Shown here: piece after piece, positions 1-64,000 of the stretch
Position numbering within the stretch: position 1 is the stretch's first letter
How the letters are laid out: each line of letters opens with the position of its first letter
From: Leisingera aquimarina DSM 24565
Lineage (GTDB): Bacteria > Pseudomonadota > Alphaproteobacteria > Rhodobacterales > Rhodobacteraceae
Reading direction: 5' to 3'
Assembly (NCBI RefSeq): GCF_000473165.1
Contig: NZ_KI421504.1
Location: 806,596-870,595 of the forward strand
Length of the DNA stretch: 64,000 nt
The notes under the pieces: generated by a model
Told to the model about the DNA's origin: nothing
What the model saw: the letters and a program-made list of their open reading frames with translations, nothing else
The model's database searches: none
Position numbers and translations under genes: made by a program

Positions 1-1
1 G

Positions 2-232
2 ATCCAGGCGTCCGACGGGTCAGGCCGCGGAAAGTCGAAGCTGAGCACCCCCTACAAGGGCAAATTCATCGGCTGCCTCACGGCGGACGAGCTGGGAATG
101 GCATTTGGGCGCCAAACTGCAATACATGCCGCCCTCGCCTCTGGCGGACTCAGCAAACGTGTTGTAGATGAGGCGCAACGACTGCAAGGTTTGCGCGAAA
201 TGGTGGGCGGCGACGGCCGCACGGAAGGATAA
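2..232 (+). CDS. YlxR-like RNA-binding protein (DUF448), 3' part only
   Basis: Only the last 76 codons are in the window; the 5' end lies before base 1. The readable part contains the stretch [19 protein letters not shown] followed by a helix ending in a TAA at 230-232. It resembles the C-terminal L7Ae/L30e-like half of the alphaproteobacterial two-domain YlxR (DUF448) proteins encoded between nusA and infB. It ends 8 bases before infB, so it is the upstream partner in that operon. The family binds RNA; its exact role here cannot be told from the sequence. Confidence 0.85.
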
Positions 233-240
233 GAAGCTTT

Positions 241-2727
241 ATGAGCGATAGTGACGGCAAAAAGACACTGGGTCTGCGTGGGGGTTCCCGTCCGGGGAAC
301 GTGAAACAGAGTTTCAGCCATGGACGGACCAAGAATGTCGTAGTGGAAACCAAACGCAAGCGCGTTGTGGTTCCCAAGCCGGGTGCGGCCAAGGGCGGCG
401 GCGGCGCTGCGCCTTCCACATCCGGATCGCGCCGGCCTGCCGGCATCAGTGACGCTGAAATGGAGCGCCGCCTGAAGGCGCTGCAGGCTGCCAAAGCGCG
501 TGAGGCCGAAGAAGCGGCCGCACGGGCCGCGGAAGAAAAAGCGCGCGAAGAAGACCGGAACCGGCGTCGCGCCGAAGCGGAAGCCAAGGAACGCGAGCAG
601 CGGGAAGCCGAAGAACGCGCCAAGGCCAAGCAAGAAGAAGAAGAGCGCAAGAAGCGTGAAGCTGAAGTGGCAAAAGAACGCGCCGCTGCTGCAGCTGTTG
701 CTCCTGCGGCGGACACGCCCAAAGCGGCCCGCCCGGCGCCGAACAAACCCGCGCCTGCTGCCGCGCCGCGTAAAGCAGACCGTGAACGCGAACAGCGTCA
801 GAACCGCGGCAAGGGCCAGGATGATGGCCGCCGTTCGGGCAAGCTGACATTGGGACAGGCTACTGGCGGCGGCGGCAACCGCCACCGGTCGATGGCTTCG
901 ATGAAGCGCAAGCAAGAGCGTGCCCGGCAAAAAGCCATGGGCGGCCAGGTCGAGCGTGAAAAGGTCATCCGCGACGTTCAGCTGCCTGAAGCGATTGTGG
1001 TTTCGGAACTGGCCAACCGGATGGCGGAGCGCGTTGGCGAAGTTGTCAAATCGCTGATGAACATGGGCATGATGGTCACGCAGAACCAGACCATTGATGC
1101 CGATACCGCAGAGCTGATCATCGAAGAATTCGGCCACAAGGTGGTCCGGGTGTCCGACTCCGACGTCGAAGACGTGATCAAGGAGGTCGTGGATAAAGAC
1201 GATGATCTGAAACCGCGTCCGCCGGTCATCACCATCATGGGCCACGTCGACCACGGCAAGACCTCGCTGCTGGATGCGATCCGCGACGCCCGCGTTGTGG
1301 CTGGTGAAGCAGGCGGCATTACTCAGCATATCGGCGCGTATCAGGTGAAAACAGAAAGCGGCACCGTGCTGAGCTTCCTGGATACGCCGGGCCACGCGGC
1401 CTTTACTTCGATGCGCTCGCGCGGTGCTCAGGTGACGGATATCGTGGTCCTGGTTGTGGCCGCTGATGACGCGGTGATGCCGCAGACGATCGAGGCTATC
1501 AACCACGCCAAGGCAGCACAGGTTCCGATGATCGTGGCGATCAACAAGATCGACAAACCGGCGGCTGACCCGACAAAGGTCCGTACTGACTTGCTGCAGC
1601 ACGAAGTGGTGGTGGAAGCGATGTCCGGTGACGTGCAGGACGTTGAAGTTTCCGCGGTAACCGGCCAAGGCTTGGACGAGCTGCTGGAAGCCATTGCACT
1701 GCAATCGGAAATTCTGGAACTGAAGGCCAACCCGGATCGTGCCGCCCAAGGTGCCGTGATCGAGGCACAGCTGGATGTGGGCCGAGGCCCCGTGGCAACT
1801 GTTCTGGTTCAGACCGGGACCTTGCGCCAGGGCGACATCTTTGTTGTGGGTGAGCAGTACGGCAAGGTCCGTGCCCTGATCAACGACAAGGGCGAGCGCG
1901 TTCAGGAAGCCGGCCCGTCGGTTCCTGTTGAGGTTCTTGGCCTCAACGGCACTCCGGAAGCAGGCGACGTGCTGAACGTGACTGACACCGAAGCACAGGC
2001 GCGCGAGATCGCAGAATACCGTGAGCAGGCCGCCAAGGATAAACGCGCCGCTGCCGGTGCTGCGACCACGCTGGAACAGCTGATGCAGAAGGCCAAGGAT
2101 GACGAAAATGTCTCCGAGCTGCCGATCCTGGTCAAAGCCGACGTGCAGGGCTCCGCCGAAGCCATCGTTCAGGCGATGGAAAAGATCGGTAACGACGAAG
2201 TGCGCGTGCGCGTGCTGCACTCGGGCGTCGGTGCAATCACCGAAACCGATGTCGGCCTCGCCGAAGCCTCCGGTGCGCCGATCATGGGATTCAACGTCCG
2301 TGCCAATGCTTCGGCCCGCAACACCGCCAACCAGAAGAGCGTCGAGATCCGGTACTATTCGGTGATCTACGACCTGGTGGATGATGTGAAAGCGGCGGCC
2401 TCCGGTCTGCTGTCTGCCGAGATCCGCGAGAACTTCATCGGGTATGCGCAGATCAAGGAAGTCTTCAAGGTTACCGGTGTTGGCAAGGTTGCCGGCTGTC
2501 TGGTTACCGAAGGCATTGCCCGCCGTTCGGCAGGTGTCCGCCTGCTGCGCGACAACGTGGTTATCCACGAAGGCACGCTGAAGACGCTGAAGCGTTTCAA
2601 AGACGAAGTGTCCGAGGTTCAGTCTGGCCAGGAATGCGGTATGGCGTTTGAAAACTACGATGATGTCCGCCCGAACGATGTGATTGAGATCTTCGAACGC
2701 GAAGAAGTCACCCGTACCCTCGATTGA
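241..2727 (+). CDS. infB: Translation initiation factor IF-2
   Basis: This 828-residue GTPase brings initiator tRNA to the 30S subunit and promotes subunit joining in the cytoplasm. The first ~250 residues are a low-complexity Ala/Glu/Arg/Lys-rich arm, as usual in IF-2. The IF2_N segment follows, and then the G domain with GHVDHGKT at about 334-341, DTPGH at 381-385 and NKID at 435-438. The C-terminal part matches IF-2 domains II to IV. Length is normal for the family. It follows the YlxR-like gene by 8 bases (nusA-infB operon) and is closed by a strong terminator 24 bases after its stop. Confidence 0.98.
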
Positions 2728-2750
2728 TCGCTACGGAAGCTGAAATGGAA

Positions 2751-2786
2751 AACAAGCCCCGGCAGAATTGCCGGGGCTTGTTTTTT
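2751..2786 (+). terminator. Rho-independent terminator of infB
   Basis: A 12-bp perfect stem (2753-2764 with 2769-2780) and a 4-base loop are followed by six T at 2781-2786. It lies directly after infB and marks the end of the operon. Confidence 0.95.
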
Positions 2787-2906
2787 CCGCTGGGGTTTGC
2801 CTGGCCGTTCTCAAAGGCGCGCTGCAGCTGTCGGAACGTTTGCAAAGAACAGGGCGTCGCTATTGACCTTTATCTGTAAAACTTCAGACTTGATCTGACG
2901 GACACC

Positions 2907-3561
2907 TCAGCATTCTGTGCTGAGAATGGGTTGCCGACTGTCCGATGGATCGGAAGCCGTGATCGTCTTGTCCCTGGCAATATGCAGCGTTTCGCGGAAG
3001 GACTGCATAGGCGTCTTGCCATAGCAGTATCTTCCCGAATGCGGCCGCTGCTCGTTGTATCTGGCCGGCCAGGCGTCCATGTCCACTTGCAATTCCTCCA
3101 CCGGCCGGTAGATCTTCTTGCGGAAGGCGATGTTCGCAGAACTCATCCTTGATGGTCCGGTGGAAGCGCTCGCAGATCCCGTTCGCCCTGCAATCGATTT
3201 ACTGGATCGATTGCCTTACGGTCTCACTCTGGGGGCTGTTCGCCTTGGTTCTCGTGTGGTCCACGTCCTCGACGGCCAGGTAGAGCTGATAGGCATGGCT
3301 TCCGGCTTTGCCGCAATGTTCGGTGCCGCGGTCCGTCAGGATGCGCAACAGGCTGATGCCGTGTCCGGCAAAGAAGGGGTAACCCTGTCATTCAGCAGAC
3401 CGGCGGCGGTGATCGCCGTTTTCCCGGTGCAGAGCTTACAGGCCGCCACCCGCGCATAGGTACCCCATCACCTTGCAGGCCTGCGAAACGCTGCCGAGCT
3501 GCTTCCCAAGCTCCAGCAGCCCCAGCTTCGGCTTGATGATCTTGTTCTGAATACTCGTCAT
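2907..3561 (-). pseudogene. IS481-family transposase, deleted and frameshifted
   Basis: Read on the minus strand, the gene opens at 3561 with MTSIQNKIIKPKLGLLELGK and reaches ..ACKVMGY. It then jumps to the DDE core (..LLNDRVTPFF, LLRILTDRGTEHC, YQLYLAVEDVDHTRTKANSPQ), so roughly 130 codons are missing. About 45 bases forming a hairpin (3184-3228), with an in-frame stop, interrupt the conserved SPQ/NGICERF site. After a further frameshift the C-terminus YNEQRPHSGRYCYGKTPMQ is readable to a stop at 2907. The order of motifs matches full-length IS481-type transposases of Rhodobacteraceae. It cannot make an active enzyme. Confidence 0.88.
3184..3228 (-). repeat. Hairpin-forming insertion inside the IS481 transposase
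   Basis: Between the codons for SPQ and NGICERF, which are adjacent in related transposases, there are about 45 extra bases. Their centre is a perfect 9-bp inverted repeat (GCAATCGAT at 3190-3198, ATCGATTGC at 3206-3214) with a 7-base loop. The insertion carries an in-frame TAA in transposase sense. It may be a diverged relative of the hairpin insertions at 33486-33525 and 53730-53771: in antisense of those it shares a CCG..AGGC start, but the arms are not identical. Confidence 0.5.
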
Positions 3562-3840
3562 TGATCGGCACTCCTTGCTTGCGCTCCTGAAGAGCAGAAA
3601 TGTCGGATCAAGTCGCGTGTTCTACACTTTTATCAGCTGGAAAGTTTGCGGAGATTTTTCGCCGTTTTAAAAGGGCATGCCAGCGCTACGGGTGAAATGC
3701 CGAGTCGTGTTCAAGCGGTGCCCGTGAACGCAGTAGCAGACTGAAAATCCGAAAGGTTGCGTAAACTGGAAACCGAATCGGGAAGGTGGTACCTAAGAAG
3801 GGTAGCATCGCCTGCGGCCCTCTTTTGCCCGGCCTGCGTC

Positions 3841-3975
3841 TTAGCCGGCCGGTGATACCGGGCGGCCTTCATATGTTCTTTTGCCAACCCGCACCGCGAT
3901 TTTCCCGTCAGGGAGCGCCCGTATGAAAATGCCCTGAACTAGCGAAAAGCTGCCAACTGCGATTGTCCGTAGCAT
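3841..3975 (-). CDS. Small hypothetical protein, 44 aa
   Basis: ATG at 3975 is preceded by a good ribosome site (AGGAGA, 6-7 bases upstream), and the frame runs 44 codons to TAA at 3841-3843. The product begins MLRTIAVGSFSLVQGIFIRA and continues with a basic, valine-rich stretch (KIAVRVGKRTYEGRPV) that reads like a small beta-strand protein. The strong ribosome site and the protein-like composition argue that it is real. The function is unknown. It lies alone between the IS481 element and mutT; 3627-3840 and 3976-4142 show no other gene. Confidence 0.6.
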   Translation of the reverse strand: MLRTIAVGSFSLVQGIFIRALPDGKIAVRVGKRTYEGRPVSPAG

Positions 3976-4142
3976 GGTCTTCTCCTGCCCAATTGCAACT
4001 TCGGGTAGTCAACATGACCCGTACCCTGATGCTTGGACAAAATGATTAATAAAGTGTTCACACGCTCCGGTTGGGAAATTAAAGCCTTGGAAAAGCGGCA
4101 AAATCCATCATGTAAGATACTCGGCGCCGCAGCCTTTTGCCC

Positions 4143-4541
4143 CTACAGCCAGTCGCGCAAGATTGGGATCAGCGGGATATCGGCCGGCGGCATTGGATAG
4201 TCACGAAAATCCTGCGGCCGCACCCATTTCAGGGTTTGGCCTTCATTGGCTTGCGGAATGCCATCCCACTTGCGACACGCAAAAAGCGGCATTAGCAGGT
4301 GGAAATCTTCGTAGGAATGGCTGGCGAAGGTCAGCGGCGCCAAGCAAGACGCCCAGGTGTCAATGCCCAGTTCCTCCTGCAACTCACGGACCAGCGCAAC
4401 CTCCGGTGTCTCACCAGCTTCGATCTTGCCGCCCGGGAACTCCCACAGGCCGGCCATGGACTTGCCTTCAGGGCGCTGCGCCAGCAGCACGCGCCCATCC
4501 ATGTCGATGAGAGCAACCGCTGAGACCAGAACAACCTTCAT
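4143..4541 (-). CDS. mutT: Nudix hydrolase, 8-oxo-dGTP diphosphatase MutT-like
   Basis: A 132-residue protein that should hydrolyse oxidised nucleoside triphosphates such as 8-oxo-dGTP and so prevent A:C mispairing. The Nudix box is complete: GGKIEAGETPEVALVREL continuing QEELGI, with the metal-binding REL-EE core. The ATG at 4541 is chosen because it overlaps the argJ stop codon in the four-base ATGA arrangement, which indicates translational coupling. A longer frame starting at 4589 would lie inside argJ and add non-homologous residues. A (d)CTP diphosphatase-type Nudix enzyme is the main alternative. Confidence 0.88.
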   Translation of the reverse strand: MKVVLVSAVALIDMDGRVLLAQRPEGKSMAGLWEFPGGKIEAGETPEVALVRELQEELGIDTWASCLAPLTFASHSYEDFHLLMPLFACRKWDGIPQANEGQTLKWVRPQDFRDYPMPPADIPLIPILRDWL

Positions 4542-5764
4542 GACCGGTAGTCCGCGTTGATGGAGATATACTGGTGCGTCAGATCGCAAGTCCAGACGGT
4601 CGACTTGCCATCACCCAGACCCAGGTCCACCTTTAGAGTGATCTCCTGCTTGTTCATCTCGGCGGCACCCAGCTCTTCCTTGTAGTCCGGCGATACCCAG
4701 CCGTTTTCGGCCACCAGCACATCGCCAAAGGAAATCGACAGCAGATCCCGGTCCGCCTCAGCGCCGGATTTGCCGATCGCCATCACCACGCGGCCCCAGT
4801 TCGGGTCCTCGCCTGCAATCGCTGTCTTTACCAGCGGTGAATTGGCGATTGCCAGACCATGGATCTTGGCATCCGCGTCCGAAGCGGCACCGGTGATCTG
4901 GATTTCCACGAATTTGGTCGCGCCCTCGCCATCGCGAACCACTTGGTGCGACAGGTCAAGCATCACCCGTTCCAGCCCGGCCGCAAATTCTGCATTGCCG
5001 GTGGCATCCACGCCGGAGGCGCCGGTGGCGCACAGCATCAGGCTGTCGGACGTCGAGGTGTCGCTGTCCACGGTGATGCAGTTGAAAGTCCGGTCGCAGA
5101 TCTCAGCGAGCTGTTCCTGCAGGTCAGCTTGCCCGACCTTCGCATCGGTGAAGATGTAGACCAGCATCGTTGCCATATCCGGCGCAATCATGCCTGAACC
5201 CTTGGCGATGCCGGCGATCTTGATTGTCTGGCCGCCGATCCCAACCGTGGCGCTGGCACCTTTGGCAAAGGTGTCGGTTGTCATAATCGCCTTGGCGGCA
5301 CCTTCCAGCGCGCCTTCGTTCAAATTGCTGTGCAGCTCGCCAATCTTTGCCACAATGCGGTCGTGCGGCAGAGGTTCGCCTATGACACCGGTGGAGGCAG
5401 TAAAAACACGCTCGGCAGGCAGGCCGGTTGCATCCGCAACTGCAGTCGTGATCTGAGCCACCGAGCTTTGCCCGAAATGACCTGTGAAGGCGTTGGAGTT
5501 GCCAGAGTTCACCAGGATTGCCGCACCGGCGTCAGCACTGCTGCCCAGTTTGGCTTGGCAGTCCAGAACCGGAGCAGAACGGGTCTTGGAGCGGGTGAAT
5601 ACCCCGGCAACCGAAGTGCCCGGGTCCATGACCGCCAGCATTACGTCGGTCCGGTCTTGATATTTGACCCCGGCCGCGGCTGATGCAAAACGCACGCCTT
5701 TGATCACCGGAAGATCGGGGAAGCTGGCAGGCGCCAGCGGCGAGACGGGCATGGGTGCGGCCAT
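4538..5764 (-). CDS. argJ: Bifunctional glutamate N-acetyltransferase / N-acetylglutamate synthase
   Basis: ArgJ (408 aa) transfers the acetyl group from N-acetylornithine to glutamate and, in the bifunctional form, makes N-acetylglutamate from acetyl-CoA in arginine synthesis. The precursor cleaves itself before a threonine in the motif APDMATML, here Thr199, giving two subunits; that motif and the preceding AKGSGMIAPD are intact. The start is 2 bases after the ppiC stop, and the end overlaps mutT, so ppiC-argJ-mutT is one transcription unit. Length is normal. Confidence 0.96.
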   Translation of the reverse strand: MAAPMPVSPLAPASFPDLPVIKGVRFASAAAGVKYQDRTDVMLAVMDPGTSVAGVFTRSKTRSAPVLDCQAKLGSSADAGAAILVNSGNSNAFTGHFGQSSVAQITTAVADATGLPAERVFTASTGVIGEPLPHDRIVAKIGELHSNLNEGALEGAAKAIMTTDTFAKGASATVGIGGQTIKIAGIAKGSGMIAPDMATMLVYIFTDAKVGQADLQEQLAEICDRTFNCITVDSDTSTSDSLMLCATGASGVDATGNAEFAAGLERVMLDLSHQVVRDGEGATKFVEIQITGAASDADAKIHGLAIANSPLVKTAIAGEDPNWGRVVMAIGKSGAEADRDLLSISFGDVLVAENGWVSPDYKEELGAAEMNKQEITLKVDLGLGDGKSTVWTCDLTHQYISINADYRS

Positions 5765-5766
5765 GA

Positions 5767-6618
5767 TCAGTTCCCTACCAGGCTAAGGTCTTTGAGAATT
5801 GCTGGATCCAGGTCCTCGATCTCGGGGCGTTCGATTTCTGCGGACGCGGTCAGTTCATTCACGCGTTCTTCCACTGCCTTTTGGCGCAATTCCTCGGCCA
5901 GCTGTGCCCGCACTTCTTCAAACTCGGGGGCTTCGGTCTTGCGGCGCTCATGCAGCAGGATCACATGCCAGCCGAACTGGGTTTTCACGGGCCCTGAAAT
6001 TTCACCGGAATGAAGCTTCAAAACAGCACCTTCGAACTCTGGCACCATACGGCCTGTGGTGAACCAGCCCAGATCGCCGCCGCTGGGGCCGGAGGGGCCA
6101 GTGGACTTTTCCTTGGCAAGCGTGGCAAAATCGGCGCCGGCGTCCAGTTCCTTCTTTACGTCTTCTGCGTCCTCTTCGCTTTCGACTAGGATATGGGCGG
6201 CATGAAACTCGTCTCCGCCGTCTCCGGTAGAGTATTTTCCGTCATAGGCGGCACGCAGCGCCTCCTCGCCGCTGGCCTTTTCCATGATCATATCGATCAC
6301 GTTGGCGGCAAGCATAGCGCGCTCTTCGTTTTCGACGGACAATTGCACGTAGCGAGGCATTTCGCCATGCAGCTGCTGTTTCAGCGCGGTTTGCTGAACC
6401 AGCTGATCCAGGATGGCATTGTAGAGTACGTCATCAGGCAGCTGTTTGTACTGTGCGGGCAGGTTTTCGCGGGCCATGACCATATGGCCGATGGTGATTT
6501 CTTCGCCATTGACCGAGGCAACAACCGTGTTGGCATGAGGCGCAGCAGCTGCGGCCAGCGGCAGCGCAGTACAGGCTGCCACCGCCACGCCACGCAGAAA
6601 AGTGAGACCTTTACGCAT
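5767..6618 (-). CDS. Periplasmic peptidyl-prolyl isomerase, parvulin (PpiC) type
   Basis: A 283-residue secreted folding catalyst that isomerises X-Pro bonds of envelope proteins. It starts with a signal peptide (MRKGLTFLRGVAVAACTALP, then an Ala-rich stretch), has an N-terminal helical part, and a parvulin domain at about 138-228 with AAHILVESEEDA, GGDLGWFTTGRMVPEFE and FGWHVILLHERR. The start at 6618 has an AGGAAGG ribosome site; an earlier ATG six codons upstream is less likely. It is divergent from secA, with the shared promoter region at 6619-6795. Confidence 0.92.
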   Translation of the reverse strand: MRKGLTFLRGVAVAACTALPLAAAAAPHANTVVASVNGEEITIGHMVMARENLPAQYKQLPDDVLYNAILDQLVQQTALKQQLHGEMPRYVQLSVENEERAMLAANVIDMIMEKASGEEALRAAYDGKYSTGDGGDEFHAAHILVESEEDAEDVKKELDAGADFATLAKEKSTGPSGPSGGDLGWFTTGRMVPEFEGAVLKLHSGEISGPVKTQFGWHVILLHERRKTEAPEFEEVRAQLAEELRQKAVEERVNELTASAEIERPEIEDLDPAILKDLSLVGN

Positions 6619-6795
6619 TGAAACCTTCCTATTCATAGGCCGTATAGGGGCCTGCCGTTGACACTCTATACCCTGCCGCTTACATCGCCTTGAGGCCATT
6701 GGCAGGACCGTCTTTCCACCATTGTTTATGGGTTGCGGACACGGCGGGCAAGCCTGCCCGATGCAAAGGCCGGACATAGGATCGCTGGAGAAAAC

Positions 6796-9498
<2,703 letters not shown>

Positions 9499-9541
9499 AA
9501 CCTGAAGAAGACATGTAGGTTCCATTTTGAACCTGCGTCCA

Positions 9542-9571
9542 GCGACGGGCGGGTGATCTCCCGCCCGTCGC
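9542..9571 (+). terminator. Strong hairpin after secA
   Basis: A perfect 12-bp GC-rich stem (9542-9553 with 9560-9571, loop TGATCT) sits 43 bases after the secA stop. There is no clear T run, so termination efficiency is uncertain. The rest of 9499-9792 shows no gene. Confidence 0.55.
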
Positions 9572-9792
9572 CGGCTATTTGGCAAAGGCCGCTCCCGTTG
9601 GGCATGGCGCTGTGCAAGGCACAACGCGCGAGGTCGCCAGAGAGCCTCTGGCGCAGGGGGTGTCTTTGTTTCCCGATGCGCAACAAAGATGGCGTGATTG
9701 CCGTATTTGCCGGAATCTCTCCTGCTGGCGGCCACAAACTGGCCGGCATTTCCAGACAAGCTTCCTTAACCAAACAGGTTCAGGAGGATCTA

Positions 9793-10701
9793 ATGTTAAG
9801 TAAACAAGTGATGCTGACGAGCGCGATGACGCTGGCTTGCGCCTTGGGTATCGGATTCTACATGCAGACCTCAGTCCCTGGCTTGGTGGTCAACGTGACC
9901 GGCCGGACCGCCGCGGCTGATCCTAAACTGCCAGGGGAACCCGAAGCTGCTCAACTGCAGATCGAAAAGATCACCCTGACCTCGACGCCGCATGCTGCCA
10001 GTAAGTTGAAAGCGGGCAGCCAGCCTGCTGAACCGGTGCAGACAGTGTCTTGCCAGATGACCGCCGCAGCCGAAGCAGCGCCGATGGCGATGGCCAGACT
10101 ATCTGTTGAGGCGCTTTGCCGGGCAAATGAGCGGCTGACCGTGCATCACAGCGGCATGACCTTTGCTGCTGCGCTGGACCAGTCCGGCCGGTTCAGCGCG
10201 CTGGTGCCGGCTTTGACCCGGACGGCTGTCTTCATCGCGGAGACCGCAAATGGCGGCGGCGCTGTTGCCGTTGCAAAGGTTGATGGCCTCGAAACCATTG
10301 AGCGTATTGTTCTGCAGTGGACCGGTAACAGCGGTTTCGAAATCCACGCCCGCGAGTTCGGTGCCGCTTATGGCAGCACTGGCCATGTTTGGCACGGCAC
10401 GGCCGGTGCCGGGGCTGGGCAGGTCGTCCGCTTGGGTGACGACGGGCAACTGGCGCCGCGTATTGCCGAGGTTTACAGCCTGCCAAATGACACAAGCGAG
10501 TCCGGCACTGTGTCCTTGACTGCTGAGGCTGAAGTTACGGCGGTCAATTGCGGCCGGGATGTTTCTGCTCAGGCACTGCAATTGCGCGCTGGACAGCTCA
10601 CAAGCCGGGATTTGGTGATGGCAATGCCGGATTGCGATGCAACAGGCAGCTTTCTGGTGTTGAATAATCTGGTAGAAGACTTGAAAATCGCATCCAACTG
10701 A
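9793..10701 (+). CDS. Hypothetical secreted or membrane-anchored protein, 302 aa
   Basis: I do not recognise the family. The ATG at 9793 has a near-perfect AGGAGG site (9782-9787), which decides the start over upstream in-frame codons. An N-terminal hydrophobic segment (residues ~5-25) suggests a signal peptide or anchor. The rest is Ala/Gly/Val-rich with three cysteines placed where disulfides are possible (in VSCQM, VEALCRAN and VNCGRD) and a final MPDCDATG. It lies 24 bases before a periplasmic binding/OmpA fusion gene and is probably co-transcribed with it, so an envelope role is likely. Confidence 0.7.
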   Translation: MLSKQVMLTSAMTLACALGIGFYMQTSVPGLVVNVTGRTAAADPKLPGEPEAAQLQIEKITLTSTPHAASKLKAGSQPAEPVQTVSCQMTAAAEAAPMAMARLSVEALCRANERLTVHHSGMTFAAALDQSGRFSALVPALTRTAVFIAETANGGGAVAVAKVDGLETIERIVLQWTGNSGFEIHAREFGAAYGSTGHVWHGTAGAGAGQVVRLGDDGQLAPRIAEVYSLPNDTSESGTVSLTAEAEVTAVNCGRDVSAQALQLRAGQLTSRDLVMAMPDCDATGSFLVLNNLVEDLKIASN

Positions 10702-10725
10702 TTTGCGGTAACTTCAGGTATCCAT

Positions 10726-12279
10726 ATGACCTTCTTTCGTGCGGCCATTTGCGCCGCACTTTTTCTGGCAGTCCTTGCGCGCGGTCTTGCTGCTCAGGAC
10801 GTCACCCTGTCTTCCCCGGATGGCGTAGTAGAAATCACCGGCACGTTGCTGGGATTCGACGGCGAGTTTTACCGGGTACAGACCCAGTTCGGCGAACTGA
10901 CCGTCGATGGTTCAGGCGTAGCGTGTGATGGGCCAGGCTGCCCCAGTCTGTCCGGATTTGTCTCGGAAATCACTTTGGCTGGTTCTTCAGCCATGTCTGA
11001 AGTTCTGATGCCTGCGCTGATTGAAGGCTTCGCCCTTCGAAATGGCTATCAGACTCAATTGGAGGCATTGCCGGACGGAAATTTCAGTCATGTCCTTCTG
11101 CGCGGGCAAAAGCCGGCCGCACGCTTCACTTTCCTGGCCAGCAATACCGATGGCGGGTTTGCGGCTCTTATCGCAGATGAGGCGGATGTGACGATGGCAC
11201 TGCGGGAAATCCGACCGCTGGAACAAAAAGCCGCCCGGGCCGCAGGACTGGGTGATCTGACCGGTCCGGGCCGCAGCCGGGTTCTGGCGTTGGACGCCTT
11301 TGTGCCGGTGGTGGCGCCTAGCAATCCGGTGCGCGAGATTTCTCTGCCGCAACTGGCTGGGATATTCTCCGGTCAAATCACTAACTGGCAAACGGTTGGC
11401 GGTCCTGATGCGGCGATTTCACTGCATATGCCGGTTTCGGGCTCAGGCCTCGCCCAGGCGGTGGAGGATAGGCTGATGTTGCCTTTCGGAGCTGGGTTCA
11501 CAACACGAATCCGCCGCCATGACCGCAGCAGTACACTTGCCCGCCGGGTTCTCGTCGATCCCTTTGCAATTGGCATCGCCAGCTTTGCTGAGAAAGGCGC
11601 GGCGCGGATGCTGACGTTAACGGGCCCTTGCGGGTTCTCTCTGCAGGCCAGCCGCCGGGCAGTAAAGACTGAAGACTATCCGCTGACTGTTCCCATGTTC
11701 CTTTACTTGCCGGCCCGTCGCCTGCCCAAAGTTGCGCGGGACTTCCTGGCTTATGTGCGGGGGTCTGCGGCACAAGCAGTAATCCGCCGGGCGGGTTTTG
11801 TCGATCAGGCGCCAGAACGGATCCCGGTCAGCCGCCAAGGCCGCCGTCTGGCAAATGCGATCTTGGCGGCGGAGGACAAATCCGGACTGGAGGAACTTCA
11901 GCGGATGGTGGCCTTGCTGGGCGCCATGCGGCGGTTGACCATCTCGTTCCGGTTCGAACCTGGATCGACGCGCCCTGATGCACAATCCCGCAGTAACGTC
12001 GAGCAGCTGGCCCGCGCGCTGGAGGCAGGAGAGTTCGACGGAAAAGAAATTGTTTTTGCTGGGTTTTCCGATGGGGTCGGACCATCTGAAGGCAATCGGC
12101 GGATTGCTTTGAAGCGAGCCGGTGCAGTTCGGGATGCTGTGATCAAAGCAGCAGAGACGGCAGATACAGCCCGGGTGCAGATCAGCACACATGGCTTTGG
12201 CGAGGCTTTGCCGATGGCCTGTGACGACAGCGAATGGGGGCGGCAGATTAACCGCCGGGTTGAGGTCTGGGTGCGCTAA
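10726..12279 (+). CDS. Phosphate-binding-like domain fused to an OmpA peptidoglycan-binding domain
   Basis: A 517-residue periplasmic protein. Residues 1-24 are a signal peptide (MTFFRAAICAALFLAVLARG, then LAAQ). Residues ~80-345 look like a PstS-type solute-binding domain (EITLAGSSAMSEVL at the start, LPQLAGIFSGQITNW in the middle). Residues ~398-517 form an OmpA/MotB C-terminal domain with GFSDGVGPSEGNRRIALKRA and the final GRQINRRVEVWVR. The fusion would tether a ligand-binding domain to peptidoglycan. Whether it binds phosphate is unknown. It follows the preceding unknown gene by 24 bases and no transporter genes are adjacent. Confidence 0.85.
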   Translation: MTFFRAAICAALFLAVLARGLAAQDVTLSSPDGVVEITGTLLGFDGEFYRVQTQFGELTVDGSGVACDGPGCPSLSGFVSEITLAGSSAMSEVLMPALIEGFALRNGYQTQLEALPDGNFSHVLLRGQKPAARFTFLASNTDGGFAALIADEADVTMALREIRPLEQKAARAAGLGDLTGPGRSRVLALDAFVPVVAPSNPVREISLPQLAGIFSGQITNWQTVGGPDAAISLHMPVSGSGLAQAVEDRLMLPFGAGFTTRIRRHDRSSTLARRVLVDPFAIGIASFAEKGAARMLTLTGPCGFSLQASRRAVKTEDYPLTVPMFLYLPARRLPKVARDFLAYVRGSAAQAVIRRAGFVDQAPERIPVSRQGRRLANAILAAEDKSGLEELQRMVALLGAMRRLTISFRFEPGSTRPDAQSRSNVEQLARALEAGEFDGKEIVFAGFSDGVGPSEGNRRIALKRAGAVRDAVIKAAETADTARVQISTHGFGEALPMACDDSEWGRQINRRVEVWVR

Positions 12280-12380
12280 GTGCCGGGGCGGCGGGCGGGC
12301 TCCCGCGCATTTGACATGGCATCAGAGATGCCCTGTAAATCCTTGGGCCGGGCACCGCGCTGGCGCGCGCTGCGGCAGCG

Positions 12381-13145
12381 CTAGAGAAGCCCGCGGGCGC
12401 GGAAGCTGAGTTCGGTGGATTTTCCGATAATCAAGTGGTCGTGCAAGGTGATGCCAAGGGCGGTCAGGGCGGCCTGGATCTGATCTGTCATACTGAGGTC
12501 ACTGTCCGAAGGCGTGGGGTCGCCGGATGGATGATTATGGACCAAAATCAAAGCACTAGCATTTATCTCAAGAGCCCGTTTGGCGACTTCTCGGGGGTAA
12601 ACCGGGACATGGTCGACGGTGCCGCGGGCCTGTTCCTCGTCGGCGATCAGCACGTTCTTGCGGTCCAGGAACAGGATGCGGAATTGCTCGGTCTCGCGGT
12701 GCGCCATGGTGGTGTGGCAGTAGTCCAGAAGCGCGTCCCAGCTGGAGATCACCTGGCGCTGCATCACCCGGGCACGGGCCATGCGGTGGGCTGCGGCCTC
12801 CAGCACCTTGAGGTCGGTGATCACCGCGTCGCCGATGCCCCGGATCTGCACCAGCCGTTCCGGAGAAGCCGTGACAACGCGGTTGAAATCTCCAAAAGTA
12901 TCAAGCAGTTGCCGAGCCAGGGGTTTGACATCGCGGCGCGGGATGGAGCGGAACAGGACCAGTTCCAGCAGTTCGTAATCCGGCATTGCAGCGGCACCGC
13001 CCTGCAGGAAACGCTCACGCAGACGGGCGCGGTGGTCCTTGATGTAAGAGGGTAGGCGGCCTTGGGGCAGGGGGGCCGCAGAGGCTTCGCCGCTGCCGGG
13101 AAACAGCGGCAGCGAAATCTCCTCGAATGCGGGATCCTTGGCCAT
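12381..13145 (-). CDS. radC: RadC-family JAB domain protein
   Basis: The 254-residue protein has an N-terminal helix-hairpin-helix part (ERLVQIRGIGDAVITDLK) and a C-terminal JAB/MPN domain. The metal motif HNHPSGDPTPSDSD is complete, so a metal hydrolase fold is expected. The family's role in DNA repair or metabolism is unsettled. ATG at 13145 gives the usual length; upstream in-frame codons add non-homologous sequence. It ends 101 bases after the OmpA fusion gene and is convergent with it. Confidence 0.93.
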   Translation of the reverse strand: MAKDPAFEEISLPLFPGSGEASAAPLPQGRLPSYIKDHRARLRERFLQGGAAAMPDYELLELVLFRSIPRRDVKPLARQLLDTFGDFNRVVTASPERLVQIRGIGDAVITDLKVLEAAAHRMARARVMQRQVISSWDALLDYCHTTMAHRETEQFRILFLDRKNVLIADEEQARGTVDHVPVYPREVAKRALEINASALILVHNHPSGDPTPSDSDLSMTDQIQAALTALGITLHDHLIIGKSTELSFRARGLL

Positions 13146-13280
13146 GGCGCCATGGTGGCGCCATCTTGGTTGAGAAAGTGTTAATGCGCGCCGCGTTGCG
13201 GCGCCAGCCGGGGGTGACAGACGTGCACGGCCTGTGCACCCGCTGTACACCGCAGCGGTGCGGCATGGGGCAGGCAGAGC

Positions 13281-13313
13281 ACAAAAGAAAAGCGCCCCTG
13301 ATAGGGGCGCTTT
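13281..13313 (-). terminator. Terminator of dnaKJ
   Basis: An 11-bp stem (13289-13299 with 13303-13313) with a 3-base loop; on the minus strand it is followed by TTTTCTTTT. It sits 40 bases after the dnaJ stop and ends the dnaK-dnaJ transcript. Confidence 0.9.
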
Positions 13314-13352
13314 CTGCAGTAACCATCCAGTGGATGGTTTTCCGGGCGCGCC

Positions 13353-14513
13353 TCAGCCCTTCATCCCATCCCAGAAGCTTTTCACTGAAGAGAAGAAGCT
13401 GCGGGATTCAGGGTTGGTGTTGTCCTCGGACATTTCCTCGAACTCGCGCAGAAGCTCTTTCTGGCGGGCGGTGAGGTTGACCGGAGTTTCCACCGCCAGT
13501 TCGATGAACATGTCGCCGGTGGCACCGCCGCGCAGGGCTGGCATGCCCTTGCTGCGCAGACGCATCTGACGGCCGGACTGGCTGCCTTCGGGGATCTGCA
13601 CCCGGCCGCGGCCGCCGTCGATGGTCGGCACCTCGATGGAGCCGCCAAGGGCTGCCTTGGCCATGCTGACCGGCACCCGGCAGTAAAGATTGTTGCCGTC
13701 GCGCTCGAATAGGGCGTGCGGGGCAACCTCGACGAAAATGTAGAGGTCTCCCGGAGGGCCGCCGCGCAGGCCGGCTTCGCCTTCGCCGGCGAGACGGATG
13801 CGGGTGCCGGTTTCCACCCCTGCCGGAATGTTCACCGACAGTGAGCGGTCCTTTTCGACCCGGCCGTGGCCGTGGCAGGATTTGCACGGGTTTTTGATGA
13901 TCTGACCCAGGCCCGAACAGGTCGGGCAGGTGCGTTCAACGGTGAAGAAACCCTGCTGCGCGCGGACCTTACCCATGCCGGAGCAGGTCGGGCAGGTTGT
14001 GGGTTCCACGCCGCCTTCAGCGCCGGTGCCCTCGCAAGAGGTACAGGAGACCGAGGTCGGAACCTTGATGGTCTTGTGCAAGCCGCCAAAAGCGTCTTCC
14101 AACGAGACCCGCAGGTTATACCGCAGGTCAGCACCGCGGGAGGCCCGCTGCCGTCCGCCGCCGCCACCGCGCTGGCCGCCCATGAAGTCGCCAAAGAGGT
14201 CGTCGAACACGTCCGAAAAGGCGGAAGAGAAATCACCGCCGCCAAAGCCTTGGCCCTGACCGCCGCGCTGACCGCCGCCCATGCCGTTTTCAAAGGCGGC
14301 ATGGCCAAAGCGGTCATAGGCTGCCTTTTTCTCGGCGTCCTTCAAGACGTCATAAGCCTCGTTGGCTTCCTTGAACTGCGATTCGGCGTCCGGATTGTCG
14401 GAATTCCGGTCGGGGTGCAGTTCTTTGGCCTTCTTGCGAAAGCCCTTTTTGATTTCGTCTGCGGTGGCGCCCTTGGCCACGCCCAGAACGTCGTAATAGT
14501 CGCGTTTTGACAT
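13353..14513 (-). CDS. dnaJ: Chaperone DnaJ (Hsp40)
   Basis: DnaJ (386 aa) delivers unfolded clients to DnaK and stimulates its ATPase. The J domain contains the HPD motif at residues 33-35 ([10 protein letters not shown]). A Gly-rich linker with GGQRGG repeats follows, then four CxxCxGxG zinc motifs ([32 protein letters not shown]) and the C-terminal substrate domain. It is downstream of dnaK in the classical order, separated by 78 bases that contain a strong hairpin. Confidence 0.98.
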
Positions 14514-14542
14514 CGGATAACCCCATCTGCCTCAACGAAAAT

Positions 14543-14569
14543 GGGCCGGTCCGGGGTCCGGACCGGCCC
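14543..14569 (-). terminator. Intercistronic hairpin between dnaK and dnaJ
   Basis: A perfect 12-bp GC-rich stem (14543-14554 with 14558-14569, loop of 3). On the minus strand it is followed by ATTTTCG. It could be a partial terminator that lowers dnaJ relative to dnaK, or a processing/stability hairpin. Confidence 0.6.
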
Positions 14570-14591
14570 GCTATGGCCTGCGTATCAGGCG

Positions 14592-16514
14592 TTAGCGCTT
14601 GTCGTTGTCCAGGTCTTCGAATTCCGCGTCAACGATGTCGTCGTCAGCCGGGCTTGCGGCTTCGTCAGCGGCGGCAGGCTCTTCTTCGCTGTCTGCTTCG
14701 GCCTGCGCCTTGTAGATCGCTTCACCCAGCTTCATGGCGGATTCGGTGACGTTCTGGATACCTGCCTTGATCTTCTCGGCAGTCGACTTTTCGTTCTCCA
14801 GGTCGTCCTTCAGCGCGGCAATGGCCAGTTCGATCACTTCGACGGTCGACGGGTCCACCTTGTCGGTGTGCTCTTCCACTGCTTTTTCGGTCGAGTGGAT
14901 CAGGCTTTCGGCCTGGTTCCGGGCTTCGATCAGCTCGCGGCGTTCTTTGTCCGCTTCGGCGTTCTCTTCGGCGTCCTTGACCATTTTTTCGATATCGTCG
15001 TCCGAGAGGCCGCCCGATGCCTGGATAGTGATCTGCTGTTCCTTGCCGGTCGCCTTGTCCTTGGCGCCGACCGACACGATGCCGTTGGCGTCGATGTCAA
15101 AGGTCACTTCGATCTGCGGCAGGCCGCGCGGTGCCGGAGGGATTTCCTCGAGGTTGAACTGGCCGAGCATCTTGTTGTCGGCGGCCATTTCACGCTCACC
15201 CTGGAAGCAGCGGATGGTTACGGCGTTCTGGTTGTCTTCCGCGGTCGAGAACACTTGGCTCTTCTTGGTCGGGATGGTGGTGTTGCGGTCGATCAGCCGG
15301 GTGAAAACACCGCCCAGGGTTTCAATACCCAGGGACAGCGGGGTCACGTCGAGCAGCACCACGTCTTTGACGTCGCCCTGAAGAACGCCGGCCTGGATGG
15401 CGGCGCCCATGGCAACCACTTCGTCCGGGTTCACACCCTTGTGCGGCTCTTTGCCGAAGAATTTGGTGACTTCTTCAATGACGCGCGGCATGCGGGTCAT
15501 ACCGCCGACCAGAACCACCTCGTCGATGTCGCCTGCGGACAGGCCTGCGTCCTTCAGCGCGGCCTTGCACGGATCCATCGAACGCTTGATCAGGTCGCCG
15601 ACCAGGCTTTCCAGCTTGGCGCGGGTCAGTTTCATCACCATGTGCAGCGGCTGGCCCGAAGACGGGTCCATCGAGATGAACGGCTGGTTGATCTCGGTCT
15701 GCGAGGTGGAGGACAGCTCGATCTTGGCTTTCTCCGCGGCCTCTTTCAGGCGCTGCAGGGCCATCTTGTCCTTGGACAGATCGACGCCGTTTTCCTTTTT
15801 AAACTGGTCCGCCAGATAGTTGACGATCCGCATGTCAAAGTCTTCGCCGCCCAGGAAGGTGTCGCCGTTGGTCGATTTCACTTCGAACAGGCCGTCGTCG
15901 ATTTCCAGGATGGTCACGTCGAAGGTGCCGCCGCCGAGGTCATAAACCGCGATGGTTTGGGTTTCTTCTTTGTCGAGGCCATAGGCCAGCGCAGCCGCGG
16001 TCGGCTCGTTGATGATGCGCAGAACTTCGAGGCCCGCGATCTTGCCGGCGTCTTTGGTGGCCTGGCGCTGGGCGTCGTTGAAATAGGCCGGCACGGTGAT
16101 CACAGCCTGGGTGACTTCCTCGCCCAGGTAGGATTCGGCGGTCTCTTTCATCTTGCCCAGGGTGAAGGCGGAAATTTGGGACGGAGAGTATTTCTCACCC
16201 TTGGCTTCGACCCAAGCGTCGCCGTTGCCGCCGTTGACGATGGAAAACGGCACCATTTTTTTGTCTTTGGCGACTGCGGCGTCGTCGAAGCGGCGGCCGA
16301 TCAGGCGCTTGACGCCAAACACGGTGTTGTCGGGGTTGGTGACAGCCTGGCGCTTGGCGGGCTGGCCGACCAGGCGCTCGTCGTCGGTGAAGGCAACAAT
16401 AGACGGGGTGGTGCGTGCGCCCTCGGCGTTTTCAATCACGCGGGGCTGGGAGCCATCCATGATGGCCACGCAGGAGTTGGTGGTACCCAGGTCAATGCCG
16501 ATAACTTTGCTCAT
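14592..16514 (-). CDS. dnaK: Chaperone DnaK (Hsp70)
   Basis: The 640-residue ATP-dependent chaperone begins [20 protein letters not shown], the phosphate-1 loop of Hsp70 proteins. It continues through the ATPase motifs ([16 protein letters not shown]) and the substrate-binding domain, and ends in an acidic tail ([17 protein letters not shown]) that carries the usual EExD-like DnaJ/GrpE-linked signal in a variant form. A longer frame extends to 16706 but crosses the promoter; the ATG at 16514 matches the family. An RpoH-type promoter lies upstream and dnaJ follows. Confidence 0.98.
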
Positions 16515-16625
16515 TTGCGATCCCTTTTTACTACTCAAGGCGATTACCCGAGGCCTGAACCCGTTGCGGCATCCTGGCCCCGATGGAAGTTGCGGTTTGG
16601 TCTGCACCTTGCCGCGTCCCGGCGT

Positions 16626-16654
16626 ATATAGGGAGCAGAAAACGCCCCTGCAAG
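16626..16654 (-). promoter_or_regulatory. RpoH (sigma-32) type promoter of dnaK
   Basis: On the minus strand, CTTG (16654-16651) is followed after exactly 18 bases by CCTATAT (16632-16626). This matches the alphaproteobacterial heat-shock consensus CTTG-N17/18-CYTATNT. It is 112 bases upstream of the dnaK start. Confidence 0.75.
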
Positions 16655-16728
16655 CGCTCAGACACGCGTTGATGCGTGAATCAATGCGCTTTTTTGCAGG
16701 GGTCATGGTTAAGGATGGATGAACGGCA

Positions 16729-17331
16729 ATGACCTTGCTGCGTGTGCGCGGATTTGATGTTTACAAGGGGTTTCTTGATCCGGCCCGGCAAGCAGCGTTG
16801 ATAGACGCGTTGCGGCCGGTGCTGAAGGCGGCGCCGCTGTTCTCACCCAAGGTGCCGGGGGGCGGGCAGATGTCGGTACGGATGACGTCGGCGGGGCAAT
16901 TCGGCTGGTATTCTGACACCTCCGGCTACCGCTATGCGGAGCAGCATCCTTCAGGACGGGACTGGCCGGATATCCCTGAGGCGGTACTGGAGATCTGGCA
17001 GCAGTTGACCGGGCTGGAGCGGGCACCGGAATGCTGCTTGCTGAATTACTATGGAGAGGGTGCGCGGATGGGGCTGCATCAGGACAAGGATGAGGCGGAT
17101 TTCTCCTACCCCGTGGTATCCATCAGCTTGGGCGATGACGCCCTGTTTCGGATTGGCAACCGCAGTCGTGGCGGAAAGACGGAATCGGTCTGGCTCAACT
17201 CAGGCGACGCGGTGGTGATGGGCGGCGAGGCGCGGCTGACCTATCACGGGGTGGACAGGATCCGGTTCAAATCCTCGCGGCTGCTGCCCAAGGGCGGGCG
17301 GATCAATCTGACACTCAGAGTGGTCGTGTGA
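16729..17331 (+). CDS. alkB: AlkB-type Fe(II)/2-oxoglutarate dioxygenase (DNA repair)
   Basis: A 200-residue dioxygenase that should remove alkyl groups such as 1-methyladenine and 3-methylcytosine from DNA by oxidation. The iron ligands are visible as H117-Q-D119 (MGLHQDKDE) and H173 (LTYHGVDRI). The 2-oxoglutarate-binding arginine region [10 protein letters not shown] is near residues 189-198. The nucleotide-recognition part [11 protein letters not shown] precedes the HxD. It is divergent from dnaK; its stop is followed by a twin hairpin shared with a convergent gene. Confidence 0.93.
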
Positions 17332-17346
17332 GGCCGGCGGGGCGCA

Positions 17347-17393
17347 AAAGTTTTCCGGAAAACTTTGACCAAGATTTTTGGAAAGTCTTGGTC
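17347..17393. terminator. Twin hairpin between convergent alkB and the exporter permease gene
   Basis: 17347-17366 is a perfect 20-base palindrome (AAAGTTTTCC/GGAAAACTTT). It is followed directly by a second hairpin with arms GACCAAGA (17367-17374) and TCTTGGTC (17386-17393). Together they fill the 74-base gap between two convergent genes and probably terminate both. I recall similar paired sequences between genes in other roseobacters, but cannot check here. Confidence 0.7.
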
Positions 17394-17405
17394 CAGCTGC
17401 GGCGG

Positions 17406-18227
17406 TTACCGTCGAGCGCTCCAGCTGATGGACACCTGACGGCGCGTGTAGAATTCGCCCATCAGGCCGATTACGATCAGCACCAGCGCTACCCAGGCCG
17501 CATACTGCCAGGAACTGAAGTGCGGGTTGTAGTTGATAAAGACAAAGCCGCGGGCCTGGTCGATGCAGTGAAACAGCGGGTTCCAGTCGAACATGGCAAG
17601 CATGAAGCTGGGCAGCGTGTTGGCCAGGAACATCTTGCCCGACGCGATCATATTGGCGCGCTGATAGATCATCGTTAAAATGCTCACCAGTCCAGGTGCC
17701 CAGGGTTTCAGCACCAGGAACACCAGCCCGACAGAGGCGCCGGTGATCCAGGCGAGCAATATCATGCCAAAGGCGGGTATGGGCTCTTCGATATGCACCG
17801 GCGTGAATGCAACGTGGTAGACAAACAGGATGATGAACAGTGACAGCACTTGGATGTACAGCGCGCCGATTGCGGCAGATAGAATGGCCACCATCGTGTT
17901 CATCGGCGCATGCTGCATCATCGGGCTGCTGGGCCCTTCGGCGCTGGCAACGGCACCGACTGTCTTGGTGTGAACCATGAACAGAAACACGCCGGACATA
18001 ACATAAAGCAGAAAGTCACCGCGAATGGCAGAGCCGCGCAGGCCCAGCAGCGCGAACATTGCAAAAAACGCGCCCACAAAAAGGACTGCCTGCAGGATGT
18101 TCAGAGCCAGGGCTGCAAAGGCATTGTTGTGTTTGGAACGGACGCTGCGCACGACCGAATGGAATACCACCTCGCTAAGTGTGAGGAGCCCGGACAACGA
18201 GGATTGCTGAGTGCGCTGCTGAAACAT
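17406..18227 (-). CDS. ABC-2 type polysaccharide export permease (KpsM/Wzm-like)
   Basis: A 273-residue integral membrane protein with about six hydrophobic segments (for example around 43-62, 74-95, 112-140, 150-172 and 240-258), the arrangement of the ABC-2 family that exports capsule or O-antigen chains. The sequence around FDWNPLFHCIDQARGFVFINY is typical of the C-terminal half of KpsM-like permeases. No cognate ATPase gene is adjacent, which is unusual because KpsM and KpsT normally pair. The nearby cysQ, kdsB, galU and galE support a surface polysaccharide role. Confidence 0.85.
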   Translation of the reverse strand: MFQQRTQQSSLSGLLTLSEVVFHSVVRSVRSKHNNAFAALALNILQAVLFVGAFFAMFALLGLRGSAIRGDFLLYVMSGVFLFMVHTKTVGAVASAEGPSSPMMQHAPMNTMVAILSAAIGALYIQVLSLFIILFVYHVAFTPVHIEEPIPAFGMILLAWITGASVGLVFLVLKPWAPGLVSILTMIYQRANMIASGKMFLANTLPSFMLAMFDWNPLFHCIDQARGFVFINYNPHFSSWQYAAWVALVLIVIGLMGEFYTRRQVSISWSARR

Positions 18228-18339
18228 GAGACCTGTATTCTCTGCTCGAATTTGATGCGGCTGCTTGCCGTTCTGTTATCTGCGCAGCATAAGGGGCAAG
18301 AGGCAAATTTTCAATTAAACCCGTGTTAGGGAGATCTGC

Positions 18340-19137
18340 GTGACGTATGAAGACCTGGTGCCCGTGATCCGCCGCCTGGCAATTGAGGCCGGCGCAAAGA
18401 TCATGGAGATCTACAATTCCGACGATTTCGACGTGAAGGTGAAATCCGACGAAAGCCCGGTAACAGCAGCGGATGAGGCTGCGGACGTGCTGATCTCGGC
18501 CGGGCTGCGGGCGGCCTTCCCGGACATGATGCTGGTCACCGAAGAACAGTCGGAATCGCACAAAGAGCGCGGCGATACCTTTCTGATCGTCGATCCGCTG
18601 GACGGCACCAAGGAATTCATCCACCGCCGCGGCGATTTCACAGTGAACATCGCGCTGGTGGAAAAAGGCGTGCCGACCCGCGGCGTGGTCTATGCACCGG
18701 CCAAAGAACGGATGTTCTTCACCATGGCGGATGGCAGCGCGGTCGAGGAAACCGGCGCGTTTGATGCAGAGACCATTGGTGAAACCCGCCCGATCCGGGT
18801 TGCCAGCAGTGATAACGCCGCGCTGATGGTAGTGGCGTCGAAATCGCACCGCGACCAGGCAACGGACGATTACATTGGCAAGTACAATGTGAAGGACAGC
18901 AAGAGCGCCGGCTCCTCGCTGAAATTCTGCCTGGTGGCTACCGGTGAGGCGGATCTGTATCCGCGTGTCGGCCGCACCATGGAATGGGACACTGCTGCCG
19001 GTCACGCAGTGCTGGCGGGCGCTGGCGGCAAAGTGGTACGTTTTGACGATCATTCCCCGCTTGTCTACGGCAAGGAGGGATATGCGAATCCGTTCTTTAT
19101 CGCCTATGCCCCGGCTGTGGAGCTGAAGAAAGCCTGA
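18340..19137 (+). CDS. cysQ: 3'(2'),5'-bisphosphate nucleotidase CysQ
   Basis: CysQ (265 aa) hydrolyses adenosine 3',5'-bisphosphate, the by-product of sulfate activation and PAPS-dependent sulfotransfer. The inositol-monophosphatase-type metal motifs are present: EE at 68-69, DPLDGT at 85-90 and WDTAAGHAV near the C-terminus. The start is GTG at 18340, with a GGGAG site upstream. The stop overlaps the kdsB start by one base. Its presence fits with the sulfotransferase gene 7 kb downstream, which would generate its substrate. Confidence 0.93.
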   Translation: MTYEDLVPVIRRLAIEAGAKIMEIYNSDDFDVKVKSDESPVTAADEAADVLISAGLRAAFPDMMLVTEEQSESHKERGDTFLIVDPLDGTKEFIHRRGDFTVNIALVEKGVPTRGVVYAPAKERMFFTMADGSAVEETGAFDAETIGETRPIRVASSDNAALMVVASKSHRDQATDDYIGKYNVKDSKSAGSSLKFCLVATGEADLYPRVGRTMEWDTAAGHAVLAGAGGKVVRFDDHSPLVYGKEGYANPFFIAYAPAVELKKA

Positions 19138-19937
19138 TGTCTGTCCTGATCGTCATCCCCGCCCGCTATGCCTCGACCCGCTATCCTGGCAAGCCGCTGG
19201 TGCCGCTGACCGGTGCCACCGGTGAGGCCCGCACGCTGATAGAGCGCTCCTGGCGGGCGGCCTGTTTGGTGCAGGGTGTGGACCGGGTGGTGGTGGCGAC
19301 GGATGACGATCGCATCAAACAGGCCGCTGAAGCATTTGGCGCCGAGGTGGTAATGACCTCGGAAACCTGCGCCAACGGCACCGAGCGCTGCGCCGAGGCG
19401 CATGCGGCACTGGGCGGCGGTTATGAGATCGTGGTGAACCTGCAAGGCGACGCCCCGCTGACACCGCATTGGTTTGTCGAGGATCTGGTAGCAGGGCTGT
19501 GGGCGGCACCCGGCATGGGTCTGGCAACACCGGTTCTGCGCTGCAATGGCGAGACGCTGAACAGTCTTCTGGCTGATCGCAAGGCCGGCCGGGTTGGCGG
19601 CACCACTGCAGTATTTGCCGAAGACCGCAGTGCGCTCTATTTCACTAAGGAAGTGGTCCCGTACTGCGCGCAGACCTTTGGTGATGGCGAAAATACGCCG
19701 GTCTTTCACCATGTCGGCGTCTATGCCTACCGCCCGGACGCCTTGGCGGCGTATTCTGGCTGGACGGCGGGGCCGCTGGAGAAACTGGAAGGGCTGGAAC
19801 AGCTGCGCTTCTTGGAGAACGGCCGCAAAGTTCTGTGTGTCGAAGTCGAAGCCCGAGGGCGCGAGTTTTGGGAGCTGAATAACCCGGAAGATGTGCCGCG
19901 GCTGGAGACGATGATGAAGAAGATGGGTCACGAGTAG
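19137..19937 (+). CDS. kdsB: 3-deoxy-manno-octulosonate cytidylyltransferase (CMP-Kdo synthetase)
   Basis: KdsB (266 aa) activates Kdo to CMP-Kdo for lipid A core or for Kdo-linked capsule. It opens with MSVLIVIPARYASTRYPGKP, the nucleotide-binding signature of the family, and has NGTERCAEA and the conserved NLQGDAPL (usually NVQGDEP) motif. The ATG overlaps the cysQ TGA by one base, so the two are coupled. A Kdo arabinose-5-phosphate isomerase gene (kdsD) is present at 30881-31849 in the same window. Confidence 0.93.
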   Translation: MSVLIVIPARYASTRYPGKPLVPLTGATGEARTLIERSWRAACLVQGVDRVVVATDDDRIKQAAEAFGAEVVMTSETCANGTERCAEAHAALGGGYEIVVNLQGDAPLTPHWFVEDLVAGLWAAPGMGLATPVLRCNGETLNSLLADRKAGRVGGTTAVFAEDRSALYFTKEVVPYCAQTFGDGENTPVFHHVGVYAYRPDALAAYSGWTAGPLEKLEGLEQLRFLENGRKVLCVEVEARGREFWELNNPEDVPRLETMMKKMGHE

Positions 19938-20114
19938 GCGAAGAATGGTAAAAAGTACTGACACAGGCAAAAGCACACTGATGGGATGCAGCCCGGGGCC
20001 GCTGGCAGCCGCATCGCAAATTGTTGGGGACAGCCAGGTCTAGCGGAGCTTTATCTCTCCTCGCTTGCGGGGAGGGCGGTATCCGGCCTGGAATTTTAGT
20101 ATTGAGAGAGCGCC

Positions 20115-21008
20115 ATGCGTAAAAAGGTAACTAAGGCAATTTTTCCCGTTGCAGGCATGGGAACTCGTTTCCTTCCCGCAACCAAATCCGTTCCGAAAGA
20201 AATCATGACTCTGGTCGACCGGCCACTGGTGCAATACGCCATCGACGAGGCGCGCGCGGCCGGGATCAAGGAATTCATCTTTGTCACGTCGCGCGGCAAA
20301 GGTGCGCTCGAAGATTATTTTGACCATTCACCGGTTCTGGAGCAGGAACTGCGTAAAAAGGGTAAGCAGGATCTGCTGGATTTGCTGCAAGGCACCAATA
20401 TGGAATCCGGTGCCATCGCCTATATCCGCCAGCACAAGGCGCTGGGCCTGGGCCATGCGGTCTGGTGTGCCCGCCGGCTGATCGCCAATGAACCCTTTGC
20501 GGTGATCCTGCCGGATGATGTGATCGCGGCAGAAAAACCCTGCTTGCAGCAGATGGTCGAAGCCTACGAGGAAACCGGCGGCAACATGGTGGCTGCGATG
20601 GAGGTTCCGCCTGAAAAGACGTCCTCTTACGGTGTGCTTGATGTGAAAGACGACATGGGCCAGGTGGTTGCGGCCAATGGGATGGTAGAAAAGCCAAGTG
20701 CAGGCGAGGCGCCTTCGAACCTGGCTGTGATCGGCCGCTATATCCTGTCGCCTTCTGTATTGAAGAACCTCAACAAGATGAAGTCGGGTGCGGGCGGCGA
20801 GATCCAGCTGACCGACGCAATTGCCGAGGACATAGCGCAGGACGTGCCGGTTTACGGCTACCGGTTCCGCGGCCAGCGGTTTGATTGCGGTTCCAAGGCC
20901 GGCTTTTTGCAGGCCACTGTCGCTTTTGCGCTGGCACGTGAAGAGTTACGGGATGATCTGATGAACTACATTTCTGAGATCGCGCAGGTTGGCAAAGCCG
21001 CGCAATAA
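20115..21008 (+). CDS. galU: UTP-glucose-1-phosphate uridylyltransferase
   Basis: GalU (297 aa) makes UDP-glucose, the sugar donor and precursor for surface glycans. The N-terminus carries GMGTRFLPATKSVPKEI and the middle FDCGSKAGFLQATV, as in bacterial GalU. It follows a 177-base gap after kdsB, which suggests its own promoter, and leads a run of six surface-glycan genes in the same direction. Confidence 0.97.
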   Translation: MRKKVTKAIFPVAGMGTRFLPATKSVPKEIMTLVDRPLVQYAIDEARAAGIKEFIFVTSRGKGALEDYFDHSPVLEQELRKKGKQDLLDLLQGTNMESGAIAYIRQHKALGLGHAVWCARRLIANEPFAVILPDDVIAAEKPCLQQMVEAYEETGGNMVAAMEVPPEKTSSYGVLDVKDDMGQVVAANGMVEKPSAGEAPSNLAVIGRYILSPSVLKNLNKMKSGAGGEIQLTDAIAEDIAQDVPVYGYRFRGQRFDCGSKAGFLQATVAFALAREELRDDLMNYISEIAQVGKAAQ

Positions 21009-21015
21009 CCACTCT

Positions 21016-21035
21016 GGCCGCCGCCCGGGGCGGCC
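21016..21035 (+). terminator. Small GC hairpin between galU and galE
   Basis: A 7-bp stem (GGCCGCC at 21016-21022 with GGCGGCC at 21029-21035) with no T run. It is more likely a stability or partial attenuation element than a full terminator, because galE starts 18 bases later. Confidence 0.35.
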
Positions 21036-21053
21036 CTGCATGGGGCAGAGACA

Positions 21054-22037
21054 GTGACACATATCCTGGTGACCGGCGGGGCCGGCTATATTGGTTCGCA
21101 TGCCTGCAAGGCGCTGAAAGCGGCGGGCTACACCCCTGTAACCTACGACAACCTGGTGACTGGCTGGCAGGACGCGGTGAAGTTCGGCCCGTTTGAGCAG
21201 GGCGACTTGAATGACCGGGCGCGGCTGGATGAGGTCTTTGCCAAGTACAATCCTGCTGCTGTGATGCATTTTGCAGCGCTCAGCCAGGTTGGCGAAGCGA
21301 TGAGCGAGCCGGGCCGCTACTGGGCCAACAACACAGGCGGGTCGCTGAACCTGATTGAGGCCGCAGTGGCGGCAGGTTGTATGGATTTCGTGTTCTCCTC
21401 GACCTGCGCCACATATGGTGAGCATGACAATGTGGTGCTGGACGAGAACACGCCGCAGCTGCCGCTGAATGCCTATGGCGCCTCCAAGCGCGCGGTGGAG
21501 GATATCCTCAAAGATTTTGGGGCTGCGAACGGGTTGCGTTCGGTTATTTTTCGCTATTTTAACGTGGCGGGTGCTGATCCAGAGGCAGAGGTGGGCGAGT
21601 TCCACCGCCCTGAAACCCATCTGGTGCCTCTGGTGCTGGATGCTGTTGCAGGCAAGCGCGATGCGCTGACCATCTTTGGCACCGATTACGATACCCCGGA
21701 TGGCACCTGCATCCGCGACTATGTGCATGTCTGCGATCTGGTGGACGCGCATGTGCTGGGGCTGAAGTGGCTGGAAGCAGGTAAGGGAAGCCAGGTGTTC
21801 AACCTTGGCACCGGTTCTGGCTTTTCTGTGCGCGAAGTGATGGACAAGGCCGAGGCGGTGACCGGTCATAAGGTACCGTGCAACACAGGTGAGCGACGGG
21901 CGGGAGACTGTACTAAGCTGGTGTCGGGCTCGACCCGGGCGGTCACCGATCTGGGTTGGGAGCCGCGCCGCTCAACCCTGGAGGTGATGATCGCCGATGC
22001 CTGGGAGTGGCATAAGACAGGCCACTACGAGGCCTGA
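21054..22037 (+). CDS. galE: UDP-glucose 4-epimerase
   Basis: GalE (327 aa) interconverts UDP-glucose and UDP-galactose, using bound NAD. The Rossmann motif TGGAGYIGSH is at residues 7-16 and the catalytic YGASK (Tyr/Lys pair) is in the middle. The start is GTG at 21054. It uses the product of the preceding galU and supplies UDP-galactose to the glycosyltransferases downstream. Confidence 0.96.
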   Translation: MTHILVTGGAGYIGSHACKALKAAGYTPVTYDNLVTGWQDAVKFGPFEQGDLNDRARLDEVFAKYNPAAVMHFAALSQVGEAMSEPGRYWANNTGGSLNLIEAAVAAGCMDFVFSSTCATYGEHDNVVLDENTPQLPLNAYGASKRAVEDILKDFGAANGLRSVIFRYFNVAGADPEAEVGEFHRPETHLVPLVLDAVAGKRDALTIFGTDYDTPDGTCIRDYVHVCDLVDAHVLGLKWLEAGKGSQVFNLGTGSGFSVREVMDKAEAVTGHKVPCNTGERRAGDCTKLVSGSTRAVTDLGWEPRRSTLEVMIADAWEWHKTGHYEA

Positions 22038-22044
22038 TCATAAC

Positions 22045-23085
22045 ATGACGCGCTCCGCTGCTGCTGACATGCCGCCCCTAGGCCTCGCTGGGGCCTACCG
22101 GATGCGGTGGAAACGGCGGCGGATGCTGTGGCGGGCTTTGCGGGCCCGGCGCCTGATGCGCAATTTGGCTGACCGTACAGGCCAGATCCCCGCGAAAGGG
22201 GTTCTGGTCTTTATCGTTTTGCGTAACGAGATCAGCCGCCTGCCTTTTTTCCTGGCGTTTTACCGGCGGCTGGGTGCCGCGCATTTCCTGGTTGTCGACA
22301 ATGGCAGCGATGACGGCAGCGCAGGGCTGCTGGCAGACCAGCGCGATGTCTCAGTGTGGCAGACTGCTGCCAGCTACCGGGAAGCGCGCTTTGGCTTGGA
22401 CTGGCTGGGCTGGCTGTTGATCCGCTATGGCCATGGTCGTTGGTGCCTGACGGTGGATGCGGATGAGCTGCTGGTCTATTCCGGCATGGAAAGTCACGGG
22501 CTGGACGACCTGACGCAAAGGCTGGAGCAGCAAGAGCGCCAGGGTTTTGGCGCGCTGATGCTTGATCTCTATCCGAAGGGGCGGCTGGGCGCGCAAAGCT
22601 ATGTGCCGGGCCAGAACCCTTGTGATGTGCTGCAGTGGTTTGACGCGGGGCCGTACCGGGCCGTTCGGCAGCAGCCGATGGGCAACCTTTGGGTTCAGGG
22701 CGGCGCTCGCGAGAGAATGTTTTTCCAAGATCAGCCGGAACGGTCCCCAACGCTGAACAAGCTGCCGCTGATCCGTTGGAACCGCCGCTATGCCTATATG
22801 AACTCAACCCATTCGCTGCTGCCGCCGCAGATGAATGTGCTTTATGACGGGCCAGGAGGGGCGGAGCCCTCAGGAATACTGCTGCACACCAAGTTTCTGC
22901 CCGAGATTGTTTCCAAATCAGCAACAGAAAAACAGCGGCAGCAGCACTTTCACACACCACACCAGTTTGACGGCTACTATGATGGGATCTCGGGAACTCC
23001 GGATTTGTGGCATTCTGGATCAGTTCGGTACCAGGATCCGGAACAGCTGGCAGAGCTTGGGCTGATGACTCCGGTCATCTGGTGA
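22045..23085 (+). CDS. Glycosyltransferase, family 2-like, first of a tandem pair
   Basis: A 346-residue enzyme with a basic N-terminus (MRWKRRRMLWRALRARRLMR) and a glycosyltransferase core: VLRNEISRLPFFLAFYRRLG, VDNGSDDGS and the DXD-like VDADELLVY. It resembles the Glyco_tranf_2_4 type found in alphaproteobacterial polysaccharide clusters. Donor and acceptor are unknown. The ATG at 22045 lies 7 bases after galE. It is a clear paralogue of the next gene: both share the basic N-terminus, the NGS/NSS-TDGS loop, a YPKGRxG segment and the C-terminal LLHTKFL. Confidence 0.85.
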   Translation: MTRSAAADMPPLGLAGAYRMRWKRRRMLWRALRARRLMRNLADRTGQIPAKGVLVFIVLRNEISRLPFFLAFYRRLGAAHFLVVDNGSDDGSAGLLADQRDVSVWQTAASYREARFGLDWLGWLLIRYGHGRWCLTVDADELLVYSGMESHGLDDLTQRLEQQERQGFGALMLDLYPKGRLGAQSYVPGQNPCDVLQWFDAGPYRAVRQQPMGNLWVQGGARERMFFQDQPERSPTLNKLPLIRWNRRYAYMNSTHSLLPPQMNVLYDGPGGAEPSGILLHTKFLPEIVSKSATEKQRQQHFHTPHQFDGYYDGISGTPDLWHSGSVRYQDPEQLAELGLMTPVIW

Positions 23086-23254
23086 ATTGCCGAACGGCCA
23101 CTGAACTGTTGCAGCCAGGCCGTGCGGATGCGTAACTGTTTCTAAATTCGTTGTTAATACAATATTCCCGTGACATATTGCGCGGAAACTTGAGGCAGGT
23201 CCTGTTAGGCCTGAACGGGTGAGCGTGCTCCCTGGATATTGGTTTGGAGTGAAC

Positions 23255-24265
23255 GTGGGGCTTTGGGATTCTTACCGGATGCGGTTGCGGCGCAAGCGGC
23301 GTCTGATCCGTGCGGTGCGCAAATCCAGTGAGCTGACCGTTGTGCAGGACAACACGAAAGCAATCCGGCCGGGGGATATCCTGCTGGTTTGCACCATGCG
23401 CAACGAGCAGATCCGGCTGCCCTATTTCTTGCAGTATTACCGCGGCATGGGGATCAATCATTTCCTGTTTGTCGATAATAGCTCCACCGATGGCAGCGCA
23501 GACTATCTGCGCGGCATGGGCGATGTTTCGCTGTGGCACACCACGGCGAGCTACAAGCGTTCAGGTTTCGGCATCGATTGGATGAACGGCCTTAAACGCA
23601 AATATGCGCATGGGCATTGGGTTCTGGTGGTCGATCCGGATGAGTTCTTTATCTACCCGTTCTGCGATACCCGGCCGATCCGCGCTTTGACTGACTGGTT
23701 GGACAATTCCGCGATCCGCAGTTTTTCGGCTATGCTGATCGATGTCTATCCCAAGGGCAGGATTGGCGAGGTTCCGTATCAAGCTGGTCAGAATCCTTTG
23801 GAGATTGCCCATTGGTTTGACAGCGGCAACTACACGATCAGCCGCAACCCTGAATACGGTAATTTGTGGATCCAGGGCGGGCCGCGATCGCGGGTCTTCT
23901 TTGCAGATCAGCCCCAACGGGCGCCGGCGCTGAACAAGATACCGCTCGTCAAATGGCACCGCCGCTATGCCTATGCCAGCTCTACACACGCGCTGCTGCC
24001 GCGAGGATTGAACCAGGTCTATGAAGCTGATGGCGGCGAGAAGGCAAGCGGGGCGCTGCTGCATACCAAATTCCTCGATACCTTTACTATTAAGGCACAA
24101 GAGGAGCTGGTCCGCGGGCAGCATTATGCTGGGTCTACAGAGTACAAGGCCTATGCGGGCAAGCTGTCGGAACAGCCGGAGCTGTGGTGCAAATGGAGTG
24201 AGAAATACATCAACTGGCGCCAGCTTGAGATTTTGGGAATGATGTCCAAAGGAAACTGGGCATGA
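23255..24265 (+). CDS. Glycosyltransferase, family 2-like, second of a tandem pair
   Basis: A 336-residue paralogue of the preceding gene, with MRNEQIRLPYFLQYYRGMG, VDNSSTDGS and VVDPDEFFIY in the same order and a shared LLHTKFLDTF near the end. I prefer GTG at 23255, which has GGAG five bases upstream and gives a basic N-terminus like the paralogue; GTG at 23219 would add 12 residues. The 169-base gap before it suggests a separate promoter. The stop overlaps the next gene by four bases (ATGA). Substrates are unknown. Confidence 0.83.
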   Translation: MGLWDSYRMRLRRKRRLIRAVRKSSELTVVQDNTKAIRPGDILLVCTMRNEQIRLPYFLQYYRGMGINHFLFVDNSSTDGSADYLRGMGDVSLWHTTASYKRSGFGIDWMNGLKRKYAHGHWVLVVDPDEFFIYPFCDTRPIRALTDWLDNSAIRSFSAMLIDVYPKGRIGEVPYQAGQNPLEIAHWFDSGNYTISRNPEYGNLWIQGGPRSRVFFADQPQRAPALNKIPLVKWHRRYAYASSTHALLPRGLNQVYEADGGEKASGALLHTKFLDTFTIKAQEELVRGQHYAGSTEYKAYAGKLSEQPELWCKWSEKYINWRQLEILGMMSKGNWA

Positions 24266-25962
24266 GCGCGGTTGGGGTCGTCATGCTGGTGCACACCGCG
24301 CTAGAGCGGGGGGTGCAGGTGGTGCAGCACTGGACAGCCAGCGGCTGCCCGGTGGTGCTGCATGTGGACCGCAACGTGGGGCATCAGGCGTTCACCCGCT
24401 TCAAAGACGCTCTGGCGAATGATCCCTTGGTCCGGTTCTCCGCCCGCCACCGGTGCGAATGGGGCACCTGGGGGATTGTTGCAGCCTCGCAATCGGCATC
24501 CGAGGTGATGCTGGCGGAGTTTCCGCAAGTGCGGCATGTCTATCTGGCCTCCGGGTCGTGCCTGCCGCTCAGGCCGGTGCAGGAGCTGATCGATTATCTG
24601 GCTGCCCGCCCGCGCACCGATTTCATTGAAAGTGCTACCACCGCGGATGTGCCGTGGATTGTCGGTGGGCTCAGCCATGAGCGGTTCACCCTGCGGTTCC
24701 CGTTTTCCTGGAAAAAACACCGCTACCTGTTTGACCGCTACGTGGATCTGCAACGCAGGCTGCGCATCAGGCGCCGGATCCCTCCCGGGCTTGTGCCGCA
24801 TATGGGCAGCCAGTGGTGGTGTCTGACCCGGCAAACCCTGTCGGCGATCTTGGAGGACCCGGAACGTCCGGTTTATGATGCCTATTTCCGCAAGGTCTGG
24901 ATTCCGGATGAGAGCTATTTCCAGACTTTGGTACGGCAGTATTCCAGCAATATCGAAAGCCGCTCGCTGACGCTGTCGAAATTCGATTTCCAGGGTAAGC
25001 CGCATATCTTCTACGATGACCATTTGCAGCTTCTGCGCCGGTCTGATTGCTTTGTTGCCCGCAAGATCTGGCCCCATGCAGAACGTCTGTATCAGGCGTT
25101 TCTAACCGACTCTGCTGGCGCCATGAAGCGGACTGAGCCGAACCCAGGCAAGATCGACCGGATTTTTGCCAAGGCGGTAGAGCGGCGCACCCGCGGCAGG
25201 TCTGGACTATACATGCAAAGCCGGTTTCCCGGCCATGGTTCGGAGAATGGGATCACTTCCAGCCCGTATTCAGTGTTTCAAGGCTTTACCGAACTGTTTG
25301 ATGATTTTGAAACCTGGCTGGCTCGAACCACTGGGGCGCGTGTTCATGGGCACATATTTGCACCGGAAGGAGCGGCGTTTTCCGAAGGGCAGAGCCTGGT
25401 CAATGGCTGCCTCAACGGCCATGCCAGTATCCGCGACTATAATCCGGAAAGCTTTCTCACCAGCCTGATTTGGAACACCCGCGGGGAACGCCAGTGTTTT
25501 CAGTTCGGACCAGGGGACAATCAGGCAGTGAACTGGTTGCTGGCACGGGATGCAAATGTGCAAATTTCTATCATAAGCGGTGCCTGGGCGGTGCCGCTGT
25601 TCAAATCCAACCGCAATTTTACAGAACTCCGGCAGGAAGCGGCAAAGCTGCAGCAGACCGAGGCTGAGCAATTGCAGATCCTGCGCTCGCAATGGACCAA
25701 GGCACGGGTGCGGATCTGGAGCATGGCGGAGTTCGTAGAGGCGCCAATGGAACCATTGCAGACGATCATTGACGAAATCGGTCCCCTTGCGGCGCGTCAT
25801 CTGAGCGAGGCCCCCAAAATGACGGAGCTTGAGGGCTTTGGGCAGTTTTTGCAGAACCTGAAGAACCAGGGCATGCATCCCTATTTGATGGGGGATTTCC
25901 CGGTTGAGCAAGGCCCGGTCAGCCTCTCCAAGCCGCAACGCAAACCCTATCTGGTGCGATAA
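24262..25962 (+). CDS. GT14-like (core-2/I-branching) glycosyltransferase with a C-terminal extension
   Basis: A 566-residue protein. The first ~270 residues look like a branching beta-1,6-N-acetylglucosaminyltransferase of family GT14: VVLHVDRNVG at the start, VYLASGSCLPLRP in the middle and IPDESYFQTLV at the acceptor side. The last ~280 residues match the extra domain seen in the alphaproteobacterial members (I recall it as DUF5927). It is translationally coupled to the preceding glycosyltransferase. It probably adds branches to a surface glycan; the exact linkage is not inferable. Confidence 0.8.
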   Translation: MSAVGVVMLVHTALERGVQVVQHWTASGCPVVLHVDRNVGHQAFTRFKDALANDPLVRFSARHRCEWGTWGIVAASQSASEVMLAEFPQVRHVYLASGSCLPLRPVQELIDYLAARPRTDFIESATTADVPWIVGGLSHERFTLRFPFSWKKHRYLFDRYVDLQRRLRIRRRIPPGLVPHMGSQWWCLTRQTLSAILEDPERPVYDAYFRKVWIPDESYFQTLVRQYSSNIESRSLTLSKFDFQGKPHIFYDDHLQLLRRSDCFVARKIWPHAERLYQAFLTDSAGAMKRTEPNPGKIDRIFAKAVERRTRGRSGLYMQSRFPGHGSENGITSSPYSVFQGFTELFDDFETWLARTTGARVHGHIFAPEGAAFSEGQSLVNGCLNGHASIRDYNPESFLTSLIWNTRGERQCFQFGPGDNQAVNWLLARDANVQISIISGAWAVPLFKSNRNFTELRQEAAKLQQTEAEQLQILRSQWTKARVRIWSMAEFVEAPMEPLQTIIDEIGPLAARHLSEAPKMTELEGFGQFLQNLKNQGMHPYLMGDFPVEQGPVSLSKPQRKPYLVR

Positions 25963-25968
25963 TTTCTG

Positions 25969-27405
25969 ATGTCTGATTCCTCATTTGATTATTTTGTTGT
26001 CTTTGCTGAAATGCGGACGGGGTCCAATTTTTTGGAGACCAATCTGAATGCATTTGACGGGCTTGCTTGCCACGGCGAAGCCTTCAATCCGCATTTCATT
26101 GGTTATCCGAACAAGAACGATATCCTGGGGGTGACACAGGCCAGGCGGGAATCGGATCCAGCCCGGCTGATCCAGCAGATCAAGGCAGACCCAAGGGCGC
26201 TGGGCGGCTACCGCTACTTCCATGACCATGATCCGCGGGTGCTGGACCTGATGCTGGAGGATCCGCGCTGTGCCAAGATCATCCTGACCCGAAACCCACT
26301 GGACAGTTATGTGTCCTGGAAGATTGCCAAGGCAACCGGGCAGTGGAAGCTGACCGATGTAAAGCGCCGCAAGGAAGCCAAAGTGCGGTTTGATGCAGCG
26401 GAATTCTCCGCCCATGTAGAAGCGTTGCAAGATTTCCAGGTCACGCTGTTGAACCGGCTGCAGTCGCTGGGTCAGACGGCGTTCTACGTAGCCTATGAGG
26501 ATCTGCAAAGCGTTGAGGTGATGAACGGGCTGGCGCGCTGGCTGGGAGTGTCCCAGCGGCTTGAGGCGCTGGATGAAAGCCTCAAGCGGCAGAACCCGGC
26601 GCCAGTGCTGGCCAAGGTGGCAAACCCTGACGCAATGCAAGAGGCACTGTCGGGCATGGACCGCTTCAACCTGACCCGCACCCCGAATTTTGAGCCGCGC
26701 CGCGGCCCGGCGGTGCCTGGTTATGTGGCGGGGGTGGTGACGCCGCTGTTGTATTTACCGCTCAAGGGCGGGCCGGAAAGAGAAGTTGTGCAGTGGATGG
26801 CCGGGCTGGATCACGTGGCGCCGGAAGGGCTGATCCAGGGTATGAACCAGAAACAGCTGCGCCAATGGAAACGCGGCAATAAGGGGTTCCGCAGCTTTAC
26901 CGTTCTGCGTCATCCTGCGGCGCGGGCCCATGCGGTGTTCTGTCATCGGATCCTGAATGCCGGCGAGGGCAGCTTTCGGGCCATTCGCAATACGCTGCGG
27001 CGGCAGTTCGGGCTGGTTTTGCCGGAGGAAGGGCCGGACGACGGTTATACCCGGGCGCAGCACCGGGACGCTTTTGCCGGTTTTCTGAATTTTGTCCGGG
27101 CCAATTTATCAGGGCAGACGTCGATCCGGGTGGATGCGGAATGGGTCAGCCAAAGCCAGGTGCTGGCCGGGTTTGCTGAACTCGGGCCGCCGGACCTGCT
27201 GATCCGCGAGACAGAAATGAGTGAAGATCTGCCCGCACTGGCCCGCAGGCAGGGCCGGATGGAGCCGGGAACGGTGCCGGCTGTTGCGCCGCAGGTGCCC
27301 TTTGCATTGGATGATATTTACGACGCGGATCTGGAGGCGCTTATCGCCTCCGTTTACCAGCGCGACTATCTGGCGTTTGGCTTTGGTCCCTGGCGTGCAG
27401 GCTGA
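25969..27405 (+). CDS. Sulfotransferase (NodH-like), probably with two sulfotransferase-like halves
   Basis: A 478-residue protein. The N-terminal half has the PAPS 5'-phosphosulfate site (FAEMRTGSNFLETNL) and the 3'-phosphate site (IILTRNPLDSYVSWKIA), as in NodH-type carbohydrate sulfotransferases. The C-terminal half holds a second motif, FTVLRHPAARAHAVFCHRIL, resembling the 3'-phosphate site of the Sulfotransfer_2 family, so the protein looks like a fusion of two such domains. It starts 6 bases after the GT14-like gene. It should sulfate the glycan built by the upstream enzymes; CysQ would remove the by-product PAP. Confidence 0.83.
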   Translation: MSDSSFDYFVVFAEMRTGSNFLETNLNAFDGLACHGEAFNPHFIGYPNKNDILGVTQARRESDPARLIQQIKADPRALGGYRYFHDHDPRVLDLMLEDPRCAKIILTRNPLDSYVSWKIAKATGQWKLTDVKRRKEAKVRFDAAEFSAHVEALQDFQVTLLNRLQSLGQTAFYVAYEDLQSVEVMNGLARWLGVSQRLEALDESLKRQNPAPVLAKVANPDAMQEALSGMDRFNLTRTPNFEPRRGPAVPGYVAGVVTPLLYLPLKGGPEREVVQWMAGLDHVAPEGLIQGMNQKQLRQWKRGNKGFRSFTVLRHPAARAHAVFCHRILNAGEGSFRAIRNTLRRQFGLVLPEEGPDDGYTRAQHRDAFAGFLNFVRANLSGQTSIRVDAEWVSQSQVLAGFAELGPPDLLIRETEMSEDLPALARRQGRMEPGTVPAVAPQVPFALDDIYDADLEALIASVYQRDYLAFGFGPWRAG

Positions 27406-27637
27406 TCCGGCAGCATGATTGCAGGCGGAGTGTTACCGTGTCCGCCGAAGATTTGGCTGAGGCAAACCTCCGCGACGGCATTGGGCATGGCTCAACGGAA
27501 AGAGTTCCGCTGGATGGCGGTTGATGACAGGCAGGAGAGCTTGCGGGAAAGAAGCGGCGGAAAGGCAACTCCTGGCCGTAAGTGAGCGAGCAGAAAAAAA
27601 ACGGGAAAATCAGATGCGGTCAGACACAGCCCGGAGA

Positions 27638-28102
27638 TCAGGCCGCTTGGACGGACTGATCTTCTGTCAGGATGGTATAGAGCGTTGCCGGGTCGTGGTT
27701 GGCGCGCAGTTTGGTGCAGAAGCTTTGTTCGCGCAGGGTGCGTGACACCAGCGCCAGCGCTTTCAAATGCTCGACGCCGGCATCTTCCGGGGCAAACAGG
27801 GCAAAGGCAATATCCACTGGCTGGCGGTCCACCGCTCCGAAGTCCAGCGGTTTCTCCAGGATCAGGAAGATGCCGCGGACTTCGCTGACAGTGTCCAGCC
27901 TGGCATGCGGCAGGGCGACGCCATGGCCAACCCCGGTGGGGCCAAGGCTTTCGCGGTCCAGCAAAGCCTCGACCGTCGCCTGGGCGTTCAGCCCGTACGC
28001 AAGTTGAGCAATGTCTGCGATTTCCTGGAACAAGCGCTTCTTGCTTGATGCCGCACCGATTACCCGGACGGCCTCTGGCTTGAGGATGCTGGAAATCTGC
28101 AT
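27638..28102 (-). CDS. ptsN: PTS IIA-like nitrogen-regulatory protein PtsN
   Basis: A 154-residue EIIA-Ntr protein that is phosphorylated on His66 in the motif GVGHGVALPHARLD. It takes phosphate from NPr and regulates nitrogen, potassium and carbon responses by binding partners. It is downstream of hpf by 52 bases on the same strand, in the conserved proteobacterial lpt-hpf-ptsN order. Length is normal. Confidence 0.94.
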   Translation of the reverse strand: MQISSILKPEAVRVIGAASSKKRLFQEIADIAQLAYGLNAQATVEALLDRESLGPTGVGHGVALPHARLDTVSEVRGIFLILEKPLDFGAVDRQPVDIAFALFAPEDAGVEHLKALALVSRTLREQSFCTKLRANHDPATLYTILTEDQSVQAA

Positions 28103-28154
28103 ATGTCTGCTCCGTTCCGGCGCCCCCTCTGGGGCGCCGATGCCTTAGATGTGA

Positions 28155-28712
28155 TTACGGATCGATCCAGCCGATGTTGCCGTCTTCGCGGCGGTAGACC
28201 ACATTCAACCCGTCTTTGCCTTCTTTGCGGAAAACCAGAACCGGTGCCCCTGCCAGCTCCATCTGCATCACCGCCTCGCCGACCGACAGCGACGGTATGC
28301 GGGTTTCCATTTCGGCGACGATGATCGGCTGCAGCGAGTCCGGTTCGGAATCCGCTTCCTCAGAGGCGAGGATATACGAATTGGCGCCCAGATGTTCAAC
28401 CGGTTCGCTGCGGTCCTTGTGGTGATCCTTCAGCCGGCGCTTGTAACGGCGCAGTTGCTTTTCCATCTTTTCGCAGCAGGCATCGAATGCTGCATAAATT
28501 TCGGTCTCGTGCGCCTTGGCCTGAGCGCTCAGCCCGGTCGACAGATGGACAGTGGCTTCACACACATATTCATGCGCCGAACGGGAAAAGACCACTGTCG
28601 CGTCGGTTGGCCGTTCTGCATATTTCTGAACGGCCGAACCCAGCTCGTTCTGCACATGGACTTGCAGAGCTTCGCCGATGTCGATCTGTTTGCCGCTGAT
28701 TTTGTAACGCAT
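28155..28712 (-). CDS. hpf: Ribosome hibernation promoting factor, long form
   Basis: A 185-residue protein that dimerises and inactivates 70S ribosomes in stationary phase. The N-terminal ~100 residues are the S30AE/YfiA domain (MRYKISGKQIDIGEALQVHV), then a linker, and a C-terminal dimerisation domain ending RREDGNIGWIDP. The ATG at 28712 has GGAG seven bases upstream. rpoN, which is often found next to hpf in proteobacteria, is absent here: the next gene upstream is lptB after a 271-base gap that shows no gene. Confidence 0.93.
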   Translation of the reverse strand: MRYKISGKQIDIGEALQVHVQNELGSAVQKYAERPTDATVVFSRSAHEYVCEATVHLSTGLSAQAKAHETEIYAAFDACCEKMEKQLRRYKRRLKDHHKDRSEPVEHLGANSYILASEEADSEPDSLQPIIVAEMETRIPSLSVGEAVMQMELAGAPVLVFRKEGKDGLNVVYRREDGNIGWIDP

Positions 28713-28983
28713 GTGATCTCCTTTACGAATTATTGCGGCCGGGCCTGCCGCCAAGGCAATCCTTGGCGGTGTCACATCAGGTCCGGAACCGGGGGGCAGG
28801 CCAGGCACCCGGTTGCATCCATCCGGGCCTTGTCGCCAAGGCTGTTAAGCGGATTGCATCGGTCTGCGCGTATGCCATGGGTCAATTCGACGGCAAGACA
28901 GCGGGAGAGTCAATGGATAACCCCGAAAAAAGAAACATGCGTTTCAGGCATGTATTGAGGTTGTCTAATGCAGTCTGCCGGGG

Positions 28984-29742
28984 TCAGGAAATGCGGAAGT
29001 TGTCACCGAGGTAAACCCGGCGGACGTTTTCGTTTTCAACCACTTCCTCAGGGCTGCCGGACATCAGCACCTGGCCGTCATGCAGGATATAGGCCCGGTC
29101 CACGATCTCCAGGGTCTCGCGCACGTTGTGGTCGGTGATCAGCACCCCGATACCGCGTTTCTTGAGGTCGGCAACCAAGTGGCGGATATCGCCGACCGAG
29201 ATCGGGTCAACGCCGGCAAAGGGTTCGTCAAGCAACAGGTATTTCGGATCTGCGGCAAGGCAGCGGGCAATCTCGACTCGGCGCCGTTCACCGCCTGACA
29301 GCGCCAGGGCGGGCGCGCGGCGCAGGTGTTCGATCGAGAAATCGGACAGCAGCTCTTCCAGCCGCTCACGGCGTTTGTGCTCGTGCTTTTGCGAGATATC
29401 CAGAACGGCAGAGATGTTGTCCTCGACCGACAACCCGCGGAAGATCGACATCTCCTGCGGCAGGTATCCGATGCCCAGCCGCGCGCGGCGGTACATCGGC
29501 AAGCCGGTGACGTTCTGGCCGTCGATGCTGACAGTGCCGGCTTCGGGAAAGACCAGGCCGGCAATGGCGTAGAAACTGGTGGTTTTGCCGGACCCGTTTG
29601 GCCCCAGAAGGGCCACCACCTCACCCCGGTTCAGCGACATCGACACGTCCCGGATCACTACCCGTTTGCGATAGGATTTGCGCAGTCTTTCAATACGCAG
29701 CCCGGAGGAGCCTTCGGTGACGGTCAGATCTGGCTTCGCCAT
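28984..29742 (-). CDS. lptB: LPS export ABC transporter ATPase LptB
   Basis: The 252-residue ATPase powers extraction of lipopolysaccharide from the inner membrane by LptFG and its passage along LptC-LptA. Walker A ([13 protein letters not shown]), the ABC signature (LSGGERRR), and Walker B ([10 protein letters not shown]) are all intact. It overlaps the lptA stop by one base. Confidence 0.96.
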
Positions 29743-30254
29743 CAGTTGCTGCCGCCGTCCGGGTTAAGGATTGTTTTCACCCGGCCGGCCATTTTGGCGG
29801 TGCCTGAGGTCAGGCTCACCTCGAGTCGGTTAGAGGCCAGGGTGCCGCTTTTCTGGTTCAGCAGAACATTGCCGGTCATAACGATGGTGCCCTGGTCGAT
29901 GGTGTATTCAGCGCGTTGTGCCTCGGCGGCGTCCGGGCCGCTGACCAGCACCACATTGCCAGTGGCTTCCAGCCGTTCAATGCCGGCCTTGGCACCTGTT
30001 TCGCCAGCGGTTTTGTAGATTACCAAAACTTTGTCTGCAGACAGCCGCATAATGCCCTGAATAATGAGCACATTGCCGGTAAACTCCGCCGAGCCATTTG
30101 CTTGGTTAACTGCCAGATTGTCGGCGGTGACTTCAACCGGCTGGCTGGGGTCAGCCTTGACAGCGCCAAAAGCGACGGAGGCCGTCTGCGCCGCCGCGAG
30201 GCCGGGAAATACCGCGAGCGGCAGGCAAAAAATCAATGCGCGCAAATAGGACAC
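29742..30254 (-). CDS. lptA: LPS transport protein LptA (OstA-like)
   Basis: A 170-residue periplasmic protein with a signal peptide ([20 protein letters not shown]) and an OstA/LptA jellyroll domain ([20 protein letters not shown] and the repeat [20 protein letters not shown]). It bridges the inner and outer membrane for lipopolysaccharide. It starts 3 bases after lptC and overlaps lptB, so the three form one unit. Confidence 0.92.
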
Positions 30255-30257
30255 AGG

Positions 30258-30857
30258 CTATCTTTCCGGTTTCTGGGGATCATATAGCAGCTTAACCCCG
30301 TTTTTGAACAGCATATGGATCGGTCCGCCCTCGGTTTTTACGCCGATCCGCATTTTACCTGCGGTCAACTCGCCGATTGGGCCTGTCGCACGGACTGATC
30401 CGGGACTGTCGGCTTCCAACCCGCTAAGCGCTGTGTTCAGCTCTTCGGTCTCGACAATCAGCCCGTCTGCGGAGGTGATAGTCACATTGCCTGTAAATCG
30501 TGCCATGTCCCGGCCTGGGTGGATCGCACCGCTTTCCGATTTAAGCGTGATCCTGCCGCCCTCAGCCAAGTCGAATTCAGCGGAAAGGTCGCTGGCAACA
30601 GCGGGTGTGCCGTCGCCGCCCGGACGGGCGAGCGCAGCAGTGACCATAATTTCATCGCCCTGGGCGGTGGTGCCGGAAAAGAATGGGGCAGTGACTTGCT
30701 GGCCCTTCATCCGGTCTTCGATTTCCTTTTGAGCAAAGGGGATCACCGCGTCGGTGTTCACGCCGCGGGAGATCAGGAACATGGTGGACATCAGAACCAG
30801 TGCGGCCAGCGGCAGCAGCACCTTAAGATAGGCAACGGCTCTGGAGTAGCTGTCCAT
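30258..30857 (-). CDS. lptC: LPS export protein LptC
   Basis: A 199-residue protein with an N-terminal transmembrane helix (AYLKVLLPLAALVLMSTMF, residues ~8-27) and a periplasmic beta-jellyroll of the LptC family (DRMKGQQVTAPFFSGTTAQ; GPIGELTAGKMRIG). It anchors the Lpt bridge at the inner membrane. The start at 30857 gives a short cytoplasmic tail; a longer frame to 30905 overlaps kdsD. Confidence 0.88.
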   Translation of the reverse strand: MDSYSRAVAYLKVLLPLAALVLMSTMFLISRGVNTDAVIPFAQKEIEDRMKGQQVTAPFFSGTTAQGDEIMVTAALARPGGDGTPAVASDLSAEFDLAEGGRITLKSESGAIHPGRDMARFTGNVTITSADGLIVETEELNTALSGLEADSPGSVRATGPIGELTAGKMRIGVKTEGGPIHMLFKNGVKLLYDPQKPER

Positions 30858-30880
30858 GTTTTTGCTCCCCCGGCCTTGCG

Positions 30881-31849
30881 TCAGCCCAGGCCTGCGCGCA
30901 GGCAATCGTGGATGTGCAACAGGCCCTCAGCCTTGCCGCCATTGTCCGGATCAACCACGAACAAGCAGGTGATCTTGCGCTGGTTCATCACGGCGACGGC
31001 CTCCTGGGCCATGGCTCCAGGGGCGATTGAAGCAGGGTTTGCGGTCATGACCTCGGCGGAAGACTTGTCCAGCAGGCCGTCCATGTGGCGGCGCAAATCG
31101 CCGTCTGTTATGATGCCGGCCAAGGATCCGTCTGCGGCAGCCACACCTGCCACTCCAAATCCCTTCTGGCTGATTTCGATCAGCGCATCTGACATCGGCG
31201 TGTCCTCAGTGACAAGCGGCAGGGCGTCGCCAGCGTGCATCAGGTCGCGCACCTTGCTGAGCTGCGCCCCCAGTTTTCCGCCTGGGTGGAAGTCGCGGAA
31301 GTTTTCCGGGCGGAAATCCCGGTGTTTCATCAGTGCAATAGCCAACGCATCGCCCATTGCCAGTGTCAGGGTGGTTGAAATTGAGGGCACCATGCCAAAT
31401 CCGCAGGCCTCGCCCAGCGAGGGGATTTGCAGGTGCACATCCGCTTGCTTCATCAGGGTGCTGTCCATCTTACTCGACAGGCCAATGAGGGGAATGCCGA
31501 AGCGGCGGGTGAAAACCAGCAGATTGGCCAGCTCCGGCGCCTCGCCTGAGTTGGAGATCGCCAGCACCACATCGCCTTCGGAGAGCATTCCCAGATCCCC
31601 ATGGCTGGCCTCTGCCGGGTGCACGAAATAGGCTGGCGTACCGGTGGAGGCCAGGGTGGCAGCGATCTTGTGGCCGATATGACCGGACTTACCGATGCCG
31701 CTGACGATGATGCGGCCCTTGGCCTGCAGTATCAGCTGCACCGCTTCGGCAAAGCGTTCGTCCAGGCCTTCGGCCAGGGTGTCCAGCGCCCTGGCTTCAT
31801 CGGTGATCACCTGCCGTGCGGTGACGAGGAGTTTTTCTGTGTCAGTCAT
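30881..31849 (-). CDS. kdsD: Arabinose-5-phosphate isomerase (KdsD/KpsF)
   Basis: A 322-residue enzyme that converts ribulose-5-phosphate to arabinose-5-phosphate, the first committed step to Kdo. The N-terminal SIS domain has VSGIGKSGHIGHKIAATL and LAISNSGEAPEL; two C-terminal CBS domains follow (DALPLVTEDTPMSDALIEI). It overlaps the RNase D-like gene by four bases and precedes lptC. Together with kdsB it supplies CMP-Kdo. Confidence 0.94.
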   Translation of the reverse strand: MTDTEKLLVTARQVITDEARALDTLAEGLDERFAEAVQLILQAKGRIIVSGIGKSGHIGHKIAATLASTGTPAYFVHPAEASHGDLGMLSEGDVVLAISNSGEAPELANLLVFTRRFGIPLIGLSSKMDSTLMKQADVHLQIPSLGEACGFGMVPSISTTLTLAMGDALAIALMKHRDFRPENFRDFHPGGKLGAQLSKVRDLMHAGDALPLVTEDTPMSDALIEISQKGFGVAGVAAADGSLAGIITDGDLRRHMDGLLDKSSAEVMTANPASIAPGAMAQEAVAVMNQRKITCLFVVDPDNGGKAEGLLHIHDCLRAGLG

Positions 31850-32460
31850 GAGTGGGCAAAGATGTCGATTTCGGGCCAGCCGGCCAGGTCCAGCTTGGCA
31901 CGCATGGGGAGGAAGTCAAAGCAGGCTTGCGCCATTTCGGTGCGGCTCTCGCGGGCCAGGCGCTTGTCCAGCGCCTTACGCAGCTTGTGCAGGTGGAGCA
32001 CGTCGGAGGCGGCATACTCAAGCTGTGCTTCGGTCAGTTCCTCTGCGCCCCAGTCGCTCATCTGCTGCTGTTTGGATATGTCGACGGCCAAAAGTTCCTG
32101 GGTCAGGTTCTTCAACCCGTGCCGGTCTGTATAAGTGCGGACCAGGCGGCTGGCGATCTTGGTGCAATAAACCGGTGCGGCGAGGGCGCCAAAGGCGTGG
32201 TGCATCGCAGCAATATCGAAACGGCCGAAATGGAACAGCTTCAGCACATTCGGATCTTCCAGCATCCGGCACAGGTTGGGGGCCGCGGTCTGGCCCTTTT
32301 CGACCTGCACGATGTGGGCATTGCCGTCACCACCCGACATCTGAATCACGCAGAGCCGGTCACGGTGCGGATTCAGCCCCATGGTCTCGCAGTCAATTGC
32401 GACAACGGGACCGAGATCCAGCCCGTCGGGCAGGTCGTTCTTGTACAGGTGGTTGGCCAC
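31846..32460 (-). CDS. Ribonuclease D-like 3'-5' exonuclease
   Basis: A 204-residue DEDD-family exonuclease without the HRDC domains of full-length RNase D, the short form usual in alphaproteobacteria. Metal residues are visible in VVAIDCETMGL, KLFHFGRFDIAAM and QLEYAASDVLHLHKL. The start is GTG at 32460 with an AAGGGAA site; upstream in-frame sequence has no family similarity. It should trim RNA 3' ends. It overlaps the kdsD start by four bases. Confidence 0.9.
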   Translation of the reverse strand: MANHLYKNDLPDGLDLGPVVAIDCETMGLNPHRDRLCVIQMSGGDGNAHIVQVEKGQTAAPNLCRMLEDPNVLKLFHFGRFDIAAMHHAFGALAAPVYCTKIASRLVRTYTDRHGLKNLTQELLAVDISKQQQMSDWGAEELTEAQLEYAASDVLHLHKLRKALDKRLARESRTEMAQACFDFLPMRAKLDLAGWPEIDIFAHS

Positions 32461-32620
32461 TGGAATTCCCTTTTGCTGATCAACGCGCCCACAGGTGCTG
32501 GAGTGGAGATAGGCGCTTTGGCGGCCAAACTCAACTGCAGCAGGGCAAGCTGGTTTACGCGGGAAGAAGCAAATTTTCACACACGGCACAGGGAAACAAC
32601 TGAATGCACATGTCTGGTGA

Positions 32621-32638
32621 AATGGTGCTCAGGAGAAG
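32621..32638. repeat. Putative attachment site: imperfect copy of the tRNA-Leu 3' end
   Basis: These 18 bases match 35045-35062, the 3' end of the first tRNA-Leu gene, at 16 of 18 positions (differences at 32629 and 32637) and in the same orientation. An integrase fragment starts about 120 bases inside. This is the geometry of an att repeat left by insertion at a tRNA 3' end. Confidence 0.6.
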
Positions 32639-32756
32639 CACCACTGATCACGAGGAGTGATTTCCGTGGTCGAGCGTGTTTACCCACATTCACTGCGGAA
32701 AACGCCGCTTCCGGACCGGAAGGCGGCAGGTCGTGGAAAAGCCCCTGTGGGGCAGA

Positions 32757-32960
32757 ATGATTGCAACCGAGAACACTTGCATTGACGGTGTAGAGCGCCG
32801 TGGTCGGGTATATTACATGCGGTTCCGAGTGCCAGTGAAGTTCGCTGAAGTTGAGACACGGCGAGAAATCAATCAGACTCTGGGAACCCAGGACTACGAC
32901 GAGGCTATGGCGCGCTTCGCGCTAAAGAAGAGAGCCTTCAAAAGGACTGGGAAGCCCGGT
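32757..32960 (+). pseudogene. Tyrosine-recombinase integrase, N-terminal fragment
   Basis: ATG at 32757 opens a frame with CIDGVERRGRVYYMRFRVP followed by REINQTLGTQDYDEAMARFA. This looks like the N-terminal DNA-binding part of phage-type integrases. After about 65 residues the similarity ends where the IS3 remnant begins, so the catalytic domain is gone. It is the likely recombinase of the tRNA-Leu island. Confidence 0.7.
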
Positions 32961-32994
32961 TGTCGCGCGGAGGCATACTGGAGGGGCATCCGGT

Positions 32995-33129
32995 GTGTTC
33001 GAGCGTGGCAGCAAGAAAGGCCCGGAGATCGACGAAGAGCAGGGTAAAGAACTGCACGCCAAGATCGGGGAGCTGGCAGTTGCCAACGATTTTTTGCCAC
33101 GAAAGCGCAAGCCGCGGATCGGCAAGTGA
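32995..33129 (+). pseudogene. IS3 orfA, C-terminal part
   Basis: The frame reads FERGSKKGPEIDEEQGKELH, then AKIGELAVANDFLPRKRKP, ending at TGA 33127-33129. This is the leucine-rich C-terminal end of IS3-family OrfA. The helix-turn-helix N-terminus is missing. Confidence 0.8.
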
Positions 33130-33892
33130 GGCGCAAAATGGTCGAACCTGCCAATCCTGAGCTGTCTACCGGCAAGCAATGCAGGCTGCTGTCGATCCCG
33201 CGGCCGTCGTTCTATTACACGCCCAAGGGCGAAACGGCTCTGAACCTGATGCTGATGCGGCAAATCGATGAGCAGTTCCTGGAAACACCGTTCTTCGGTG
33301 TTCGCCAAATGACCTGGCACCTGCGGAGCGAAGGCCATCTGGTGAACGAGAAACGCATCCGCCGTTTGATGCGGCTCATGGGCCTGATGCCGGTCTATCA
33401 GAAGCCCAACATCAGCAAGGCGGCAAAGGGACACAAGACATACCCCTATCTGTTGCGCGGTCTGCGCGGCCGGCATCACCTACCTGCCCCTCTCGGCGGA
33501 TTGCTTCGCAATCGCCTGCCGGGCAATGGATGCGCAAGGGGTTCCTGTATTTGGTGGCGGTCATTGACTGGCACACGCGCAAGGTGCTGGCCTGGCGCAT
33601 CTCGAATACGCTGGAAGCCGGCTTCTGCGTCGAGGCGCTGAACGAGGCAATCCACCGCTTCGGCCCGCCCGGCATCATGAACACCGATCAGGGCTCGCAA
33701 TTCACCTCCTTCGCCTGGACAGACCGGCTGCACCGGGCTGGCGTGCGCATCTCGATGGACGGTAAAGGCCGGTTCCTTGATAACATCTTCGTGGAACGGC
33801 TATGGCGGCCGCTGAAATACGAATGCGTCTACCTGCAGGCTTGGGAAACCGGATCTGAGGCAAGGGCGGGCGTCGGAAAGTGGGTGGAATGA
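33126..33892 (+). pseudogene. IS3 orfB transposase, interrupted and truncated
   Basis: Starting at the GTG that overlaps orfA, the product matches IS3-type integrase-core transposases (KQCRLLSIPRPSFYYTPKGE, RQIDEQFLETPFFGVRQMTW, HKTYPYLLRGLR). Then about 30 bases are missing around the first catalytic Asp, and a 40-base hairpin element is inserted at 33486-33525. The rest is readable in another frame from 33530 (MRKGFLYLVAVIDWHTRKV, MNTDQGSQFTSFAWTDRL, FVERLWRPLKYECVYL) to a stop at 33892, before the normal C-terminus. It is non-functional. Confidence 0.88.
33486..33525 (+). repeat. Palindromic mini-element inserted in IS3 orfB
   Basis: Between ITYLP and MRKGFLYL, adjacent in intact orfB, sits a 40-base element. 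It begins GCCCCTCTCGGC (33486-33497) and ends CGCCTGCCGGGCA (33513-33525), the same outer arms as at 53730-53771. Predicted fold: outer GCCC/GGGC, inner GGC/GCC with one bulged base, then a perfect 6-bp stem GATTGC/GCAATC with loop TTC. Only the core stem and the bulged base differ from the other copy. Confidence 0.75.
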
Positions 33893-33959
33893 CACCTGCA
33901 CAGAAACTAAGATTGGCCGCGTAAAATTCTACGACCAAGCCCTCGCAAAAATGGGGGGA

Positions 33960-34490
33960 TTACCTTGGCTTTCCCCGCCCCTTGGGTTCAGAAAGTACTG
34001 ATCAACCAAAAGGGCTTGGGCGGCCTGAATACCGAAGCTCGCGACGTCACAGGCCGCGCGCTCAGCATTAGAGCTCTTCTGCCAGGCCTTCTCGTCTTCG
34101 AGCTTGGTGAAGCCCTCCTGCGAAATGACCATCTTCTTGCGCAGGGGGGGCGCGGGACACGGACTCGGCGATAACCGGATGACTGATAATCGAAGACCTT
34201 GCTCTTTTTGCGGTCGTCGCTCGAACCGTATTCCGAGTAGAGGCAGACGATATCGCGGGTGTCCTGCTCACTGACGCGGCGGCGTTTGTTTCCCTCTGAT
34301 TTGCGCAGCGGCTCGAACATCTCGGTGGCATTGATTAGCTGGACCTTGCCTTGGCGATGTTCGGGCTTCTTGTTTGAGAGAATCCAGGTGTAAGTGCCGA
34401 TGCCGGTGCGGAAGAATATCTCTTGGGGCAGAGCGATGATGGCTTCGACCACGTCGCTTTCGAGCAGGTGGCGTCGGATCTCGGATTAGG
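33960..34490 (-). pseudogene. Type I restriction-modification HsdM, C-terminal fragment
   Basis: On the minus strand from ~34490 the frame reads SEIRRHLLESDVVEAIIALP, then FFRTGIGTYTWILSNKKPEH and INATEMFEPLRKSEGNKRRR, the C-terminal part of N6-adenine methylase subunits. A C7 run near 34150 shifts the frame; similarity resumes as MVISQEGFTKLEDEKAWQKS and fades near 33960. The catalytic NPPF region lies in the missing N-terminal half. This is a relic of a restriction system in the tRNA-Leu island. Confidence 0.8.
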
Positions 34491-34612
34491 GCTCCTTGAA
34501 GCTTCGGCAGGAAGCCACTCTGCCATGCTGTCAGACTGTTTGCGGATAGGAGAATGTACCACGGGCTTTAAGTGGGCTGAATGAGGACAACACATAGCTG
34601 GTTCTGCATTCC

Positions 34613-34798
34613 TCAAGCGGCGTTCTTTCGCGCCAGCTGGCGGATGCGTTCATACTCTGTTTCTGTGCTTTCGTGCGCTGCAGTCTGCTGTTTAAGGTGG
34701 AGAACTATAGGCACGTAACCCTCCCCATCTGAACGCTCCGAAACGACTTGGATCATGAAGTCAAAGGCCTGCTTCAGGCCTGAGATAGACGGTTTCAT
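34613..34798 (-). CDS. Small hypothetical protein, 61 aa
   Basis: ATG at 34798 has a strong GGAGG site with 4-5 base spacing, and the frame runs 61 codons. The product (MKPSISGLKQAFDFMIQVVS, then a hydrophilic half with HLKQQTAAHESTETEYERIR) is predicted to be mainly helical. I do not recognise it. It is the only apparently intact gene in the tRNA-Leu island. Confidence 0.5.
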   Translation of the reverse strand: MKPSISGLKQAFDFMIQVVSERSDGEGYVPIVLHLKQQTAAHESTETEYERIRQLARKNAA

Positions 34799-34998
34799 AT
34801 TGCCTCCGGTTTTGATTTTGCCGGAAGGAAGTCGGTGCATGTCGTGATAGCCGGAAACCAGCCCGCGCATGGACTTTGGCGCCATGAGTTAATTGAGCAG
34901 GAGTATGTATGGAGGAGGTCAGTGTCTGCCATGTGGACGAAGAGCCTGGTTTCGCACTCTGCGGGGCAGTTTGTGTGGCAACTTCTAGCGCCGCAAAC

Positions 34999-35035
34999 AA
35001 AAAACCCTCGAGAACCGAAGTTTTCGAGGGTTTTT
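34999..35035 (-). terminator. Terminator of tRNA-Leu, first copy
   Basis: A 12-bp stem (35000-35011 with 35024-35035) that on the minus strand ends in a T run, located just past the tRNA 3' end. Confidence 0.88.
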
Positions 35036-35046
35036 GGGCTTGACAA

Positions 35047-35133
35047 TGGTGCCCAGGAGAGGACTCGAACCTCCACGTCCATACGGACACTAGCACCTGA
35101 AGCTAGCGCGTCTACCAATTCCGCCACCTGGGC
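35047..35133 (-). tRNA. tRNA-Leu(CAG), first copy
   Basis: The 87-nt minus-strand sequence folds as a class II tRNA: acceptor GCCCAGG, D arm, anticodon stem CTAGC/GCTAG with loop TTCAGGT (anticodon CAG, reading CUG), a long variable arm, T arm GTTCGAGTC, and encoded CCA. It is identical to the copy at 38918-39004. It is the likely target of the integrase remnant at 32757. Confidence 0.97.
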
Positions 35134-35150
35134 AGGTGTCGTGGGACCGG

Positions 35151-35179
35151 CGTATAAGCGGAGTCGCAGGCAGCGTCAA
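35151..35179 (-). promoter_or_regulatory. Promoter of tRNA-Leu, first copy
   Basis: On the minus strand: -35 TTGACG (35179-35174), 17-base spacer, -10 TATACG (35156-35151), 17 bases before the mature tRNA 5' end. The second tRNA-Leu copy has the same two boxes and spacing. Confidence 0.8.
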
Positions 35180-35582
35180 ATGAAAATGGACCAGCCTGCC
35201 TGGCAAAACCCGCGCATCATTGATCGCGGCCGCGTGGTACAGAAGCTAAGACGGGTAGCTGTGAAATTTCGGACTAGTGCACAAGTCGGAGCGGCTTGTG
35301 AGCATGACGATCAGTGATGGCAAGAAATATAGACAATACAAAGCCTGGCCCTCACTGTTGAAGGGGCTTGTCACCAGTCGGTCAAATTAGGTGTGTGACG
35401 TCGGTATCGGTTATATTACAATGCGGCACGTGTATCCTTCCCACGTCGCGAACATAGATTGCTAGTTCCTATACCAAGGCGCTGGGGAAGTGTTGCACAT
35501 GTACTTTGCGAAGGAGTTCCCGTGTACCTGGGTGGGCATTGTTGCCTTATGCCAATTTGCAGTGCGGGCAGCGGAGGATTTT
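35180..35582. other. Intergenic stretch with no gene recognised
   Basis: About 400 bases between the tRNA-Leu promoter and the tRNA-Thr 3' end. Frames on both strands are short and lack plausible ribosome sites. I see no repeat or structured RNA in it. Its base composition is less GC-rich than the neighbours, which may mark it as part of a mobile or decayed region. Confidence 0.5.
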
Positions 35583-35658
35583 TGGTGCCGGTGATAGGAC
35601 TCGAACCTACGACCCCATCATTACGAATGACGTGCTCTACCAGCTGAGCTACACCGGC
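35583..35658 (-). tRNA. tRNA-Thr(CGT)
   Basis: A 76-nt cloverleaf on the minus strand: acceptor GCCGGTG, D arm AGCTCAGCTGGTAGAGC, anticodon stem CGTCA/TGATG (one wobble pair) with loop TTCGTAA (anticodon CGT, reading ACG), T arm GGTTCGAGTCC and encoded CCA. Confidence 0.96.
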
Positions 35659-35696
35659 GCTGTTTTCTGCCTGCCACTGAAAACAGTGCTACCCGT

Positions 35697-36749
35697 TTAA
35701 ACACTGCTTGAATGCCGTGCAAGTGGGGATCCTGCGGGTTTTTCTGGTTTCCCTCGGGCAGCGCAGGTGGTGCTGGGCAGCTCGCCAAACCGGTCGCGGT
35801 AGAGCTGGGAAAACCGGCCTAAGTGAGAAAAGCCGCAGTCATATGCAATGCTGCTGACCGGCGTTTCAGGGGGCCGGGACAACAGCAGATAGTGAGCCAG
35901 ATCCAACCGCAAATCGCGCAGATACGCCACCGGCGTTAAACCATAGGCCTGACGGAACCCGGTTTGCAGGGTGCGGATGCTGCATCCTGCCTCGGCAGCT
36001 ATTTCTAAGACGGTTAAGGGATCTTCTGCATGCGCGTGAAGGAAGTCCCGCGCACGTCGGACTTGTTGGCTGCTGCCGGCCGCTGCTCGCGGCGACAGAA
36101 GATGGCGGATGTTGCTTTGCTGATGGGTCAGGAATCCCAGGATCAGCTGCTCTTCGATCAATCTTTGCTGTAGAGGGCTCCAGGTACCGAACCCTGCCTG
36201 CGCGTCGGTGGCGTGGACACAGGCGGCAAATTGACATGCCCAACGGTGCAAAGGCCCTGCCGAAACGGGAACTGCAATGTTGAAAATCACGGCTTCGGCC
36301 AAAGCAAGCCCGGCAGCGCGTTCCGCGGTTTCATGCAACGCTTTCCGGTCGATCTGCAAAAGCAGCATCCGGCAATCTGCATGCCAGGTCATCCGTGTGG
36401 CCCGTGTCGGATTCAGCACAGTGGCCATGCGGCAGTCCGAAACCTCGGTTTCTGCGCCGTTATTCACCTGCGCCTGGCCGTCGATGGGTATCTGCACCAG
36501 ATAGAAATCCTGCAGCTCGCCGGGGTCAATCTGCACGGTGGATCCATAGCTGAGGTAATTTAGAGAGAGGCTCTGTCCGCAGACATGGTTGTGGCGGGTG
36601 CCAAAGCTTCGGGCCTGCCCTGCCGGTTCCAGCCGGTGATCGCAGAATTTTTGCGCGACAAGCGAGCGCGCTTCATCAATATCGCTGCTGTGGAATTGCC
36701 GCCACGCGCGCAAGGGCTCGCGCCTGGTTGATACCTGTTGTGTGGTCAT
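35697..36749 (-). CDS. AraC-family transcriptional regulator
   Basis: A 350-residue regulator with an N-terminal ligand/cupin-like domain and a C-terminal AraC DNA-binding domain of two helix-turn-helix motifs: LTVLEIAAEAGCSIRTLQTG and SSIAYDCGFSHLGRFSQLYR. The FGELPST end is typical. It is divergent from the cupin and flavin-monooxygenase genes across 126 bases, so it probably controls them in response to an unknown ligand. Confidence 0.9.
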   Translation of the reverse strand: MTTQQVSTRREPLRAWRQFHSSDIDEARSLVAQKFCDHRLEPAGQARSFGTRHNHVCGQSLSLNYLSYGSTVQIDPGELQDFYLVQIPIDGQAQVNNGAETEVSDCRMATVLNPTRATRMTWHADCRMLLLQIDRKALHETAERAAGLALAEAVIFNIAVPVSAGPLHRWACQFAACVHATDAQAGFGTWSPLQQRLIEEQLILGFLTHQQSNIRHLLSPRAAAGSSQQVRRARDFLHAHAEDPLTVLEIAAEAGCSIRTLQTGFRQAYGLTPVAYLRDLRLDLAHYLLLSRPPETPVSSIAYDCGFSHLGRFSQLYRDRFGELPSTTCAARGKPEKPAGSPLARHSSSV

Positions 36750-36875
36750 TAGTTCAGCCTAACACGGTTGCCCGATCAGGCAACTGTGGCAGCCTGCGCT
36801 ATTTTTGCGCATTTTGGATAATCCTTTTGCGGGGCCGCCCCTAGGCTGGAAGGCAGAGACAAAAGGGAGAAAAGC

Positions 36876-37319
36876 ATGGCTTTGGATCAGGGAATAACCA
36901 AGGCGGCCGACGGGCTGGAGGGCCTGTCCTGGAACGTAGTTGGTCACACCTATACGCCCAAGCTGCATAGCGAGAACGCATTCATCTGGCACGCGCTGAT
37001 TCCGGATGGCACATTTGTGCCGCCGCATATCCATCCCGCGCAGGACGAGTGGATCACTCTGCTGGAGGGCGCGCTGGAGGTGGAATTTGACGGTATTGTC
37101 CATCGGGCCGGGCCAGGAGATACCGTGCGGATGCCGATGGGCGTAGCGCATGGCATCTTCAATCGCTCAGGCGCTTCGTCCTCTTGCGTGTTTGGCGTCG
37201 CGCCTTCCGGTAAGCTGTATGAATTGTTTTGCGTGCTGGACGGTGTGACCGATCCGGAAGAACTGGTGCGGCTTTCGGCGCTGCATGAGGTCGACTTTCT
37301 GCCGCCCCCGGCGGAGTGA
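36876..37319 (+). CDS. Single-domain cupin protein
   Basis: A 147-residue beta-barrel with both cupin motifs complete: PPHIHPAQDEWITLLEG (HxH-x4-E-x6-G) and GDTVRMPMGVAHGIFN (G-x5-PxG-x2-H-x3-N). The two histidines, the glutamate and the last histidine can bind a metal, so it may be an enzyme such as a dioxygenase or isomerase rather than only a binding protein. It starts the operon with the flavin monooxygenase gene and is divergent from araC. Confidence 0.85.
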   Translation: MALDQGITKAADGLEGLSWNVVGHTYTPKLHSENAFIWHALIPDGTFVPPHIHPAQDEWITLLEGALEVEFDGIVHRAGPGDTVRMPMGVAHGIFNRSGASSSCVFGVAPSGKLYELFCVLDGVTDPEELVRLSALHEVDFLPPPAE

Positions 37320-37330
37320 AGGAGCGGGAC

Positions 37331-38818
37331 ATGGTAAAACGCAAAACGGTTGCCGTGATCGGCGGCGGAGTAAGCGGACTGGCGGCTGCCAAGGCCTTTG
37401 CAGAAAAGGGGCATCAGGTTCTGGGGTTTGAGCGCAGCCATGACCTGGGCGGAGTGTGGGAGCCGTCGCGCTCTTATCCGGGGGTCCAGACGCAGTCACC
37501 CAAGGAACTTTACTGCTATACCGACCACCCGATGCCGCAAGAGTATCCGGAGTGGCCCAAGGGACCGCAGGTGCATGCCTATCTGCATTCCTATGCCAGC
37601 AAGCATGATTTGCACCACCTGTTTCAACTGAGCACAAACGTGCTGGAAATGGACCGGCGGCCGGACGGGCAGCCGGGCTGGCGGCTGGTGACAGAATTGG
37701 GTGGTGAAACCAATGTGCGGGATGTGGATTTTGCCGTGGTCTGCACCGGCCAGTTTTCGGAGAGGAACATCCTGACCCATCCCGGGCAGGACGCTTTCAC
37801 AGAGCAGGGCGGGGAAGTGATGCATTCCTCGGAGTATCTCGACCCAGGCCATGCACGCGGCAAGAGGGTGGTCGTGCTGGGCGGTTCAAAGTCTGCCACC
37901 GATGTGGCTGTGAATGCTGTGCAGAATGGTGCGCGGCAAGTGCATCTTGTTTATCGGCAGAATGTCTGGCGGGTTCCGTATTTCGTCGGCGGCATCAACT
38001 TTAAGAAGCTGCTTTATATGCGTGCGCAGGAGGTGCAGTTTAACGGTTGGGGCCGCAGCTGGCTGCACAAGGCAATCTATAGTCTGGCGAAACCGTTGAT
38101 TTGGATCAATTTTCGTGGGTTGGAGACGCTTTTGAAGCTTCAGCTGGGGTTGAAGAAATGGGACATGGTGCCCGAAATGCCGATCGAAAAGGATGTATCC
38201 TGTTCGGTTCCGATTGTGACGCCAGGTCTGTTTGAAAGTTTCCAAAGCGGCTCGATTATTCCGAGGCGCACAACGATTTCGCGGTATGAGGGCGATGAGG
38301 CGGTGCTGGAAAACGGCGAAAGAATCGGCGCTGACCTGGTGATCTCGGCGGTGGGCTGGAAGCTCGGCATCCCCTATCTGGCCCAGCGGCATTTGGACAA
38401 GCTGATCGAGGCTGATGGCCAGTACCGGACCTACCGGCTGTCGGTGAACCCGGACTTGCCGGAGATGGGATTTGTTGGTTTCAACTCCAGCTTCTGCACG
38501 ATCCTATCGGCGGAGATGGTGGCGAACTGGCTGGTCCGCTATGCCGACGGCAAGCTGGCACGCCAGCCCACGCGGTCGGAAATGGAGAGTAATATCCGGA
38601 TGATGCTTGATTGGCGCCGCAAGGAGCGGCCTGCCGCGCAGATCTATGGCGGCCTGTGCTCGGCGCCGTTCCATTTTAAGCATTTTGACGAACTGCTGAT
38701 GGATATGGGGGCGACTCAGTGGAAGCGGTTCAACCTGGTGGTTGAGCAATTTGCACCGCCGGATGCCAGTGCTTATGGCCGGTTCCTGGCGACGGCTCCG
38801 CAATACACGGCGGCCTGA
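37331..38818 (+). CDS. Flavin-containing monooxygenase-like oxidoreductase
   Basis: A 495-residue FAD/NADPH enzyme. The FAD motif is VIGGGVSGLAAAKAFAEKG near the N-terminus, and the NADPH motif VVVLGGSKSATDVAVNA is in the middle. The MHSSEYL segment corresponds to the linker (FxGxxxHxxxY-like) of FMO and Baeyer-Villiger-type enzymes. It should oxygenate a soft nucleophile or ketone; the substrate is unknown. ATG at 37331 has a GGAG site; a GTG at 37316 overlapping the cupin stop is an alternative. Confidence 0.86.
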   Translation: MVKRKTVAVIGGGVSGLAAAKAFAEKGHQVLGFERSHDLGGVWEPSRSYPGVQTQSPKELYCYTDHPMPQEYPEWPKGPQVHAYLHSYASKHDLHHLFQLSTNVLEMDRRPDGQPGWRLVTELGGETNVRDVDFAVVCTGQFSERNILTHPGQDAFTEQGGEVMHSSEYLDPGHARGKRVVVLGGSKSATDVAVNAVQNGARQVHLVYRQNVWRVPYFVGGINFKKLLYMRAQEVQFNGWGRSWLHKAIYSLAKPLIWINFRGLETLLKLQLGLKKWDMVPEMPIEKDVSCSVPIVTPGLFESFQSGSIIPRRTTISRYEGDEAVLENGERIGADLVISAVGWKLGIPYLAQRHLDKLIEADGQYRTYRLSVNPDLPEMGFVGFNSSFCTILSAEMVANWLVRYADGKLARQPTRSEMESNIRMMLDWRRKERPAAQIYGGLCSAPFHFKHFDELLMDMGATQWKRFNLVVEQFAPPDASAYGRFLATAPQYTAA

Positions 38819-38917
38819 AACCTGCCGTTGTGCCTGCCGGAAACGGCGGGTGCCTTCTTGCCGGAGCAGATGGATACCTGCTGTTGCCAAGTGCAGAGTT
38901 CACATATTCGGGGGATA

Positions 38918-39004
38918 TGGTGCCCAGGAGAGGACTCGAACCTCCACGTCCATACGGACACTAGCACCTGAAGCTAGCGCGTCTACCAATTCCGCCACCT
39001 GGGC
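38918..39004 (-). tRNA. tRNA-Leu(CAG), second copy
   Basis: Identical over all 87 nt to the copy at 35047-35133, with encoded CCA. The 5' flank is also conserved for about 26 bases to beyond the -10 box, so the duplication includes the core promoter. Confidence 0.97.
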
Positions 39005-39021
39005 AGGTGTCGTGGAACCGG

Positions 39022-39050
39022 CGTATAAGCCGGTTCGAGAGGGGCGTCAA
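39022..39050 (-). promoter_or_regulatory. Promoter of tRNA-Leu, second copy
   Basis: Minus strand: TTGACG (39050-39045), 17-base spacer, TATACG (39027-39022). The spacer sequence differs from that of the first copy, but the boxes and distances are the same. Confidence 0.8.
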
Positions 39051-39104
39051 ACGGAAAATACACGCAGGCGCCGAATTCCCGAAAAAATCGGGGATTTATT
39101 TTTT

Positions 39105-39118
39105 TCGATTTAAATCAG
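39105..39118 (+). promoter_or_regulatory. FnrL-type box upstream of hemN
   Basis: TCGATTTAAATCAG matches the FNR consensus TTGAT-N4-ATCAA at 8 of 10 defined positions, with perfect dyad spacing, 102 bases before hemN. HemN is a known FnrL target in Rhodobacteraceae, so activation at low oxygen is likely. Confidence 0.75.
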
Positions 39119-39219
39119 AGTGTTGAAGAAGCGTCTCTGACGTCGCTGCGGGCGTCAAAATGATTTCTGGTTTGATCCTGCGCAAAGTGGCGCGGCTGGA
39201 AAAGGGGCATAGCAAAGTC

Positions 39220-40575
39220 ATGAAACAGATTGACCACCTCCAAGCCCTTGGGCTGTTCGACAGCCGGGTGCCCCGCTACACATCTTACCCAACCGCGCCG
39301 GTGTTTACTGCAGCCGTCGGCGCCGCGGATCAGGCCCGCGAATTGCAGGCGCTGGATCCGGATGTGCCGGTTTCCGTCTATCTGCACATCCCTTTCTGCG
39401 AGCGTCTGTGCTGGTTTTGCGCCTGCCGCACACAAGGCACTCAGACGCTGAGCCCGGTGGAAAGCTATATTGGAACGCTGGAGCAAGAGCTGAAGCAAGT
39501 GGCGCCTTTGCTTCCCAAGGGACTGCGGATGGGGCGGATGCACTGGGGGGGCGGTACGCCGACCATTTTGCCGCCGGCGTTTATTCATCGGCTGGCGCAG
39601 GCTGTAAAGGCGGTGTTCCCGCAGACTGATGACTGGGAGTTCTCGGTGGAGATCGACCCGACCATGGTGGACCGGGACAAGATCGCGGCACTGGCGGCGG
39701 AGGGCATGAACCGCGCCAGCATCGGCATTCAGGATTTTGACCCGCTGGTCCAGCAGGCGATCGGACGCGAACAGCCGTTCGAAGTGACCAAGGCGTGTGT
39801 TGAGGATTTGCGCGCGGCGGGGATCACCTCGTTGAACGCCGATCTGGTTTACGGGCTGCCGCATCAGACACCGGAACGGATGGCGGATACGGTGGAGAAG
39901 GTGCTGAGTTTGAAGCCGGACCGGTTGGCGCTGTTTGGCTATGCGCATGTGCCTTGGGTGGCGAAGCGGCAGAAACTGATCAAGGAAGAGACGCTGCCGG
40001 ACGATCAGGCGCGCTATCATCTGGCCGGGCTGTCGGCCGAAAAATTCGCCGAGGCGGGCTTTGCCGCCATTGGCATTGACCATTTCGCCAAGCCCGGCGA
40101 CGGGCTTGAGGTGGCAGCCCGCACCGGGCATCTGCGCCGCAACTTCCAAGGCTACACCGATGACACCTGCCCGACGCTGATCGGATTCGGTGCATCGTCG
40201 ATTTCCCGATTTACCGGCGGCTATATCCAGAACGCAGCGGCCACGCCTGCGTATGTGCAGAGGGTCGAGGCAGGGCATTTGACCGGCGCCCGCGGGCATG
40301 TGATGAGCGATGAAGACTTGCTGCGCGGCCGCGCCATTGAGATGCTGATGTGCGAATTCCGGCTGAACCGGGTAGAGCTTAGGCAGCGTTTCGGAAGCCT
40401 TGCAGCGATGCTGGATGCGGATCTGGCAAGGATCGCGGCGCGGTTCGGAGATCTGGTGCAATTGGATGATGCGGCACTGAAGATCCTGCCCGAAGGCCGG
40501 CCGCTGACCCGGATTATCGCAAGCTGCTTTGATGCGCATGTGCCTGAAGGGGTGCGCTACAGCCGGGCGTCTTGA
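39220..40575 (+). CDS. hemN: Oxygen-independent coproporphyrinogen III oxidase
   Basis: A 451-residue radical SAM enzyme that decarboxylates coproporphyrinogen III to protoporphyrinogen IX without oxygen. The Fe-S motif is CERLCWFCAC (CxxxCxxC), preceded by YLHIPF; GGGTPT and the SIGIQDFD strand follow. The N-terminal RVPRYTSYPTAPVF is diagnostic for true HemN rather than HemW. The ATG at 39220 matches the family start; a longer frame to 39160 does not. It carries an FnrL-type box upstream and neighbours nirK. Confidence 0.95.
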   Translation: MKQIDHLQALGLFDSRVPRYTSYPTAPVFTAAVGAADQARELQALDPDVPVSVYLHIPFCERLCWFCACRTQGTQTLSPVESYIGTLEQELKQVAPLLPKGLRMGRMHWGGGTPTILPPAFIHRLAQAVKAVFPQTDDWEFSVEIDPTMVDRDKIAALAAEGMNRASIGIQDFDPLVQQAIGREQPFEVTKACVEDLRAAGITSLNADLVYGLPHQTPERMADTVEKVLSLKPDRLALFGYAHVPWVAKRQKLIKEETLPDDQARYHLAGLSAEKFAEAGFAAIGIDHFAKPGDGLEVAARTGHLRRNFQGYTDDTCPTLIGFGASSISRFTGGYIQNAAATPAYVQRVEAGHLTGARGHVMSDEDLLRGRAIEMLMCEFRLNRVELRQRFGSLAAMLDADLARIAARFGDLVQLDDAALKILPEGRPLTRIIASCFDAHVPEGVRYSRAS

Positions 40576-40817
40576 TCCCGAAGCCGGGTGCTCTAGCCTG
40601 TCCCGGGGAATCCTAAGGATACCCTTCACTGCTTGGCATCGCGCAGCGCAACCGCTTGCATCACTGGCCTGCACCACGCCAGCAATCGAAGTGGCTGTTC
40701 AAGACAGGATTTCCCTTGAACTGTGGCTCAGCAGAATTGGCAGCGCAGCTGCCATGCCCAAGGCCGCCAAGGTGCTCCGGTGCAGCTGGGCACAGGAGTA
40801 TTTCGCTTTCGTTTGTG

Positions 40818-41609
40818 TCAGCCTTCTTTCACCAACCGGAACCCTAGGTAGTCCGGCGGCAGTCCGACCGCGCAGCCGCCTACACTGGCGTCGCGGATGA
40901 AGTCGATCACCACGGCCCGGTGTCGGCCGCCGGTAATGCGTGCGCTGCAATAGGGCGCACCGAACGTGAGGCTGCCGTCCTCGCGCAATTCGCCGTTTTG
41001 CATGCAGCCGGCTGTCCATTCCCAGATGTTTCCGCCAAGGCCGCTGAGGCCATTGCTGTTGGTGCCGGGTTCGCTTTTGGGGTCCTGTGCCGGTCCTGGC
41101 TGGCCACGCAGTGTCACCCCGCGGGCGTATTGGCGCAGCCAGCGCTGGGCCGGGTCGGTGCTATCCGTTTCAACCGAAGCATCGCCAAAGATTTCAGCCG
41201 CAGCCAGCTGCCATTCTGCCTCATCCGGCAACCGCCACGGCTGGCCGGTCTTCTTTGAATACCATTGCGCGTAGGCGGTGGCGTCATGCCAGCTGACGTG
41301 TGTTTGCGGCAGGCTGCCATCTGCCGGGTTTGCATCTGCCCGCTTGCAGCCGCCATCCGCCACACAGGCGGCATATTCGGCATGCGAGACCTGATGTTTC
41401 ATGATCTCGAACGCTGCCACTTGCCGCATCTGTTCTGGCGGAACCACGCTTTTGCCGCCCTGGTGGAAATTGCCGATCGGCCGATAGCGGATCGTGGCCG
41501 CGGCAATGGCGGCGGTTTCGGTCTGCAGCACCGATTCCGGAGTAGCAAGCCACAGCCCGGGAATACCGATCGCGGCAGCCAGGGCAGCAGTGATGAGTTC
41601 GGCTTTCAT
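40818..41609 (-). CDS. nirV: NirV-like protein, formylglycine-generating-enzyme/SUMF1 fold
   Basis: A 263-residue secreted protein (signal peptide MKAELITAALAAAIGIPGLW, then LA). The rest is a SUMF1/FGE-sulfatase fold: VSWHDATAYAQWYSKKTGQPWRLPDEAEWQ, and GLGGNIWEWTAGC near the end, finishing in DYLGFRLVK. It lies 77 bases downstream of nirK on the same strand, the known nirK-nirV arrangement. Its role in nitrite reduction is not established. Confidence 0.88.
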   Translation of the reverse strand: MKAELITAALAAAIGIPGLWLATPESVLQTETAAIAAATIRYRPIGNFHQGGKSVVPPEQMRQVAAFEIMKHQVSHAEYAACVADGGCKRADANPADGSLPQTHVSWHDATAYAQWYSKKTGQPWRLPDEAEWQLAAAEIFGDASVETDSTDPAQRWLRQYARGVTLRGQPGPAQDPKSEPGTNSNGLSGLGGNIWEWTAGCMQNGELREDGSLTFGAPYCSARITGGRHRAVVIDFIRDASVGGCAVGLPPDYLGFRLVKEG

Positions 41610-41686
41610 GGGTCTGCTCCCTTGAAAACAAATATGGGCGGCCGCGTGATGCAGCCGCCCGATCCAGTTTCCCATCCGGCCGAAGG

Positions 41687-42811
41687 TCAGGAGCCGGAGT
41701 ATTCGGTCGGGGCGACCACCTGTTCCATCAGGTCGTTGTTCCATTCGCCTTCGACCACTACGTGGGCGGTCGCACCGAGGTTCACCGCCTCGATCAGGTT
41801 GTGGTTCACGTAGGCATAAACCCCCGGCTGCAGGAATTCATACAGCGCCGCCCCGGCAGAGCCGCCGCGTATGAACCAGGTTTCCAGATCGCGGTCCGGC
41901 ACGTTGTTGAACTTGCCGGCTTCCCAGACCAGGTCGCCATGGCCGCCGATCAGGTGCGGACGGCTGTCACGGTTGGCCTGGCTGTGAACAAACAGGACTT
42001 TCTCGCCCTGTTTGGCCTTCAGCGCGGTTTCGCCGGTCAGCGCGCCAACTGCGCCGTTGAACACCACATGGCTGGGAATAAGCCCATTCATGACTTCCAA
42101 GGTGTCGGGGTAGCTTTCGCCGACATCTTCGTACCGGATGTAGTCGCCATTCCCGTCCTTCGGGATGTAAAACTCATTTTCACCGATATAGTAGACGCGG
42201 TCATATCTGACCGGATCGCCGTTGTGGTCCGAAAGCCCTTCGCGCGGCAGAACCATGATCGCGCCGGCCATGCCAGCCACAACGTGCCATGGGATCATCG
42301 GGCCGCCCGGTGCGCAATGGTAGACAAAGGTGCCGGGCCGGGTCGCCTTGAAGCGCAGCACAGTTTTCTCGCCCGGGTTCACCAGGGTCAGCGCGCCGCC
42401 GCCCAGGGCACCGGTGGCCGCGTGGAAGTCAATGTTGTGCTGCAGCATGTTTTCCGGAGGGTTGATCAGGGTCAGCTCGACATAATCGCCCTCATGCACA
42501 ACCATCATCGGACCCGGGATGGAGCCGTCAAAGGTCATCCCCTGAAGATAGGCGCCCTGGTCGACTTCGATCTCCTTCTCGGCAATGGTCATTTCGAATT
42601 CGACGATGCGCGGCGCACCCGGTGCAACCTGTTCGTGCTCATGCACGAAGGGCGGCGCAACCAGTTGGCGCTTGATGCGCTGGAGACTGGACAGGTCCAC
42701 CGGTGCGGCAGCCTCGTGGACGGTGGTGCTTTCGGCCTTGGCGGCCTTGGCCAGTACGGGCAGCGCTGCTACGCCTGCAGCCCCCATCAGTGCGGCTCTG
42801 CGGGTCAGCAT
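41687..42811 (-). CDS. nirK: Copper-containing nitrite reductase (NO-forming)
   Basis: The 374-residue periplasmic enzyme reduces nitrite to nitric oxide. A Tat signal ([19 protein letters not shown]) is at the N-terminus. Two cupredoxin domains carry type 1 copper ligands in [20 protein letters not shown] and type 2 ligands in [12 protein letters not shown] and the PHLIGGHGD segment. The ATG at 42811 has AGGAG upstream. No nitric oxide reductase gene is in the window. An FNR-type box lies 69 bases upstream. Confidence 0.97.
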
Positions 42812-42879
42812 AGTGTTCTCCTTTTCGTGTCCCATTTACCGTGTTGAGGAGATCTTAGCCCTCAGCCTGTTGCCGGTGG

Positions 42880-42893
42880 TTGCTCTCGATCAA
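42880..42893 (-). promoter_or_regulatory. FNR/NNR-type box upstream of nirK
   Basis: The 14 bases TTGCTCTCGATCAA match TTGAT-N4-ATCAA at 9 of 10 defined positions. The dyad is 69 bases upstream of nirK. It could be read by FnrL or by an NO-responsive NNR/DNR-type regulator, the usual controls of nirK. Confidence 0.7.
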
Positions 42894-43083
42894 CCTTCGA
42901 TAAGATTTCTCGATGTCAAGATAAGTTGTTTTTAAGATGCAGAATTTACAGCAGGGAGGCTGGTGCGGCCTGCCTGGACCAGACGGTGGCTGAGAAGGAG
43001 AACTGCCGGCAAATTTAATTGTTAAGCCCGGTTTAACGCGCCGCCTGTTATCCCGGGGATGGGTGAAAATAGTGGTGGTGGAT

Positions 43084-43920
43084 ATGAGCGCACAAAGCAA
43101 TGTGGCGCCCATTATCATCAAGAAGAAAAAATCAGGTGGTGGCGATGGTCATCACGGCGGCGCGTGGAAAGTGGCTTATGCCGACTTCGTGACCGCGATG
43201 ATGGCCTTCTTTATGCTGATGTGGCTGCTGAACGCGACGACAGAAAAACAACGCAAGGGTCTGGCGGATTACTTCTCGCCGTCAATTCCGCTAAGCCGGG
43301 TTTCCGGCGGTGGCAATGGTGCGTTTCAAGGTGACAGTATGTTCACCGAGGAAATTCAGCCGCAATCAGGCACCGGGGCAACGGACATCAATCCTATGGA
43401 CGCGCAGCAAGCGCAGGGAGAAACCGGAGTCGAGACCAACGAAAAGCGCGAGGAAGAAGACTCCAAGTTCCGCGCTATCGAAGAACAGTTGTCTGGACGC
43501 GGCGGCGAGAGCATGGTGACGGTTGCGATGGCCCGCCACATTGTGACCCGGGTCACTGACGAAGGGCTGATCATTGAACTTTTTGCCACAGAAGACATAC
43601 CGCTGTTCAAAGAGGGTGCGGCTGAGCCAACGCCGTTGTTCCGGGATCTGGTCAGGATGATTGCGCGGGTGTCAGAGAATGTCACCAGCAATGTAGCCAT
43701 TGGTGGCCACATCCGATCCCATCCGGTTGTACTGGCAAAGAATCCGGTTTGGGAGCTGTCCCATGACAGAGCCGACAAAACACGCACGCTGCTCGAATCG
43801 GGTGGGCTGGCAACAGGCCGGATTCACCGGGTGACCGGCCATGCCGACCGCAAGCTGGCGGTCGGAAACCCGATGGCAGCCCGCAATGACCGGATCGAAA
43901 TCATCCTTTTGCGCGAATAA
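43084..43920 (+). CDS. motB: Flagellar motor stator protein MotB
   Basis: A 278-residue protein with a basic N-terminus (IIIKKKKSGGG), one transmembrane helix with the essential proton-carrying Asp34 (AYADFVTAMMAFFMLMWLL), and a C-terminal OmpA-like peptidoglycan-binding domain (VAIGGHIRSHP, RVTGHADRKL). It forms the torque-generating stator with MotA, which is encoded 17 kb away at 60394-61263. ATG at 43084 is preferred; a GTG at 43063 would add 7 residues. Confidence 0.92.
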   Translation: MSAQSNVAPIIIKKKKSGGGDGHHGGAWKVAYADFVTAMMAFFMLMWLLNATTEKQRKGLADYFSPSIPLSRVSGGGNGAFQGDSMFTEEIQPQSGTGATDINPMDAQQAQGETGVETNEKREEEDSKFRAIEEQLSGRGGESMVTVAMARHIVTRVTDEGLIIELFATEDIPLFKEGAAEPTPLFRDLVRMIARVSENVTSNVAIGGHIRSHPVVLAKNPVWELSHDRADKTRTLLESGGLATGRIHRVTGHADRKLAVGNPMAARNDRIEIILLRE

Positions 43921-43941
43921 GTCACTGAAAACATTACGGCA

Positions 43942-43981
43942 GGCGGCTAGCAGATAATTCATATTTTATCTGTTAGCCGCC
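43942..43981. repeat. 16-bp palindrome between motB and flgE
   Basis: Arms 43942-43957 and 43966-43981 are complementary at 15 of 16 positions plus one G-T wobble, with loop TTCATATT. It begins 22 bases after the motB stop. It may be the motB terminator (no T run) or an operator for flgE. Confidence 0.7.
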
Positions 43982-44044
43982 CGTTAATCGCTCCTGCGCT
44001 AGCTGTTGCATCCAGAATGATTAGATGCAGCAGAAAGGCGCGCT

Positions 44045-45352
44045 ATGACCATTTCTTCGTCGCTGAACGCGGGTGTTTCAGGATTGAGCGCCAACGCCAG
44101 CCGGTTGGCTTCCATTTCCGATAACATCGCCAACTCTTCGACCCGCGGGTACAAGAGAGTTCAAACAGATTTCCATTCCATGGTCTTGTCGAATTCAGGC
44201 GGCACCTATTCGGCTGGTGGTGTGCGTACGACAAATGTTCGCCTGATCGATGAGCGTGGGCCCCTGGTGTCAACCAACAATGCCACAGATATTGCAGTGC
44301 GCGGTCGTGGAATGCTGCCTGTCGCTTCAATTACCGAAGTGGAGGCGGGCGCAAACCCGTCTATGATGCTAACCACCACAGGATCTTTCCGCACAGATTC
44401 CAACGGGTATCTTTCAACCGAATCCGGTCTGGTGCTGATGGGCTGGCCTGCACTTGCAGATGGCAGCGTCCCGGATGCGGCACGTGATACAGACGATGCC
44501 CTGGAACCTATCCATGTCGATCTGAATCGCCTGTCGGCAGAACCCACCACGGAAATCAGCCTGACAGCCAACCTGCCTGCTGATGAAACCGATGTCGGGG
44601 CATCAGGCGACCCGCTTGAGCAAGTAGTCCTGTATTACGACAATATGGGCAACGCTGAAGAGCTGACAATCACCTACACGCCGAATGTTGCAACACCGCC
44701 GGCGACGTCCGGTACCAATGAATGGACGATGGAAATTGTCGATTCCGCGACAGGCGCGGCCAATATCGGTGAATACACGCTGACCTTCGATGACAGCAGC
44801 ACCACGGGCGGTTCTCTGGCGAGCGTGGCAACCGTTACAGGCGGTGCGTATGACGCGACCGCTGGTTCGGTGACTATTAACGTCGCAGGCGGACCGGTTG
44901 AGATTAACATTGGCGCCATCGGCGGCAACACCGGTATGAGCCAGCTTGGCGATGAATTTGTTCCAGGCACCACTACAAAAGACGGCAATGCAGTAGGTTC
45001 CTTTGTCTCGGTTGAGATCAACGAGAGCGGTGAAGTCATTGCAGAATATGACTCCGGCGATACCAAGGTTATTTATAAAGTTCCTTTGGCAGATGTTTCC
45101 AACGTCAACGGAATGCGGGCACTGGATTCACAAACTTACATGCCGACCGATGAATCCGGGGACTTTTACCTTTGGGATGCCGGCGACGGGCCGACGGGTG
45201 AGATTTTGGGTTATGCCCAGGAAGAATCCGCTGTGGATGTGGCGACCGAACTGACGGATATGATCCAGACACAGCGTGCGTATTCGTCCAACGCCAAAGT
45301 AATCCAGACTGTTGACGAAATGTTGCAGGAAACCACCAACATCAAGCGCTAA
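44045..45352 (+). CDS. flgE: Flagellar hook protein FlgE
   Basis: The 435-residue hook subunit starts with the rod/hook signature (TISSSLNAGVSGLSANASRL, SDNIANSSTRGYKR) and ends with the matching coiled C-terminus (TELTDMIQTQRAYSSNAKVI). The middle is a Thr/Gly/Asp-rich variable domain. The hook polymerises outside the cell between rod and filament. It is the first of flgE-flgK-flgL-flgI. Confidence 0.95.
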   Translation: MTISSSLNAGVSGLSANASRLASISDNIANSSTRGYKRVQTDFHSMVLSNSGGTYSAGGVRTTNVRLIDERGPLVSTNNATDIAVRGRGMLPVASITEVEAGANPSMMLTTTGSFRTDSNGYLSTESGLVLMGWPALADGSVPDAARDTDDALEPIHVDLNRLSAEPTTEISLTANLPADETDVGASGDPLEQVVLYYDNMGNAEELTITYTPNVATPPATSGTNEWTMEIVDSATGAANIGEYTLTFDDSSTTGGSLASVATVTGGAYDATAGSVTINVAGGPVEINIGAIGGNTGMSQLGDEFVPGTTTKDGNAVGSFVSVEINESGEVIAEYDSGDTKVIYKVPLADVSNVNGMRALDSQTYMPTDESGDFYLWDAGDGPTGEILGYAQEESAVDVATELTDMIQTQRAYSSNAKVIQTVDEMLQETTNIKR

Positions 45353-45398
45353 AGCGCTTGATGCCCCCTGACATTGGCTTCACGAAAGCAGGCTGAAC

Positions 45399-46847
45399 AT
45401 GTCTATTTATTCCGCCCTTAACAGCGCGATGAGTGGTTTAACCGCGGCCAGCCGGTCCTCGCAAGTGGTTTCGGAAAACCTAGCCAACGCTCTGACACCT
45501 GGCTACTCACGCCGGGTATTGGATCTGAACAGTCCCGGCGCTGGCGTTCCCGGCGTCCGGGTCGGGCATGTTCAGCGCATCAACGACCCGGTTCTGATCA
45601 CTAACCGCAGAGTTGCCGAGGCAGACTACGGCGCGTCCAGGATTCAGTCTGATTTCTACGGCCGGATGTCCGAACTGGTTGGCACAGTTGACGACGAGAT
45701 GTCACTGGCTTCGCACCTATCGGATTTCGAGTCTTCATTGATTGAGGCGGTCTCACGCCCGGATTCACAGCCCAGGCTGAATGATTTGGCTGTGAAGGCG
45801 AATTCGCTGGCCGACTCGATTTCCCGCACGGCTGAAGGGTTGCGGGATCTTAGGATCAATGCGGACAATGCGATCGGTTCTCAGGTTGAAACCGTGAACC
45901 AGGCGCTTAAGGAAATCGAAAAACTGAATGCCCGCATAATGGTCGTCGAAGCCGGTGGCATGGATGCAGTAGCGATGCATGACCAGCGGGATCAACTGAT
46001 TGATCAGGTCAATGAAATCATTCCAGTCAATGTTGTCCGGCGCGATAATGGCCAAGTGACGCTCTACTCAACCGGCGGGGTTATGCTGTTGGATGGCAAG
46101 GCGTCCGAGCTGAGCTTTACTCCGTCGCGGGATATCCTTCCGCACATGACACTGGGCAATGCATTGATTTCCGGCCTTGAGGTCAACGGCAAGGTGATTG
46201 ACACCAGCCCGGACGGACCGCTTCGGGGTGGCAAACTTACAGCCCAGTTCGAAATCCGGGATGTAACTGCTGTGGAAGCGCAAGAGGATCTTGACACAAT
46301 GGCCGCCGATCTGATCGAGCGGTTTCAGGATCCTGCTCTGGATGCCACGATTGGCGTCACCGACGCCGGAATCTTCACGGATGATGGCGGATTCTATGAC
46401 CCGGCAAACGTCGTTGGCATCTCTAACCGCATTGAATTGAATGATCTGGTGGCCTTGGACGGGACCGGGGAAACATGGCGGTTCCGCGACGGTCTTTATG
46501 CAGCAGGTCAAGGTGATCCAGGTGATTCCAGCTTGCTGCAGGCTTACTCCGACACGCTGAACGCCACCCGGACTGTATCTTCGGTCGGGCTAGGCACAGC
46601 GAACATGACAGCCTCGACGCTGAGTGCAAACCTTCTGTCGCGGTTTGCACAGGACAATGAAACAGCGTCGCGCGCATCTACCTTTGCGGCGGCCAGCTTC
46701 AACGAATTGAGCCAAGCGGAACTGGGGCTCGGCGTCGATACGGATGCTGAATTACAGAACCTGTTGCTGGTGGAAAAGTACTACCAGGCCAATGCTCGGG
46801 TGATCACCGTTGTCGACGAACTTATGGATACACTATTGAGGATCTGA
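45399..46847 (+). CDS. flgK: Flagellar hook-associated protein 1 FlgK
   Basis: A 482-residue hook-filament junction protein. N-terminus MSIYSALNSAMSGLTAASRS with VVSENLANALTPGYSRR; C-terminus NELSQAELGLGVDTDAELQN with YYQANARVI, as in FlgK. It starts 46 bases after flgE and ends 3 bases before flgL. Confidence 0.95.
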   Translation: MSIYSALNSAMSGLTAASRSSQVVSENLANALTPGYSRRVLDLNSPGAGVPGVRVGHVQRINDPVLITNRRVAEADYGASRIQSDFYGRMSELVGTVDDEMSLASHLSDFESSLIEAVSRPDSQPRLNDLAVKANSLADSISRTAEGLRDLRINADNAIGSQVETVNQALKEIEKLNARIMVVEAGGMDAVAMHDQRDQLIDQVNEIIPVNVVRRDNGQVTLYSTGGVMLLDGKASELSFTPSRDILPHMTLGNALISGLEVNGKVIDTSPDGPLRGGKLTAQFEIRDVTAVEAQEDLDTMAADLIERFQDPALDATIGVTDAGIFTDDGGFYDPANVVGISNRIELNDLVALDGTGETWRFRDGLYAAGQGDPGDSSLLQAYSDTLNATRTVSSVGLGTANMTASTLSANLLSRFAQDNETASRASTFAAASFNELSQAELGLGVDTDAELQNLLLVEKYYQANARVITVVDELMDTLLRI

Positions 46848-46850
46848 CGC

Positions 46851-47855
46851 ATGATTTTGAATTCCTATGGTGATATGGCGCAGCACCTCTTTCTCCGCAG
46901 CCGCAATGCGGAATTGCAGCAGAATATAACCACGCTCTCCGAAGAGTTTGCGACCGGTAAGTCGTCTAACCTGACCGAACGTCTGGGTGGTGACTTTACC
47001 TATCTGGCGGATCTCGAAAACACCTTGAACCGGCTCGACAGTTATATGGTCGCCAATGGCGAAGTGCAGCTGTTTGCCACCACGACGCAGGGCAGCCTTG
47101 ATAAGGTGCAAAGCCAGGTGCAAGCGATGCGGAATGACATCCTGACATTGTCACCCGCAATTGACGTGGACAACGCTGAGCAGTTCGGAAGCCAAGCCAA
47201 GCAAAGAATGTCCAGTGCAATCAATCTTTTGAACGCATCTGCCGGTGGACGTACAATCTTTGCCGGGACCGCGACCGATACTAAACCGCTCAACGATACC
47301 GGTACCCTAATGAGTGCTATCCTCACTGAGGTCTCCGGGCTGACGACAAGCAATGACGTCATTCAGGCCGTGAAGGATTGGTTTGATGATCCAGCTGGAT
47401 TCGACACTGTCATGTACAGCGGTTCCACCACTTCGCTGCAGCCTGTCACTGTTGGCGAGGGTGAACAGGTAACACTGGGCATCCGCGCTGATGATGACAA
47501 TCTCAAACATGCGCTGCAGAGTTACGTCATTACAGCATTAGCAGATGAACCCAGTCTCGGTTTGACGGATGATGTGAAAGTCGACCTTGTCCGCCAAGCC
47601 AGCAGCGAGCTTACAGACAGCGTGGACAAGCTGATTCAGTTGCAAGCGGATGTTGGCTTTATCGAAGGCCAGCTTGAAGCGGTGAATACCCGCAATGAGG
47701 CTTCGAAAACCAGCTTGAGCATTGTTAAAAACAATCTGGTCTCAGCTGATCCCTATGAAACCTATACACGGCTGGAAGAAGCACAAACACAGCTTGAAGG
47801 TCTTTATACAATCACTTCGCGCAGCTCACAGCTCTCACTGTTGAATTATCTCTGA
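46851..47855 (+). CDS. flgL: Flagellar hook-associated protein 3 FlgL
   Basis: A 334-residue flagellin-like junction protein that links FlgK to the filament. The N-terminal helix (YGDMAQHLFLRSRNAELQQN) and C-terminal helix (ETYTRLEEAQTQLEGLYTIT) are of the flagellin/FlgL type. It is 3 bases from flgK and overlaps flgI by one base. Confidence 0.92.
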   Translation: MILNSYGDMAQHLFLRSRNAELQQNITTLSEEFATGKSSNLTERLGGDFTYLADLENTLNRLDSYMVANGEVQLFATTTQGSLDKVQSQVQAMRNDILTLSPAIDVDNAEQFGSQAKQRMSSAINLLNASAGGRTIFAGTATDTKPLNDTGTLMSAILTEVSGLTTSNDVIQAVKDWFDDPAGFDTVMYSGSTTSLQPVTVGEGEQVTLGIRADDDNLKHALQSYVITALADEPSLGLTDDVKVDLVRQASSELTDSVDKLIQLQADVGFIEGQLEAVNTRNEASKTSLSIVKNNLVSADPYETYTRLEEAQTQLEGLYTITSRSSQLSLLNYL

Positions 47856-48961
47856 TGCTGGTATTTCTTCGCCTCCTTATCGCTTGCCTGATCCTTATGC
47901 CTGCAATGGCGCAGGCAAATACCATCCGTCTCAAAGATCTGGTTGAATTTGATGGCGTCCGCGGCAACGATCTGGTCGGTTACGGCCTGGTCGTTGGCTT
48001 GGATGGCACCGGTGACGGGCTGCGAAATTCGCCGTTTACCGAAGAAATCATGTCCAACATCCTGGAGCGGCTAGGTGTCAATGTGACCGGTGAGCAGTTC
48101 CGGCCAAAAAACGTTGCTGCGGTCTTTGTAACCGCCACGCTGCCGCCTTTTGCCCGGGTAGGAAGCACCATTGATGTAACGGTGTCAGCCATCGGTGACT
48201 CCAAGAGCCTCTTGGGTGGCACCCTGATCATGACACCGCTCAATGCAGCGGACGGGCAGATTTATGCTGTCTCCCAAGGTACAATTCTGGCGGGTGGAGC
48301 GGTTGCTGAAGGCAACGCGGCCACGGTAACCCAAGGGGTGCCAACGGCCGGTGTGATCCCTTCGGGCGCCCGGGTCGAACGTGAGATCGGCTTTGATCTG
48401 TCCTCTCTTAGCTCCATGCGCCTGGCCTTGCGGGAGCCGGATTTCACCACAGCCGGCCGGATTGAACGGGCGATCAACGATGAGTTTGGCCGCAACGTTG
48501 CCCTGATGCGGGATTCCGGAACGGTCGAGATTGATATCAAGCGCACAAACACCCGTTCGACGGCTCACGCCGTGGGCCGGATCGAGAACATACTGGTTGA
48601 ACCTCAGCGCAAGGCGCGGGTAGTTGTGGATCAGCGTTCCGGAACGATTGTGATGGGCAGCGATGTGCGGATTTCCCGCGTTGCGGTGGCTCAAGGGAAC
48701 CTTACTTTGCGGATCGAAGAGACGCCGCTGGTGGTGCAGCCTAATCCCTTCGCAAATGGTGAAACGGTTGTCGTTCCGCGCACCGGTGCAGCTATTGAGG
48801 AAGAAGAGGGCGTCCAACTTGCCGAAGTGCCGGAGACAACTTCGCTGTCCGAAGTCGTGGCAGGTTTGAATGCCTTGGGGGTGTCGCCGCGGGACATGAT
48901 CGATATTCTCAAAAGCCTGAAAGCGGCCGGTGCATTGCATGCAGAGTTTGTTGTCCGTTAG
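47855..48961 (+). CDS. flgI: Flagellar P-ring protein FlgI
   Basis: A 368-residue periplasmic protein with a signal peptide (MLVFLRLLIACLILMPAMAQ, then A) that forms the P ring around the rod in the peptidoglycan layer. The motifs IRLKDLVEFDGVRGNDLVGYG and LVVGLDGTGDGLRNSPFTEE are typical. It ends the flgEKLI unit with a strong terminator 25 bases after its stop. Its downstream neighbour is an IS cluster, not a flagellar gene. Confidence 0.96.
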   Translation: MLVFLRLLIACLILMPAMAQANTIRLKDLVEFDGVRGNDLVGYGLVVGLDGTGDGLRNSPFTEEIMSNILERLGVNVTGEQFRPKNVAAVFVTATLPPFARVGSTIDVTVSAIGDSKSLLGGTLIMTPLNAADGQIYAVSQGTILAGGAVAEGNAATVTQGVPTAGVIPSGARVEREIGFDLSSLSSMRLALREPDFTTAGRIERAINDEFGRNVALMRDSGTVEIDIKRTNTRSTAHAVGRIENILVEPQRKARVVVDQRSGTIVMGSDVRISRVAVAQGNLTLRIEETPLVVQPNPFANGETVVVPRTGAAIEEEEGVQLAEVPETTSLSEVVAGLNALGVSPRDMIDILKSLKAAGALHAEFVVR

Positions 48962-48986
48962 ATCAGCATGAGCAGACGCGGAGAAG

Positions 48987-49022
48987 AGCCCTGGCCCAGC
49001 TTGCAGCGGCCAGGGCTTTTTT
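48987..49022 (+). terminator. Terminator of the flgE-I unit
   Basis: A perfect 10-bp GC stem (48987-48996 with 49008-49017) followed by TTTTT. It insulates the IS cluster from flagellar transcription. Bases 49023-49159 show no gene. Confidence 0.93.
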
Positions 49023-49159
49023 GTATCGCGATATGCGGGCTGGACACGCAGTTCTGGACAAGGACCCATGCTGTTGCACGGTTTCGTTTGGGTGGAGAAG
49101 GGGGCTCATCCGCGCAAGTTTCGTGGGTATTGCAACATGAAAGTTGCAAGCACTAAAAC

Positions 49160-49510
49160 TAATACTGGCCTTGCCCTCTTGGCGTCGCCGAAAACACTTG
49201 GCTTTCACCGAAACCGAGGTTGGTTGTGACGGTGATGGAGTTGCGCACATAGTACTTGCTGATCAGGTGGAACAGCAGCTGCCCGCCGATCCGGGCGATG
49301 GGCAGGTATTAATGCTAATCCAGGATCAGGAAGTCTGGGCGGAAGATCAGGTCCGCGATTTGCACCTGGCGTTCTCCGCGTGCTCCAGCATCCAGTCTGC
49401 GACCAGATCAACGACGTCAAGGACCGGTCCGCACCGGTCGTTCCGGATGCAGGTGCCTGCGCCGCAAATCAGAAGTAACCGCCCGGCAAAGGCGCTTTGG
49501 CGCGGTTCCG
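49160..49510 (-). pseudogene. istB: IS21 istB remnant (second IS21 copy)
   Basis: On the minus strand, several frames give IstB pieces in the right order: CIRNDRCGPVLDVVDLVADW, RPDFLILD, then after stop codons YLPIARIGGQLLFHLISKYY and RNSITVTTNLGFGE. These are the segment after Walker A, the Walker B region and the sensor region of IstB ATPases. There are at least two stop codons and a frameshift. Its istA partner is probably the remnant at 51430-52000 on the same strand, separated from it by later insertions. Confidence 0.75.
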
Positions 49511-49544
49511 GTGCTCCCTGCGACGCTGCGATAGCAGCGTACCA

Positions 49545-49650
49545 CCATGGCACCAGTTCGTTCATGGGTGTGATCTTTTGATCCGCAATCTGAGCCAGAA
49601 CCCAGGTGAGCCATGCCTGCGCATCATCGTTGTTTATCTTCGCGGTTTTG
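49545..49650 (-). pseudogene. IS66 transposase C-terminal remnant
   Basis: The minus strand reads TAKINNDDAQAWLTWVLAQI, then ADQKITPMNELVPWWY, the C-terminal end of IS66-type TnpC (compare DPQAWLADVLARLPG in the copy at 53011-54485). It is cut at ~49650 by the plus-strand IS21 copy. It is a different IS66 lineage from the one downstream. Confidence 0.75.
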
Positions 49651-49655
49651 CGCAG

Positions 49656-50549
49656 CGGTTTGAGACACCGCCCGGTCGTCAGGCGCAGGTGGGCTTTGCC
49701 GAGTTCAAGGTGGAGTTCAAAGACGAGCCTGGTATGACCCGGAAAGTCTGGCTTTGCAGGCTCGTTCTTGGTCACTCGCGCCGGCTCTGGGGCCGGTTTG
49801 CGTCCAGCCAGAACTTGCAGACGGTTCTGCGGTGCCACATCGCTGCCTTTGGGGAAATGGGTGGGGCACCGGAGGAGGTCCTCTATGACCGAATGAAGAC
49901 CGCCGTGATTGGCGAGGATAGCGCTGGCGTCGTCACGTATAACAGCTCGCTCGTTGCCCTTTTGAACCATTACGGCGCAGCGCCACGGGCCTGCAAACCA
50001 TACCGAGCGCAAACCAAAGGCAAGGTTGAGCGTCCGTTCCGATACATCAGGCAGGACTTCTTCTTGGCTCGGACGTTCCGCAATATCGACGATCTCAACG
50101 CCCAGTTCGACGCATGGCGGTGCGAGATCGCCAATCCCCGGGTGCACGCAACCACGAGTCGGGTCGTTGACGAAGCTTTTGCAGAGGAGAAACCTGCGCT
50201 CAAATCGCTGCCCGCCATTCCCTACAGCGCTGTTCTGACGGTTGAACGGCGGGTCAGCCATGAAGGCATGGTCTCAGTCGATGGCAATTACTACTCGGTG
50301 CCGGACACCACTCGCAGGCGCACGGTCGAAGTGCAGAACCACGTCGACGAGATCCGCGTCTTCGAAGATGGCATCTGCATTGCTCGCCACCCGGTGCTGG
50401 AAGGGCGCAATCGGCGCCGGGTTGACCCCGCGCATCGCAAATCTCCGCCGCCACGCACCATAGCGCAAAGGTCGAAGGGCGTACCGCAGCGCTCACTCGC
50501 GTTCTATGATGCGGTCGGTCAGCGGCTGGCCGCAGGAGGCGTGCAATGA
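49656..50549 (+). pseudogene. istA: IS21 istA transposase, N-terminally truncated
   Basis: From RFETPPGRQAQVGFAEFKVE the product follows IstA through the DDE core (APEEVLYDRMKTAVIGEDSA; ALLNHYGAAPRACKPYRAQT; KGKVERPFRYIRQDFF) to the C-terminal beta-barrel (VSVDGNYYSVPDTTRRRTVE). The helix-turn-helix N-terminus is absent because the gene is joined to IS66 debris at ~49655; codons upstream of this point read antisense to that debris. Confidence 0.85.
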
Positions 50550-51378
50550 CCGCAACACTCGACCGGATCCGGGGCGCACTTGTCGGCCTGAAGATGCCAC
50601 GCGCACTCGAAGCGCTGGACCACACGATGCAGAAGCTGGAACAAGGCGAGATCTCAGGGATCGAGGCACTGGATGCACTTCTCAGCGAGGAATACGCCAC
50701 CCGAGAAACCCGCCGGATTGATGTCGCACTGAAGACCGCCAAGCTGATGCCGATCAAAACACTGGAAGTTTTTGACTTCACCTTCCAGCCCTCGCTTGAT
50801 CGGGAACGGATTACCGCGCTGGCGCAGCTGGACTTCATTCGCCACGCCGGGACCGTCCACTTCCTGGACCCGCCTGGTACCGGCAAGTCCCATCTGGCGA
50901 CGGCACTGGGCGTAGCGGCTGTGAAGGCTGGAAAGCAGGTCCATCGTGCAACATTGGCCGAGCTAATCGAGGCCCTGGTCAAGGCTGAGCGTGAGGGGCG
51001 TCTGGACGACAAGATCCGCTTCTATGCAAGGCCATTGCTCTTGATCCTGGATGAAATCGGGTACCTGCCCATTGCCCAGGGCGGTGCAAATCTGTTCTTC
51101 TAACTGGTGAATGCCCGTTGCGAAAAGGGGGCTATGATCCTGGCATCCAACCGAGGCTTTGCCGGATGGGGTGATGCCTTCGGCGACCCCGTCGTGGCCA
51201 CAGCGCTATTGGATCGGCTGTTGCATCACGCCGCCGTCATCCAGATCGAAGGCGCCAGCTACCGCCTGCGCGGCCACATCGATCTGATACCTGAACACAC
51301 CCGCACAAACGCACCCATCACACCGCCGCCGCCAAACGGCGCGGCCGTCCACCAAAAAACGGAGCTGCAAGTCACTGA
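50546..51378 (+). pseudogene. istB: IS21 istB helper ATPase with a nonsense codon
   Basis: The frame has the IstB start (MTATLDRIRGALVGLKMPRA), a variant Walker A DPPGTGKSHLATALG and Walker B LLLILDEIGYLPIAQGG. At 51101-51103 TAA replaces the expected glutamine codon (FF-stop-LVNARCEKGAMILASNRGFA). Beyond it the IstB sequence continues in frame to about 51330, where a further frameshift precedes the basic tail KRRGRPPKNGAAS ending at 51376-51378. One base change at 51101 would restore most of the protein. Confidence 0.88.
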
Positions 51379-51429
51379 ACCGGCTGACAACCAAAACCGC
51401 AATACTGGGGAACTGTAGCCTGCCTGTTT

Positions 51430-52000
51430 TGGGAAAATGTGAGATGCCATTGATAAGTGCCCCGGCACAGACGGCTTCTACGACCGCCAGCCGATCAGCC
51501 AGGATGGCCCCAAGGATGTCTGCCATTTGTATGTCAGCATAGGGCCGACGTTCCAGTTTGCACTGACCGCGTCTGACCGCGGTAGGCAGTTCCCAATTCT
51601 TGAACGGCGCTCCGTTGCGCAATGTCCCAGGATCTCGGGCTGAAACAGGAAAACAGTGTCGCGGGTCGCAGAGTGATTTGCCGGGTCCGAAGGCGCGCGC
51701 GGCTGCCGACAATACGCCCTTACTGCCAGCAGTCCAATCGGTCGGCAGAGGCCCTGATCACACCGGGCTGACATACGGAACAAGGCTGGTGCGCTATTCC
51801 GGACCGTTCTGCCTTGCAGCTCCAGATGCGGTTGCGCCAGGAAATAGGCCAGTCAGCGGGCTTTCAGCCGGGCCTTCAGCTCGCCATAAGAATTGAATTC
51901 TAACCGAGACACGAAGAACCGGCGCCGGATCACGCCGAGCTGGTTCTCGGTCCGACCTTTCTCCGAACCGGAAGCGGGAGTGCAGGTCCGTCCGATTGGG
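51430..52000 (-). pseudogene. istA: IS21 istA remnant (second IS21 copy)
   Basis: The minus strand gives IstA C-terminal segments in order but in different frames: ENQLGVIRRRFFVSR near 51930-51975, YGELKARLKAR near 51860, then GTLRNGAPFKNWELP, and QMADILGAILADRLAVVEAV near 51460-51530. These correspond to the stretch after the catalytic core and the C-terminal helical part. Frameshifts and stops are numerous. 52001-52200 between it and IS66 tnpA shows nothing recognisable. Confidence 0.65.
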
Positions 52001-52200
52001 CGTCATGCACAATCTATCGCGTCTCGCGCGGAAACTTGAAACTCGCGGTAGATCTGCTTGAAGGACTTAACCTAACGGAAATACGCCCGCTGATCTTCGC
52101 AGTTTTTTGTACCGCCAACTTCACCAATCCGCTCTCTCAATGTATGCTTCCGGCGGAGGCCGTCTGACGAGATCACGGTGCTGGTGATAAGTCCGACCTT

Positions 52201-52602
52201 ATGGCCGACCATAAGTTCAGACCCGAGATTGAAGTCCTTTCCGCCGCTGACGCTCCGCGCCGGCGGCACTGGAGCGATGCGGATAAAATCCGGATCGTGG
52301 AGGAAAGCTTTGCGGGGCATAGCAAGGTGGCAGCGACAGCCCGGCGGCATGGTGTATCGCGCTCTCTTTTGACGATATGGCGGCGGCAATACCGGGACGG
52401 GGAACCTGGCGACGAGACCTCACCGGCATTTATCCCGTTGACGCTTTCGCCTGGGTCGCCCGCGCCAGCACCAGTCGCACAGTCTGGAGCCGGCGATGTC
52501 CAACTCGAGATCGTGCTGAGGAACGGGCGCCGGCTCCTTGTCCCCTCCACAGTGGACCCCGAGATGCTGGCCCGGCTTCTTCCGGTGCTGGAGGGGCGAT
52601 GA
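52201..52602 (+). CDS. tnpA: IS66 accessory protein TnpA
   Basis: A 133-residue protein with a helix-turn-helix of the IS66 Orf1/TnpA type (WSDADKIRIVEESF; VAATARRHGVSRSLLTIWRR) and an acidic, Pro-rich second half ending in LARLLPVLEGR. It is the only apparently intact gene of the IS66 transposition set. It overlaps tnpB by four bases (ATGA at 52599-52602). Confidence 0.9.
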   Translation: MADHKFRPEIEVLSAADAPRRRHWSDADKIRIVEESFAGHSKVAATARRHGVSRSLLTIWRRQYRDGEPGDETSPAFIPLTLSPGSPAPAPVAQSGAGDVQLEIVLRNGRRLLVPSTVDPEMLARLLPVLEGR

Positions 52603-52913
52603 TCGCCTTCCCGGCGGGGGTATGCGTTTGGATCGCAGGCGGAGTGACCCACATGCGGCGCGGCATGAACACCCTGGCTCTGACAGTTCAGCAGGGTCTT
52701 GGGCGCGACCCGCATGCGGGTGAGATCTTCTGCTTCCGGGGGCGCAAGGGCGACCTGGTCAAACTGCTTTGGCATGATGGCGTCGGCATGTCGCTCTACA
52801 CCAAACGGCTGGAAGCGGGGAAGTTCATCTGGCCGGTCAGCGGGACCGGCGAAGCGGTGCAGATCTCCGCTGCCCAGCTCGGATACCTGCTGGGGGGGGA
52901 TCGGCTGGCGTAA
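52599..52913 (+). pseudogene. tnpB: IS66 Orf2/TnpB with a homopolymer frameshift
   Basis: The product (MIAFPAGVCVWIAGGVTHMR; GRDPHAGEIFCFRGRKGDLV) follows IS66 Orf2-like proteins to YLLGG. Then a run of eight G (52892-52899) shifts the frame to an early TAA at 52911-52913. With seven G the frame would continue as IGWRNPRWTQRPAKAG. The loss affects only the last ~16 residues. Transcriptional slippage on the G run could restore some full-length product. Confidence 0.82.
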
Positions 52914-53588
52914 TCCGCGCTGGACACAACGCCCTGCAAAGGCGGGATAAACTGGTCTCATCAGCCCTGTTTCCATAGGTTTTGCGGTGCGCACGTGGTA
53001 GGTCTCGGCCATGCCAGAGGCCGCTACCGGGATTGCCGGATTGCGCGCCGCACTTGCGGCATCGGAAGCACGTGCCGAAGCTGCCCAGACTGAACTTGCG
53101 CAGGTCCGGGCGGCGGTCTCGACCTCCGAGGCGATGATCAAGCATCTCCGGCTCGAGATCGCCAAACTCCGGCGCGAACAATATGGCCACAGCTCGGAAC
53201 GGCGTGCCCGCTTGATCGACCAGATGGAGATGCAGCTCGAGGAGCTCGAAACTGCGGCCGCCGAGGATGAGACCGCGGCAATGAGGCTGACGAAGGCCGC
53301 GGCCGTGGCCGGCTTCGAACGCCGCCGCCCGGCACGCAAGCCCTTTCCGAACCATCTGCCGCGTGAACGTGTGGTGGTCGAGGCCCCCACCGCCTGTTCC
53401 TGCTGCGGCTCAGATCGCATCGTGAAGATGGGGGAGGACATTGCCGAGACGCTGGAGGTGATCCCGCGGCAATGGAAAGTGATCCAGACGGTCCGTGAGA
53501 AGTTCACCTGCCGGGCTTGCGAGAAGATCAGCCAGCCCCCGGCGCCCTTCCATCCCACGCCCCGCGGCTGGGCCGGGCCGAACCTGCT

Positions 53589-53625
53589 GGCGTTCGCCAT
53601 GCGTTCGCGACCCATGGCGAACGCC
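53589..53625 (+). repeat. 12-bp inverted repeat at the tnpC deletion junction
   Basis: GGCGTTCGCCAT (53589-53600) and ATGGCGAACGCC (53614-53625) are perfectly complementary with a 13-base loop. The hairpin replaces the missing middle of tnpC. It does not share arms with the element at 53730-53771. Confidence 0.7.
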
Positions 53626-53729
53626 CCTTTGGCGGCGGCGCTCCACCTGCCGCTCTGTTCCACTTCTCCCGTGACCGCGGAATGGTCAACCCGAACCGGC
53701 ACCTCGCCGGGTGGCAGGGCATCCTGCAA

Positions 53730-53771
53730 GCCCCTCTCGGCAGCATGGCAGTGCCATGCGCCTGCCGGGCA
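53730..53771 (+). repeat. Palindromic mini-element inserted in IS66 tnpC
   Basis: Between WQGILQ and ADAYGGYN, adjacent in intact TnpC, lies a 42-base element encoding an in-frame 14-residue insert. It begins GCCCCTCTCGGC and ends CGCCTGCCGGGCA, the same arms as at 33486-33525. The fold is the same: outer GCCC/GGGC, GGC/GCC with one bulged A, then a perfect 7-bp stem GCATGGC/GCCATGC with loop AGT. The core stem differs from the other copy yet keeps pairing. Confidence 0.75.
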
Positions 53772-53843
53772 GCGGATGCCTATGGCGGCTACAACGACCT
53801 CTACCGCGCCGGACGCGATCCGGCGCCAGTCAGCAGCGCATTC

Positions 53844-53878
53844 GCCGGTGGGCTCGAACCAGTGGCGCCTTCACCGGC
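53844..53878 (+). repeat. Second in-frame hairpin insertion in IS66 tnpC
   Basis: About 39 extra bases stand between SSAF and CWSHARR, which are adjacent or nearly so in related proteins. Arms GCCGGTG (53844-53850) and CACCGGC (53872-53878) are complementary. On the minus strand the interior holds GGTTCGAGCC, which looks like a tRNA T arm placed beside a 7-bp acceptor-like stem. Sequence differs from the element at 53730-53771. Confidence 0.5.
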
Positions 53879-54481
53879 TCATTGCTGGAGCCATGCCCGG
53901 CGCAAATTCTTTGAGCTCGCCGACATCAAAGGAATAATCCGCAGGGGCAAGCCTGCCCATGACATCTCGCCCGTGGCGCTGGAGGCGGTGGCCCGGATCG
54001 ACGCGGTCTTCGACATCGAGCGCGGCATCAATGGCCTGCCCACCGAAGAACGGCACGCCATCCGGCAACGGCTGTCCCGCCCTCTGGTCGAGGCATTGCA
54101 CGACTGGATGCGCACGGAGCGCGACAGGATGTCGAAGCATAACCCAGTTGCCAAGGCGATCAGCTACATGTTCACCAAGGACCGATGGGCGGCCTTCAGC
54201 CGCTTCCTTGACGATGGCCGTATTTGCCTGACGAACAATGCGGCCGAACGGGCCCTGCGGGGCGTTTCTCCCGGCCGGAAGCCCTGGCTCTTCGCCGGGT
54301 CCGAGCGCGGCGGCGGCCGCGCCGCGTTCATGTATTCCCTGATCGTCACTGCCAAGATGAACGATGCCGATCCCCAAGCCTGGCTGGCCGATGTCCTCGC
54401 CCGGCTGCCCGGCACGACGGCATCCCGTGTGCCGGATCTATTGCCCTGGAACTGGCCCCCGGCCGAGAAAAGGATAGCTGC

Positions 54482-55084
54482 ATGACCCTGATCGCCCGCC
54501 TGCGGATCATCCTGAACGACGTTGATCCTCTGCCTATGCGCCATATCGAGGTGCCGCTGAAGATCAGGCTCGACTGGCTGCATGAGGTTATGCAGGCAGC
54601 TATGGGCTGGACCGATACCCATCTCTATGAGTTCCGTGCCGGCGATGCTGGTTGGGGCATACCAGATCCGGATGGGTTCTATGATGGCCCGTTGCCCGCA
54701 AAGAAAACGACGCTGGAGAAGGTGCTCGAGGGGACCGGCGTCAGGACGGTCCAATATATTTATGACTTCGGCGACGACTGGGACCACAGCATCCGGGTCG
54801 AGGGGGTCAACGATGCCACCCCCGGCGTGCTCTACCCACGGCTTCTCAAGGCCACCGGCGCCTGTCCGCCCGAGGACGTCGGCGGCGCTTGGGGCTACGA
54901 AGAGTTCCTCGAAGCCCTCGCTGATCCCGGCCACGAGCAACACGAGGACATGATCCGCTGGTCGGGTGGCTCGTTTGATCCCGACGATCCCAAGGCCGAC
55001 AGGATCGTCGAGCGGCTTAACCAGCTTGCAAAGAAATGGACTCCGCGGCCCCGCAAACCCAAAACCCCCAAGGGCACTACCTGA
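54482..55084 (+). CDS. Plasmid pRiA4b ORF-3-like protein
   Basis: A 200-residue protein of the pRiA4b ORF-3 family: LRIILNDVDPLPMRHIEVPL at the start, WTDTHLYEFRAGDAGWG, YIYDFGDDWDHSIRVE in the middle and a basic C-terminal tail. The family's function is unknown. ATG overlaps the tnpC stop (ATGA), so it travels as a passenger gene of the IS66 element. It is intact while the transposase is broken. 55085-55268 shows no gene. Confidence 0.88.
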   Translation: MTLIARLRIILNDVDPLPMRHIEVPLKIRLDWLHEVMQAAMGWTDTHLYEFRAGDAGWGIPDPDGFYDGPLPAKKTTLEKVLEGTGVRTVQYIYDFGDDWDHSIRVEGVNDATPGVLYPRLLKATGACPPEDVGGAWGYEEFLEALADPGHEQHEDMIRWSGGSFDPDDPKADRIVERLNQLAKKWTPRPRKPKTPKGTT

Positions 55085-55268
55085 GAACTGCCCACGTCAG
55101 CGGTCTACGTCGGATCGTTACCTCTCAATCCCCCGAAGGAGCCTCTGAGTAGAAATTTCAGGGAGGTGCTTTGGGACGCCTTTGATTCCAAAAACAGAGT
55201 CAATTATGAATGCTTGTGGACAGTTACTGTGATCTGGAATCTGGAGAAAGCCCGGGCACTACATAGAT

Positions 55269-55280
55269 GCCGGGGCTTAC
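55269..55280 (+). repeat. Probable right terminal repeat of the IS66 element
   Basis: The complement reads GTAAGCCCCGGC, like IS66-family ends that begin GTAAGC. It marks the return to flagellar DNA 20 bases before the fliP stop. Confidence 0.6.
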
Positions 55281-55299
55281 GCCAGGTCATTGGAAGGGG

Positions 55300-56043
55300 T
55301 CAGGGGTAGTAGCTGCGTACCAGAGCGGTGGCGATCAAGCTCCAGCCATCTGCAACTACAAAAAATGCCAGTTTGAAGGGCAGGGACACGATGGCGGGCG
55401 GCACCATCATCATCCCCATGGACATCAGGACCGCGGCCACAACCAGGTCGATAACCAGGAAAGGCAAGAAGACGAGAAATCCGATTTGAAAGGCGCGTGA
55501 AATTTCCGACAGCAGGAAGCTTGGAACCAGCGCCGATAGAGGCGCTTCGGGCACGGGGTCCATGCCCTGGGTTTCCGGCCTGAGGTCTGCAATTGCATAA
55601 AATGTGTCCGGATCCAGCCGGTTGGCCATGAAGGCACGGAAGGGTTCCAAGCTGCGGGTGATGGCTTCGCCTGGTTCCAGTCGTTCTTCCAGAAGCGGAT
55701 TGATGCCAGTGGTCCAGGCTTCGGTAAAAACTGGTTCCATCACAAAATAGGTCAGGAACAGCGCCAGGCTGATGATCAGCATGTTGGGCGGTGCCTGCTG
55801 CAGCCCGATGCCTTGGCGCAGAATCGATAGCACGGTCACCAGGAATGGAAAACAGGTGATCATGATCAGCAGGCCAGGTGCCAGGCTGAGCACGGTAATC
55901 AGCAGTATTAGCTGGATTGAACGGGCAGAGATCGACTCGCCGTCTGCCAGCGAAAGGCTCAGTTCTTGAGCCAGGGCGGTTTGCGGCATGGCCAGCAGGA
56001 TTGCTGCAGCCAGGGCCGCCCGCACAATAGTCTTGTGTGTCAT
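55300..56043 (-). CDS. fliP: Flagellar type III export protein FliP
   Basis: A 247-residue export-gate membrane protein with a cleavable signal (MTHKTIVRAALAAAILLAMP, then QTALAQ) and hydrophobic segments in the FliP pattern: ILLITVLSLAPGLLIMITCF, QQAPPNMLIISLALFLTYFV, and FLVIDLVVAAVLMSMGMMMV near the end. It forms the FliPQR pore. It overlaps fliN by four bases. FliQ and FliR are not in the window. Confidence 0.96.
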   Translation of the reverse strand: MTHKTIVRAALAAAILLAMPQTALAQELSLSLADGESISARSIQLILLITVLSLAPGLLIMITCFPFLVTVLSILRQGIGLQQAPPNMLIISLALFLTYFVMEPVFTEAWTTGINPLLEERLEPGEAITRSLEPFRAFMANRLDPDTFYAIADLRPETQGMDPVPEAPLSALVPSFLLSEISRAFQIGFLVFLPFLVIDLVVAAVLMSMGMMMVPPAIVSLPFKLAFFVVADGWSLIATALVRSYYP

Positions 56044-56336
56044 CCCAAACCGCTTTGAAGATCCGCAATTTCTGTCAGGCGCACGGCCAGCTGGCCAGCC
56101 TGATCTCCCTCCAGCTCTTCGAGCTGGCCCCGGGCGACCAGCCGGTCGCCGACGTAAAGATCCACGGGGTCTTCGACCCGCTTATCCAATGTGAGAATCG
56201 CATTTTCGCCAAGGCTGACCAGATCACGGATCAGCGGCCGGGCTTTGCCGACCGAGACAACCACTTCGACGGGAACCGAAACAAAGGGATTGTTTGCATC
56301 AGCGGATTTCATGTTCAGGTCGGCAGCGTCATCCAT
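56040..56336 (-). CDS. fliN: Flagellar motor switch protein FliN
   Basis: A 98-residue SpoA-domain protein of the C ring (VSVPVEVVVSVGKARPLIRD, LDLY-like VDLYVGDRLVARGQLE). It takes part in torque generation and switching. ATG at 56336 gives a normal short FliN and overlaps the end of the preceding gene by 8 bases; an upstream extension lacks similarity. Confidence 0.9.
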   Translation of the reverse strand: MDDAADLNMKSADANNPFVSVPVEVVVSVGKARPLIRDLVSLGENAILTLDKRVEDPVDLYVGDRLVARGQLEELEGDQAGQLAVRLTEIADLQSGLG

Positions 56337-56928
56337 ACTGGCTGTCCTCTTTCGCGTGATAGGTGAAGGCCTCAATCGAGTCCTGGATCGATTCTAGAAG
56401 GGCGTCGCAATTGATTTCGCATTCCGTGCTGCCAATGCCCAGATAGGCCTGGCCGGGAGACAGCACACTGTCTTCTTGCACGGTGACTGGAACGGAGAAA
56501 TTGTCCGGCAGCAAGCTGCGCACCGGTGCCGCCTCCCCTGGAGCGACCACAATCTGCATTGGCTGATCGGTCTGGCCTTTGGCCATATCAGCAAGCTGAT
56601 CGACAATATGATGCCCAAAAGAGGCAGCCATCGCGTCCGGCAGCACTGCACTGGTCAGCACCTTGAACATCGGGTCCAGTGAATCGAGCAACTGGCTTTG
56701 TGCTTCGTGATAGGTGAAGCTGAGATCTTCCAAAGAATTGGCCAGCTCTGCCGATATCCGGCTGCTTTCCTGATCTTTGGCTGTCACGGCATCATCCCAG
56801 CCGGCGCTGTAGCCGTTCTCAAAGGAGACCAGCCGCTGTTCTTCAATAAGCTCCTCGGAAACTGCGGGCAGGGCAGGCTCTGCCGAGGTGTTCATTCCGA
56901 AGTCTTCGAGCAAATGTGCAATCGTCAT
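56329..56928 (-). CDS. fliH: FliH-like flagellar export regulator
   Basis: A 199-residue soluble protein between fliF and fliN, with the entry motif FENGYSAGWDDAVTAK followed by a helical stretch and a C-terminal globular part (LGIGSTECEINCDALLESI) like FliH/YscL proteins. FliH binds the export ATPase FliI. The similarity is weak overall and position in the cluster carries most of the weight. It overlaps fliF by one base. Confidence 0.75.
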   Translation of the reverse strand: MTIAHLLEDFGMNTSAEPALPAVSEELIEEQRLVSFENGYSAGWDDAVTAKDQESSRISAELANSLEDLSFTYHEAQSQLLDSLDPMFKVLTSAVLPDAMAASFGHHIVDQLADMAKGQTDQPMQIVVAPGEAAPVRSLLPDNFSVPVTVQEDSVLSPGQAYLGIGSTECEINCDALLESIQDSIEAFTYHAKEDSQYG

Positions 56929-58601
56929 CAGGCTTGCTCCTTGTTTTCTTCCAGCCAGCCGCGCAGGATCTGCACGGTTTCTTCCTGACGCTCGCCAATC
57001 AAGTTGCGCAAACGGTCGACCGGGTCATCCATGCCACCGCCCAGTGCCGGAAAACCGGCCGCTCCCATCATGTCACCGCCAGTTCCCATGGCAGGCAGGT
57101 CGCCCAATGGTTCGAACTGTCCGGTTTCGTTGTTTTCAATTTCACCCTCAAGTGCGAGTCCCGCACCAAGATCCGGGGCCGTCATGAACCCGTCGCCGCC
57201 AACACCTGGCAGCCCGGGCAGCCCGCCACCATCCGGACCGGACAGCGCTGCTACGGGAGCCGCCTGATTCGACAAAATGGGACGCACAACGAACAGGCCT
57301 AGGATCAGGCTGACCAGGGCCAGAGCCGCGAGCTGGATCAGCGACATGGCATCAAAGTAGAGGTTGTCCATGAACCCTGCGGTGGCCACGGAGCCCTGCG
57401 GTTCCACTGTCGGCAAGTCCATGGACTTGAGCGTAATCACATCCCCGCGGTCCGCGTCAAAACCGACAGCGGCGGAAATCAGCTCCCGCAATGCGGCCAA
57501 TTCGTCCTCCGGCCGGGGCTGGAATACAGTTTCACCTGCGTCATTTGTCACTGCAGAGCCATTGACCAGCACTGCAACAGTCAGGCGCTTGATGGCCCCG
57601 GGACCGCGGAGGATCTCTTTCTCGGTTTCCGAGATTTCATAATTGATTCGCTCCCGGGTGGCGCTGGTATTGGCTTTTGATCCCTGGCCTGAGGCCGCGT
57701 CGCCGTCGGGAATGTTGGAGGCAACCGTGACCTCTCCGGATTGGTTGGTAGAGGAGTCGGCCCGTTCCTCGACGTCAGTGCTGACGGCGACACGGCTTTT
57801 CGGGTCCACCCGCTTTTCCCGGATTGATTCGGTGTCGGTGACGGTCGCGACACTCACTTCGACCACGGCATTTCCCTGGCCGACGCGTGCCTCAACCAAG
57901 CGCATGACACGTTCGCGAAGCGTCTGGGACCGGTCATCGGTTCCGGCACCGGCGGCTGCAGTGGCATCCGAAGACCCGATCAACGCGCCGTTGGCATCAA
58001 TCACTGCGACGTTTTCAACGGCAAGGCCGGTGACGGCAGACGAAATGAGGAAGCGAATCGCGTTGGCTTGTGCAGGTGTTACTGGGGATCCCATCGGCAC
58101 GACTGAAACCGACGCGGTGGGTTCTACGGTGCGCTGAAAGGGGTTCGAGCCGGCATTTGCGATATGCACCCGTGCCTGGCTTACATGCGGGCTGCCAACA
58201 ATAGTGCGGGCCAGCTCGCCTTCCTTTGCCCGCCAATAAGCGGCGTCGAACATCTGCGAGGTGGTGCCAAAGCCACTGAGCGAATCGAGCAGCTCGTACC
58301 CTTTGCCGCCATTGGCGGGCAGGCCTTCGCTGGCCAATGTCATCCGAAGTTCGTCACGCTGCGTTGACGGCACGTAGATTGAGCTGCCACGCACTTCATA
58401 TTGGGCACCGCGCTGTTCCAGCGCCCGCACCACATCTCCGGCCGAGCCGCTTTCCAGCCCGGCATAGAGCAGTGTCATTGTTGGCTTGCTTGCCACATGG
58501 GACATCGCGATCACGCTGAGAATCATGATTACCGTGGCACCCACGGCTATCAGACGCTTTCGCATGTCCATTTCAGCCCAGACATTCTTGATCTGCTGCA
58601 C
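56928..58601 (-). CDS. fliF: Flagellar MS-ring protein FliF
   Basis: The 557-residue protein builds the MS ring in the inner membrane. One transmembrane helix is near the N-terminus (RLIAVGATVIMILSVIAM), followed by the ring-building YscJ/FliF domain (TLLYAGLESGSAGDVVRALE; SQARVHIANAGSNPFQR), a second helix near 420-440 (ALALVSLILGLFVVRPIL), and a C-terminal FliG-binding end (DPVDRLRNLIGERQEETVQI). The start is GTG at 58601 with GGAGG; a longer frame to 58640 is less likely. It is divergent from fliL. Confidence 0.94.
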   Translation of the reverse strand: MQQIKNVWAEMDMRKRLIAVGATVIMILSVIAMSHVASKPTMTLLYAGLESGSAGDVVRALEQRGAQYEVRGSSIYVPSTQRDELRMTLASEGLPANGGKGYELLDSLSGFGTTSQMFDAAYWRAKEGELARTIVGSPHVSQARVHIANAGSNPFQRTVEPTASVSVVPMGSPVTPAQANAIRFLISSAVTGLAVENVAVIDANGALIGSSDATAAAGAGTDDRSQTLRERVMRLVEARVGQGNAVVEVSVATVTDTESIREKRVDPKSRVAVSTDVEERADSSTNQSGEVTVASNIPDGDAASGQGSKANTSATRERINYEISETEKEILRGPGAIKRLTVAVLVNGSAVTNDAGETVFQPRPEDELAALRELISAAVGFDADRGDVITLKSMDLPTVEPQGSVATAGFMDNLYFDAMSLIQLAALALVSLILGLFVVRPILSNQAAPVAALSGPDGGGLPGLPGVGGDGFMTAPDLGAGLALEGEIENNETGQFEPLGDLPAMGTGGDMMGAAGFPALGGGMDDPVDRLRNLIGERQEETVQILRGWLEENKEQA

Positions 58602-58720
58602 ATTAACCTCCGTCGCACCGGCGTTCTCTCCGGCGTGCAACCTTTTTGACGGATCGGCCTTAACATTCGGTTAGTTCCTCGCAGGTTATGAAGATGCTGC
58701 ACGACGTTTTAGGGATAGCC

Positions 58721-59245
58721 ATGACAGACGCTGCATTAGATACGGAAGCAGAAGCCCCGGCCAAGAAAAGCAAACTGCCCCTGATTATCGGGGTGGTGCT
58801 GGCATTGGCAGGCGGCGGCGGCGGATTCTTTGCCGTTCAGTCAGGCCTTCTTCCCTTTGGTCAGAAAGCGGCGCCGGAACCGGCGCCTGCGGCCGAAGTG
58901 GCGCCAGAAGGCGTGGACAGTGGTGAGACGGCGGAGGATATCGCCAATCTTGCCTTTATCGAAATGGACCCGATTGTGATTACCCTGCGTAAAGCCAGCG
59001 GTATCAAGCATTTACGGTTCCGCGCGCAACTAGAGGTCGACTTGGCCCACCAGGCCGAAGTCGAAAAAATCCTGCCGCGGGTTATCGATGTCCTGAACAG
59101 CTACCTGAGAGCACTGGAGCTAGAGGATCTGACTGATCCAATGGCGCTGCCGAAACTGAGGGCGCAGATGCTGCGGCGGATCAATATTGCAACCGGCCAG
59201 GGCCGGGTGCGTGATCTGCTGATTATGGATTTCGTACTGAACTAG
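58721..59245 (+). CDS. fliL: Flagellar basal body-associated protein FliL
   Basis: A 174-residue single-pass membrane protein (KLPLIIGVVLALAGGGGGFF) with a periplasmic FliL domain (IEMDPIVITLRKASGIKHLR ... RVRDLLIMDFVLN). It encircles or stabilises the stator. ATG at 58721 is chosen because it gives the usual short acidic N-terminus; 58688 would add 11 residues. It heads fliL-(59255)-motE-motA. Confidence 0.9.
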   Translation: MTDAALDTEAEAPAKKSKLPLIIGVVLALAGGGGGFFAVQSGLLPFGQKAAPEPAPAAEVAPEGVDSGETAEDIANLAFIEMDPIVITLRKASGIKHLRFRAQLEVDLAHQAEVEKILPRVIDVLNSYLRALELEDLTDPMALPKLRAQMLRRINIATGQGRVRDLLIMDFVLN

Positions 59246-59254
59246 GAGGACAGG

Positions 59255-59701
59255 ATGGAAATTATTGCTGATATCCTGCTTGCGGCCGGTGCGCTGGGTG
59301 CCGGATTTTACTGTCTGGTGCTGTCGCGCAGGCTGAAGCGGTTCAATGATTTGGAAAAAGGCGTGGGTGGTGCAGTTGCCGTCCTGTCTGCCCAGGTCGA
59401 TGATCTGAACAAATCACTGCAATCGGCGCAACAGATCTCTGATGGCTCCAGCAAGGCGCTGCAGCAACTGACGGGCCGGGCTGAAACCGTGGCGCAGCGG
59501 CTGGAGCTGATGATGGCGTCCATGCATGACATCCCCGAGGCCGGAACTGAGGCTCCGGCAGCCAAATCTTCGGCCGAGGACGACGCGATGGCTGCCGCAT
59601 ACGAGGCCGATTCGCAGCCGTCTGCCGAAGAGCAGGATGACGCAAAGCCTTCCGGCTTGATGTTCGTCCGGCATAACCGCAGCCAGAATCGGGTGGCGTA
59701 A
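59255..59701 (+). CDS. Flagellar-cluster membrane protein with a coiled coil
   Basis: A 148-residue protein with an N-terminal transmembrane helix (IADILLAAGALGAGFYCLVL), a coiled-coil-like stretch (LSAQVDDLNKSLQSAQQISD) and an acidic disordered tail. It may belong to the DUF6468 group of alphaproteobacterial flagellar proteins, from memory. It lies 9 bases after fliL and overlaps the motE-like gene by one base, so a motor or basal-body role is likely. Function is unknown. Confidence 0.8.
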   Translation: MEIIADILLAAGALGAGFYCLVLSRRLKRFNDLEKGVGGAVAVLSAQVDDLNKSLQSAQQISDGSSKALQQLTGRAETVAQRLELMMASMHDIPEAGTEAPAAKSSAEDDAMAAAYEADSQPSAEEQDDAKPSGLMFVRHNRSQNRVA

Positions 59702-60315
59702 TGGCAAAGGCAGCAAAGAAAACCAGGCGGTTCCGGCGCAGTGGCACATTGATGATGCTGGCGGTGCTGCTGATGGGCTCTGCTGCTGTGCGGCTGGCTC
59801 TTGAAGCGGGGCCTGCAATTGCCCGTGAAGTGGCCAGTCTGCAGGAACCCGGTGGCGAAGCGCAACCTCATAAGGGGGAGCCGCAGCGCGACTCGATGCC
59901 CACTTCTGCAGAGCTGCAAACGATGCTGGCAGCCTTCAAGGAACGGGAACAGGCCCTGGCCGCCCGTGAAGCGGAAATTCAGGACCGGATGAAGGCCCTG
60001 GAAATTGCCGATCAGGCAATCGACAAGAAACTGGCTTCGCTGGAACAGGCAGAAGAGAATTTACGGGCAACCCTCGCCTTGGCGGATGGTGCGACCGAAG
60101 CGGATGTGACACGTCTGACGTCGGTCTATGAACAGATGAAACCCAAAGAAGCCGCGGCGTTGTTTGAGGAAATGGACCCTGCCTTTGCGGCCGGTTTCCT
60201 CGCCCGGATGCAGCCCGAGGCTGCGGCGGGAATCATGGCAGGGCTGAGCCCGGAAGCCGCCTATACTATCAGCGTTGTTTTGGCTGGACGTAACGGAGCA
60301 GTGCCGAAGGAGTAA
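59701..60315 (+). CDS. MotE-like flagellar motility protein
   Basis: A 204-residue protein with an N-terminal helix (LMMLAVLLMGSAAVRLALEA), a central coiled coil (FKEREQALAAREAEIQDRMK) and a C-terminal domain with MKPKEAAALFEEMDPAFAAG. This layout matches MotE, the chaperone-like motor protein of alphaproteobacteria (MgtE-N/FliG-like C-terminus). It overlaps the preceding gene by one base. MotE is reported to assist MotC; whether the 811-residue neighbour plays that part is open. Confidence 0.8.
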   Translation: MAKAAKKTRRFRRSGTLMMLAVLLMGSAAVRLALEAGPAIAREVASLQEPGGEAQPHKGEPQRDSMPTSAELQTMLAAFKEREQALAAREAEIQDRMKALEIADQAIDKKLASLEQAEENLRATLALADGATEADVTRLTSVYEQMKPKEAAALFEEMDPAFAAGFLARMQPEAAAGIMAGLSPEAAYTISVVLAGRNGAVPKE

Positions 60316-60393
60316 TTCGGCCGCCGCCGTTTAGTCTTTCCTTAGGAAGACTCGCCTAAGCTAATAAAAACCAATGGAATTCGGAGTGGACCC

Positions 60394-61263
60394 ATGATCG
60401 GGATTGTAGGCATAGTGGTGATCTTTGTCATGGTGTTCGGCGGCTATCTCCTGGCCGGCGGCAAGATGGCGATCATTATTAAGGCCATGCCCTTTGAGCT
60501 GATGATGATCGGCGGTGCCGGAGCCGGTGCTTTTCTGATCGGCAATGACATGGGCGGCATCAAGCATACGTTGAAGGACGTCGGTAAGGTCTTCAAGGGC
60601 CCGAAGTGGAAGCCGGACGATTACCGCGACCTGCTGTGCCTTCTGTTTGCCCTGATCCGGATCGCGCGGGCGAATCCGGTTGAAGTGGAGCAACACATCG
60701 AAGACCCCGAAAACTCCTCTGTTTTCAATAAGTACCCCAAGATTCTGGCTGACAAGGAAACGGTGAACCTGATTTGCGACACCATGCGGTCGGCCTCGAT
60801 GAACTATGACGATCCGCATCAGGTGGAAGAAGTGCTGGAAAAGCGCATGGAGGCCAACCTGCATCATGCAATGCACTCCAGCCACGCTTTGCAAACCCTG
60901 GCAGACGGGTTGCCGGCACTGGGAATTGTTGCGGCGGTGCTTGGCATCATCAAAACCATGGGGTCCATCGACCAGCCCCCGGAAGTTCTGGGCAAGCTGA
61001 TTGGCGGCGCTCTGGTTGGTACCTTTCTTGGCGTGTTCCTGGCTTATGGCCTCGTGGGTCCCTTTGCGACCAAGGTAAAAGCGGTAACCGAGGAAGACGC
61101 GCATTTTTATCAGCTTATCCGTGAGGTTTTGGTGGCCAATCTGCACAACCATGCAGCAGCAATCTGCATCGAAGTCGGGCGCCAGAACACACCTTCGCAT
61201 TTCCGTCCCGGCTTCGCTGAACTTGAAGAAGCCCTCAAATCGGTGAAACAGGACGCAGCATGA
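60394..61263 (+). CDS. motA: Flagellar motor stator protein MotA
   Basis: A 289-residue membrane protein that with MotB conducts protons to drive rotation. It has four hydrophobic segments (IGIVGIVVIFVMVFGGYLLA; MPFELMMIGGAGAGAFLIG; then two near ALGIVAAVLGIIKTMGSI and LIGGALVGTFLGVFLAYGLV) and a large cytoplasmic loop. Its stop overlaps the next start by four bases (ATGA). motB is not adjacent but is at the other end of the window. Confidence 0.93.
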   Translation: MIGIVGIVVIFVMVFGGYLLAGGKMAIIIKAMPFELMMIGGAGAGAFLIGNDMGGIKHTLKDVGKVFKGPKWKPDDYRDLLCLLFALIRIARANPVEVEQHIEDPENSSVFNKYPKILADKETVNLICDTMRSASMNYDDPHQVEEVLEKRMEANLHHAMHSSHALQTLADGLPALGIVAAVLGIIKTMGSIDQPPEVLGKLIGGALVGTFLGVFLAYGLVGPFATKVKAVTEEDAHFYQLIREVLVANLHNHAAAICIEVGRQNTPSHFRPGFAELEEALKSVKQDAA

Positions 61264-63695
61264 TTTGGCGAGCACTTGCCACTGCAGCCGTGCTTCTGAC
61301 GGCAGGAGCTGTCCAGGCGCAGACAATTGTGACCCGGTCAGGAGAGCACAACGGCTTCACCCGCCTGGTGATGCGCCTGCCGGATGGCGCGGATTGGTCG
61401 CTGGCTCAAAGCGGCACGACGGCGACAGTGAACATTGACGCGCCACAGGCAGTTTTCGATACGTCACGTGTCTTCAACCTGATCCCTCGCACCCGCCTGC
61501 AATCACTCGTGCAGAACGGGCCAGGTCAGCCGCTTCGATTGCAGCTAGGCTGTGACTGCACGGTCACGTCTTATGTTCAGAAGAATGGCTACTTGGTGCT
61601 TGATATACGTGATGGCGGCAAACCGGAAACACAGAGGCAGTATTCTGCTACCAGCAGTATTCTGCCACTCACTCCTCAGGCCACACAGAGCGGTTACAGG
61701 TTCAGTTTCTCTCAATCGGCCGCAGCTGACGCGCGGATGGCGCTGGAATTGGCTGCGGCGGTCGCGGGTCGTGCGGATCCGGCGCAAACAGTCCGGCCGC
61801 AGGACACTGAAGAAGCGCCTGAACCGGGCGCAGCCAAACAGCAAGAAGAAGCTGTGGAAGTTGCTTTGCCGTTGGATGGCAACAGCTTTCCGGTTCAGGC
61901 AGAAACCGCTGAAGCCAATGCGGATTCCGGGCTCCCTGAGACCAGAGTGCTGCTCAGCATGGAAGAAACTGAGCGTGCGGCAGCGGTCAAAGATTCCGAG
62001 CAACGGTTGCTGCAACAGATCGGACGGGCTGCAAATCAAGGACTTTTGAGTGTGGCGGCAAATGGGCTTGCTGGTGCGGATAGCGCTGTTGTATTGGATC
62101 CTCTGGGCCGTACAGACAGGCCGTTGAACCCTTTGGACCACATTTCTGTGACCTCTGCAATCGATCGTGAAACCGGGCTAATGGCTGCCCTGACTGATGG
62201 CAGCGGAGAAGCGGAGCATTGTTTGCAAGACCGTGATGTTGCCATCCATTCCTGGGGCAATGAAAGCTCGTTTGCGGATCAGATGGCACCGGTGCGCAGC
62301 GCATTGGTCCGGGAATTTGATGATGTGAATCCAGCAAGTGTTTTTACGCTCGCACGGATGTATCTCTACTTCGGCTTTGGCGCCGAAGCCCGCTCCATTT
62401 TGACTATTCTCCCTCCAGAAAATCAGGATGCGCCGGATATAGCCTTTCTCGAGGCAATGGCGATGCTGATGGATGGAGCGGTTCTGCCGGTTAATCACCC
62501 GTTATCAGGACAGCAAGGCTGCGAAGGCGACAGTGCCCTGTGGGGCGCTTTGGCGGATGGTCTGGTCAAGAAGAGCGCCAACACCGACGCTATTCAGCAA
62601 GCGTTTTCCAAAATGCCGACTCACCTGCGGGTGCACCTGGGGCCTCGGATCAGCAAGATGTTTGCCGAAGCCGGAGATAACCATATCGCCGAGGCAGTGC
62701 TGAGAGCAGTTGACCGGACCGGGGTTGAGGACGTTCCGGAAATCAACCTTGCTGAGGCGGCGATTGCCGAATTGGCAGGCGATACCGAAAAGGTGGCCGA
62801 AGAGCTGACCAGCGAGGTTGCAGAACGGAACGGAAATGCACCGGCCGCACTGATCGATCTGGTTGCTCTCAGCGTCAAGGAGCGCAAGGCGCTGTCTCCT
62901 GACGTGCCGGATTTGATTGCCTCCTATGAACTTGAAAACCGCGATACAAAGCTCGGAGCAGAGTTGCGTCAGGCGCAGGTGGCCTCTCTAGCCCTGATGG
63001 GGCAGTTTCAGGATGCATTTCAAGAACTGAACAGCCTGTCTGAACAAGACGGCCCGAATGCACGGTCGGCGGCGCTGGAGCCGTTGATGCTGCTGTTGGC
63101 GGAACGTGCGGATGACGTGACATTTTTGCAGTACTCACTGGTTTTCTCCAGCCAGGCAAGCGCGACGGAAGCCGCATCGGTAGCACCGGCCGTCGCCCGC
63201 AGGCTGCTGGATCTTGGGTTTGCCGAACAAGCACAGGGCCTGCTAACCAAGCTTGCGCTGGAGCCGGAAAACGAAGCCCGCCGCCTGATGATGGCCGAGG
63301 CCGCGTTGGAGTTGGACAAACCGCATCGGGCCCTTGTTGAGTTGATGGGGCTGGAAGGTTCCGAAGCCAACCGGATGCGTGCGGCAGCCTTGTGGCGCAA
63401 TGGTGAATATGACCGGGCCGGAGAGTACCTTCTTGCGGAAGATGAGGCCGACGCAGCAGCCCGCGGGTTCTGGCATTCCGAAAACTTGGGAGCCATCGAA
63501 GCGATGGAGACTGGAGATGACGCGCAATTCGGTGCCGTTGCCTCTGTCACCACGCAAATTGGCGAAACCGCGCAAGATCCAGAGGGCCTGTCTCCGCTGG
63601 CTCACGCACGGGCCTTGGTTGAAAGCAGTGCAGGCACACGTGGCGGCATTGCTGATCTCTTGAACAAAGTTGGCACAGACTTGGAAAGCCCTTAG
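61260..63695 (+). CDS. Secreted 811-residue protein with an AMIN-like N-terminus and TPR-like repeats
   Basis: A signal peptide (MIWRALATAAVLLTAGAVQA, then Q) is followed by a beta-rich region (FTRLVMRLPDGADWSLAQSG; YLVLDIRDGGK) that resembles AMIN domains, which bind cell wall or secretin-type partners. The rest is Ala/Glu-rich and helical with repeat-like segments (ARMYLYFGFGAEARSILTIL; AEQAQGLLTKLALEPENEAR). It is translationally coupled to motA, so it is probably a periplasmic motor or basal-body factor. A MotC-like role is possible but I see no clear MotC similarity. Confidence 0.8.
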   Translation: MIWRALATAAVLLTAGAVQAQTIVTRSGEHNGFTRLVMRLPDGADWSLAQSGTTATVNIDAPQAVFDTSRVFNLIPRTRLQSLVQNGPGQPLRLQLGCDCTVTSYVQKNGYLVLDIRDGGKPETQRQYSATSSILPLTPQATQSGYRFSFSQSAAADARMALELAAAVAGRADPAQTVRPQDTEEAPEPGAAKQQEEAVEVALPLDGNSFPVQAETAEANADSGLPETRVLLSMEETERAAAVKDSEQRLLQQIGRAANQGLLSVAANGLAGADSAVVLDPLGRTDRPLNPLDHISVTSAIDRETGLMAALTDGSGEAEHCLQDRDVAIHSWGNESSFADQMAPVRSALVREFDDVNPASVFTLARMYLYFGFGAEARSILTILPPENQDAPDIAFLEAMAMLMDGAVLPVNHPLSGQQGCEGDSALWGALADGLVKKSANTDAIQQAFSKMPTHLRVHLGPRISKMFAEAGDNHIAEAVLRAVDRTGVEDVPEINLAEAAIAELAGDTEKVAEELTSEVAERNGNAPAALIDLVALSVKERKALSPDVPDLIASYELENRDTKLGAELRQAQVASLALMGQFQDAFQELNSLSEQDGPNARSAALEPLMLLLAERADDVTFLQYSLVFSSQASATEAASVAPAVARRLLDLGFAEQAQGLLTKLALEPENEARRLMMAEAALELDKPHRALVELMGLEGSEANRMRAAALWRNGEYDRAGEYLLAEDEADAAARGFWHSENLGAIEAMETGDDAQFGAVASVTTQIGETAQDPEGLSPLAHARALVESSAGTRGGIADLLNKVGTDLESP

Positions 63696-63725
63696 TATTT
63701 TCAGTGATCTGACAGAATGTTCACA

Positions 63726-63764
63726 CAAACAAAGGCCGCCCGGATCAAGGGCGGCCTTTGTTTG
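63726..63764 (+). terminator. Terminator at the end of the fliL-motA unit
   Basis: A perfect 16-bp stem (63726-63741 with 63749-63764) rich in GC at the top and with A/T at the base (CAAACAAAGG/CCTTTGTTTG). It is 31 bases after the stop of the 811-residue gene and could work in both directions. Confidence 0.88.
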
Positions 63765-64000
63765 CGCTGATAACACTTTGTCAACGGGCTGCCGATAACG
63801 TGATGATCGGGTGAATCCTGATTTGGAACGGGCAGAATGCCGGAAAACTATATTTTACTTTGCCTGAAAGGGCTGATTCTGCGCGCAATAGGCGCAGAGT
63901 TCAGGACGCGCTCAGTACCGAGTGCCGTTCTGAATCCTCTCTTGATAAAGATTGACAGGCTCCGACTGCCGGCAACCGGTATCGCAAAGCCTGATCGTCG
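63765..64000. other. No gene recognised at the right end
   Basis: The last 236 bases hold no convincing reading frame. A TTGACA at 63953-63958 could be a -35 box for a gene beyond the window, but I see no well-spaced -10. Confidence 0.4.

Follow-up and report, generated by a model that had tools for sequence, protein, structure and literature searches.

Short Hairpin Elements in Transposase Genes of Leisingera aquimarina and Related Bacteria

Introduction

Rickettsia palindromic elements (RPEs) are hairpin inserts that lie inside open reading frames. MITEs are small, non-autonomous, and present in many copies, and those of DDE transposons are recognized by a target site duplication and by an autonomous parent with the same ends. 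In the mitochondria of Magnusiomyces, byps are mobile hairpin-forming inserts of about 40 nt that lie in genes. GTAG REPs are accompanied by RAYT (TnpA-REP), an enzyme that is reported to act on a single strand of the folded repeat (PMC8266576). The CGTC-tagged REPs of Di Nocera et al. 2013 (PMC3733652), a paper that also mentions RPEs, are palindromic repeats of 20–40 bp, common in alpha-proteobacteria, some of them intragenic and with no dedicated transposase known. They have stems of 8–9 bp, loops of 4–5 nt, a tag within the element, and a CCA tail (PMC3733652).

Here, we analyze a family of hairpin elements represented twice in a 64,000-nt stretch of the genome of Leisingera aquimarina DSM 24565, hereafter the window, and trace it through the rest of that genome and through related bacteria, which are marine and of Rhodobacteraceae type. 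Among the entries listed by searches of the open-access literature with words and sequence strings, no earlier description of this element family was found.

Two Copies in the Window

Both copies lie on the forward strand. The first, copy 1, occupies positions 33488..33528 (+ strand, 41 nt, CCCTCTCGG...GGGCAATG) in an IS3-type orfB, where the covariance model scan matches positions 33485-33536 with 73.1 bits. Copy 2, at 53732..53774 (+ strand, 43 nt, CCCTCTCGG...GGGCAGCG), is inserted in an IS66 tnpC between the flanks GC and GATGCC, and is matched at 53729-53782 with 57.4 bits; its ends were set by analogy with homologue comparisons at other copies. The preliminary description had reported that the arms around copy 2 (5' arm 53730-53741, 3' arm 53759-53771) are identical to those near copy 1 (33486-33497 and 33513-33525), and that the arms enclose different inner stems of 7 bp and 6 bp with 3-nt loops. 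The arms stand where it placed them and the stems are as it stated, but the element ends used here differ by 2–3 bases from the insert ends that it gave. The variable apical part of copy 2 (53742..53759, + strand) consists of a bulged A, a 7-bp stem (GCATGGC/GCCATGC), and a 3-nt loop (AGT), and that of copy 1 (33498..33513, + strand) consists of an extra base, a 6-bp stem (GATTGC/GCAATC), and a 3-nt loop (TTC).

Comparison of the empty site in locus L090 with the same site in L141 suggests that copy 1 is a net insertion of 40 nt (CTGCC^GATGCGC). For copy 2, codon reasoning against an IS66 protein would give a net insertion of 42 nt, presuming that the ancestral codons were GCN-GAT. At both window copies, the ends used here may overstate the net insertion by one base.

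Both host genes are degenerate. The IS66 tnpC (53011..54485, + strand) is already split around copy 2 between two frames, its ORFs 53011-53937 and 53517-54485 overlapping, and apparently lacks an internal stretch that other IS66 proteins have; a relative elsewhere in the same genome is 75% identical and aligns in pieces. This tnpC also contains a second palindrome (GCGTTCGCCATG...CATGGCGAACGC) at window positions 53589-53623, beside the apparent internal deletion. The IS3-type orfB (33126..33892, + strand; ORFs 33126-33641 and 33530-33892) has three further copies in the genome, of 90–95% identity (one of them partial), and each carries the same element.

Structure of the Element

The family comprises hairpin elements of 34–46 bp (about 41) built of CCCTCTCGG, a free self-complementary stem-loop, and CCTGCCGGGCARYG. 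In aligned copies, CCCTCTCGG is followed by a closing pair, in some copies a bulged base (mostly A), the apical stem-loop, and CCTGCCGGGCARYG; the apical stem measures about 3–10 bp, and the loop is mostly 3 nt. We analyzed covariation in 41 distinct copies of the commonest length, from which the covariance model was built, by comparison with 500 shuffles. In these 41 copies, 98.6% of cells are paired, and nine of the 12 pairs have changed on both sides. The covariation score is 0.425, compared to 0.098 in shuffles, and there are 69 doubly changed cells, compared to 19; neither value was reached by any of the 500 shuffles, and the signal is gone once the partner is slid by one to three columns. 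A larger set of 200 distinct copies has C-G as its closing pair in 140, G-C in 40, and T-A in five; the outer pair 4-39 is G-C in five and A-T in two, and in pair 6-37, T-A replaces C-G in seven. An alternative fold pairing CGGCAG with CTGCCG, preferred on energy, was rejected because positions 13-30 exchange C-G for G-C, which this fold does not accommodate.

Constant arms around a compensating stem had been read in the preliminary description as the mark of a mobile element selected for its fold, and the covariation supports this reading, with mobility taken on an evolutionary scale. The outer stem, drawn there as GCCC/GGGC, has to be shortened: covariation supports CCC/GGG (positions 4-6 with 37-39), and the outermost pair forms in 114 of 200 copies despite a search pattern that favored it. 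A single arm is not significant within the window, the count of the 3' arm being reached by 28 of 100 shuffles and that of the 5' arm by 19 of 100. The two-arm pattern gave five matches in the whole genome, and its reversed control gave none. Searching Rfam with 151 bases around the IS66 copy returned a best match of 17.5 bits, compared to a gathering score of 54.5.

Numbers and Distribution

Further copies in related genomes, on which the mobile nature of the element had been made to depend, proved to be many when searched for with the covariance model. The 5.34-Mb L. aquimarina genome has 93 model matches at E ≤ 1 and 88 at E ≤ 0.001, counts that may be low, with 150 of 6399 first-look candidates scored. 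Of 120 genomes of the same family, 53, L. aquimarina among them, have at least one match at E ≤ 0.001, and a class-wide draw yielded matches in 11 of 289 genomes, five in the same family (again with L. aquimarina) and six outside it; in both draws the filters were stricter, and few candidates were scored per genome. At E ≤ 0.01, 84 plasmid records have a match, the commonest names being nearly all roseobacter-type genera, and phage records have none at E ≤ 0.1. The two-arm pattern occurs in at least 115 stretches of species-representative genomes. Among 80 matches listed by title, the sources are overwhelmingly of Rhodobacteraceae type, with few other alphaproteobacteria; one Fibrobacteres match has the arms and no stem, and two Hoeflea matches have a weak stem at best.

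Some copies are set in wider repeats. Two intergenic short-stem copies (L191, G000:C1:2306855-2306899, and L192, G000:C2:51266-51310) lie in unrelated gene neighborhoods and have a similar flank that in translation reads FSQILP, as if this were a portion of a larger intergenic repeat. Long-stem copies (L012, L020, L056, L091; L033, L048, L059, L074; L013, L018) occur in larger repeated contexts that lie outside recognizable transposases, with flanks such as CCGCGGGACGG before the element and TCGATGCCCGGCGCCTTCGGC after it; these contexts apparently represent a different nested repeat.

Residence in Transposase Genes

Nearly all placeable copies lie within transposase genes of several unrelated IS families. 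We took the coding segments adjoining 213 distinct junctions, 167 of which have homologues among the others, and scanned 150 with Pfam after dropping repeats and near copies; the scan covers this homologue-bearing set, and the 46 junctions with no homologous segment stand outside it. The resulting tables count families, not members, and some segments had no match. The families found include rve, HTH_21, DDE_Tnp_1 and its relatives, rve_3, IstB_IS21, and DDE_Tnp_IS66, together with Y2_Tnp, Zn_Tnp_IS91, Transposase_mut, DDE_3, HTH_33, Phage_integrase, and a few more alike. From these labels, annotations, and the usual assignment of domains to IS families, we take the host families to be IS3, IS4/5, IS21, IS66, IS91, IS256, and IS630. 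Since the same hairpin unit is found inside other IS families, the 14 residues that copy 2 adds are unlikely to be an ancestral feature of intact IS66 transposases. Non-transposase exceptions are limited to PhoH and AAA_25 (one member each) and one Porin_4; PhoH overlaps IstB, and the Porin_4 match is below the cut-off on a segment that also matches IS66. By comparison, 88 random positions taken from the same loci, at least 1.5 kb from any element, yielded 67 families, all with a single member, and the 25 of these that were listed include one transposase.

The loci fetched from the L. aquimarina genome contain 90 copies (the window IS66 copy not included) at 37 independent sites, two of which are clearly intergenic. 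Of 30 segments from these loci, 19 have a match at E ≤ 0.01 to a transposase, an integrase, or a transposase-type HTH, which in four cases lies only below the curated cut-off, and several of the 11 without a match read as transposases by eye; when the 30 were scanned singly, none matched solely an unrelated family. In two further loci, L163 and L186, two of seven segments, one per locus, match IS66 and rve. All eight matches on pDSHI04, a plasmid of 86 kb, fall outside listed genes, in a gene table that is incomplete by design, and two of the four flank kinds share their site with copies in other loci.

Insertion Ends, Target Site, and Recurrent Insertion

The element (model positions 4-44) was cut out of 256 matches, and the joined flanks were compared with all loci; alignments with more nearby gaps, or with element arms in the partner, were removed before junctions were counted. 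An uninterrupted homologue was found for 96 of 200 distinct junctions, and the join is exact, gapless within 8 columns, at 68 of these 96. The other 28 divide into 10 that are one base short, 10 that have one base extra, usually about three bases into the right flank in the printed alignments, and eight that are otherwise different. At the level of the family, this comparison with uninterrupted homologues, proposed at the outset as a way to fix the exact ends and any duplication, defines the ends and reveals no target duplication at the junctions compared. For instance, an IS256 copy in plasmid record CP069018 (L210) contains 41 nt absent from annotated IS256 transposase genes in NZ_CP049038 and NZ_CP136701, and an IS3 copy in CP070878 contains 42 nt absent from both the copy in NZ_CP025584 (89% identical) and the annotated IS3 gene of NZ_CP065893. 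One attempt, on Pseudosulfitobacter plasmids, to find the element both present and absent at a single genomic address gave no such pair; of 53 matching records, 30 showed 100% identity across the compared stretch, and no polymorphism was seen.

The target logo reads YC^GAYG, with frequencies of 0.68 for C at -1, 0.80 for G at +1, 0.69 for A at +2, and 0.86 for T or C at +3 (97 junctions outside the exact-pattern kind). A correlation between element and target letters was discarded, being strongest with flank positions fixed by the search pattern itself; a weaker one, linking the closing pair to target position +4, may stem from subfamilies.

Altogether, 227 distinct copies occupy 159 sites, 32 of which recur, many of them in IS copies merely 66–80% identical. 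Shared sites hint at old, inherited insertions, but a tree of 19 IS5-type copies has one site occupied on several separate branches whose sisters are empty. This scattered occupancy makes inheritance unlikely as a general rule and points to probable repeated hits on the same sites, although an inherited insertion may be common to some sister copies. At a recurrent IS3 site (L024, L066, L090, L208), the right flank of several copies has an additional base two positions past the junction (GT to GTG or GTA).

Orientation, Length, and Reading Frame

Protein similarity identifies the coding strand clearly at 96 of the 213 junctions, with 75 elements in sense and 21 in antisense orientation. Counted by independent sites, the bias is 50 to 15 (n = 65, P = 1.6e-5), and the nearby YCGAY motif is balanced (342 sense, 356 antisense); a cruder count over 167 junctions gave 122 sense and 45 antisense. 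With the ends used here, the lengths of the 213 distinct copies are 2 mod 3 in 118 cases, 1 mod 3 in 64, and 0 mod 3 in 31. The claim that the insert keeps the reading frame is correct for copy 2 alone, with its 42 nt, and does not extend to the family. Codon phases are distributed 46:19:10 among the 75 sense insertions and 93:45:23 for the target motif; thus, insertions follow the motif. All six frames are free of stops in 128 of 213 copies, compared to 10.5% of shuffled copies, in a set whose members share a consensus and hence are not independent. Exact removal of the element gave frames of at least 150 aa in 102 of 188 cases, compared to 71–78 for shifted joins and 86 for the uncut sequence; in only 72 of the 188, however, did the exact join exceed both forward shifts in length, and this test is weak in G+C-rich DNA.

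Element-Bearing IS Copies

An IS21 in locus L057 carries ten elements of 37–39 nt in its two genes, six in istA and four in istB, of which six are sense and four antisense; an eleventh lies outside these genes. With the elements cut out, istA forms an open frame of 521 residues that contains Mu-transposase C-terminal and integrase-core domains, while istB is complete except for one base at one junction. The ten insertions seem to have accumulated more quickly than other damage. They fall within L057:600-2864, with differing stems and in both orientations, and the adjoining gene, transporter-permease-like by eye, is without a match.

In the L. aquimarina genome, eight IS5-type copies of 94–100% identity lie at separate places, six full-length and two partial or broken up, and all have element matches. 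Their separate places imply movement of the element-bearing IS, whether in cis or in trans. This genome yielded no element-free IS5-type copy at 90% identity or above, and two copies of 75% identity also have a match. In eight IS5-type copies that were read through, further frameshifts or stops were seen by eye.

Search for a Mobilizer and an Autonomous Form

No mobilizer was found. The L. aquimarina genome encodes three Y1 transposases in an IS200-like element whose ends are unlike those of the hairpin elements. A Y1 transposase was rejected as the mobilizer, since PF01797 is absent from 15 of 20 other genomes with at least five matches; it is present in five of these 20 element-rich genomes, compared to one of 20 genomes without matches. 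The IS200-like element is about 560 bp long (L171, L173, L198), occurs in L. aquimarina and one other genome, and in one place adjoins hairpin copies; the Y1 gene near an element in L198 is of this same kind.

In 1.05 Mb of loci, there is no longer, gene-bearing form, and no arm pair encloses a gene. Fourteen matches to the 3' arm lie outside the hit list in these loci, namely 10 complete short elements, two at a contig end, and two that look like chance. An autonomous version with distant arms was rejected for this 1.05 Mb: the arm pairs printed are 27–32 nt apart or bridge two neighboring complete elements.

Models of Mobility and Residence

In our judgment, the family is probably a non-autonomous hairpin element of about 41 bp, moved in trans by a recombinase and spread by riding in IS elements; we hold this reading with moderate confidence. 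The trans-supplied recombinase would recognize one folded strand, in which the 5' arm is flush with the helix and the 3' arm ends in a 5-nt tail (CARYG), and would join it into a target exposed as single strand. Such single-strand joining would account for the lack of duplication, the need for a fold and not for a particular stem sequence, and the strand bias. Insertions into host genes would be lost, while those into IS elements would cost the host nothing or benefit it, and IS transposition would then copy the IS-borne elements and carry them between genomes. Through loss from host genes and carriage by IS, the surviving copies would be those that ride in IS elements. Several points count against this account: the lack of a mobilizer and of a gene-bearing form, the 28 non-exact junctions, the coverage of the orientation count (96 of 213 junctions), and the failed attempt to pair filled and empty sites at one address. 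In addition, a transcription-exposed target should catch host genes too, and IS carriage alone fails to explain the ten-element IS21 of L057.

Residence in IS elements can reflect loss elsewhere combined with carriage, or it can reflect targeting. In the latter case, a dedicated mechanism would insert folded hairpins specifically into transposase genes by reading the transcribed or exposed sense strand, acting either as a parasite of IS elements, much as these are parasites of genomes, or as a genome defense by which IS elements from many unrelated families are tagged and disabled. The repeated hits, the L057 IS21, and the sense bias leave targeting some probability, but a minority one, because the target is short and no machinery for it is known; such a mechanism is unlikely.

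An improbable alternative is that the elements are REPs mobilized by a RAYT (TnpA-REP) or an IS200-type Y1 transposase, with the bottom-strand flank CRTC serving as a CGTC tag. The size, the hairpin with its internal loop and bulge, the lack of target duplication, the tetranucleotide CRTC beside one end on the bottom strand, and the three Y1 genes of L. aquimarina fit this idea, as do the reported abundance of CGTC-tagged REPs, greatest in alpha-proteobacteria, and their ability to lie within genes (PMC3733652). However, the would-be tag belongs to the target and not to the element, and it is absent at some sites; the stem, loop, and tail rules of the CGTC family are broken, the commonest form having a 3-nt loop. 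PF01797 is absent from most of the element-rich genomes (15 of 20), no REPtron arrangement was seen, and logos of element and flank show no GTAG consensus on either strand. The location is also the reverse of extragenic, with copies residing in transposase genes and two intergenic sites in L. aquimarina.

We regard as quite improbable a marking or silencing device for IS elements, by which a host or parasitic system would deliberately put hairpins into transposase genes, perhaps guided by transcription or foreign-DNA status, and so lower the IS load. It would explain why copies, in contrast to the control positions, sit in transposase genes of several unrelated IS families, with only two of 37 independent L. 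aquimarina sites clearly intergenic, why they favor the sense strand, and why one IS21 has ten of them in genes that show at most one other lesion. Yet the target has only about six informative bases and is common everywhere, an identical pattern could arise from loss in genes combined with IS carriage, and element-bearing IS copies have multiplied nonetheless. We know of no gene for such a system.

It is very improbable that the element is a mini-intron removed from the message, or a site of ribosome skipping like that of mitochondrial byps, which keeps the transposase functional. The single 521-residue istA frame with its transposase domains, obtained across six removed elements in L057, would suit it, as would the multiplication of element-bearing IS copies and the sense bias; of the ten copies in the L057 genes, however, four lie antisense, occupancy on the IS5 tree is scattered, the eight IS5-type copies that were read have extra frameshifts or stops by eye, and the insertion phase follows the target motif.

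Copy 2, which adds 42 nt in frame, had suggested a protein-coding palindrome of the Rickettsia RPE type, selected to add in-frame residues, and the openness of all six frames in 128 of 213 copies (10.5% in shuffles) might seem to agree. This reading is now largely refuted by the lengths, only 31 of 213 being multiples of three; with the phase following the target motif and with hosts that are mostly transposases, many of them broken, we consider it highly improbable. Chance similarity or an assembly artefact, for which the non-significance of a single arm in the window might speak, is refuted by the reversed pattern with its zero matches, the stem covariation, the 53 of 120 family genomes, and the finished plasmid records.

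Returning to the mobile hairpin, its interest lies in a mobile unit pared down to a fold of 41 nt, with a short target, that is present in 53 of 120 genomes of a family. If carriage explains its residence in IS elements, it clearly exemplifies a parasite of parasites; if targeting does, bacteria hit transposons of unrelated families by an unseen route. Either way, many broken transposase genes in these bacteria are explained, and the family offers a simple model for duplication-free, fold-dependent DNA insertion.

Comparison with Known Systems

Like MITEs, the hairpin family is small, non-autonomous, and present in many copies; unlike them, it has no target duplication, and no parent transposon was found in 1.05 Mb of loci. 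It differs from RPEs in that its lengths are mostly not multiples of three and its hosts are transposases. With byps, it shares hairpin inserts of about 40 nt in genes, but it occurs in both orientations, and we make no claim of splicing or bypass. The family has a bulged hairpin in common with GTAG REPs and differs from them in having no consistent RAYT/Y1 partner. It resembles CGTC REPs as a short, alpha-proteobacterial palindrome with intragenic copies, and it departs from them in its sequence-free apical stem of about 3–10 bp, its long, fixed arms, and its residence in transposase genes. In summary, although it fails the REP/RAYT, CGTC REP, RPE, and MITE tests made here, the family works like a REP or another duplication-free hairpin element.
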